Positions 1 to 34,516 of a stretch of 34,516 bases of DNA are shown piece after piece. This stretch comes from an uncultured Alphaproteobacteria bacterium. Its GTDB lineage: Bacteria; Pseudomonadota; Alphaproteobacteria; HIMB59. Every line of letters begins with the position of its first letter. Positions within the stretch are counted from its first letter, which is position 1. The stretch lies in NCBI GenBank assembly GCA_902599405.1, contig CACKFO010000012.1, positions 1 to 34,516 on the forward strand, read 5' to 3'. The notes under the pieces were generated by a model. The model did not search any database and was not told the origin of the DNA. It worked only from the letters and a program-made list of their open reading frames with translations. The position numbers and the translations under genes are program-made.

Positions 1-1
1 G

Positions 2-883
2 TCAGATCTAGAAGCGGAAAGTATTCATATTATCAGAGAAGTAGTTAGTGAAACAAAAAATCCTGTCATGCTTTACTCAATAGGAAAAGATAGTTCAGTG
101 ATGTTAAGGCTTGCTCAAAAAGCTTTTTACCCTAGTCTTCCCCCATTCCCACTACTACATGTTGATACTCGATGGAAGTTCCGAGAAATGTATTTATTTA
201 GAAATTGGGTAGAAAAAAATAGTGGTATGAAGCTAATAACACATATTAATCCTGATGGTATTAAATCAAATATTAATCCATTTGATCATGGCTCTGCTCT
301 CCACACTGATATAATGAAAACTCAGAGTCTAAAACAAGCCTTGGACAAGTATAAATACGATGCTGCTTTTGGTGGAGCAAGAAGAGATGAGGAGAAATCA
401 AGAGCTAAAGAAAGGGTTATTTCATTCCGAAACCCCTCTCATCAATGGGATCCAAAAAATCAGCGTCCAGAGCTTTGGTCTTTATATAACTCTAAAGTCA
501 ATAAGGGTGAAAGCACAAGGGTTTTTCCCTTATCTAATTGGACAGAATTAGATATTTGGCAATATATCTACCAAGAACAAATACCAATTGTTCCCTTATA
601 TTTTGCAAAAGTTAGACCTGTAGTCGTGAGAGATGGAATGATTATTATGGTCGATGATGATCGATTTAATATTCAATCTAACGAAAAAATTGAATTAAAA
701 AGAATTAGGTTCAGAACACTAGGTTGTTATCCCTTAACTGGTGCTATTGAATCAAATGCAAATTCACTTGAAGACATTGTTCTTGAACTTCTTCAATCCA
801 AAACATCCGAAAGACAAGGAAGAGCTATCGATACAGATTCAAGTAGCTCTATGGAAATCAAAAAAATTGATGGTTATTTTTAA
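2..883 (+). CDS. cysD: Sulfate adenylyltransferase subunit 2 (5' truncated by window edge)
   Basis: Small, PP-loop ATPase subunit of ATP sulfurylase, which makes adenylyl sulfate (APS) from sulfate and ATP together with the CysN GTPase. The reading frame is open from base 2, so the gene starts left of the window. Residues before the first ATG (position 68) read [15 protein letters not shown], the usual CysD N-terminus, so the ATG at 68 is internal and only about 8-10 residues are missing. Seen: the PP-loop SIGKDSS, then [40 protein letters not shown], and a C-terminus with TSERQGR ending GYF, all classic CysD. The usual HVDTGWKF reads HVDTRWKF here, a position that varies in the family. The stop codon is directly followed by the cysNC start, so the two are co-translated. 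Very confident. Confidence 0.96.
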
Positions 884-2749
884 ATGTATAAAGCCGGTAC
901 AATTAGCAAATACTTAAAAAGTCAAGCCTCCCTTAATCTATTAAGGTTTATCACTTGTGGATCTGTTGATGATGGTAAAAGTACTTTAATTGGGAGGATG
1001 CTTTACGAATCTCAAATGATATTTGATGATCAAGTTGCTTCCTTAAAAAATGACTCAAAAAAATATGGAACACAAGGTGAGAATATAGATTTTGCATTAC
1101 TGGTCGATGGTTTATCAGCTGAGAGAGAACAAGGTATTACTATAGATGTTGCTTATCGATTTTTTTCAAGTAGCAAAAAAAAGTTTATTGTAGCAGATAC
1201 ACCAGGTCACGAGCAATATACTAGAAACATGGCGACTGGGGCCTCAACAGCTGAGTTAGCTATCTTACTTGTTGATGCCCGTAATGGCATACTTACACAA
1301 ACTAAGAGACATTCTTTTATTGTATCTCTTCTAGGAATTAAAAATATTGTCTTGGCAATTAATAAAATGGATTTAGTTAACTATGATAAAAATATTTACG
1401 AAAAAATAAACTCCGAATACAAATTATTCTCAAAAAAATTAAATTTTAAAAACATTCAAAGTATTCCTATATCAGCACTTAAGGGGGATAATATTCACAA
1501 AAAATCTAAATATATGAAATGGTACAATGATAAAACCCTATTTGACTATTTAGAAACTACTAAAACTAAAATACAAAGCTCTGACAGTTTTGTATTACCT
1601 GTTCAAAGTGTCAATAGACCTAATTTAAATTTCAGAGGATATTCAGGAACCATCGCTGAGGGAAAAATTAGAAAGGGTGATGAGTTAATTTCTCTTCCGT
1701 CAAATCAAAAAGTAAAAGTAAAAGATATTTTTGTAGGCGAAAGATCCCTTAAAACAGCTAATTTAAAGCAAAGTATCACACTTACCATAGACAAAGAGAT
1801 AGATACATCTAGGGGCGATATACTATGCTCAAAAAACTCCACAGTTGATATGGCTGACCAATTTAACGTTAATGTTATTTGGATGTCAGAGGATAAGGGT
1901 TTTACTGGAAGAACTTATTTAGCGAAAATTCATAATATCTCAACCAGTATTAAAATTATGAGCATAAAAAAAATATATGATGTAAATACACTAGAATTCT
2001 CTGCTGGAAATGAACTTAAACTCAATGATGTTGCAGAAATTTCTATATCATTTAATAAAACTGTTCCCTTTTCGACTTTTAAAGAAAATAAAATTTTGGG
2101 ATCTTTTATAATTATTGATCCAATTAATAATCAAACTATGGGAATGGGAATGATAAACTTTTCTCTTCGTAGATCACAAAATATTCAACTTCAAAACTTA
2201 GCCATCAATAAGAATTTAAGAGAGAAGATTAATGGTCACAAAGGTCAAGTGCTGTGGATGACTGGCCTCTCAGGATCAGGAAAATCCACTATAGCAAATG
2301 AAGTAGAAAAAATATTATATTCTCAAGGTAAAAAAACATACATTCTTGATGGAGACAATATCCGACACGGATTAAATAAAGATTTAGGCTTTACAGATAA
2401 AGATAGAGTTGAAAATATAAGGCGAGTTGCAGAGGTGGCAAAACTTATGTGTGACGCTGGACTAATTGTGATCACTGCTTTTATATCACCGTTTAGATTA
2501 GAGAGAGAAATGGCTCGATCACTTTTTGAAAAGAATGATTTTAAAGAAATTTATATTTCAACTCCTTTAAAAGTAGCTGAAAAAAGAGATCCAAAAGGTT
2601 TGTATAAAAAAGCAAGACAGGGTAAGATACCAAATTTCACAGGTATAGACAGTATTTATGAAAAACCTACAAATCCTGAACTGGAAATTGATACCTCTAA
2701 AGTTTCTTTAAGTAAGGCTGTAAAAAAAATATTGAATATTATTACTTAA
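884..2749 (+). CDS. cysNC: Fused sulfate adenylyltransferase subunit 1 / adenylylsulfate kinase (CysN-CysC, NodQ-like)
   Basis: 621-aa fusion. The N-terminal EF-Tu-like GTPase drives APS synthesis with CysD. Its motifs are GSVDDGKST (residues 26-34), [12 protein letters not shown] and NKMD, followed by beta-barrel domains up to about residue 440. The C-terminal APS kinase domain, with P-loop GLSGSGKST at 461-469, [15 protein letters not shown] near 489 and ISPFR, phosphorylates APS to PAPS. Length and order match the bifunctional CysNC/NodQ proteins of Proteobacteria. The ATG abuts the cysD stop (TAAATG). The 3' end overlaps the opposing DUF2141 gene by 8 bases. No PAPS reductase or sulfite reductase gene follows here, so this window does not show whether PAPS is used for assimilation or for sulfation. 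Very confident in identity. Confidence 0.96.
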
Positions 2750-3182
2750 GTCGAATTTCCAATTGTTGAAATTTAGTCATATCAAAAACTATGTTTTCAA
2801 AAACAACATCTTCAAAATTTAAATCAGGGTTTAATGAAAACCCGAATGGTTCTAGAGGTTGACCTTTAAAATCTGTTGAAAATTCTCCATTTCCATCAGT
2901 ATCTTGAAAGGCAAACAGGCCTATATTAATATGTGGGAAAGCTTTTAAATTAACATTATTAAATTTGTTTATATCCTGCTCTACAACAATAAAAAGAGGT
3001 GCAGAATTTTCCTCGAAATAATATTTCCTATCATACCCCAGAATGTGAATTGGGCTTGAAGCATCAACAAAACCTGTGATTTTTGCTGTGAGATGATCTG
3101 AATATGAAGTTTTTATTACAAAAAAAGCCTGAAAAATCAGGAAATAAATGATCAATTTAATACTAGCCAGATAGCTGTGCAT
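2742..3182 (-). CDS. DUF2141 family secreted protein
   Basis: 146 aa with an N-terminal hydrophobic segment (about residues 8-28, [14 protein letters not shown]) that looks like a signal peptide, so probably periplasmic. The C-terminal half has the DUF2141 signature: [16 protein letters not shown], then PLEPFGFS, then FEDVVFE, the acidic D-x-D-x-N-G loop resembling a calcium-binding turn. The biochemical role of the family is unknown to me. The stop overlaps the convergent cysNC stop by 8 bases. The chosen ATG overlaps a DnaA-box-like sequence (TGTGCATAA on the plus strand, 3176-3184). A somewhat later start is possible, but it would shorten the signal peptide. Family call confident, function unknown. 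Confidence 0.82.
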
Positions 3183-3392
3183 AACTTTTGAAAGATTAAT
3201 GTATTTTCAAAAAAGTTGTACAAACAATTTGATTGGATTTAAAACAAAAGAACAAACTACAAAAAAAACTTGAAAAACGTGGTTTTTTTTTTAATTAATT
3301 TGAAATGTATTATCATCATTCAACCAATAAACTACATACATAATGAATAACTGTGGATAACTCTGTTTAAAAGTATTAATTTATCCTTGGTT
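3176..3392. other. AT-rich divergent intergenic region with DnaA boxes (candidate oriC)
   Basis: A roughly 210-base gap between divergently transcribed genes. TGTGGATAA at 3352-3360 is a perfect DnaA box. With its flanks, the 17 bases at 3350-3366 (ACTGTGGATAACTCTGT) match, from memory, the R4 box region of E. coli oriC. TGTGCATAA at 3176-3184 fits the relaxed box (TTWTNCACA on the other strand) in the same orientation. Weaker box-like words are TTATCATCA at 3310-3318 and TTATCCTTG at 3381-3389. Between them is very AT-rich sequence with A and T runs (about 3262-3300) that could serve as an unwinding element. No dnaA, hemE or parAB gene is nearby, and strand bias of the surrounding genes does not switch here. 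It may instead be an ordinary DnaA-binding promoter region. Confidence 0.35.
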
Positions 3393-3683
3393 ATGAAAAA
3401 AGGATACATCATTGTGAGAGTTTCAATTCATAAAAATGAATTATTTCAAAAATATCCTCCTTTATCAACTGAAGTGATGAAAAAATATGGGGGTAAATAC
3501 ATAATTAGAGGTGGAAAAACTGAAGTTTTTGAAGGGGAATGGCCTGTAGACAGAACTACCGTAGTAGAGTTTGAAAGTTTTGAAAGTGCTAAAAAATGTT
3601 ATGAGTCTGTTGAATACTCAAAGGCTATGAAAATTAGGCAAAATAGTACAAAAAGTGACCTCATATTAATAGAGGGATATTAA
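3393..3683 (+). CDS. DUF1330 domain protein
   Basis: 96 aa, a dimeric alpha-beta-barrel (ferredoxin-like) small protein of the DUF1330 family. Seen: KKGYIIVRVSI at the N-terminus, KYGGKYIIRGG in the middle, VEFESFESAKKCYESVEY and a terminal SDLILIEGY, all in family order and at family length. I chose ATG 3393; an in-frame TTG six bases earlier is possible but adds only two residues. No clear Shine-Dalgarno is visible. The last four bases overlap the convergent DUF1192 gene. Function unknown; family members are cytosolic and some are suspected enzymes. Confidence 0.85.
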   Translation: MKKGYIIVRVSIHKNELFQKYPPLSTEVMKKYGGKYIIRGGKTEVFEGEWPVDRTTVVEFESFESAKKCYESVEYSKAMKIRQNSTKSDLILIEGY

Positions 3684-3856
3684 TTCTTTTTAAAAAATTG
3701 ATCGGCTAATTTAAGTTTGTCTTTTTTCTTTTTCAATAAAATCTCAAGGTTTTTGATTTCTAATTTATGATTGCCAATCATCTCCTCAATTTCTTCAACA
3801 CTCAAATCATCTAAATCAATTGTTTTTGTTTTTTTTGGCTCTTCTTCATCAAACAT
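3680..3856 (-). CDS. DUF1192 small coiled-coil protein
   Basis: 58 aa when started at ATG 3856 (MFDEEEPKK). An upstream in-frame ATG at 3904 would add 16 residues lying inside the preceding gene. The shorter form matches the alphaproteobacterial DUF1192 pattern: acidic N-terminus, then DLDDLSVEEIEEMI, a basic amphipathic helix and a C-terminal ADQFFK. Starting at 3856 gives an 8-base overlap (ATGTTTGA) with the stop of the PhyH gene, a typical coupled arrangement. Function unknown; it is a conserved small cytosolic protein. Confidence 0.78.
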   Translation of the reverse strand: MFDEEEPKKTKTIDLDDLSVEEIEEMIGNHKLEIKNLEILLKKKKDKLKLADQFFKKN

Positions 3857-4688
3857 TTGTTCTATATCCTTCCTTTGTCCAAATAATTGGAAAAAAACTT
3901 TCATCTAACTCATCAGTTTCTAATTTTTTATATTTTTTGTAAATTCTCGCAGTACCCCCTGTGTTTGTTGGATGAAACTTAGAGTCAGAAGGAACACAAT
4001 GAGCAACTATTGCTCTTCTATTACTGTTTGTATTATTAATACCTGATCCATGCCAAGTATGCCCATGATGAAATGCTACTCCACCTGCTGGGACTTCAAC
4101 ATATTGAATCTGAATTTCTTTATTTAATTTTGATGCATATTCATTTAACTCTTTTTTATAATCTCTAGGAGAATGAAACTGTCCTTTAGGAGGGCTTAAT
4201 CCCCAAAGGTGTGAACCTTTTACATATTCTAGTGTCCCTTTTTCTTTATCGACGTTATCGATGGGCATCCAACATGTCATCATAGTTTGCGGTACAATCC
4301 AATCATCGTATGCAGCATCTTGATGATAAGCTAGAGTTTTACCTCCAGGTGGTTTCCATAAAACATTGTCTTGTAAAAGTCTTGAACCACCCCAGCCCAT
4401 TAGTTCAGCACAAGCTTTTCCTAAAAATTCATTGCAAACTATTTTCTTTATAGAATTATCTGATTTCCAAGCGTTACAAATTTGTCTAGTAACATCTTTC
4501 GGTCCACTTTCAAACTTCCAATTCCACTCGTCAGGCTCAATACCTGTTTCAAAGTTTCCATTAAATAAACTCTGAAACCTCTCGTACAATCGCTCAAAAT
4601 CGGTGGTATCGAGAAAACTCTCAATAATCAAAAAACCATTTTTTTGAAAATCTTTTTTTTGATTCTCATTTAAAGAAATTTCTATCAT
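3849..4688 (-). CDS. Phytanoyl-CoA dioxygenase (PhyH) family Fe(II)/2-oxoglutarate oxygenase
   Basis: 279 aa. PhyH-type mononuclear iron enzymes hydroxylate a substrate using O2 and 2-oxoglutarate. The iron triad is visible: H122-x-D124 in YHQDAAYDDW and the distal H213 in GHTWHGSG. R224/R225 in SNRRAIVAH is the likely 2-oxoglutarate anchor. The fold continues with KGSHLWG and a C-terminus typical of marine PhyH paralogues. The substrate cannot be read from sequence; small alcohols, quaternary amines, phosphonates and lipids are all known in the superfamily. It is first in a two-gene minus-strand unit with the DUF1192 gene. Confidence 0.88.
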   Translation of the reverse strand: MIEISLNENQKKDFQKNGFLIIESFLDTTDFERLYERFQSLFNGNFETGIEPDEWNWKFESGPKDVTRQICNAWKSDNSIKKIVCNEFLGKACAELMGWGGSRLLQDNVLWKPPGGKTLAYHQDAAYDDWIVPQTMMTCWMPIDNVDKEKGTLEYVKGSHLWGLSPPKGQFHSPRDYKKELNEYASKLNKEIQIQYVEVPAGGVAFHHGHTWHGSGINNTNSNRRAIVAHCVPSDSKFHPTNTGGTARIYKKYKKLETDELDESFFPIIWTKEGYRTNV

Positions 4689-4743
4689 TACAAAAATTTT
4701 ATCATCCTTTATGAAATATATTTTAGATTATCATTTAAATAAA

Positions 4744-4771
4744 TTGACATTTTTGTTAGATTTCTGATAAT
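4744..4771 (+). promoter_or_regulatory. Sigma-70-type promoter of the small lipoprotein
   Basis: TTGACA at 4744-4749 is a perfect -35. GATAAT at 4766-4771 follows with a 16-base spacer and matches the -10 consensus at 5 of 6 positions. A start point about 7 bases after the -10 falls at 4778, the A of the lipoprotein ATG, so the message may be leaderless. Confidence 0.55.
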
Positions 4772-4777
4772 CCAATA

Positions 4778-4942
4778 ATGTCAAAAAAACTAATATTAAT
4801 TATACTTTCCTCATTTTTTTTAATCACTAGTTGCGCAACTGTGAGCGAAAAAGCTAATGACGCTTACGATACTGTAGCGGGTGCCGTATCTAAAGGTTAC
4901 AACAAAGTTAAAGATACAGTAACCGGCGACGACGATGATTAA
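4778..4942 (+). CDS. Small lipoprotein (54 aa)
   Basis: 54 aa. The N-terminus has Lys3-Lys4, a hydrophobic stretch (LILIILSSFFLI) and a lipobox ITS-C19, so it should be processed by signal peptidase II to a 36-residue lipoprotein. The mature part is polar and helical, with a loose repeat (YDTVAGAVSKG, then YNKVKDTVTG), and ends in four aspartates. It resembles the very short entericidin-like or stress lipoproteins of Proteobacteria only in general design; I do not recognise a named family. A strong promoter lies immediately upstream and the gene stands alone. Confidence 0.72.
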   Translation: MSKKLILIILSSFFLITSCATVSEKANDAYDTVAGAVSKGYNKVKDTVTGDDDD

Positions 4943-4995
4943 GTTTAGCGCTTAACAAGACGTGCCCTTTAGTTAGTTCAAATTAAATTAATTTA

Positions 4996-5721
4996 ATGAA
5001 ATTTATATCTCTGCAACATATTTCAATTGAGGATCCGGGGACATTTAAAGATTTTCTTTTAGAAGATGGTCATAGTATAACAACTATCCAATTGGATGAG
5101 GGTGATAGTATTCCAAATAATTTAGATGAATTTGACGCTATGCTTTGTATGGGTGGTCCTATGGATACATTTATGGAGGATCAATATCCATGGTTAGTAG
5201 CTGAAAAAAAAGCAATAGGTGAATATGTTTTAAACCTTAAAAAACCTTTTTTAGGGTTTTGCTTAGGATGTCAGCTTTTAGGTGAGGTATTGGGAGGAAA
5301 GGTAGTAGAGTCAACACCGCCTGAAATTGGTGTACTGGATATTAACATTGAAGAAGATGCAAAAGAAGATCATATTTTTGATTTTCTTCCAAATAAAATA
5401 AAAGCATTACAATGGCATTCTTATGAAGTAGTAGGTTTAGAGACTAACTCTAAAGTGAGAGTTATAGGCACTTCACCCTCAACAAAATATCAAATTTTTG
5501 GTTATGATAAGTATGCCTATGGAATTCAATTTCATTTAGAAATTCGAAAAACTACTGTTGATGATTGGGCTCAAGTTCCTGAATATAAAAATGCTCTCGA
5601 AAAATCTCTTGGAGCCGATGCATTACCTCAAATGAAAGATTTGGTAGCTAAAGAAATTGAAACTATGATGATACAGTGCAACCAAATGTATAAAAACTTC
5701 GTTAAAATAATTAATAATTAG
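4996..5721 (+). CDS. Class I glutamine amidotransferase-like protein
   Basis: 241 aa. A stand-alone GATase1 domain with the full catalytic triad: Cys89 in GFCLGCQLL, His180 and Glu182 in YGIQFHLEI. The oxyanion and substrate region MGGPMDTF is at about residues 52-59. Stand-alone proteins of this kind (GMP synthase-like type 1 amidotransferases) often hydrolyse gamma-glutamyl compounds such as gamma-glutamyl-polyamines, or supply ammonia to an unknown partner. No synthase domain is fused or adjacent. The 20-base gap to the next gene suggests co-transcription. Start ATG 4996 gives the expected beta-strand KFISLQH at the N-terminus. Confidence 0.85.
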   Translation: MKFISLQHISIEDPGTFKDFLLEDGHSITTIQLDEGDSIPNNLDEFDAMLCMGGPMDTFMEDQYPWLVAEKKAIGEYVLNLKKPFLGFCLGCQLLGEVLGGKVVESTPPEIGVLDINIEEDAKEDHIFDFLPNKIKALQWHSYEVVGLETNSKVRVIGTSPSTKYQIFGYDKYAYGIQFHLEIRKTTVDDWAQVPEYKNALEKSLGADALPQMKDLVAKEIETMMIQCNQMYKNFVKIINN

Positions 5722-5741
5722 TTTTTTATTACTTAATTTAG

Positions 5742-6779
5742 ATGCACAGAAGAGATTTTATAAAAAAAGTTATACTATTCTCTTTATCCTTTGTAATTTT
5801 AAAAACAAAAATTATGGCAAACACTCTCTTTAAACCTTTCAATCTAGTAGATGGGGTCTTTGTCAATAACTACGTTTCACATAAAAGTAGTTTCAAAGAT
5901 TTTTGGAAATGGAGGAGGGAATCAAGTAAGCCGGAACCGATTTCATTTCCTATTGTTGAAAATGACCCTGAATATTTAAAATCAAATAAATCTGAAAAAA
6001 CAATTACTTGGATTGGTCATTCAACTTTCTTACTACAGATAGATGGTATAAATATATTAACTGACCCCCATTTCACTAAAAGAGCTTCTCCTCTAAGTTT
6101 CATGGGGCCTTCAAGAACGACACCTCCTGGATTAAAAATAGATGAATTGCCTTTTATTGACTTTGTTTTAATTTCTCATAATCACTATGATCATCTTGAC
6201 TCGAAGACTATCCAGCTTTTATTAAAAAAACAAAATGTAAATCAACCTAGATTTTTTGTACCACTAAAATTAAGAGATATTTTATCAAAATTAGGTGCAA
6301 GAAATGTTATTGAACATGAATGGTGGCAAATGACTCAGTTCAAAAACTTAGAAATTCATTCTGTCCCAGTGCAACATTGGAGTAAAAGAACATTTAACGA
6401 TACTAATAAAACACTTTGGTGTGGTTGGGTTGTTAAATCAAATAATTTTAAGTATTTTTTTGTAGGCGACACTGGATATTCAAAAGATTTTAAGAATATT
6501 CAAAAAAAATTTGGATCGTTTGACTTATCAACAATACCCATAGGGGCATATGCTCCAAGGTGGTTTATGAAAGACTCACATTGTAATGTTGAAGAAGCAA
6601 TTCAAATTCACAAAGATGTTAAATCTAAAAAATCTATAGCTATGCATTGGGGAACATTTCAATTAACAGATGAACCGATGGATGAACCTATAAAATTACT
6701 TAAAGATTTAACTAAACAGTTTAAGTTAAATAAAGATGAATTTTCTTATATGACTCACGGTCAAACAAGAAAAATTTAA
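5742..6779 (+). CDS. Tat-exported metallo-beta-lactamase-fold hydrolase (NAPE-PLD/UlaG-like)
   Basis: 345 aa. The N-terminus RRDFIKK followed by VILFSLSFVIL is a twin-arginine-type signal, so export folded to the periplasm or inner membrane is likely. The metal-site motif HNHYDHLD is at residues 146-153, preceded by WIGHSTFLLQI and LTDPHF, with GDTGYS later and MHWGTF near the end. This is the order seen in the NAPE-PLD-like and YfhI/UlaG branch of the superfamily (PF12706-type). The substrate could be a phospholipid or lactone but is not determinable. Its stop overlaps by four bases the end of the opposing 58-aa membrane protein gene. Confidence 0.86.
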   Translation: MHRRDFIKKVILFSLSFVILKTKIMANTLFKPFNLVDGVFVNNYVSHKSSFKDFWKWRRESSKPEPISFPIVENDPEYLKSNKSEKTITWIGHSTFLLQIDGINILTDPHFTKRASPLSFMGPSRTTPPGLKIDELPFIDFVLISHNHYDHLDSKTIQLLLKKQNVNQPRFFVPLKLRDILSKLGARNVIEHEWWQMTQFKNLEIHSVPVQHWSKRTFNDTNKTLWCGWVVKSNNFKYFFVGDTGYSKDFKNIQKKFGSFDLSTIPIGAYAPRWFMKDSHCNVEEAIQIHKDVKSKKSIAMHWGTFQLTDEPMDEPIKLLKDLTKQFKLNKDEFSYMTHGQTRKI

Positions 6780-6952
6780 GTAAAATAAATATAGGCCTGA
6801 TATGACAGCGTAATTACAATTACTATTAATGCCCATATACCTAAATTACTCAAAAACTGTTTAAGGGAAGAGTTTGTATCCAAAAAACGAGGTCCCACTA
6901 AAATCAGTAGACATATAAAATAGATAATAGGCATTATGATTTCTGCTGACAT
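6776..6952 (-). CDS. Two-helix small membrane protein (58 aa) coupled to the ion channel gene
   Basis: 58 aa. The product starts MSAEIIMPIIYFICLL and contains two hydrophobic helices (about 5-20 and 38-56) around a short polar loop, VGPRFLDTNSSLKQFLSNL. The ATG overlaps the channel stop as TAATG, so translation is probably re-initiated by the same ribosomes. The 3' end overlaps the convergent hydrolase gene by four bases. I do not recognise a family. Loop content and coding layout suggest a real conserved inner-membrane microprotein, possibly an accessory subunit of the channel; that role is inference from position only. Confidence 0.72.
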   Translation of the reverse strand: MSAEIIMPIIYFICLLILVGPRFLDTNSSLKQFLSNLGIWALIVIVITLSYQAYIYFT

Positions 6953-7734
6953 TATTGATCTTTTTTTAGTTTATCTAAACTAATCTCCTCAGAAAATTGT
7001 TCATTTAACTTTTCAGCATTATTTCTGGTTTTTATCATATCATCTTTTTTTTCGTTCTGATTTACAACTACATCAACCAAAATTGCTATCAGAAGATTTA
7101 ACATTGTAATAGCACAGACAATTATAAAACTAAAAAAATAAATCCATGCCCACCAATAAATATCTTGAAGAGGCAACATTACCTGTTCCCAAGATGATAA
7201 TGTTAAAACTTGAAATAAAGTAATCATTGAAACCCCCACATCAGACCATCTCTCGGGTATGCTATTTGAAAAGACTATTGCTCCAATAGTTGCATAAATA
7301 TAGAGAATTATGAAAAGTAGCAAACTTACATAAAACACTCTTTTTAACGATCCAATCAATGACTCAATGATTAATTTTAACTCAGGAATAATAGATATAA
7401 CTCTTAAAACTCTAAACACTCTCAATAATCTCAATAGAAGAAAACTGGAGTTATTAGGTATTGGTATCAATGATACCAAAACAATAAAAGTGTCAAAAAT
7501 ATTCCAACCATTTTTAAAAAAATTTGATTTTCTAGGTTCACCAATAAAACGAATTGAAATTTCTATTACAAAAAAAATAGTTATCAAATAATCGAGATAT
7601 TTAATGAGCTCTCTTGAGAACTCTCCTAAATTGTAAGTATTTAAACCGATAGTAAATGCATTAAATATAATGATAAATAAAACTGAGTATTGAAATAACT
7701 TGCTTTCTCGTATTTTAAAAAAGGTTTGTTTCAT
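6952..7734 (-). CDS. Voltage-gated cation channel (bacterial Nav-like ion transport protein)
   Basis: 260 aa, six transmembrane segments and a pore loop. The S4 voltage sensor carries arginines every third residue (R102, R105, R108, R111 in LLRLLRVFRVLRV), followed by S5, the pore helix TLFQVLT, the filter, S6 (IIVCAITMLNLLIAILVDVV) and a charged C-terminal coiled-coil-like tail. Such tetrameric channels (NaChBac family) conduct Na+ or other cations. The filter here reads TLSSWE (178-183) rather than the usual TLESW, so the acidic ring is missing at its normal position and an acid appears three residues later. The gene begins right after the lyase stop (TAAATG) and couples to the small membrane protein downstream. 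Confidence 0.9.
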   Translation of the reverse strand: MKQTFFKIRESKLFQYSVLFIIIFNAFTIGLNTYNLGEFSRELIKYLDYLITIFFVIEISIRFIGEPRKSNFFKNGWNIFDTFIVLVSLIPIPNNSSFLLLRLLRVFRVLRVISIIPELKLIIESLIGSLKRVFYVSLLLFIILYIYATIGAIVFSNSIPERWSDVGVSMITLFQVLTLSSWEQVMLPLQDIYWWAWIYFFSFIIVCAITMLNLLIAILVDVVVNQNEKKDDMIKTRNNAEKLNEQFSEEISLDKLKKDQ

Positions 7735-8637
7735 TTATTTCAAAAAGTTTATAGGTAATTTAACAACAGAATGATTGTGAAATTTTATATCATTTTTATC
7801 ATACATAAATAATTCGTATTTTTCGATTGTTTGAGAAGTTAAATTATTACATTTAGGTTTATCTAGTAACTTTTCACATTTTGTCTCTGCATTTACACCA
7901 TCAAAATAAACGATACGCTGTGGAATTATTTCAGTATTAAATGCTTTTTTATAACGTGATATGGCAGAGGCGTACAGTCCATATCTAAGATTTAGCTCCT
8001 CACCCTTAGATGTATTACTAGTTCCTTTAAAATCTATTTTTAAAATCCCATCAATCCATACCTTCATGAAACCTTTATCCTCATCTGGATGCCAATTTGT
8101 GTTAAAAATTATTTCTGTCCATTGGCCTAAAAGTACATCATTGCTTTTTAAAATTATGTGGGAGTCCTCAAACGAGTCTTTATTCCTGTTAAAAGTTAAT
8201 CCTGCATGAGTGTGTTGAAACATGACTAAAACTTTAGATGGGTTATGTCTTTTCCATTGGATTAACGACATTTTTGCAGGGGCAATAGAATTGTAATCTT
8301 TTGGAAGAAAAATATTAAACTTATACCACTTCTCTTTTTTCCACTTTTCGTGGCTGTAATATATTTCAGACCTCTCTCTATCTGTATCACAGTCACTTGA
8401 TTTAGGTTCTTCTCCGCACTCTCCATTATTAACTTCAAACTTTATAGATTTATCTCCAATAATTGAATTGCCGCTAACTGATATAGGATTTTTTGCATTT
8501 GGAGAGATTAATGGATGAAGTTCTTCAGGGATTATTTCTCCAAAACCATCTTGTTTTAAAGCTTTTTTAATTTCACTAAAACTTGAGGCAAGCACTAAAC
8601 TTGGCAAAAATATAAATAAAGTTAAGAATGTCTTCAT
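7735..8637 (-). CDS. Secreted polysaccharide lyase-like protein (heparin lyase I / PF14099 type)
   Basis: 300 aa with a clear signal peptide (TFLTLFIFLPSLVLAS, cut near residue 18). The body is a predicted beta jelly roll with features of the Polysacc_lyase family: DRERSEIYY, WYKFNIFLP, then MSLIQWKRHNP, W..I.F.....HPDEDKGFMKVWIDG, and RYGLYAS. Members cleave acidic glycans (glucuronan, heparin-like or alginate-like) by beta-elimination; the actual substrate is not evident. It is the first gene of a minus-strand operon with the ion channel and the 58-aa membrane protein. A tandem 11-bp repeat (8644-8665) sits 7 bases upstream of the ATG. Family call moderately confident. Confidence 0.75.
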   Translation of the reverse strand: MKTFLTLFIFLPSLVLASSFSEIKKALKQDGFGEIIPEELHPLISPNAKNPISVSGNSIIGDKSIKFEVNNGECGEEPKSSDCDTDRERSEIYYSHEKWKKEKWYKFNIFLPKDYNSIAPAKMSLIQWKRHNPSKVLVMFQHTHAGLTFNRNKDSFEDSHIILKSNDVLLGQWTEIIFNTNWHPDEDKGFMKVWIDGILKIDFKGTSNTSKGEELNLRYGLYASAISRYKKAFNTEIIPQRIVYFDGVNAETKCEKLLDKPKCNNLTSQTIEKYELFMYDKNDIKFHNHSVVKLPINFLK

Positions 8638-8643
8638 AGTTTT

Positions 8644-8665
8644 GCCCGTAATGAGTCCGTAATGA
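8644..8665 (+). repeat. Tandem 11-bp doublet A (integrase arm-site-like)
   Basis: Two head-to-tail copies of an 11-base unit: GCCCGTAATGA then GTCCGTAATGA. The same doublet recurs at 8828-8849 and 10105-10126 in the same orientation. It starts 75 bases before the broken tRNA copy; doublet C starts 73 bases before the intact tRNA. Confidence 0.8.
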
Positions 8666-8718
8666 ACATTGTATTAAATTTTTATTATTAATAAAAAGAG
8701 TATATAAATCAAGCTATT

Positions 8719-8757
8719 GGTCCTGTGGTGAAACGGATATCACACTTGACTACGGAT
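8719..8757 (+). pseudogene. Truncated copy of tRNA-Arg(ACG), 5' half
   Basis: 39 bases match the 5' half of the intact tRNA at 10178-10216, with one mismatch at acceptor position 4 (C for T); the last 35 bases are identical. Identity stops one base past the anticodon loop. The acceptor change would put C opposite A if rejoined to the 3' half, so this copy seems free of selection. It marks one boundary of an integrated element. Confidence 0.88.
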
Positions 8758-8827
8758 ATCCTACGTCGCTTTAATTCATTTATTATCAATACTATTCTTT
8801 GAGCTTTAACAACATTTTATCTATGTT

Positions 8828-8849
8828 GCCCGTAATAAGCCCGTAATGA
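8828..8849 (+). repeat. Tandem 11-bp doublet B (integrase arm-site-like)
   Basis: Two copies in tandem, GCCCGTAATAA and GCCCGTAATGA. It lies 70 bases to the right of the tRNA fragment and 22 bases from the 3' end of the cupin gene, on the element side of the left core. Confidence 0.8.
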
Positions 8850-8871
8850 AAATATAGCTAAAAATTTAGTT

Positions 8872-9303
8872 TTAAGGAGAGGTTGTAAATTTTATACCCT
8901 CTGCACCAATGCCCACTATCAGCGCTTTGAGTGTTATGTCACCTAAATTTTTTCCGTAATGAGCACTTTTACTATCCTCTATATATGCTTTACCAGGTTT
9001 GTAAATAGTAACTGTTCCGTCTTCCCAAGTATATGTCATCTCTCCTTCCATAATGTAAATATAAACAGGGTAAGAATGAACATGGTTTGGAGTTACACCA
9101 CCAGGAGGCACCTCAACTATAAATGAAACTATTTCAGCTTTTCCATCAGGATAATATATTTCATTTCCTAATATTGTAGTTGCAGATTTTAGAACAGGGG
9201 AAATTTTAGTTTTGAGATGTTCCTCAGAATGTAAAAATCCAAAACTAAATAGAAAAATTGAAAAAAGAAATATAAACCTAAATTTTTTAGTATAAATATA
9301 CAT
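8872..9303 (-). CDS. Secreted single-domain cupin protein
   Basis: 143 aa. A signal peptide or anchor (about residues 7-26, FRFIFLFSIFLFSFGFLHS) precedes one cupin_2 barrel. Cupin motif 1 is PPGGVTPNHVHSYPVYIYIMEGE (metal-ligand histidines in HVH and a glutamate in MEGE), and motif 2 is YKPGKAYIEDSKSAHYGKN with the last histidine. The complete motif set suggests a metal-binding, possibly enzymatic, periplasmic cupin; substrate unknown. It lies within the tRNA-bounded element and is transcribed away from the 9439 gene, sharing a divergent intergenic region of 135 bases. It may be element cargo. Confidence 0.8.
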   Translation of the reverse strand: MYIYTKKFRFIFLFSIFLFSFGFLHSEEHLKTKISPVLKSATTILGNEIYYPDGKAEIVSFIVEVPPGGVTPNHVHSYPVYIYIMEGEMTYTWEDGTVTIYKPGKAYIEDSKSAHYGKNLGDITLKALIVGIGAEGIKFTTSP

Positions 9304-9397
9304 ATAAACTCTTATAACATCTAAAAAAATATTATTTATTGCAAATGAGTAATATATATATTTAAAAAAAGAAATAATACTCTTAACAAGTAATTAT

Positions 9398-9403
9398 TAT
9401 AAT
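9398..9403 (+). promoter_or_regulatory. Possible -10 box for the 9439 gene
   Basis: A perfect TATAAT lies 35 bases upstream of the ATG in the divergent 9304-9438 gap. No good -35 is visible at 16-18 bases (best TAATAC at 9375-9380), so this is tentative. The RBS AAAAGGAG at about 9424-9431 is strong. Confidence 0.35.
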
Positions 9404-9438
9404 CATTTTTTTATAAATTTTAGAAAAGGAGATTAACA

Positions 9439-9843
9439 ATGCTTGGTAATAAAATTGGAACAATGACATTACAGGAAACTAATAAGCCAATGGACTCTGG
9501 TAAATATGGTTTACCTGCTATGGACATTACTGCTGAAGGGAGCGGAACGATGCTAGGTCATGATGTTCAGTCTATGGGCGCATTTACAGCCGAAATGAGA
9601 CCAGATGGTTCATGGGCAGGAAATGCCTATGCTGGGGTTGTAATGTGTGCAGAAGGTGTCGCCACATATAAAGCTACGGGTGTCGGAAACCAGAGGAAAG
9701 ATGGAGGCACTTCTTTTAGAGGTGGCGCTATATTCGAAACCACATCTGAAGCGTTATCTGAACTGAATGGTAAATTTTACGCATTTACTTACGAAGCCGA
9801 TGCAGATGGCAAAGCAGTTTGGGAGCTTTACCCCTTTAACTAG
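9439..9843 (+). CDS. Hypothetical protein, higher-GC orphan in the tRNA element
   Basis: 134 aa; not a family I can name. The sequence is rich in Gly, Ala, Thr and short beta-prone runs (GTMTLQET, SMGAFTAEM, GVATYKATG, GGAIFETTS, GKFYAFTYEADADG), which suggests a small beta-barrel of calycin or lipocalin type; that is inference. No signal peptide. A strong Shine-Dalgarno (AAGGAG, 8-9 bases before ATG) fixes the start. Base composition differs: 48% GC over 9541-9600 against about 27% over 10321-10380 in panC. This, and its place between attachment cores, point to recent transfer. Confidence 0.7.
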   Translation: MLGNKIGTMTLQETNKPMDSGKYGLPAMDITAEGSGTMLGHDVQSMGAFTAEMRPDGSWAGNAYAGVVMCAEGVATYKATGVGNQRKDGGTSFRGGAIFETTSEALSELNGKFYAFTYEADADGKAVWELYPFN

Positions 9844-9876
9844 AGGTTTGAAGATTTCACACCTCTGCACTACTAA

Positions 9877-9910
9877 GGAGGGAGGAAACACAACGTTGTT
9901 CCCTCCCCCC
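9877..9910 (+). terminator. GC-rich hairpin after the 9439 gene
   Basis: GGGAGG and CCTCCC arms enclose the self-complementary core ACAACGTTGT, giving an imperfect but strong stem. A smaller stem (AGAGGT 9842-9847 with ACCTCT 9861-9866) lies just before, over the stop codon. No T-tract follows, so a Rho-independent terminator is not certain; it could be an element-end structure. Confidence 0.35.
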
Positions 9911-9927
9911 GACAAACAACCTCTACT

Positions 9928-10083
9928 GATTAATCCCTTTTGTTCGCTAATGTAAGCCCTTGCTTCCCGCATATATTGAAAAGCTCGGGAATATCTTTGT
10001 CCCTTCATGTTCACTTCAGCTTGGAACAAGACATACCGATTGCCCTTTACATCTTTCATCTTTCGTTTAGTTATACTTCCCAT
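9928..10083 (-). pseudogene. N-terminal remnant of a tyrosine (phage-type) integrase
   Basis: Starting at ATG 10083 with an AAGGTG ribosome site, about 52 residues read MGSITKRKMKDVKGNRY, then FQAEVNMKGQRYSRAF and REARAYISEQKG. This is the arm-site DNA-binding domain found at the N-terminus of many phage and island integrases (short basic lead, three-strand sheet, R/K-E-A helix). After about residue 52 the similarity stops and the frame runs into the hairpin and the opposing gene, so the core-binding and catalytic domains are missing. It lies 94 bases from the intact tRNA-Arg, with doublet C just upstream of its start, as expected for an integrase beside its att site. The frame stays open further but is not homologous. 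Confidence 0.6.
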
Positions 10084-10104
10084 ATTCACCTTTCTGAAAC
10101 CTTT

Positions 10105-10126
10105 GCCCGTATAGAGCCCGTATAGG
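10105..10126 (+). repeat. Tandem 11-bp doublet C (integrase arm-site-like)
   Basis: GCCCGTATAGA followed by GCCCGTATAGG: the same 11-base period as doublets A and B, diverged in the AT half. It lies between the integrase start (10083) and the intact tRNA-Arg (10178). Confidence 0.75.
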
Positions 10127-10177
10127 TTTCGTAGGATTAAGTACAACGATTGAATAATGGTGATATACTTTGATTAA

Positions 10178-10252
10178 GGTTCTGTGGTGAAACGGATATC
10201 ACACTTGACTACGGATCAAGAATTCAGGGTTCGAATCCTTGCAGAACCGCCA
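10178..10252 (+). tRNA. tRNA-Arg (anticodon ACG), CCA encoded
   Basis: 75 bases fold as a full cloverleaf: acceptor GGTTCTG with CAGAACC, D-arm GTGAAACGGATATCAC, anticodon stem CTTGA/TCAAG with loop CTACGGA (anticodon ACG at 10211-10213, expected to be edited to ICG for CGU/CGC/CGA), T-arm CAGGG-TTCGAAT-CCTTG, discriminator G and genomic CCA. A likely -10 (TATACT, 10164-10169) sits 8 bases before the mature 5' end. The 5' half and promoter probably come from the inserted element, and the 3' half from the original gene. Confidence 0.96.
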
Positions 10253-10254
10253 TT

Positions 10255-11085
10255 TTAAATTTTTAAATTATCAATGAGTCTAATTTTGCCTTTATAGATT
10301 GCATAAAAAAGTCTCGACTCAGAAACTTTACCATTGAAACTTAGGTCCTTATTATTTCTAAATTCGAAGTAATCAAATTCTTCAATATCTTGTTCAACAA
10401 TAAAATCTTTAGCTTTTTGGTTTGCAGTATTAATATCAAATGATTCTTCTAAAGTTTTTAGAAAATTTTCTACTTTTTGATGAAAACTTACAAAATCTTG
10501 TATTTGTTTTTTACTTAATTTTTCATTTCTCGATGAATAGGCAATACCTTCTTCATTTCTTTTTGTAGGTACAGATTCTATCTCTAAAAATTTAAAATTT
10601 TCTTGAATAAATTTTTCAATTATCTTAAGTTGTTGAAAATCTTTTTCACCAAAATAAACCTTGTTACTTTTTACAATTGAAAAAAATTTATTTAGTACAG
10701 TTATTACACCATCAAAGTGTCCTTTTCTATATTTATCGCAAAGTATATTATTAAAGTAAGTATTTTTTAAAATAGTTTCATCTTTGTTGTAAATTTCTTC
10801 TGCTGATGGTTCAAATAAAAGATCTACATTATTGTCAGAGCAAAAATCGTAGTCAAGGCCTTTATTCCTAGGATAAGAGTTAAAATCTTCTTTACTGTTA
10901 AATTGTTTTTCATTTACAAAAATACTTACAATAGTTTTGTGATTATCATTTTTTGATCTTTTGATTAGTTCTCCATGTCCCTTATGAAGGGCGCCCATAG
11001 TAGGAACAAAACCAATTGAGTATTTTCGATTTTGATAAGCAGTCAAATATGACTGTAAATTAGAAATGTCTTTAATTATCAACAT
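10255..11085 (-). CDS. panC: Pantothenate synthetase
   Basis: 276 aa. PanC condenses pantoate and beta-alanine with ATP to form pantothenate for coenzyme A. Seen: PTMGALHKGHGELIK (residues 28-42, HIGH-like site), FVNEKQFN where FVNPTQF is usual, YPRN.GLDYDFC, KVYFGEKDFQQL, and SSRNEKLS as the KMSKS-like loop. Length is normal for the family. The gene ends two bases from the tRNA-Arg CCA, on the opposite strand, and is divergent from rpmH. No panB is adjacent. Confident. Confidence 0.94.
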   Translation of the reverse strand: MLIIKDISNLQSYLTAYQNRKYSIGFVPTMGALHKGHGELIKRSKNDNHKTIVSIFVNEKQFNSKEDFNSYPRNKGLDYDFCSDNNVDLLFEPSAEEIYNKDETILKNTYFNNILCDKYRKGHFDGVITVLNKFFSIVKSNKVYFGEKDFQQLKIIEKFIQENFKFLEIESVPTKRNEEGIAYSSRNEKLSKKQIQDFVSFHQKVENFLKTLEESFDINTANQKAKDFIVEQDIEEFDYFEFRNNKDLSFNGKVSESRLFYAIYKGKIRLIDNLKI

Positions 11086-11101
11086 AATTTGTTTTTATTT
11101 A

Positions 11102-11129
11102 TTGACTTCATATCAATAATTGTTAAATG
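11102..11129 (+). promoter_or_regulatory. Possible promoter of the rpmH operon
   Basis: TTGACT at 11102-11107 is a good -35. A weak -10 (TAAATG at 11124-11129, 16-base spacer) follows. It lies in the 73-base gap between divergent panC and rpmH, 30 bases before the rpmH ATG. Confidence 0.38.
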
Positions 11130-11158
11130 TAGGAACCAATTTTTTAGGTGTATTAGCA

Positions 11159-11293
11159 ATGAAAAGAACATATCAACCAAGTCAATTAGTCAGAAAAAGA
11201 AGGCATGGATTTCGTTCTAGAATGTCAACTGTTGGCGGTCGTAAAGTCATTAATGCTAGAAGAGCTAAAGGTCGATCTAGACTATCTGCTTAA
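11159..11293 (+). CDS. rpmH: 50S ribosomal protein L34
   Basis: 44 aa, the standard L34 length and sequence: [20 protein letters not shown], then [20 protein letters not shown] and a terminal SRLSA. It is a basic protein of the large subunit near the exit tunnel. It starts the conserved rpmH-rnpA-yidD-yidC cluster. Only three bases separate its stop from the rnpA TTG. Confidence 0.97.
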
Positions 11294-11296
11294 TTT

Positions 11297-11626
11297 TTGA
11301 GACTTCCTACACTAAAAAAATCATCCCAATTTTCTCAAATCAGAAACAAAGGGAACTACTTTAAAAGTTCAAGTTTTAATGGCTATATTCTTCATGATGC
11401 AGATTTAGAAACTTTTCTAGTTGGCATTATAGCTAGTAAAAAGCTTGGTAATGCAGTTGAAAGAAATAGGGCTAAAAGAAGGGCTAGAGAGGCAATTCGA
11501 ACATGCAGTCTTTTTAATAGATTAAATCAAGTCAAATTTGTAATAATACTCAAAAAAACAGTTTTGAAAGTGCCTTTTATTGATTTAAAACAAGATATTG
11601 AAAAGTTCTTATCTCATGAAAAATAA
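11297..11626 (+). CDS. rnpA: Ribonuclease P protein component
   Basis: 109 aa basic protein that helps RNase P RNA bind and mature tRNA 5' ends. Seen: RLPTLKKSSQFSQIRNKG at the start, then VGIIASKKLGNAVERNRAKRRAREAIR, the RNR signature for RNA binding. It begins with TTG three bases after the rpmH stop; no ATG is available before the conserved LPTLKK segment. It overlaps yidD by 11 bases. Family length is 105-130 aa. Confidence 0.94.
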   Translation: MRLPTLKKSSQFSQIRNKGNYFKSSSFNGYILHDADLETFLVGIIASKKLGNAVERNRAKRRAREAIRTCSLFNRLNQVKFVIILKKTVLKVPFIDLKQDIEKFLSHEK

Positions 11627-11852
11627 TATCAAAAATTTTTGGAAAATAACTTTTATTGCACCGATTAAATTCTATCAATTATTAATATCACCTATGTTAC
11701 CAAAGACTTGCAGACATCTTCCAACATGCTCTGACTATACAATTGAGGCTATTCAAGAATTTGGTGTTTTAAAAGGAATAACAATGGGAATGGTTAGAAT
11801 TATAAAATGTAATCCGTTAGGTTCGTCTGGTTACGACCCAATAAAAAAATAA
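11616..11852 (+). CDS. yidD: Membrane protein insertion efficiency factor
   Basis: 78 aa when started at ATG 11616; an in-frame TTG at 11598 would extend into rnpA and adds nothing conserved. The family signature is complete: YQLLISPMLPKTCRHLPTCS with the paired cysteines, DYTIEAIQEFGVLKG, RIIKCNPLG and GYDPIKK. YidD is a small membrane-associated helper of YidC. The gene order rnpA-yidD-yidC, with an 11-base overlap upstream and one base to yidC, supports co-translation. Confidence 0.93.
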   Translation: MKNNIKNFWKITFIAPIKFYQLLISPMLPKTCRHLPTCSDYTIEAIQEFGVLKGITMGMVRIIKCNPLGSSGYDPIKK

Positions 11853-11853
11853 T

Positions 11854-13542
11854 ATGGAAAATCAAAAGAACTTATTCCTAGCTATTATTATTTCAATGGC
11901 AATTATTTTTGGTTTTCAGTTACTAGTTCCTCAACCAGAGAGAACGCCAATGACTGAGGAACAAACAAATGATGAAAGTCTTGTTGATCTCAGTATTCAA
12001 AAATCTTCAACTACTGTTTTAGCTGATAGAGGGGAAGTAATAATTCAGTCAGGAAGAGTGAGCTTTGATAACTCTAAAATTAAAGGCTCTATTAATTTAA
12101 ATGGAGCAGTAATTGATGATCTAATCTTAGAGGAATTCAGGGAGACACTAGATCCAACATCTGACTTAATTGAATTTTTAAATCCTTTAGGGTCTGATAA
12201 TGCCTATTATTTAGATACAGGTTGGGTAAGCTCTGATAGCACAATTGAGTTACCTAATAGTTCTAGTATTTGGATTGCTGATAAAAACACTATTGGTGTT
12301 AATGAACCAGTAAAACTGACTTGGACTAGTGATCAAAATATTACTTTTGAAAAGATCATAACTCTTGATGAAAACTATTTATTTAGCGTTGATCAAAGGG
12401 TTATAAATAATTCAGGTCTTTCTTTTGACCTATATCCCTACGGATTATCCAAAAGACAAGGAATTCCAGAAATGCAAAATTTCTTCATCCTTCATGAGGG
12501 CCCTCTGTCAATCACTGATGGGGTATTGGAAGAATATGATTATGACGATTTAAAAGACGATAAAAAAATTAAACATTCTTCTGTTGGAGGGTGGATTGGG
12601 ATGACAGATAAGTATTGGCAGACTGCGATAATCCCTAACCAAAACGAGCCTGTTCAGCAGACATATAGTTACAGCTTTGTTGATAATATAGATAATTTTC
12701 AAACTGATATTGTCGGGGAAAGAATAGCTGTTTCAAATAATGCGAGTATCTCCCATAATTTTAAAATTTTTGCAGGGCCAAAAATTGTAAATATTATCGA
12801 CAAATATATGGAAGAATATGGGTTTGACGGGTTTGATCGCTCTGTAGATTTTGGTTGGTTTTATTTTTTAACAAAACCTATTTTTAATGTTTTAGAATTT
12901 ATATACGGGTATGTAGGAAACTTTGGTTGGTCAATAATTCTGTTTACAGTTTTAATGAGAATATGTTTTTTTCCACTTGCTCAACAATCTTTTAAATCAA
13001 TGGCAAAAATGAAAAAACTTGCTCCTGAGATGCAAAGACTTAAGGAACAATACGGAGATGATAGAGCTGGAATGCAAAAAGAAATGATGGCTTTATATAA
13101 AAGAGAAAAGGCAAATCCTATAGCTGGTTGTTTGCCAATACTTTTACAGATCCCAGTATTTTTTGCCTTGTACAAAGTTTTATTTGTAACTATTGAGATG
13201 AGACATGCTCCTTTTATAGGATGGGTACATGATCTCTCAGCGCCAGATCCCTTAGGGGCTCTTACTCTTTTTGGTTTTGTAGAATGGAACGTTCCAGGTA
13301 TTTTGCAAATTCTAAATGTTGGAATTTGGCCAATCTTAATGGGTATTTCGATGTATATTCAATTTAAATTGAACCCAGCTCCGGTAGATAAAATGCAGGC
13401 CAAAATTTTTGGTTTATTGCCAATAGTATTTACTTTCATTTTAGGTGGCTTCGCAGCAGGGCTAGTTATTTATTGGACAACTAACAATGTCTTATCAATG
13501 GCTCAACAATACATAATACAAAGAAAAATTATGAAGAGTTAA
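11854..13542 (+). CDS. yidC: Membrane protein insertase YidC
   Basis: 562 aa inner-membrane insertase, working alone or with SecYEG. N-terminal anchor LFLAIIISMAIIFGFQLLV (about 6-24), a large periplasmic beta-sandwich domain (to about residue 340), then the five-helix conserved core: NFGWSIILFTVLMRICFFPL, a cytoplasmic helical hairpin (MAKMKKLAPEMQRLKEQYG), CLPILLQIPVFFALYKVL, and YWTTNNVLSMAQQYIIQR at the end. Length is typical of Gram-negative YidC. The stop overlaps the engB start by one base (TAATG). Confidence 0.96.
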   Translation: MENQKNLFLAIIISMAIIFGFQLLVPQPERTPMTEEQTNDESLVDLSIQKSSTTVLADRGEVIIQSGRVSFDNSKIKGSINLNGAVIDDLILEEFRETLDPTSDLIEFLNPLGSDNAYYLDTGWVSSDSTIELPNSSSIWIADKNTIGVNEPVKLTWTSDQNITFEKIITLDENYLFSVDQRVINNSGLSFDLYPYGLSKRQGIPEMQNFFILHEGPLSITDGVLEEYDYDDLKDDKKIKHSSVGGWIGMTDKYWQTAIIPNQNEPVQQTYSYSFVDNIDNFQTDIVGERIAVSNNASISHNFKIFAGPKIVNIIDKYMEEYGFDGFDRSVDFGWFYFLTKPIFNVLEFIYGYVGNFGWSIILFTVLMRICFFPLAQQSFKSMAKMKKLAPEMQRLKEQYGDDRAGMQKEMMALYKREKANPIAGCLPILLQIPVFFALYKVLFVTIEMRHAPFIGWVHDLSAPDPLGALTLFGFVEWNVPGILQILNVGIWPILMGISMYIQFKLNPAPVDKMQAKIFGLLPIVFTFILGGFAAGLVIYWTTNNVLSMAQQYIIQRKIMKS

Positions 13543-14117
13543 TGAGCCTTGTCTCAAATTATTTCAAAAAACAAACTAAGTTTTTACTAAGCGCTACACA
13601 ACCTCGTCAATATCCTAATGTAAGTTTTCCTGAAATAGCTTTCATAGGTAGGTCAAATGTTGGAAAATCTAGTTTAATCAATGCAGTTTTTATGAAAAAA
13701 CTTGCACATATTTCCAATACCCCAGGTAAAACAAGACAAATTAATTTTTTTAATCACGGGGACTCAATGATGGTTGTTGATCTTCCTGGGTATGGATTTG
13801 CAAAAATATCTCAAAAGGAGGCATTTCAAATATCAGATCTTGTCTCTCAATATCTAACATCTCGTGAAAATTTAAAGAAAATATTTGTATTAATTGATAA
13901 TTCATTGGGGCCAAAAAAAATAGATATAGAGATGATAGACTCGATGAAACAAATAAAACAAAAAATTATTATTTGTTATACGAAAAGTGATAAAAAAATA
14001 AAAGAAAAGTCAGCATTTTTAGACAATTTAAATACTGAATTTGAAAACTACATTGTAAGTTCAAAAACAAATGAAAACATATTTGAAATTCAAAAAAAAA
14101 TTTTTGAATTTTTATAA
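13542..14117 (+). CDS. engB: Ribosome biogenesis GTPase EngB (YsxC/YihA)
   Basis: 191 aa TRAFAC GTPase needed for 50S assembly. G1 GRSNVGKSS at residues 36-44, G2 region with TPGKTRQINFF, G3 DLPGYGFA at 80-87, and the G4 motif as TKSDK. Length is normal. Coupled to yidC by TAATG overlap, as in many alphaproteobacteria. A 43-base gap follows before the next gene. Confidence 0.95.
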   Translation: MSLVSNYFKKQTKFLLSATQPRQYPNVSFPEIAFIGRSNVGKSSLINAVFMKKLAHISNTPGKTRQINFFNHGDSMMVVDLPGYGFAKISQKEAFQISDLVSQYLTSRENLKKIFVLIDNSLGPKKIDIEMIDSMKQIKQKIIICYTKSDKKIKEKSAFLDNLNTEFENYIVSSKTNENIFEIQKKIFEFL

Positions 14118-14160
14118 ATCTTCTTGGCTTTTATATAATAAACATTAGTTTAACACGCTT

Positions 14161-14844
14161 ATGAACAATATAACAAATTGGGTTTTTGACTTAGACAATA
14201 CACTTTATAAAGCAGAGTGTGGTTTGTTTGATAAAGTACACATACTTATGGGTAAGTTTATTGAGGAAAAATTAAATTTAGCCTCTGGTGATGCACAAGC
14301 TCTGAGGTCTAAATATTATCATCAATATGGAACAACACTTAGAGGTCTTATGATTGAACATCAAGTAAATCCTAATGAATATTTGGACTACGTTCATCAA
14401 ATTAATTATGAAGTAGTTCAACCAAATACATCTCTTGCGGAAATATTAAAAAGCTTAAATGGAAAAAAGTATATTTTTACAAATGCTAACTTTGAACATG
14501 TGGAAAAAGTTTTAGAAAAACTAAATATGACTAATATTTTTGATGGATGTTTTGACATTTCTGAAAGTGACTATATGCCAAAACCTCACAAAGAAGTTTA
14601 CGACTCATTCCAAAATAAATTCAATTTAGACAATAGTTCAACAGCTATGTTTGAGGATCTTCATATTAATTTGAAAGAGCCACATAAAATGGGTTGGCAG
14701 ACAGTTTGGGTAACGAATAACCTTGAATACAACCTAAATAAAGATGTGAATCAACAAGAAGATATCCAAAAAATTATTGATGAAAAAGGTTACATATCAC
14801 ATGTTACTGATGATTTGGAAAATTTCTTAAAAAACGTGATATAA
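14161..14844 (+). CDS. HAD-superfamily hydrolase, pyrimidine 5'-nucleotidase-like
   Basis: 227 aa. HAD subfamily IA with motif I FDLDNTLY (the two catalytic aspartates), motif II IFTNAN, the lysine in MPKPHKEVY, and motif [10 protein letters not shown]. The DNTLY variant and the FTNAN motif match the Sdt1/PHM8-like pyrimidine 5'-nucleotidase branch (TIGR01993 type), which dephosphorylates UMP or CMP. In alphaproteobacteria this gene is often found just before dapD, as here (7-base gap). Substrate by family only. Confidence 0.86.
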
Positions 14845-14851
14845 AAGTATT

Positions 14852-15682
14852 ATGAGCCATCAAGATATAATTGAAAAATTATGGGATCAAAGAGATCAGA
14901 TAAATTTTATTGAGGATAATGAGGCAAAAAAAAATATAGAAAATGTTCTTAACCTATTGGATGAGGGAAAGCTTCGAGTATGCGAAAAAAAAGAAAATGA
15001 ATGGCATGTAAATCAATGGCTTAAAAAAGCAATTCTTTTAAGTTTTAGAATTCAAGATATGGAAATAATCACTGGCGGTCCAAGTGTAAAAGATGGAACT
15101 ACTTCATGGTGGGATAAAGTTCCCTCAAAGTTTCAAGATTGGAAATCAGAAAATTTTCAATCAGCTGGTTTTAGAGCTGTTCCTAACTGTGTTGTAAGAA
15201 GGTCAGCATTTATTGCAAAAAGTGCAGTGCTTATGCCTTGCTTTGTTAACTTGGGTGCATATGTAGATGAGGGAACAATGGTTGATACTTGGGCTACTGT
15301 TGGATCTTGTGCTCAAGTTGGAAAAAACTGTCATATCTCAGGAGGTGCAGGTATAGGAGGAGTCTTAGAACCTTTGCAGGCAAATCCAGTTATAATAGAG
15401 GATAATTGTTTTATTGGTGCGAGGTCAGAAGTCGCCGAGGGTGTAATTGTTGGAGAGGGTTCAGTATTATCCATGGGGGTATTTATTGGTGCTTCAACAA
15501 AAATTTATAATCGTGAAACTAAAGAAATTTATATGGGGAAAGTTCCTCCATATTCTGTAGTCGTTCCGGGTAGTCTTCCAAGTTCTAAAGGAGATGCATC
15601 ATTGTACTGTGTTGTGATTGTAAAAACGGTTGATGAAAAAACTCGTTCAAAAACCTCCGTTAATGAATTATTAAGAGATTAA
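14852..15682 (+). CDS. dapD: 2,3,4,5-tetrahydropyridine-2,6-dicarboxylate N-succinyltransferase
   Basis: 276 aa trimeric left-handed beta-helix acyltransferase of the succinylase branch of lysine and meso-diaminopimelate synthesis. Seen: [52 protein letters not shown], the hexapeptide-repeat turns and [10 protein letters not shown]. Length matches the family (about 274-284). One base separates its stop from the dapE ATG. Very confident. Confidence 0.97.
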
Positions 15683-15683
15683 A

Positions 15684-16847
15684 ATGTTAGACACAATAGA
15701 GCTATCAAAAAAATTAATATCTTTTGAGTCTGTTACACCAGCAAAACAAGATATTTTTGATTTCTTAATTGAAACATTTGAAGAAAATGGTTTTACAACA
15801 AAACAACTAAACTTTGATGGAGATGGGAGTTACGAAGTAATTAATATCATGGCTACGTATGGTCCAATTAATACAAATGGAAAACATTTTAATTTTTTAT
15901 GTCATGTTGATGTAGTGCCCCCTGGTAACTTAGAGGATTGGGACACACCACCTTTTGAACCAACGATTAAAGATGGGTATCTATATGGTCGTGGATCAGA
16001 GGATATGAAAGGGTGTACGGCTGCTAGCATGGTGAGTGTCTTTAAATTCATTAAGGAAAATAAAGATTTTAATGGCACAATAAGTTTTATCATAACTGGA
16101 GATGAAGAAGCAGACTCCGTAAATGGTGTAAAGAAAGTTGTAAAATGGTTGAAAGAAAACAGTATAAGAATAGACGGGTCAATAGCCACTGAGTCATCCT
16201 CTGAGAAAATAATCGGTGATCAGATCAAAGTTGGAAGAAAAGGAGCTGTGGATGTTCAAGTTGAAATTATTGGTAAGCAAGGGCATGCTGCGTATCCTCA
16301 ACTAGCTCAAAACCCCTTACATTGTTTGTCTAAAGTTATCTCTTTTTTTGATGATCAAAAACTTGATGATGGTGCAGAATACTTTGAACCATCTACTCTT
16401 CAATTTACTCAGGTCAATTTAAATAATAAGGCAAAAAATGTAATCCCTGAAAAATTGATAACTGTTGGCGATATGCGCTTTAATGACAACTGGGATCAAG
16501 AAAAAATACAGAACTATTTTGATAAACACTTGACTAAGATTTGCTCTGAAAATAATTGTACATATAAATTGAAATTAACTTTTAGAGGTATGCCTTTCCA
16601 ATCTTTCGATAATCCATTTACAAAACATTGTATTAAAGCAATAAAAGATGTTACGGGATTAGAAGCTGGCCAAGATACTGGAGGTGGAACATCAGATGCT
16701 AGATTTATGCAAGAGGTCTGCCCTGTCTTCGAATTTGGAACGATTAACAAAACCCTGCACAAAGTTAATGAGTGTGTTTCTATAGAAGACCTCAAAACTA
16801 CTGAACAAATTTACTATAAAACTTTAGAAAACTTTTTTGATAATTGA
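15684..16847 (+). CDS. dapE: Succinyl-diaminopimelate desuccinylase
   Basis: 387 aa M20 di-zinc peptidase acting after DapD/DapC to give LL-diaminopimelate. Metal ligands are visible: His in LCHVDVVPPG, bridging Asp in GRGSEDMKG, Glu pair in TGDEEADS, Glu in ATESSSEK and the C-terminal His in TLHKVNE. The dimerisation domain lies in the middle (GRKGAVDVQVEIIGKQGHAAYPQ). Its stop overlaps the TTG of the peroxiredoxin gene (TTGA). Confident. Confidence 0.96.
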   Translation: MLDTIELSKKLISFESVTPAKQDIFDFLIETFEENGFTTKQLNFDGDGSYEVINIMATYGPINTNGKHFNFLCHVDVVPPGNLEDWDTPPFEPTIKDGYLYGRGSEDMKGCTAASMVSVFKFIKENKDFNGTISFIITGDEEADSVNGVKKVVKWLKENSIRIDGSIATESSSEKIIGDQIKVGRKGAVDVQVEIIGKQGHAAYPQLAQNPLHCLSKVISFFDDQKLDDGAEYFEPSTLQFTQVNLNNKAKNVIPEKLITVGDMRFNDNWDQEKIQNYFDKHLTKICSENNCTYKLKLTFRGMPFQSFDNPFTKHCIKAIKDVTGLEAGQDTGGGTSDARFMQEVCPVFEFGTINKTLHKVNECVSIEDLKTTEQIYYKTLENFFDN

Positions 16848-17320
16848 AAGAAGGAGATTTAATTCCTGATATTACTTTAAGATCTGTTTCAGCAGAGGGT
16901 ACTAAGAATTTTGGATTACATGATAACTTCAAATTAAAAAGGACGATGATAATTTGTGTACCAGGAGCATTTACTTCGACATGTCACATTCAACATCTTC
17001 CTCCATTTATTAAAGGGGCCAAAAAGTTAATGTCTGAAAAGCAAATTGATCAGATTTGTTGTATGACAACTAACGATCCTTATGTACTGGATTTGTGGAG
17101 AAAAGACTTTGGTAAATCAGAAATTTTATTTTTATCAGATGGAAATAATGAATTTTTAAAATCTTCTCAATTAATAAGAAATCATGAAAAAAGCTTTATG
17201 GGACAAAGACTTATTCGTTCAATTATCCTAATAAATAATCTTAAAGTTGAAAAATTAATTTGTGATGAGCCAGGTGAGTTAAAAAAAACAAGTTATGAGG
17301 CAATATTAGATAGCATTTAA
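16844..17320 (+). CDS. Peroxiredoxin of the Prx5 (AhpC/TSA-redoxin) family
   Basis: 158 aa thiol peroxidase. The peroxidatic cysteine lies in VPGAFTSTCHIQHLPPF, which matches the Prx5 motif PGAFTPTCS with a serine for proline. Further Prx5 features are TNDPYVLDLWRKDFG and FLSDGNNEF. The start is TTG within the dapE stop (TTGA overlap); the next ATG lies just before the active site, too late to give a functional fold, so TTG is the only reasonable start. The 3' end overlaps the convergent glycosyltransferase by 15 bases. Reduction partner not visible; glutaredoxin or glutathione is usual for the family. Confidence 0.88.
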   Translation: MKEGDLIPDITLRSVSAEGTKNFGLHDNFKLKRTMIICVPGAFTSTCHIQHLPPFIKGAKKLMSEKQIDQICCMTTNDPYVLDLWRKDFGKSEILFLSDGNNEFLKSSQLIRNHEKSFMGQRLIRSIILINNLKVEKLICDEPGELKKTSYEAILDSI

Positions 17321-18352
17321 ATACTCTTTAATTTTTTTATTTGACTCAAATTTATTTGCAAATAAGTAACTTTGCCTACTATAGCTTTTATACATTTTGA
17401 AAATATCGATAATTGATTTAACAAGTTGTTTAGTGTCATTTTCTTTTACAATTATACCATTACGCCCTATCGACTCTGGAGTTCCCCCACTATTACTGAC
17501 TATACAAGGTAATCCAAAAGATGCAGCTTCAACATTGGATATTCCAAAGCCTTCAATGCTGTCAGGTGTAGTTAAAGTTGGCATAATATGAACAGAAGAA
17601 TTTTTAAAAATTTTTTCACTAGTGTAATCATGATATATAAAATCTACTTGTTCGAGAAGTGAGTGTTTAATAACTAAATCCTTTAATCTCGATAATTCTG
17701 GTCCATCTCCTAGAATGGCATATTTGAGTATGATATTATATTTATTTCTTAGTACAGACATCGCTTCAAAAACCAAATGATGCCCCTTTCTATACTCTAG
17801 TCTTGCTACTGTACATAAATCATATTTTTTTTTAATTTTATTTACTAAAATCTTTTTTATAAAAGCAGGGTGGATTATTGTATGATTAATTTTTTTTAAA
17901 CTCTTAAAATTTTTTATAGCTTTGTTTTTAGTAAACTTAGAATTATAAATTACTAAGTCTGCTTTATTTAAAGAATTCAAAATTCTATCTTTACTACTTA
18001 ATTTTAGTATTTCATTACCGTGAACTAAACAAATTTTTTTTGCACCTATGGCATAGTTAAATGGTTCTAGTGATTTCCAACTATCAAAAAAAATAATATC
18101 AATTTTATTATTTTTTAAAAAATTCTGAGCAAAACTCAATTTAATTTTTTTTCTTAGAAATTTGATTTGATCAAATCTGAAAATATCAAATTTACATTTA
18201 CTATCAAAATCTGAAGAGGCAAATTTAGAACCATCAGATAAAACAACTACTTTATTTCGTGTGGCAAATGCATATTGAGCTATATTTGTCATTACAGACT
18301 CTATACCTCCTACTTTTGGAGCAAAACATTGCGTGTATATAAGAATATTAAT
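17306..18352 (-). CDS. GT4-family glycosyltransferase with probable ATT start
   Basis: 348 aa when read from ATT at 18352. GT4 (GT-B fold) enzymes use nucleotide sugars, probably for envelope glycans. Seen: N-terminal strand and acceptor loop NILIYTQCFAPKVGGIESVM, central GDGPELSRLKDLV, and the C-terminal donor site EGFGISNVEAASFGLPCIVS with GGTPESI. The first ATG (18292) would cut off the glycine-rich GG-IE-V segment that GT4 proteins need. Upstream of it the frame stays open to a TAA 25 codons back and has no ATG, GTG or TTG. ATT 18352 lies 7 bases after AAGGAG and overlaps the truA stop (ATTAA). Identity is confident; the start codon is inference. Confidence 0.85.
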   Translation of the reverse strand: MNILIYTQCFAPKVGGIESVMTNIAQYAFATRNKVVVLSDGSKFASSDFDSKCKFDIFRFDQIKFLRKKIKLSFAQNFLKNNKIDIIFFDSWKSLEPFNYAIGAKKICLVHGNEILKLSSKDRILNSLNKADLVIYNSKFTKNKAIKNFKSLKKINHTIIHPAFIKKILVNKIKKKYDLCTVARLEYRKGHHLVFEAMSVLRNKYNIILKYAILGDGPELSRLKDLVIKHSLLEQVDFIYHDYTSEKIFKNSSVHIMPTLTTPDSIEGFGISNVEAASFGLPCIVSNSGGTPESIGRNGIIVKENDTKQLVKSIIDIFKMYKSYSRQSYLFANKFESNKKIKEYLNAI

Positions 18353-19091
18353 AAGAAATCTCCTTTAAAATCAACCCTTTTGATGGAACTGTTGGTCCAG
18401 CTAAGCTTCTATCTTTAACTTCGATTAATTCTTTTATCCAGTTAATATTTTTGTTTTTTAATCCAACTTCTAATAAAGAACCAACCATTATTCTAATTTG
18501 TTGATAAAGGAAAGACTGAGCTTTAAATATAAAAATAATTTTTTTACCTTTAACTTCAATTGATGCATCGTCTATAGTTCTAAGTGGTTTGTTAGCTTGA
18601 CATCCCTGTGCTCTGAATGAAGAAAAATCGTGCTTACCAAGAAACAACTTAACAGCATTTTGCATTGAGTCTATATCCAAAGGTTGACGAATATGTATAC
18701 TAAAATCATCCTCAATTACTGATGGTGCTTGACTATTAAAAACTTGATAATTATAAGTTTTACTCTTGGCTGTAAAACGTGCATTAAATTCTTGATCTAC
18801 ATTTTCTACTTTAGTAATTCTAATTTTTTCCGTTCCTAGATGAAAATTAATTCCATTTAAAATTTGATATTCATCAAATTTTTTTTCTAACTCAAAATTA
18901 GCACATTGTGCTAGGGCATGTACTCCAGCATCAGTTCTCCCAGCACCCTGAATAGTTTTTTTTTCACCAGAAAATTTAAATATTGCTTTCTCTATTTCAC
19001 CTTGCACGGTTTTCTCATTTTTCTGATATTGCCAACCACAATAAGGTAAACCATGATATTCAATTGTAAGTTTTATATTAGTCATTATCAA
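18348..19091 (-). CDS. truA: tRNA pseudouridine synthase A
   Basis: 247 aa. Makes pseudouridine at positions 38-40 of the tRNA anticodon arm. Catalytic Asp54 in GAGRTDAGVHAL, the N-terminal KLTIEYHGLPYCGWQYQ, and C-terminal FLYQQIRIMVGSLLEVG are all family-typical. ATG 19091 overlaps fmt by 14 bases; the third residue is also Met (19085) and would give an 8-base overlap and a start closer to homologues. Third gene of the def-fmt-truA operon. Confidence 0.95.
   Translation of the reverse strand: MIMTNIKLTIEYHGLPYCGWQYQKNEKTVQGEIEKAIFKFSGEKKTIQGAGRTDAGVHALAQCANFELEKKFDEYQILNGINFHLGTEKIRITKVENVDQEFNARFTAKSKTYNYQVFNSQAPSVIEDDFSIHIRQPLDIDSMQNAVKLFLGKHDFSSFRAQGCQANKPLRTIDDASIEVKGKKIIFIFKAQSFLYQQIRIMVGSLLEVGLKNKNINWIKELIEVKDRSLAGPTVPSKGLILKEISY
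18360..18365 (-). promoter_or_regulatory. Ribosome binding site AAGGAG supporting the ATT start of the glycosyltransferase
   Basis: AAGGAG lies inside the last codons of truA, 7 bases before the ATT at 18352-18350. It is one of the better Shine-Dalgarno sequences in the window and serves no other visible start codon. Confidence 0.6.
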
Positions 19092-20007
19092 TCATTGTAT
19101 TTAATTGAAATTGATTATTTCCTAAAACAAATTCTTTAATATCTAATGGTTTCTTTCCTTCAGCTTGAATTTTTAAAATATCTAGGCTGTCATTTTTACA
19201 TGCTACAGTAAGAGGTAAATTAATTATCTTACCCTCATCATCTTGTTTATTAGAAATTTTAGCTTTCAAAATTTTAAATCTTTGACCCTTATATTTAAAC
19301 CACATTGCTGGTGATGGGTAAAAGGCTCTTACTTTTTTTTCAATTATACCTGCGGATAGCCCCCAATCCACTCGTGTTTCAACTTTATCTATTTTTTTTG
19401 CGTATGTGGATTGTGAATGGTCTTGTTCTTTTAATTGGACTTGGCCTAGAAAATATTTTTTTAGCGTGTTGAATAATAATGAGCAAGAGTCATGACTAAT
19501 TTGATCAATTAATTGCTTTCCATCAGTTAATTCATTAATTTCAATATTTTGTTGGGCTAAAATTGGGCCTTCATCAATTTGGTCGTTCATTTTCATTATA
19601 CTAATGCCTGTTTCTTTATCACTATTTTCGATAGCTCTTTGAACAGGCGCTGCTCCTCTCCATCTTGGTAGAAGCGAGGCATGTATATTTATAAAACCAT
19701 TTAAAGGAGTGTTTAACCAATTCAGTGGAACTATTTTCCCATATGCAAAAAGGATTGCGACATCAGGCTTTAATAATTTAAATTCTTTCAAAGATTTATC
19801 ATCAAGTGTTTTGGGATTAAAAACAGGAAGAAGTTGACTTTCTGCCCATTGTTGAACTGGTGTATTATATTTTTTTTGTCCTCTAAATTTTTTTTTTGGC
19901 TCTTGTGTGTAAACCCCCACTATATCATATCCTCCAAGATAGAGGGTCTTAAGAGGAGGAAGAGAAAATTCTGGTGAGCCAAAATAAACTACACGTTTTT
20001 TTTTCAT
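19078..20007 (-). CDS. fmt: Methionyl-tRNA formyltransferase
   Basis: 309 aa. Adds formyl from 10-formyl-tetrahydrofolate to initiator Met-tRNA. Seen: VVYFGSPEFSLPPLKTL at the N-terminus, the catalytic region INIHASLLPRWRGAAPVQRA, GISIMKMNDQIDEGPIL, and a C-terminal OB-like domain (RAFYPSPAMWFKYKG). Length is standard. It starts directly after the def stop with no gap, the usual functional pair for formylation and deformylation. Confidence 0.96.
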   Translation of the reverse strand: MKKKRVVYFGSPEFSLPPLKTLYLGGYDIVGVYTQEPKKKFRGQKKYNTPVQQWAESQLLPVFNPKTLDDKSLKEFKLLKPDVAILFAYGKIVPLNWLNTPLNGFINIHASLLPRWRGAAPVQRAIENSDKETGISIMKMNDQIDEGPILAQQNIEINELTDGKQLIDQISHDSCSLLFNTLKKYFLGQVQLKEQDHSQSTYAKKIDKVETRVDWGLSAGIIEKKVRAFYPSPAMWFKYKGQRFKILKAKISNKQDDEGKIINLPLTVACKNDSLDILKIQAEGKKPLDIKEFVLGNNQFQLNTMIDND

Positions 20008-20520
20008 TTATATTATTTCTTTTTCTTTTTTATACTTTCTCATCTTTCTGATAATCACGTCTCTTTTTAAACGACTTAAATGGTCAACGAATAAAATACC
20101 GTTTAAGTGATCCAATTCATGTTGTATTATTCTCGACTCAAAACCTGTAAATGTAGAAATTTTTTTTGAATTGTCTTCATCAAGATACTCTATCTTAATT
20201 TTTTCAGGACGGTCTATTTCAGCAAAGTGCTCTGGGAAAGATAAACAACCCTCTTCATATGGAACTTTATTTTCATGTAATGATATAATTTTAGGATTTA
20301 TCATTGTGATAGGTTTTTTTTCTTCATCTCTGGAGCCAGCATCAAGAACAAATATGCGAATATTTAAACCTATCTGTGGAGCAGCTAGACCAACTCCATT
20401 TGCAGAATACATAATCTCATACATTTGTTTTATAAGTTCTCTATGATGATCGTCTAACTGAGGTATAGATACACTCTCTTTTTTTAATATGGGATCGGGA
20501 GCATAAATAAGCTTCAACAT
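20008..20520 (-). CDS. def: Peptide deformylase
   Basis: 170 aa metalloenzyme that removes the formyl group from nascent proteins. All three motifs are present: GVGLAAPQIG (about 42-51), EEGCLSFP with the metal cysteine, and HELDHLNG with the two histidines and catalytic Glu. First gene of the minus-strand operon def-fmt-truA-glycosyltransferase. The 71-base gap to recR (20521-20591) presumably holds its promoter, but I see no strong consensus there. Confidence 0.96.
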   Translation of the reverse strand: MLKLIYAPDPILKKESVSIPQLDDHHRELIKQMYEIMYSANGVGLAAPQIGLNIRIFVLDAGSRDEEKKPITMINPKIISLHENKVPYEEGCLSFPEHFAEIDRPEKIKIEYLDEDNSKKISTFTGFESRIIQHELDHLNGILFVDHLSRLKRDVIIRKMRKYKKEKEII

Positions 20521-20591
20521 GGAATTTAATATAGTTTATACAGTTATCAGAGACAATAAATCAAACTTTTAGAGTGTTACTTCAGATTAAA

Positions 20592-21188
20592 TTAGCTTAA
20601 GTTTTTACGCGACTCTAAAGCTGCCCCTAGGGTATTATCATCTAGATAATGAATTTCACTTCCTACAGGAACACCATATGCGAGTTGTGTAATTTTAATA
20701 TTTTGATTTTCTAGTTTATCCTTTATTACTAAGGCTGTAGTTTGTCCCTCAATTGTTGCGCTCAATGCTAAAATAACTTCTTGTACTTGATTATTTATAA
20801 TTCTTTCTTTGAGTTTATTTAAATTTAAATCCTGTTCTGTAAAATTTTTTGAGGCTGATAAAAGACCGCCAATTACATGATAAAGACCTTTATGATATCC
20901 AGATCTTTCAAATGCCCATACATCAGCCATGTCTTCAACAATACAAATTGTGGTTTTTGATCTATTTTCTGAAGAGCAAATTTTACATGGAACAATCACA
21001 TCTAATATTCCGCAGTTAGTACATTTTTTTACTACAGATGCAGTTTCCTTTATACTTTCTCCTAAGGGTAACATTAATTCTTGTTTATTTTTTATCAAAT
21101 ATAAAGCTATTCTTTGTGCAGAGCGTTGGCCGATTCCAGGCAACCTTGAAATTAAATTAATAAATTTTTGAAGTTCGTCTTGTGACAA
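20592..21188 (-). CDS. recR: Recombination mediator RecR
   Basis: 198 aa. RecR with RecO loads RecA at gaps. Helix-hairpin-helix SRLPGIGQRSAQRIAL near residues 14-29, the C4 zinc finger CTNCGILDVIVPCKIC, a Toprim domain (TTICIVEDMADVWAFERSG) and the C-terminal GVPVGSEIHYLDD. Length normal. It follows ybaB by one base, the classic dnaX-ybaB-recR order. Confidence 0.96.
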   Translation of the reverse strand: MSQDELQKFINLISRLPGIGQRSAQRIALYLIKNKQELMLPLGESIKETASVVKKCTNCGILDVIVPCKICSSENRSKTTICIVEDMADVWAFERSGYHKGLYHVIGGLLSASKNFTEQDLNLNKLKERIINNQVQEVILALSATIEGQTTALVIKDKLENQNIKITQLAYGVPVGSEIHYLDDNTLGAALESRKNLS

Positions 21189-21189
21189 T

Positions 21190-21522
21190 TTAAAAAGGCA
21201 TCTTCATTCCTGGAGGCAATGGTAATCCACCAGTTATTTTTTTCATTTCTTCAGCTGACATTTCCTCAACTTTTTCTTTTGCTTGATTAAGTGCGGCTTT
21301 TATTAAATCCTCTAACACTTCTTTCTCATCAGAAGACAACAGTGATGGATCTATATCAATTGATTGAACAATTTGTTTACCATTCATTATAACTTTAACC
21401 ATTCCTCCTCCAGACTCAGCCTCCACGGTTTTATTTTCAAGCTCCTTTTGCATTTCTTGCATTTTGGCTTGCATTTCTTGGACTTTTTTCATCATACCGC
21501 CCATATTACCCATCATTTCCAT
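21190..21522 (-). CDS. ybaB: Nucleoid-associated protein, YbaB/EbfC family
   Basis: About 110 aa dimeric DNA-binding protein. Seen: methionine-rich lead (MGNMGGMMKK), coiled region VQEMQAKMQEMQKEL, then VKVIMNGKQIVQSIDIDPSLL and a proline-rich tail GGLPLPPGMKMPF. The start is ambiguous: GTG 21525, ATG 21522, or the ATGs at 21516/21513 are all in frame. I chose ATG 21522, just after an AGAGG site. It overlaps the dnaX 3' end, so translation is coupled. Confidence 0.93.
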   Translation of the reverse strand: MEMMGNMGGMMKKVQEMQAKMQEMQKELENKTVEAESGGGMVKVIMNGKQIVQSIDIDPSLLSSDEKEVLEDLIKAALNQAKEKVEEMSAEEMKKITGGLPLPPGMKMPF

Positions 21523-23110
21523 CACCTCTTTCTAATTCTTCAATATCTATAATCTTTGCATTAGGAAATTTAGCAAGAACTTTTTTAAATTCATCAGTCT
21601 TCATCTCCTTGTCAATTAATTCTTTTTTATATAGTGACTTAATTTTTTCTAAAGTTGTGATTTCTGTTTTAAGTACCATTTCGATTTTGTAATCATTTTC
21701 CAAATTTTTGTATAATTCTTCGCTTCCATTGAAATTTTTGTCAGATACATTTAGTCGTAATATTTTATTTTTCTCTGAAAAATCAATTATTTCAACATTT
21801 TCAATAATAATACCTGCCATAAGAGGTGAGAAATTTTTCCCATAAAATTGAAAAAATTTCTGATGAATATCAATTTTTTCTTTTAAAGAAATTGGCGATA
21901 CTCGTTCAACTTTGTTTTGAATTACTTGATCAATATTAGGAGAGGATTGAACTACACTCTGATTTATTTCAGACTTTTTTTTTTCTACTAAGTCTGTTGA
22001 TTGATTATCATTTAACAAGAAAGCACACCTAAGCATCACCATTTCTAGAGTTGCATGAGGTTGAGGCGAGATTTTAATTTCATCATAGCCCTTCATTAAA
22101 CTTTGCCAAAAAATATTTAACTTGCCACTATCAAATTGGATAACATAGGATGCAAAATTTTTATCTTCTTCAGTTAAAAATTCATCCTTAATGAGCTCTT
22201 GATTTATTTTTAATTTGCATGACCAATTTATTATATTCATCATATCTTCAACAATTTTAGAGGTCTCTGAACCTCTTTGATACATATCATCAAGCATAGA
22301 AATTAATTTTGATAAATTATTATCAAATATACATCTTGATAATTCATACAAATCACTTTGCCTTGCAAAGCCTAGCATATTAACAATTTCTTCAACTTGA
22401 ATTTCTTTTTGTGATTTAAATATATTAGCTTGATCTAATATACTTAAGGAGTCCCTTACTGAACCATCACTAGCTTTGACTATTAAGTTTAATGCCTCAA
22501 TAGAAATTGTTATATCCTCTTTTTTAGCAATACTTTTAAGAAAATCAGATAATGTCTTCTTCTCGACTCGTCTTAAGTCAAACCTTTGACATCTTGAGAG
22601 AATGGTAATAGGCACTTTAGAAATCTCAGTAGTTGCAAATATAAATTTTGAGTGAGGAGGTGGCTCTTCCAAAGTTTTAAGAAGAGCATTAAATGCACTT
22701 TTAGACAACATGTGCACCTCATCGACTATTTAAACTTTATATTTTCCTAAAACAGGATTATATTTTACATTTTCTATAATCTCTCTCGCATTTTCAACAC
22801 TTGTATTTGATGCAGCATCAATTTCTATAACATCTGGGTGTCTATCTTCGGTGATGGCTTTTGCTTGCTCACAATTGATTAAATCAGGATTATTATTTTT
22901 ATCAAAAACTGTACAGTTCAACATTTTTGCAACAATTCTTGCTGTTGTTGTTTTACCTACTCCGCGTATACCTGTAAAAATATATGCATTAGGGATTTTA
23001 TTTTGCTCTATTGATTTTTGAATAGTCTCAACTAAATACTCTTGACCAATTAGATCTTGGAAATTTAAAGGTCTATATTTTAATGCAAGAATATTCGATT
23101 GATGTTTCAT
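21506..23110 (-). CDS. dnaX: DNA polymerase III subunit tau/gamma, interrupted by an in-frame TAA at codon 127
   Basis: 534-codon clamp-loader ATPase gene. Walker A is GIRGVGKTT (residues 47-55) and sensor/arginine-finger regions are present (LLKTLEEPP, ILSRCQRF, GSVRDSLSILDQA). The reading frame is continuous except for one TAA (22732-22730) between KYKV and IVDEVHMLS, exactly where homologues have tyrosine; TAT to TAA is one base, no frameshift is involved, and Walker B (DEVH) follows at once. Loss of this essential ATPase should be lethal, so a sequence error or a rare variant is likelier than a true pseudogene. Only two of the usual four zinc-module cysteines remain (C66, C80). A slippery A-tract at codons 376-379 could make the short gamma form. 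Follows the SRP RNA and overlaps ybaB. Confidence 0.9.
21958..21996 (-). promoter_or_regulatory. Candidate programmed frameshift/slippage site in dnaX (gamma form)
   Basis: On the coding strand ten A residues (21984-21975) end in AAG in frame, so the E. coli dnaX heptamer A AAA AAG is present in the correct phase. A -1 shift gives one codon, GTC, then TGA; the other alternative frame meets TAA three codons on. A 7-bp inverted repeat CAGACTT/AAGTCTG (21996-21990 and 21976-21970) puts most of the A-tract in a loop, and a second stem TCTGA/TCAGA (21973-21958) lies just after. The product would be about 380 aa, ending at the domain III/IV border. Confidence 0.55.
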
Positions 23111-23123
23111 AATGGACTCAAAG

Positions 23124-23211
23124 GAGAATTACACGACCCAACCCCTTATGTTACGGCTGCTTTCTTTCGAACCTGACCGGATTGGCATAAAAAATTGCCC
23201 ATGTAATTCTC
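23124..23211 (-). ncRNA. ffs: Small bacterial signal recognition particle RNA (4.5S type)
   Basis: The conserved SRP core GGTCAGG...AGCAGCC is present on the minus strand (23178-23154). Between its halves is a UUC-GAAA-GAA hairpin, a GNRA tetraloop in place of the usual UCC-GGAA-GGA, with matched changes in the stem. Outer helices are strong: a perfect 10-bp terminal stem (gagaattaca at 23211-23202 with tgtaattctc at 23133-23124) and CCAATCC with GGGTTGG further in. About 88 bases. It targets membrane proteins with Ffh. Located between pheA and dnaX, the standard alphaproteobacterial site. Confidence 0.92.
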
Positions 23212-23248
23212 AAATTATCTTATAACAGTATTAAATAGAAATATGAAG

Positions 23249-24088
23249 TTATTGTCTTACTCTATATGGAGATTTTTCAAAAACTCCTAATTTTCTAACC
23301 TTTGAACAATAATGATACATATCGTCAAGGGCAAATTTAGTGTTTTGTTGTTCAGGATGTCCTTCAATTTCACAATAAAATTGTGTAATTACGAAATCTG
23401 CTCCATAATTATAACTTTCGAGTTTGATCATATTAACATTATTAGTCGCAAATCCCCCCATTACTTTAAATAAAGATCCTGGTGTATTTTTAACTGAAAA
23501 TAAAAATGATGATATATATGTTTTGGTTTCGTCAAATTCTAAATTTTCATTTTTAGACATTATATAAAATCTTGTGATGTTGTTAACAGAGTTTGCGAAA
23601 TTATCATCAATAACTTTTAAGTCATAGATTTTTCCCGCCAAACTTGAAGCAATAGCAGCTGTATTTATTATTTTCTCATCTTGGATTTTTTTTGCTGAAC
23701 CTGCTGTATCAGCTCCGATCAAAATATCTAAATCTAATTTTTGAATTTTATCGCTACATTGTGCTAAGGCCTGTTCATGGCTGATAATATTTTTGATATT
23801 TTCAATTTTACTGTCTGGATGAATTAAAAGCTTGTGTTCAACTTTTTGAAAGTGTTCAAAGTTAATATGCAAATTAGATTTTGGTATCAATCGATGAATA
23901 TCAGCTACTCTGCCTGCAGCAGAGTTCTCAATAGGAATCATTGCATAATCAACATTTCCAATCTCAGCCTCATTTAAAGCAATCTCAAATGTTTTACAGG
24001 GTAACGGTTCTGCCCCAGGAAAGAACTCTTGTACTGCGAGATGACTGTATGCTCCTTCGACTCCTTGAAAAGATATTTTTTTATTCAT
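23249..24088 (-). CDS. pheA: Prephenate dehydratase
   Basis: 279 aa, monofunctional PDT for phenylalanine synthesis. Seen: FQGVEGAYSHLAV at the start, MIPIENSAAGRV, the catalytic TRF motif in NNITRFYIM, and a C-terminal ACT domain (FSVKNTPGSLFKVMGGFATN) for feedback control. The phenylalanine-binding ESRP is ESYN here, as is common in alphaproteobacteria. No chorismate mutase domain. Overlaps the kdsB 3' end by 8 bases (co-translated). Confidence 0.95.
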   Translation of the reverse strand: MNKKISFQGVEGAYSHLAVQEFFPGAEPLPCKTFEIALNEAEIGNVDYAMIPIENSAAGRVADIHRLIPKSNLHINFEHFQKVEHKLLIHPDSKIENIKNIISHEQALAQCSDKIQKLDLDILIGADTAGSAKKIQDEKIINTAAIASSLAGKIYDLKVIDDNFANSVNNITRFYIMSKNENLEFDETKTYISSFLFSVKNTPGSLFKVMGGFATNNVNMIKLESYNYGADFVITQFYCEIEGHPEQQNTKFALDDMYHYCSKVRKLGVFEKSPYRVRQ

Positions 24089-24800
24089 TTTTATAAATTA
24101 ACCGATTTACTCTATCTAAATCTTCTTGTGTATCAACTCCCAAAATCTCTTCTTTAATTATTGAAATGCCAATTTTATCTGTTTCGATAACACGAAGTTG
24201 TTCAAGTTTCTCACTAAGCTCTCTTTTAGTAGGTGGTAGAGAGATAAAATTTGACAAAAAATCCTTATGATACCCATATACACCAATGTGATGAAAAATA
24301 TTCTTATTAACTTTATGTTTATCATTTAATGTTCTTGAAAAATCTAAAGCACAATTATTTTCATCAATTAAGACTTTCACTTTAGAACTATTATAAGCTT
24401 CATTTAAGTTTACGAATGGACAAGCTAAAGTGCTTATTTGAAATTTTAGAAGTCTCTCTTTTAATACATTAATGTGGTTATCTTTAATTAATGGCATGTC
24501 ACCTTGAACATTAATTACATATTTAAAATGAATGGTGTCTCCTAGTTTTTTCAAAGCCTCTCCAATACGGTCACTTCCAGATGGATGATTAGGATCTGTC
24601 ATAACGTGCTTGAGATCCATCTTTTCACAGTAATCTTTTACCTCTTGATCACATATAGCTAAAATTACATTTTCTGTAAAATCTATTACACGATTATAAA
24701 CGTGATGCAGCATTGGTAACTCACCGATTTTTGCAAATGGCTTATTTGGAAATCTAGATGCCTTTAATCTTATTGGTATTATAACTAGCGTATCATTCAT
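24081..24800 (-). CDS. kdsB: 3-deoxy-manno-octulosonate cytidylyltransferase (CMP-Kdo synthetase)
   Basis: 239 aa. Activates Kdo with CTP for lipopolysaccharide core synthesis. Seen: IPIRLKASRFPNKPFAKIG at the N-terminus, TDPNHPSGSDRIGEAL, NVQGDMPLI, and the metal/sugar site HHIGVYGYHKDFL with the terminal GVDTQEDLDRV. Normal length. Implies the organism makes Kdo-containing LPS. Divergent from the cytochrome gene across 60 bases, a conserved pairing. Confidence 0.95.
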   Translation of the reverse strand: MNDTLVIIPIRLKASRFPNKPFAKIGELPMLHHVYNRVIDFTENVILAICDQEVKDYCEKMDLKHVMTDPNHPSGSDRIGEALKKLGDTIHFKYVINVQGDMPLIKDNHINVLKERLLKFQISTLACPFVNLNEAYNSSKVKVLIDENNCALDFSRTLNDKHKVNKNIFHHIGVYGYHKDFLSNFISLPPTKRELSEKLEQLRVIETDKIGISIIKEEILGVDTQEDLDRVNRLIYKNE

Positions 24801-24860
24801 TAATGCGACAAAAATCCGTTTTTAGTGGTATATTTTTAAACATAGACTTCTCTTTTTAAT

Positions 24861-25379
24861 ATGGAAACTAATAAAATTCTAGGTGCAATAATACTTGCCT
24901 TACTTCTTGCTGCTGTATTCTCAAAGGTTGCTGATATGGCGATACACCCTGAGTTTCCAGATGAACTTGCATACAAAATTGAAATACCTGAAGGTGGTGT
25001 TACAACCTCTGTAAGTGAAGATGTGGATATCTTTGCTGTTTTATCAGACATTACACCTATGCTGGCATCAGCTAGTCTGGAAAATGGTGAAAAGATTTTT
25101 AAAAAATGTGCATCTTGCCATACTCATGTTAAAGGTGGTGAAAATAAAACTGGTCCTGCGATGTGGGGCATAGTCAACAGAGAAAAAGGATCAGCAGAAG
25201 GCTTCGCATATTCCGGAGCACTTGCAGCATTTGGTGGCGATTGGAATGTAGAAGAACTCAACAAATTCTTATTAAAGCCAAAAAAGTATATTACTGGCAC
25301 GAAAATGAACTACAACGGTATTAAAAAAGACCAAGATAGAGCTGATTTAATAAAGTGGTTAAGTTCTCTTAGCGATTAA
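24861..25379 (+). CDS. Membrane-anchored cytochrome c (CycM/c552 type)
   Basis: 172 aa. N-terminal uncleaved anchor ILGAIILALLLAAVFSKVA (about 6-25), a linker, then one class I cytochrome c domain with heme motif C83-A-S-C86-H87. The axial methionine is in TGTKMNYNG. Further features are NKTGPAMWGIVNREKG and AFAYSGAL-like segments (EGFAYSGALAAF). Such proteins carry electrons from bc1 to aa3 oxidase in alphaproteobacteria. Stands opposite kdsB-pheA, as in many relatives. Followed after 38 bases by the permease. Confidence 0.93.
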   Translation: METNKILGAIILALLLAAVFSKVADMAIHPEFPDELAYKIEIPEGGVTTSVSEDVDIFAVLSDITPMLASASLENGEKIFKKCASCHTHVKGGENKTGPAMWGIVNREKGSAEGFAYSGALAAFGGDWNVEELNKFLLKPKKYITGTKMNYNGIKKDQDRADLIKWLSSLSD

Positions 25380-25417
25380 AGTTTAATTAATTATTTTTTA
25401 GAATAACATAATTATTT

Positions 25418-26953
25418 ATGAGTTCGGTTTCAGTAGATTCGAATAAATTAAAATCATTAATTGGTGCTTACTATGACAGAAGAATGTTACGTATTCTTTT
25501 GTTAGGCATCATAAGTGGATTTCCCTGGGTTCTTATTGCTAGCGCTTTGTCTTTGTGGCTTAAAGAAGAAGGGCTTAGCAGAAGTACAATCGGATGGGCT
25601 GGATTAATATTTGGTGTTTATGCATTTAATTTTTTGTGGGCACCAATAATTGATCGAATGAAATTACCTTTCTTAACAAATAAAATAGGACATCGAAAAT
25701 CAATAATCCTTTTAATGCAAACTATAATTTTAATTTGCTTAATTATTTGGAGTGTACTCGAACCAACTCAAAATTTAGCTTTAATCATTGGTGTAGGTTT
25801 AGCCATTGCAATATCATCTGCTACGCAAGATATAACAATAGACGCCTTAAGAATTGAGCAAATTAAAAAAGAGGAGTCAGCTAGTATGGCAGCAGGAGCT
25901 GCGATGGCAGTCGTTGGATGGTGGACTGGATTTAAATTAGGTGGCTATGTATGTTTGGAGATTGCTGAGAAGTTAGAAAACTCAGGAGTTGATCAATATT
26001 GGCAAGTAACTTTTATTTTTTTAATGGGTATTATAGTCTTATGTAATTTAGGTTTATCTTTTATCCCTGAATCAAATAAAGAGAGATTTCAAAATATTTT
26101 AAATACAGATGCATCAAATACGAATGTCGAAAGTGTTGTAAAGGCAAGTTATCTATTTATAGCAATTGGAGCATTATGTTTTTTAATTGGTCAATTCTTT
26201 GAAAAGATATGGTTTACGAATGGAGGTCTTACTTTTGTTGTAATTGGTGCAGTGTTTTATATTTTTTCATTTTTTATAAAAAAATTTGGTGCTGAAAATC
26301 CTATTTCTCAAACGTTTTACTACCTAAATAATGTTGTAGCAAATCCACTAAGTAGTTTTTTTAATAATAATGGAGTTAGAATTGGAATTGCTATCTTAGC
26401 TTTTGTTTTTTTATTTAAAATTGGCGAAGCTTTTTTGGGGAGGATGAGTTTAGTTTTTTATAAAGAAATCGGTTTTTCTAAAGGAGATATAGCTATCTAT
26501 TCGAAAGCACTTGGTTGGATTACTACCATTATTTTTACTCTTATTGGAGGGGCTATTGCAATGAGATCTGGTATAATTAAAACTCTAATTATTGCTGGAA
26601 TTGCAATGTCTGCTACTAATATTCTATTTTCAGTCTTGGCATGGGTTGGACCTTCGAAAGTTCTATTCGCATTTGCAGTAATCATTGATGACCTCGCAGC
26701 AGCTTTTGCAACTGTTGCATTTGTAACATTTATATCACTTCTTGTTGATCGAAGCTTCACTGCTACACAATACGCTTTACTAGCCTCTGTTGGAACTGCG
26801 GGAAGAACATTGTTAGCATCCTCTTCGGGTGCTATGGTTGATGGATTGGGCGGTGATTGGGGATTGTTCTTTATGATAACTGCAATCATGGTAATACCAT
26901 CTTTAATATGTTTGATGCTAATTAAAAATAAAATTAATTTAGTTAAAAACTAA
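25418..26953 (+). CDS. AmpG-like MFS permease (PAT family)
   Basis: 511 aa, about 12-14 membrane helices. Seen: RRMLRILLLGIISGFPWVLI, FLWAPIIDRMKLPF, the PAT/AmpG hallmark SSATQDITIDALRIEQ, and a C-terminal half with AAFATVAFVTFISLLVDRSF, TATQYALLASVGTAGRTLL and GAMVDGLGGDW. AmpG imports anhydro-muropeptides for cell-wall recycling; PAT relatives transport acetyl-CoA. The substrate here is by similarity only. A loop insert in the middle (after NKERFQ) separates the two bundles. Confidence 0.85.
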   Translation: MSSVSVDSNKLKSLIGAYYDRRMLRILLLGIISGFPWVLIASALSLWLKEEGLSRSTIGWAGLIFGVYAFNFLWAPIIDRMKLPFLTNKIGHRKSIILLMQTIILICLIIWSVLEPTQNLALIIGVGLAIAISSATQDITIDALRIEQIKKEESASMAAGAAMAVVGWWTGFKLGGYVCLEIAEKLENSGVDQYWQVTFIFLMGIIVLCNLGLSFIPESNKERFQNILNTDASNTNVESVVKASYLFIAIGALCFLIGQFFEKIWFTNGGLTFVVIGAVFYIFSFFIKKFGAENPISQTFYYLNNVVANPLSSFFNNNGVRIGIAILAFVFLFKIGEAFLGRMSLVFYKEIGFSKGDIAIYSKALGWITTIIFTLIGGAIAMRSGIIKTLIIAGIAMSATNILFSVLAWVGPSKVLFAFAVIIDDLAAAFATVAFVTFISLLVDRSFTATQYALLASVGTAGRTLLASSSGAMVDGLGGDWGLFFMITAIMVIPSLICLMLIKNKINLVKN

Positions 26954-26957
26954 ATAA

Positions 26958-27461
26958 TTAATTATTTATTGAAGAATACAGTCTGTTGTAACCAGCTGTA
27001 AAACCTTTCAAAGAATAAGTTATGGTAGCCTCACGATTGTCTAGAAATAAAGCCTTAATAGAAATTTGGTTTCCAGCTTTGAAAAAATTCACAAAATTTT
27101 CTCCAATTATCTCTGCTACAAAGCATGCACTTTGATTACAATAAGCATAATTAAGATCAATTGGATCATTTTCATCAATTTGTAATTTGATAGGACTTTT
27201 TAAATTGACCGCATGGGGGAATGCTATTTGCATTTGTGTTAATTTATCTGGATTTATAGTTATAGATAGATAACTAACGACTTCATTTGTGTTTGAGTCA
27301 AATACAAGCTCTCTTAAATCACATATTTTTTGATTTTGCTCAGAAACACAAGTATATTGCCAAGCCTCAAAGTTTTCTTGCTCCAAAATATGACTTTCTG
27401 CAAAAAGTGTGCTTATAAAAAAAAAGAAAAAAAGATTTAATTTTGTTAAAAAAGAAAGCAT
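26958..27461 (-). CDS. Invasion-associated locus B (IalB) family protein
   Basis: 167 aa, signal peptide (FFFFFISTLFAES, cut near residue 22). The IalB pattern is present: FEAWQYTCV...KICDLRELV, hydrophobic strand ITINPDK, LKSPIKLQIDENDPIDLNYAYCNQSACFVAEI with paired cysteines, and late IKALFLD. Periplasmic; the family is widespread in non-pathogenic alphaproteobacteria and its role is unclear. Convergent with the permease, 4 bases apart. A 16-base palindrome (AAATAATTAATTATTT, 26952-26967) spans the junction. Confidence 0.88.
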   Translation of the reverse strand: MLSFLTKLNLFFFFFISTLFAESHILEQENFEAWQYTCVSEQNQKICDLRELVFDSNTNEVVSYLSITINPDKLTQMQIAFPHAVNLKSPIKLQIDENDPIDLNYAYCNQSACFVAEIIGENFVNFFKAGNQISIKALFLDNREATITYSLKGFTAGYNRLYSSINN

Positions 27462-27491
27462 TAATTTAATCTACATCAATCAGAGAAATTG

Positions 27492-28535
27492 TTAATTTTT
27501 TAATTTTATTTGGACAATCTCATTTTTAGATCCGATTCTTATTTTTGGGCCCCATGTTGCTGATCCAGAGCTCACATATAAATAATTATTCATTCTTTTG
27601 TAAAGCCCATAAATTTGAGGAAATTTTAGTTTTACAATAAAATTGAAAGGAAAGATTTGCCCATTATGTGTGTGACCTGAGAGCATTAAATTAGCTTTAG
27701 CTGAAACTTTTTCCCAAATAGAAGGTTTATGAACAATCAACAGATTAAATAAGTCTTTTTGAAAAAATTTTTCAAAATAAGAAATTTTTGATTTATCACT
27801 TATGTTATCTGAGAGACCAATTAAATTTATTCCATTAATTTTTAAGGACTCATTGTTTAGTGTTTGTATTCCGACACTATCAAGATCATCTAGATGTTTT
27901 TTTGACTTTTTAATATAGTACTCATGATTGCCAGTCACAAAAAAGATAGGTTTGTTAAGTTTTTTAAACTCATTGAGATCTTCGATTTTAAAAGAACTAC
28001 TGTCAATTAAATCACCACCAATAATTAAAAAAGATGGGTCTATTTTAATAATTTCAGATACAATTTTTTTCAGTAAAGATGGATGATTTGAACCTATATG
28101 AACATCACTGATAAAAACAAATTTAAAACTCTTGTCTACCAGTTCTGAATTTAATGAGAGCTTTTTTATTTTAATCTTTTTTGAATTAATATATCCGTAA
28201 ATGATAGTAGGGATTTGAATGAAAAAGAAAAAAATTGCTAGCTTGTAACTACTTACAATCTTAAGATATTCAAAAGCGATTAGAGGTAATATTAAAAAAA
28301 AAGATACTGTACCTATACCAAATCCCTCATAAACAAAAATTTTTATAAATTTATTTGTGCTTTTTGATCTAAAATAATAAAGACATAGAGAAAATACCAA
28401 AGTAGTAGTTATAAAGACCTCTAATAATGATGTTGGATTACCTAGCCAAGTAGATAAAACATCAAATGGGAATATAAAAATTAAATACGAAATGAAGTAA
28501 AGAGTGATGATAGATAACATTACCCTAACTCTCAT
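27492..28535 (-). CDS. Membrane metallophosphoesterase (calcineurin-like, YaeI/YkuE type)
   Basis: 347 aa. Four hydrophobic helices in the first 130 residues, then a calcineurin-like domain: SDVHIGSNH, GGDLIDSS, TGNHEYY, and GHTHNGQIFPFN, the full di-metal set. YkuE/YaeI relatives act on lipid-linked or phospholipid phosphates at the membrane; substrate here unknown. ATG 28535 overlaps the transporter stop by 11 bases; ATG 28520 is an alternative. A 30-base gap separates it from ialB downstream. Confidence 0.88.
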   Translation of the reverse strand: MRVRVMLSIITLYFISYLIFIFPFDVLSTWLGNPTSLLEVFITTTLVFSLCLYYFRSKSTNKFIKIFVYEGFGIGTVSFFLILPLIAFEYLKIVSSYKLAIFFFFIQIPTIIYGYINSKKIKIKKLSLNSELVDKSFKFVFISDVHIGSNHPSLLKKIVSEIIKIDPSFLIIGGDLIDSSSFKIEDLNEFKKLNKPIFFVTGNHEYYIKKSKKHLDDLDSVGIQTLNNESLKINGINLIGLSDNISDKSKISYFEKFFQKDLFNLLIVHKPSIWEKVSAKANLMLSGHTHNGQIFPFNFIVKLKFPQIYGLYKRMNNYLYVSSGSATWGPKIRIGSKNEIVQIKLKN

Positions 28536-29397
28536 TTTTGGTCTTATCGAAGTAAAAAAGAAGGAGACCCGCTAGTATAACTATAAGTATTCCAAAATAA
28601 TTATATATGGAGGGTAATTGATTAAAAATAATCCAGCCTAAAAATACACCATAAATAATTTGAAAATAACTTGTAAGACCAAATACTGCAGAAGGTAGTG
28701 TTCTGGAACCATAAATTACAGCGCTAACACCAAGTCCTGCAAAGAGACCTCCTAAAATGGATAAAAGTAGATCATTATATGACATTACTACGAACTGAAA
28801 TTTTGTTGTAAAAAAAAAGATTACAACACTTACGGCCATGCTAAAAAAAGCTGCAGAATATGAAGATGTTAAATAATTGTATTTACGCGTAATTAAGTGG
28901 GTGACTGCAATACAAAAAGCACCAATAAATACATACAAAACACCTTCAAAAGATACAGTGCTAGAACCAAAGGGTTCTGCTGAAATCAATACTCCAAAAA
29001 AACCCATAAGTATAGCCATCACTCTAATAATGTTTATATCATCACTCAAAAAAAAATGAGACATAACTAAAAGCATTAAAGGCGAAGTAAATAAAACGGG
29101 ATAAACAATTGAAAGAGGTAGAAGCAGTACTCCTTTTAAAACACAAAGATATCCTATCGTATGCACTATTCCTCTTATAATCTGAAAAGTGTAATTTTGA
29201 TTTTTATAAAATTTAAAGCCGTGATTTTTAAATATGAAATAAGCTAAAGGTATTAAAGAAAACAATGCATTATAAAGTAATAATTGCAAAATAGGATATC
29301 TGTCACCTAGAATTTTAATTACAGAGTCCATTGAAACTAGTAACACAAATCCAATTAAAGATACAAAAAAAGGTATTATAAAAACTCTATTAATCAT
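28525..29397 (-). CDS. EamA/DMT family transporter
   Basis: 290 aa with ten predicted membrane helices in two five-helix EamA halves. Helix 1 (FIIPFFVSLIGFVLLVSMD) and the pattern IKILGDRYPILQLLLYNALF are typical of the drug/metabolite transporter superfamily; the second half contains AVFGLTSYFQIIYGVFLGW and ends in a short basic tail. The substrate of such proteins (often amino acids, nucleosides or metabolites) cannot be predicted. Overlaps the metallophosphoesterase gene, so the two are likely co-expressed. Confidence 0.88.
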   Translation of the reverse strand: MINRVFIIPFFVSLIGFVLLVSMDSVIKILGDRYPILQLLLYNALFSLIPLAYFIFKNHGFKFYKNQNYTFQIIRGIVHTIGYLCVLKGVLLLPLSIVYPVLFTSPLMLLVMSHFFLSDDINIIRVMAILMGFFGVLISAEPFGSSTVSFEGVLYVFIGAFCIAVTHLITRKYNYLTSSYSAAFFSMAVSVVIFFFTTKFQFVVMSYNDLLLSILGGLFAGLGVSAVIYGSRTLPSAVFGLTSYFQIIYGVFLGWIIFNQLPSIYNYFGILIVILAGLLLFYFDKTKNES

Positions 29398-29416
29398 TTA
29401 AGAAAAATTAAGATCA

Positions 29417-29803
29417 TTATTTTTTTAGAGAAACACACTTTAATTCATACGACCAGTTTTTGTCGAATTCTTTGTATGATATTGAAAAATCTAAATCCAA
29501 ATTACTGTTAATTGATAAAATGGAAATATAGTCTTCAGTCTCATAATTAAAAACGAAATTGGGGTAATTTTCGATAAGCTCATATTTTTTCTCATCAAAA
29601 CTACTATAAATATAAATTTTATCTTTATAGTTTTCTTCTTTTAATAGATCTAATTGTGTACCAGAAATTTTTTGCTTACAGTCAAAATACTTGAGCGCAT
29701 TGATACTCTTATCACAAATACAGGCGAGAGAAAATTTATCTAATAAATCCGCATATGTTAAATTTGGCAGTATTATAAAGAAAATAATGATAAGGTTTTT
29801 CAT
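29417..29803 (-). CDS. Hypothetical secreted protein
   Basis: 128 aa, unrecognised. Signal peptide NLIIIFFIILPNLTYA (cut near residue 18). Mature part is small and contains four cysteines (CIC, FDC and a last one in KCVSL), which may form two disulfides. Alternating hydrophobic residues in the second half (ILSINSNLDLDFSISYKEF) suggest a beta-rich fold. It lies 19 bases before the transporter gene and probably heads the three- or four-gene minus-strand unit. Confidence 0.6.
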   Translation of the reverse strand: MKNLIIIFFIILPNLTYADLLDKFSLACICDKSINALKYFDCKQKISGTQLDLLKEENYKDKIYIYSSFDEKKYELIENYPNFVFNYETEDYISILSINSNLDLDFSISYKEFDKNWSYELKCVSLKK

Positions 29804-29821
29804 ATTGGGTACTTATATATC

Positions 29822-29920
29822 ATGATGAATAAACAATTAATTACTATTATCATTTTTTGTGGGATAGGGTTTGCAGTCATAAGAATTTTACTAGAGTCAT
29901 TTTTTCCTGGTGGAATATAA
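29822..29920 (+). CDS. Possible 32-aa single-helix membrane peptide
   Basis: Reads MMNKQLITIIIFCGIGFAVI and then RILLESFFPGGI, one hydrophobic helix followed by a short tail. Two consecutive ATGs are available. Its stop is two bases before the TTG of the ORF6C-like gene, and the sequence coding GG in its last codons doubles as that gene's ribosome site. Real-gene status rests on layout and the clean transmembrane pattern only. Confidence 0.4.
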   Translation: MMNKQLITIIIFCGIGFAVIRILLESFFPGGI

Positions 29921-29922
29921 CT

Positions 29923-30150
29923 TTGAATGAAGATAATAGAAAAAAAATTTGGAATAAAGTTCAGTTAATCGGGGACGAAATTCAATCACTTTTGAAGCCC
30001 TCACCTTTTCATCCAAAAGGTAGAAATGCATATGCACATATTGCACTTAGCATTAAAGATAAGTATGGTTGCAGCTACAAAGATATTCCTGATGATCAAT
30101 ATGAAGAGGTCATTTTGTTTTTAGAAAATTTAAGAGAGAATCCTAACTAA
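29923..30150 (+). CDS. Small ORF6C-like protein (phage-type domain)
   Basis: 75 aa from TTG 29923, preceded by GGTGGA. The frame is open further up, but that part is the other peptide in a shifted frame. The C-terminal half, FHPKGRNAYAHIALSIKDKY then SYKDIPDDQYEEVILFLENL, resembles the ORF6C domain of phage antirepressor-type proteins (Tyr/His-rich helix, SYK-IP, acidic-aromatic final helix). Here it stands alone without a Bro or KilA domain. Function unknown; DNA-linked role only by family. Similarity judged by eye. Confidence 0.6.
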   Translation: MNEDNRKKIWNKVQLIGDEIQSLLKPSPFHPKGRNAYAHIALSIKDKYGCSYKDIPDDQYEEVILFLENLRENPN

Positions 30151-30196
30151 ATTTACTTGATTTTTTTCTGATAAACTTTATTTGTAAATTGAAATC

Positions 30197-30595
30197 ATGC
30201 CTAGAACAAAAAGCTTAGCTGCGCTCATAGAGCATTATGGTGAAGAAAGAATATATAATCCTAAAGCAAATAAAGTGCCTGCTATTTATAAAATATTAAA
30301 TAAGCATATCTTCAATAATCGACTCAAAAATCCAAAGATTACAATACGAAGAATGCATGGAGCTCTGGGTCTATTTGAATTTAATCCTTACGCTACAAAA
30401 TTTTGTTACAAAATAACTATTCATAATAAATTTAAAAATTTTAAAGAATTCGTAGAAATTCTCGGTCATGAAATGGTTCATTACTACCAAAAGCTAGTTT
30501 TAAAACAAAATTCTGCCAAACATAATAAGGAATTCTATAGTTTCAAAAACAAATTTAAAAAGTTAGGGCTTAATTTAAAAAGGGTTTATAGATAA
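30197..30595 (+). CDS. SprT-like zinc metalloprotease domain protein
   Basis: 132 aa. The zinc motif HEMVH (residues 91-95) is followed by a third candidate ligand, His109 in SAKHNKEF, as in SprT/Spartan-type proteins; the approach IFNNRLKNPKITI and YKITIHNKF fits the SprT-like fold. In eukaryotes and phages such domains cut proteins crosslinked to DNA; bacterial roles are unsettled. Follows the ORF6C-like gene by 46 bases on the same strand, which hints at a common phage-derived or DNA-maintenance origin. Ends two bases from the opposing aldolase gene. Confidence 0.8.
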   Translation: MPRTKSLAALIEHYGEERIYNPKANKVPAIYKILNKHIFNNRLKNPKITIRRMHGALGLFEFNPYATKFCYKITIHNKFKNFKEFVEILGHEMVHYYQKLVLKQNSAKHNKEFYSFKNKFKKLGLNLKRVYR

Positions 30596-30597
30596 TT

Positions 30598-32628
30598 TTA
30601 CCTAAACGAAGACTCTAAATTTCCACCATCTACAGTTATTACACTTGCAGTCGACTTGTAAGACAATGCCAAATGATAAAAAGCCTCTGCTACATCAATT
30701 GCTTTAACTTCCTGTTTTAATAAGTTTCCAGACATATATTGCTTAGTAGTTAAACCTCTTGCTTTAGATCTCTTAATAATCATATCATCAGTCATTAAGC
30801 CACTTCTTATCCTATCAGCATTCACTCCATTAAAACGAATTCCATAATCACTGTACTCCGTTACATATTGTTTCATCAAAAATAATAGAGCAGCTTTTGT
30901 AAGACCATAGGCAGCATAATTTTTTCCAGGATTTACAGCTTGTTTAGAAATATTAAACAAAACTACTCCTCTGGTTTTTTGCCTTTTCATTATTTCAACT
31001 CCGTGTTTAACGAAATAGTGATGAGCAAAAAGGTTCAAATCAAAACTTTTATCAAATTGTTGCCTTGTAAGTTTTTCCAAAGACTCAACAGTGGCAAATC
31101 CTGCATTAGATATGAGGATATCTACACCACCGTAAATAGCGGATATTTGTTTAAATACATCCCTAATTTTGTTTTCATTTGTGATATCACATTTTATATA
31201 ACTCATCCCAGTTATATCCTGTTTAATATTTTTGGGGTTAATAATATCAATAATGATTACATCTGCTCCCTCTGCTTTAAACTTTGATGCTGTAATGTAA
31301 CCGATACCACCTAGGCCTCCTGTAACAACTGCTACCTGTCCATTAAGTTTTTGAGATGAATTTTTAATTTTTGCGAGCTCAAGGGGCCAATATTCCATTC
31401 TAAAAATTTCTTTTTCAGGTATAGAGTTAAAATTTCCAAACTTAGCAGCCTTTAAAATTACTGAGAGAGAATTCAAACCTACATCCATTGCTATTTTGGC
31501 ATCTTTAAATGTTGGCCCTGTGGAAAAAATGCCAATGCCTTTTACTAAAATTAATCTTGGATAGGGGTCTAACATTGAGGCGCTAGAGTTATATTTATGA
31601 TTACGTTTAAAATATTTTTTATAATTCTTTTTAAAATTTTCAATGGATTGAATAATGTTTTTTTCTAAATTATTAGTTTTTTCTTTTGATAAATCGATAA
31701 TTAATGGTTTCGATTTAATCCTTATAACATGATCAGGTGTGACTGGTCCTTCATTTGTAAATTTTTTTAAGTTAGGATGTGAAAATAATTCATCAAAGAA
31801 TTTTGGTTTATTAAAATGCACAACCTTTCTTTCAAAATCATCACCACGTTTATTAGCTATTTGTTGTCTTATGAGATTTGAAACTTCTGAAATGCTAATT
31901 TTTTTTTCAATATATTTGCTAATCCTAATACGCTTAGATTTTTTTGTGAGCTCTTTTTCAGCTTTAGTTATATATTTAATCATTCTTTCGTAACTTTCTT
32001 TTGCATTATTTGCAAAAGTGAAAATTCCATGATTTAAAAGAATTAATCCTTTTACATTTGGATTTTTATCAAATACCTCAGAAGCTTTTTTTGCTAATTC
32101 AAAACCAGGCATAATGTATGGAACGATACCCATTTCATCACCAAATACATGTTTACAAATTTTTTCTGGATTAGGTTGATCAATAAGTGAGAGAATTGCA
32201 TTAGAGTGGGAGTGATCAACAAATTTGTGAGGGAGGAACGCGTGTAAAAGAGTTTCTACAGAAGCATTTGGGAAAGAAGTATCAAGCATATATTTACGCT
32301 GATAATTAACCATTTGAAAATCATCTAGCTCAATGAATTTTCTCATACTAAGAAGATTTTTCATTTCTAAAGCCGGGAAACCATCCTCCTCAATATTACC
32401 CATATCTTTACCACTACCTTTTACATAAATAATTTCCTCATTTTTACCTAGAAGGGTATCTAATGATGATTTCACAGATGTGTTTCCTCCTCCGTGAAGA
32501 ACAACGGTTGGATCATTTCCCAAAAGTTGTGTTGTATAAATGCGAAGTGCTAAGTCTTTAGGAACACCTCTTTTTGCATATTTTTTGATGTAAGATTTTG
32601 CTTCGTTTTCGTTATATTTACTTTTCAT
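30598..32628 (-). CDS. Bifunctional class II aldolase / short-chain dehydrogenase (RhaD-like)
   Basis: 676 aa. The N-terminal class II aldolase/adducin domain has HGGGNTS at 45-51, VDHSHSNAI with zinc histidines, and NHGIFTF. The C-terminal SDR domain from about residue 428 has TGGLGGIG at 436-443 (NAD(P) site), NAG, Ser561, and YxxxK at Tyr574/Lys578. The architecture is that of rhamnulose-1-phosphate aldolase/lactaldehyde dehydrogenase RhaD of rhizobia and relatives, which split a 1-phosphate ketose to DHAP and an aldehyde and then process the aldehyde. No rhaI or kinase is visible, so the actual sugar is open. Last gene in an operon after an ABC ATPase. Confidence 0.88.
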   Translation of the reverse strand: MKSKYNENEAKSYIKKYAKRGVPKDLALRIYTTQLLGNDPTVVLHGGGNTSVKSSLDTLLGKNEEIIYVKGSGKDMGNIEEDGFPALEMKNLLSMRKFIELDDFQMVNYQRKYMLDTSFPNASVETLLHAFLPHKFVDHSHSNAILSLIDQPNPEKICKHVFGDEMGIVPYIMPGFELAKKASEVFDKNPNVKGLILLNHGIFTFANNAKESYERMIKYITKAEKELTKKSKRIRISKYIEKKISISEVSNLIRQQIANKRGDDFERKVVHFNKPKFFDELFSHPNLKKFTNEGPVTPDHVIRIKSKPLIIDLSKEKTNNLEKNIIQSIENFKKNYKKYFKRNHKYNSSASMLDPYPRLILVKGIGIFSTGPTFKDAKIAMDVGLNSLSVILKAAKFGNFNSIPEKEIFRMEYWPLELAKIKNSSQKLNGQVAVVTGGLGGIGYITASKFKAEGADVIIIDIINPKNIKQDITGMSYIKCDITNENKIRDVFKQISAIYGGVDILISNAGFATVESLEKLTRQQFDKSFDLNLFAHHYFVKHGVEIMKRQKTRGVVLFNISKQAVNPGKNYAAYGLTKAALLFLMKQYVTEYSDYGIRFNGVNADRIRSGLMTDDMIIKRSKARGLTTKQYMSGNLLKQEVKAIDVAEAFYHLALSYKSTASVITVDGGNLESSFR

Positions 32629-32645
32629 CTAACTAGTTAAATAAA

Positions 32646-33704
32646 TTAATCTATTCTTTTGGTTGATGAATGATCAAATAAATGTGCTTTTTCAATATTG
32701 ATTGAAAGAGGAATGACATCACCATTTTTAATTGTGGTACGTCCACCATTTTGAACTACTCTAAATTCATTATCGTCTAACATTGCTATTATATGAGTCT
32801 CTGAACCAGTTGTTTCAACTAAAACTACCTCTGCTTTTATATTTGAGCTTGGATCTATGCTCACGTCAGTAGGTCTTATGCCATAAACTACATTTTGATT
32901 ATTTGATACATTTTTTTTTGAGTGAGGTAGGTCCTGTGACTTTAATTTAATACTACTCTTATCTGTTACAACTCCCTCAAGAAGATTAATTGCAGGAGTT
33001 CCAATAAAATCGGCAACAAATAAATTATTTGGTTTTTCATAAATTTCATTTGGAGTTGCTATTTGTTCAATAATACCATTGTTCATAATCACTATCTCGT
33101 CAGCCATAGTCATAGCCTCAATTTGATCATGAGTTACATAAATAGTTGTAGCATTTTGTTGATTATGTAATTTTCTAATTTCCAACCTCATATGAGCTCT
33201 TAATTTTGCATCAAGATTTGACAAAGGCTCATCGAACAAAAATACCTTTGGATCTCTTACTAATGCTCTGCCCATAGCTACCCTTTGCCTTTGTCCACCT
33301 GACAGCTCTTTTGGTGTTCTGTTTAAAAAATCTGTTAAATTTAATACAGAAGCCGCCCACTCAACTTTTTCCCTTATCTCTTGGCTAGCCATTTTTCTGA
33401 TCTGTAAACTGAATGCAATATTATCAAAGACATTCATTTGAGGGTATAAAGCGTAGTTTTGAAAAACCATTGCTATATCTCTATCTCTTGGGTGGATGTT
33501 ATTAATAATGTCTCCACCTATTGAAATTTCCCCACTAGATATAGTTTCTAATCCAGCGGTCATTCTCAGCAAAGTAGTCTTTCCACACCCTGAAGGGCCA
33601 AGTAAAACAACAAATTTTTGATTACCAATATTTAGATTTATGTCTTTTAGTACCTCTACAGAGCCAAAGTTTTTTTTTATATTTATATATTCTACTTCAG
33701 ACAT
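32646..33704 (-). CDS. Carbohydrate ABC transporter ATP-binding protein (UgpC/MalK type)
   Basis: 352 aa. Walker A GPSGCGKT (36-43), Q-loop MVFQNYALYPQM, signature LSGGQ (134-138), Walker B VFLFDEP (154-160), H-loop VTHDQIEAMTMAD, then a C-terminal TOBE regulatory domain (NLLEG, YGIRPTDVSI). This is the CUT1 sugar-importer ATPase type (MalK, UgpC, MsmX). No permease or binding protein follows; these would lie right of the window. Overlaps the dehydrogenase upstream by 8 bases and is 17 bases from the aldolase gene. Confidence 0.94.
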   Translation of the reverse strand: MSEVEYINIKKNFGSVEVLKDINLNIGNQKFVVLLGPSGCGKTTLLRMTAGLETISSGEISIGGDIINNIHPRDRDIAMVFQNYALYPQMNVFDNIAFSLQIRKMASQEIREKVEWAASVLNLTDFLNRTPKELSGGQRQRVAMGRALVRDPKVFLFDEPLSNLDAKLRAHMRLEIRKLHNQQNATTIYVTHDQIEAMTMADEIVIMNNGIIEQIATPNEIYEKPNNLFVADFIGTPAINLLEGVVTDKSSIKLKSQDLPHSKKNVSNNQNVVYGIRPTDVSIDPSSNIKAEVVLVETTGSETHIIAMLDDNEFRVVQNGGRTTIKNGDVIPLSINIEKAHLFDHSSTKRID

Positions 33705-34516
33705 TTATTAATCCATCTAGTTGATTGCTATCCCCGGCTAAATCAAGAATAGTGTATCGATCTCTTATGAACCTAGCATATCTTAGAGCATCTTTGTAAA
33801 AATTACTATCAAGTTTAGCGTCTTCGGGAGTTCTTAATGCACCGCACTCTCCCATAGAATTCCAAATAATATCGTAGTCTAACATTTTCTCTCTTAGAGG
33901 TTGAACAAATTCGAGCCAGTTCTTGTGAAAAAAATTATTTATCATCTCTGCTCTCTTTTCATCAAATATTTTTGTCTTCATTGCATCATGAATTGTGTCT
34001 AACATTTGATGACCAAGTTTTTGAATGATTTCTTGCTCAGGTATTTGAGTTGGTTTTATTATTGGTGGAGTATTATTATTTAAAATAGAATTTTGAATTT
34101 TTGAAATACTAATAGTTGCAATTCCCACTTGTTCTCCATGAGACGTTCCGGGATGGTTGTCTTTTGCAAACATATCTATGTAATGAGAAATGCCATGTTC
34201 ACCCATACTCCCCACATGAGTTGTCTGTGTAAATGAAGTACCCAATCCCATTATTGCAGAGATACGTGTAAGTAAAGCAAGAGCTTCTATATCTCCTTTT
34301 GCAATTGATGAAGCGCTTTCAATCATATCTTTCTCATATAAAGCTAAAAGAGAATACGGTGCTGTTTGATAATCAGTGTTCAAAATTTTATGTGACATCA
34401 ACCAATCAACCTGTGCAGTTGTTCGACAAATCACATCTGCAAAAGCAGCAGCAGTTAGTCTTTTGGGACACATACTTAGAACCTCTAAATCAAAGAAAAC
34501 GCCTTGTGCATAATGC
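33697..34516 (-). CDS. sn-Glycerol-1-phosphate dehydrogenase-like Fe-ADH family enzyme (5' end beyond window)
   Basis: About 273 C-terminal residues visible; the frame remains open through the right edge (reading GVFFDLEVLSMCPKRLTAAA), so the ATG at 34473 is internal and the NAD-binding N-terminal part is missing. Seen: FADVICRTTAQVDWLMSH and the metal-site segments GSMGEHGISHYIDM and HPGTSHGEQVG, which match the AraM/EgsA group of iron- or nickel-dependent dehydrogenases. Those reduce DHAP to glycerol-1-phosphate. Its stop overlaps the ABC ATPase start by 8 bases. Group call good, substrate less sure. Confidence 0.78.
   Translation of the reverse strand, partial: HYAQGVFFDLEVLSMCPKRLTAAAFADVICRTTAQVDWLMSHKILNTDYQTAPYSLLALYEKDMIESASSIAKGDIEALALLTRISAIMGLGTSFTQTTHVGSMGEHGISHYIDMFAKDNHPGTSHGEQVGIATISISKIQNSILNNNTPPIIKPTQIPEQEIIQKLGHQMLDTIHDAMKTKIFDEKRAEMINNFFHKNWLEFVQPLREKMLDYDIIWNSMGECGALRTPEDAKLDSNFYKDALRYARFIRDRYTILDLAGDSNQLDGLINV

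Follow-up and report, generated by a model that had tools for sequence, protein, structure and literature searches.

The 34,516-nt stretch of HIMB59 DNA analyzed here (the window) most likely records two serial insertions at a tRNA-Arg(ACG) gene, and the paired 11-bp repeats (doublets) that accompany them appear to be arm-type sites of tyrosine integrases, a joint reading to which comparison with related genomes leads us to assign a probability of roughly 0.8. Arm-type sites are hard to spot from sequence alone. A sequence-only reading of the window had proposed three doublets with GCCCGTA units, arranged around tRNA-Arg copies in the manner of integrase arm sites. The coordinates, 11-bp period and common orientation (plus strand) of all three proved right (Table 1), except that the second unit of doublet A is GTCCGTA instead of GCCCGTA. 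The proposed spacings are exact, with A starting 75 bp before the truncated tRNA copy, C starting 73 bp before the tRNA, and 70 bp separating the truncated copy from B.

The doublet pattern at these fixed positions is far outside chance expectation. The window contains six copies of GCCCGTA where 0.44 would be expected, and none of 100 shuffles reached six; one of the six, at 1277, is a lone unit away from the doublets. With at most one mismatch allowed, the doublet pattern GCCCGTAWNRRGYCCGTAW matches only A, B and C in the whole assembly (1,258,564 bases, 89.5% complete), and its control gave no match.

Table 1. Features of the two putative insertions and their target gene, in window coordinates.
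Feature	Position	Strand	Remarks
Polysaccharide lyase, PF14099	7735..8637	-	Cargo of the older insertion; start codon 6 bp from doublet A
Doublet A	8644..8665	+	Putative int-side arm of the older insertion (polysaccharide-lyase cassette); the same doublet kind closes complete lyase cassettes elsewhere
Window's own cassette, 1,459 bp	8719..10177	+	From truncated tRNA copy to restored tRNA; direct repeat, delimited alongside 30 other cassettes
Truncated tRNA-Arg copy, nt 1–39	8719..8757	+	attL-like core; identity stops in the anticodon stem
Core-to-B spacer	8758..8827	+	Conserved; begins ATCCTACGTC; common to cassettes with unlike doublet types
Doublet B	8828..8849	+	Distal putative arm-type site; at +109, counted from where the truncated copy begins
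Cupin, PF07883 (Pfam)	8872..9303	-	Cargo; signal-peptide-like start, judged by eye
134-aa protein	9439..9843	+	Cargo; no Pfam match and no convincing PHROG match
Putative integrase N-terminus remnant, 52 codons	9928..10083	-	In 13/52 genomes; weak N-terminus similarity
Doublet C	10105..10126	+	Int-proximal putative arm-type site; begins 73 bp upstream of the tRNA and lies 21 bp from the remnant's start codon
tRNA-Arg(ACG), 75 nt	10178..10252	+	Intact; 5′ half and upstream region probably cassette-borne

B, C and the 52-codon putative integrase remnant are parts of the window's 1,459-bp cassette, and A is not. Complete lyase cassettes of 1,128–1,147 bp in other genomes (L082, L084, L094, L109, L113, L115) are closed by a doublet of the A kind. 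Because the lyase gene in the window starts so close to A, we take A to close an earlier insertion, of which no left copy is recognizable in the window. The circle order C-core-B, proposed as attP-like, therefore stands for the window's element, and A would be the int-side arm of the other, earlier insertion.

Small cassettes at tRNA-Arg(ACG) across the genus

The window's family is represented by 52 genomes of a single genus (HIMB59), 40 of which carry an identical 75-nt tRNA-Arg(ACG). Comparison of the stretches upstream of this gene in all 40 genomes (2.3–17.9 kb each) delimited 31 cassettes in 23 of them (15 with one cassette, 8 with two), spanning 649–2,526 bp, carrying one to several genes and marked at their ends by 39-nt copies of the tRNA 5′ half; a cassette at L107 with a degenerate left copy was left out of the set. 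When the truncated copy is aligned with the tRNA, the fourth mismatch is at nt 40–43 in 31/31 cassettes, and a scan found the conserved spacer behind the truncated copy in all but one (30/31, the exception being the second copy of L115). Empty sites with a similar left flank were recognized by eye in other genomes. An origin by mere tandem duplication of the locus was rejected, as unlike cassettes have common ends.

At a threshold of at least 6/7 matches at period 11, a doublet is present at position B (about +109) in 26/31 cassettes, at position C (about 72–75 bp before the next copy) in 25/31, and at both in 23/31. Periods of 8, 9, 10, 12, 13 and 14 were found in at most three of the 31 cassettes at B or C and in none at both, and random positions in cassette interiors gave 32 period-11 matches in 6,200. 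Thus, in 23/31 cassettes short repeats flank the core at constant spacing and at period 11 only, as arm-type sites would be expected to lie. Counting against this reading, eight of the 31 cassettes lack a doublet at B, C or both, and three tRNA-Arg(ACG) loci (L080, L086, L116) have a doublet in the absence of a truncated copy. Twelve of the 40 loci have neither a truncated copy nor a CCCGTA-type doublet.

Doublets are closely tied to tRNA-Arg genes. The CCCGTA doublet CCCGTAWNRNKYCCGTAW has 28 matches in 16 of the 52 genomes, 27 within tRNA-Arg(ACG) arrays, where they extend to ~4 kb from the tRNA on its upstream side. The remaining match is at tRNA-Arg(TCG) in G023, and the reversed control has none in the same genomes. 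The GTGTGTA type GTGTGTAYTGAGTGTGTA, with one mismatch allowed, has six matches in three genomes, all at tRNA-Arg(ACG). Doublets common in places lacking a tRNA or an integrase would have spoken against the proposed layout; among the 52 genomes, 28/28 CCCGTA and 6/6 GTGTGTA doublets are at tRNA-Arg. In 162 genomes of the order, those of the listed matches to the attP region that reach past the tRNA half into the core-to-B spacer are confined to family f1. A search of genome contigs with the attP core gave 22 stretches, 18 from uncultured Alphaproteobacteria, one from a Pelagibacteraceae bacterium and one from alpha proteobacterium HIMB59; the remaining two, one from Cyclobacterium and one from a Clostridia bin, are probably chance matches. 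Viral contigs gave no match to the attP-core pattern and two to a shorter version of it, unrelated by eye. The 11 matches of the doublet pattern in viral contigs were attributed to chance, as they lie within long open frames (by eye) at loci devoid of tRNAs. Several of these 11 are copies of one sequence.

The doublet sequence varies among cassettes and agrees within a cassette. Besides CCCGTA, the types are GTGTGTA (L085, L099, L105), GTGTGTTA (L104, L106) and CCGGTA (L081, L111). For a permutation test, cassettes with at least 6/7 on both sides were grouped by interior content, and one representative was taken from each of the nine clusters obtained from the 31. Summed B–C similarity came to 144, compared with an average of 113.6 over the permutations, of which 28 of 200,000 were as good and the highest gave 146. 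Such element-specific matching of the two arms at tRNA-Arg(ACG) is a property expected of arm-type sites. Polysaccharide lyases are found on cassettes of three doublet types, or "addresses".

Possible movement of the cassettes

The layout suggests how a cassette would insert. A circle would carry C, the tRNA 5′ half with the core, and B, in attP order, and crossover would occur at about the anticodon loop (within it or close by), since the 39 nt in common stop there. Integration would leave the old 5′ half and B on the left and restore a complete tRNA on the right, with the 5′ half, and probably the promoter, of the restored gene supplied by the cassette. Each insertion would consequently swap the upstream region of the tRNA; the sequences upstream of the tRNA do differ between cassette and native contexts. 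In the window, the older lyase insertion would have left doublet A behind. Most cassettes have kept doublets of one type on both sides, which presumably fit the N-terminal domain of the cassette's integrase; protein binding and excision are predicted, and a helper may act in trans.

None of the 31 cassettes contains a PF00589 match by comparison of coordinates in all 23 genomes, the most integrase sequence in any of them being the 52-codon fragment, and no transfer gene was found among the selected cassette open frames compared with Pfam. Lacking an integrase gene, the cassettes would be cis-mobilizable elements that may move via an integrase supplied in trans. We judge present-day mobilization in trans to be about evenly balanced, and a reading that concerns mobility only, in which the arm sites are real and the cassettes have become relics that are passed on by descent or by homologous recombination alone, falls somewhat short of an even chance. 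The relic reading draws on the lack of PF00589 matches, on in-frame stops in 10 of the 13 copies of the remnant, and on the eight cassettes that lack a doublet.

The comparison of cassettes with their flanks speaks against it. For 22 of the 31 cassettes, identity (best alignment only) was set against that of the 1,150-bp panC-side flank, and the cassette was the more similar in 43/45 pairs of the 1,460-bp type, 13/15 of the lyase type and 3/3 others. The lyase cassettes of L109 and L113 are 98.6% identical against 83.3% for their flanks, so that genomes with divergent flanks share a nearly identical integrase-less cassette. Exceptions are L082 and L094 versus L113 (88.5% cassette, 97.1% flank), L091 versus L098 (96.0 and 96.7) and L106 versus the window (97.0 and 97.9). 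Also contrary to the relic reading, the same integrase-less cassette sits at different places in the arrays of different genomes, and both doublets have been kept in 23/31 cassettes. Homologous recombination could nonetheless be a partial source of the identity pattern, and cassettes could spread by such exchange.

Under either view of mobility the sites themselves are supported. The proposed arm-type layout is backed by fixed offsets, period 11, B–C pairing and analogues at intact integrases, with binding predicted; at the level of sequence comparison, support extends to the contrast between filled and empty sites and to cassettes that are usually more alike than the neighboring core DNA.

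Doublets beside intact integrases

Intact integrases of the genus served as controls. We analyzed 14 loci with unusual PF00589 matches, which we grouped into nine families; the frequent 286- and 329–332-aa PF00589 matches, which we take to be Xer-like, were left out along with fragments and a few others. Within 150 bp, a perfect period-11 doublet lies 30–55 bp before the int start codon in four of the nine families and a period-12 doublet in one. A sixth family, present in the window's own genome too, has a doublet between tRNA-Arg(TCT) and int. In total, 6/9 families (one at period 12) have a doublet next to an intact integrase and its att site, as expected of arm-type sites. Random 150-bp windows of the integrase loci, real doublets included, gave 108 in 5,000 at period 11. 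Three families (L071, L072/L074, L079) have no perfect doublet near int within either 500 bp or 150 bp, which counts against the reading. The sequence-only reading had also held that absence of doublets beside intact relatives of the integrase would refute it. No intact relative with the MGSITKRK-type N-terminus was found in the genomes, viral contigs and phage records searched, so this check bears only on the genus's other integrases, among which doublets are present in six of nine families.

At the far end of the elements, a partner doublet is clear in four of 11 stretches (G032, G050, G003 and G051, representing three element types) and weak in two (G000, 6/7; G035, 5/7). The other five have no believable partner (G013, G023, G038, G029 with 7.0 kb only, and G008 with 3.3 kb only) and count against a general pattern. 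A tRNA copy lies beside the partner doublet in 6/6 partnered stretches; it covers the first 41 nt of the tRNA in G032, 42–47 nt in G050, G000 and G035, and 76–78 nt in G003 and G051.

A close analogue is a tRNA-Ala element of ~4.7 kb (G032; L068, L204, L205). Like the window's cassette, it has a 5′-half tRNA copy (41 nt) and a partner doublet at its far end. Its int, doublet and tRNA are also spaced as in the window: the doublet begins 73 bp upstream of the tRNA, the distance seen for C, and int starts 46 bp from the doublet. Unlike the cassette, it encodes its own 327-aa integrase, and it has another doublet sequence and another tRNA. An unrelated viral contig (L183) carries a PF00589 integrase and 44-nt tRNA-Thr repeats with a GTGTGTA doublet near both, one of the doublets overlapping the 3′ end of the integrase gene.

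The position of doublets 30–55 bp before int in four families could instead indicate operators, bound by the integrase N-terminus or a repressor at the int promoter with no part in recombination, and viral contigs L179, L181 and L182 do have similar doublets in front of a small gene. We consider this very unlikely given the partner doublets at the other end of the elements, which lie beside the second tRNA copy and far from the int start. Service in both roles, as operators and in recombination, is compatible with the data.

A second locus and the sister family

Comparable architecture occurs at tRNA-Arg(TCG), although both the doublets and the position of B differ there. In a sample of 21 loci (a subset of all matches, selected with no G+C filter), a period-11 match of at least 6/7 precedes the intact tRNA in 16. 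Seven left-hand copies with a cassette were compared by eye; B and C are alike in four (two each in L188 and L196, one of the two L188 cassettes having 12-bp spacing in C). Counting against the reading, B and C are unlike in L176 and L203, and L189 has no doublet. Likewise, a doublet-like match precedes the tRNA even in 12 of the 16 loci whose stretch contains no truncated copy.

These 12 loci, together with the fixed distance of about 72–75 bp before tRNA-Arg(ACG), invite the alternative that doublets are upstream regulatory elements of tRNA-Arg genes, such as activator or promoter sites, unrelated to integration. Such a role would not place matching doublets behind truncated copies at +109 as well, nor, in intact elements that use other tRNAs, in the interval from the tRNA to int, and it would sit poorly with the 12 tRNA-Arg(ACG) loci that have neither truncated copy nor CCCGTA-type doublet, so that we regard it as highly improbable.

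The sister family was sampled through 14 loci from 13 genomes, with one further region present only as a 10-base placeholder. One of the 14, at tRNA-Arg(TCG) in G519, has an array, with three copies and GTGTA-type doublets behind copies 1 and 2 (period 11) and before copy 3 (period 12), and none before copy 2.

The 52-codon remnant

An integrase N-terminal remnant had been proposed beside C. Its position holds, 21 bp from the doublet, and matches that of int starts in intact elements, which is the main reason for retaining it as a putative integrase start; its similarity to integrase N-termini is weak. Scored against five integrase N-termini, it was equaled by 7, 11 and 22 of 1,000 shuffles for three of them and by 170 and 405 for the other two. 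It has no Pfam match, PHROGs gave nothing useful, and its predicted structure (mean pLDDT 74.8, pTM 0.32) is uninformative, with no solved-structure match at E <0.001. Searches of the 52 genomes of the genus, 385 genomes of the class, viral contigs and phage records yielded no intact integrase that begins with this N-terminus. Across the 13 of 52 genomes that have the frame, it is interrupted by an in-frame stop in ten and open in three, and amino-acid identity is 92–100% across 51–52 residues in 12 of the 13. The open copies and high identity could suggest that the frame is no pseudogene and encodes a small protein with a role in doublet binding and in the regulation of mobility, but the stop in 10/13 leaves this with very little credibility.

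Relation to known mobile elements

The HIMB59 cassettes resemble several kinds of element that are already known. Known from the literature are 11-bp arm pairs, cis-mobilizable elements (CIMEs) and accretion, tandem islands with no integration module, and tRNA-repeat islands. In the cluster K mycobacteriophages CrimD and Pixie, 11-bp repeat pairs flank the common core, attP is 5′ of int, the core lies in an RNA gene, and arm sequences vary among related phages (PMC3203893). Paired 11-bp repeats around a core, attP 5′ of int and variable arms are thus shared with the case described here. The second pair of CrimD is inverted (PMC3203893), whereas the HIMB59 doublets are all direct; unlike these phages, the HIMB59 cassettes are integrase-less, 0.65–2.5 kb long, serially inserted at a tRNA 5′ half, and found in an oceanic alphaproteobacterium.

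CIMEs and tandem accretion, as described in PMC5704250, resemble the cassettes in retaining attL/attR-like ends, lacking an integrase gene and inserting serially into one target. The flanks of the HIMB59 cassettes, a tRNA repeat with doublets of predicted site function, agree with that description, as does the lack of an integrase gene. They differ in being small, in showing several arm types per site and in having no intact element at tRNA-Arg(ACG) among the genomes searched. The ssrA islands of Dehalococcoides are also tandem at one RNA gene, with short direct repeats and 15 that have no integration module, but they use serine recombinases and repeat the 3′ end of the RNA gene (PMC3146451); the term "arm-type" is absent from the main text of that paper.

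Among streamlined plankton bacteria, Ca. Methylopumilus has additive flexible islands of at least 330 bp with recurring 20-bp repeats of the tRNA-Lys end (PMC10872708). There, the repeat is the last 20 bp of the tRNA, and arm sites are not among the features described. Tycheposons likewise bring cargo to tRNA genes in streamlined marine bacteria, but are 4–200 kb long and carry a tyrosine recombinase gene (per PMC10872708), whereas the HIMB59 cassettes, at 649–2,526 bp and with no such gene, fall outside that definition. For HIMB59 itself, phosphate islands with no tRNA at their boundaries have been attributed to proposed homologous recombination, in a report whose main text names tRNA once and integrase never (PMC10734472). 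Among the top-ranked results of a literature search, mostly excluding subscription papers, no title or abstract dealt with HIMB59 tRNA-Arg cassettes.

Integron cassettes are defined by attC and IntI; the ends of the HIMB59 cassettes are tRNA halves with doublets. We tentatively hypothesize, while thinking it rather doubtful as a whole, that HIMB59 populations have an integron-like system with no resident integrase, in which small cassettes stacked at tRNA-Arg genes are pooled and moved in trans by passing integrases, the paired doublets address the integrase, and the cassette donates the promoter of the tRNA. As many natural doublet variants occur at one locus in fixed positions, they could be compared with integrase N-termini once the helpers are known. 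The cassettes would also provide a concrete, site-specific path for single-gene transfer among highly streamlined ocean bacteria.

Apparently Rearranged or Shortened Doublets

The L084 locus has, approximately 1,696 bp upstream of the tRNA, a doublet (two direct 11-bp units forming a putative integrase arm-type site) that links the right side of one integrase-less cassette with the B side of a second, and no tRNA copy intervenes, as if recombination between two doublets had removed the core, the presumed crossover region. Compared with close relatives, L091 and L115 lack one 11-bp unit of the C-side doublet, a loss that likely arose by a slip between the repeats. Three loci (L080, L086, and L116) have an A-type doublet ahead of the tRNA and no truncated copy, the tRNA 5′ half that forms the left border of a cassette; here the insertion's left end has disappeared or become unrecognizable.

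Doublets at Other Locations

The tRNA-Arg(TCG) locus L176 (G023:C7) contains a CCCGTA-type arm and core, and its chimeric copy fuses a 5′ part from the tRNA(TCG) to an ACG-type core, as if an element had inserted into the other tRNA. A second doublet of different sequence (GTCGGAG) lies outside the intact element of L073 (G003:C4), just past the tRNA-Gly on its far side. Within the viral contigs L179, L181, and L182, GTGTGTA doublets immediately precede a small gene, which we take to be HicA-like, and these doublets appear to resemble an operator rather than an att site.

Cargo and Other Genes

Polysaccharide lyases (PF14099) with signal-peptide-like starts occur in the L081 cassette, the L104 cassette and the window, and together they adjoin three different doublet types. 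The window also holds a gene, presumably dnaX, whose apparent split could be an assembly error.

Coordinates of genes in the window
Feature	Position	Description
Polysaccharide lyase	7735-8637	PF14099
dnaX-like gene	21506-23110	Split into two open frames (126 and 403 aa)

The L084 and L088 cassettes carry cargo with an HNH endonuclease, a PLD-like protein, and an HNH-HIT fusion, which possibly serves a role in defense.
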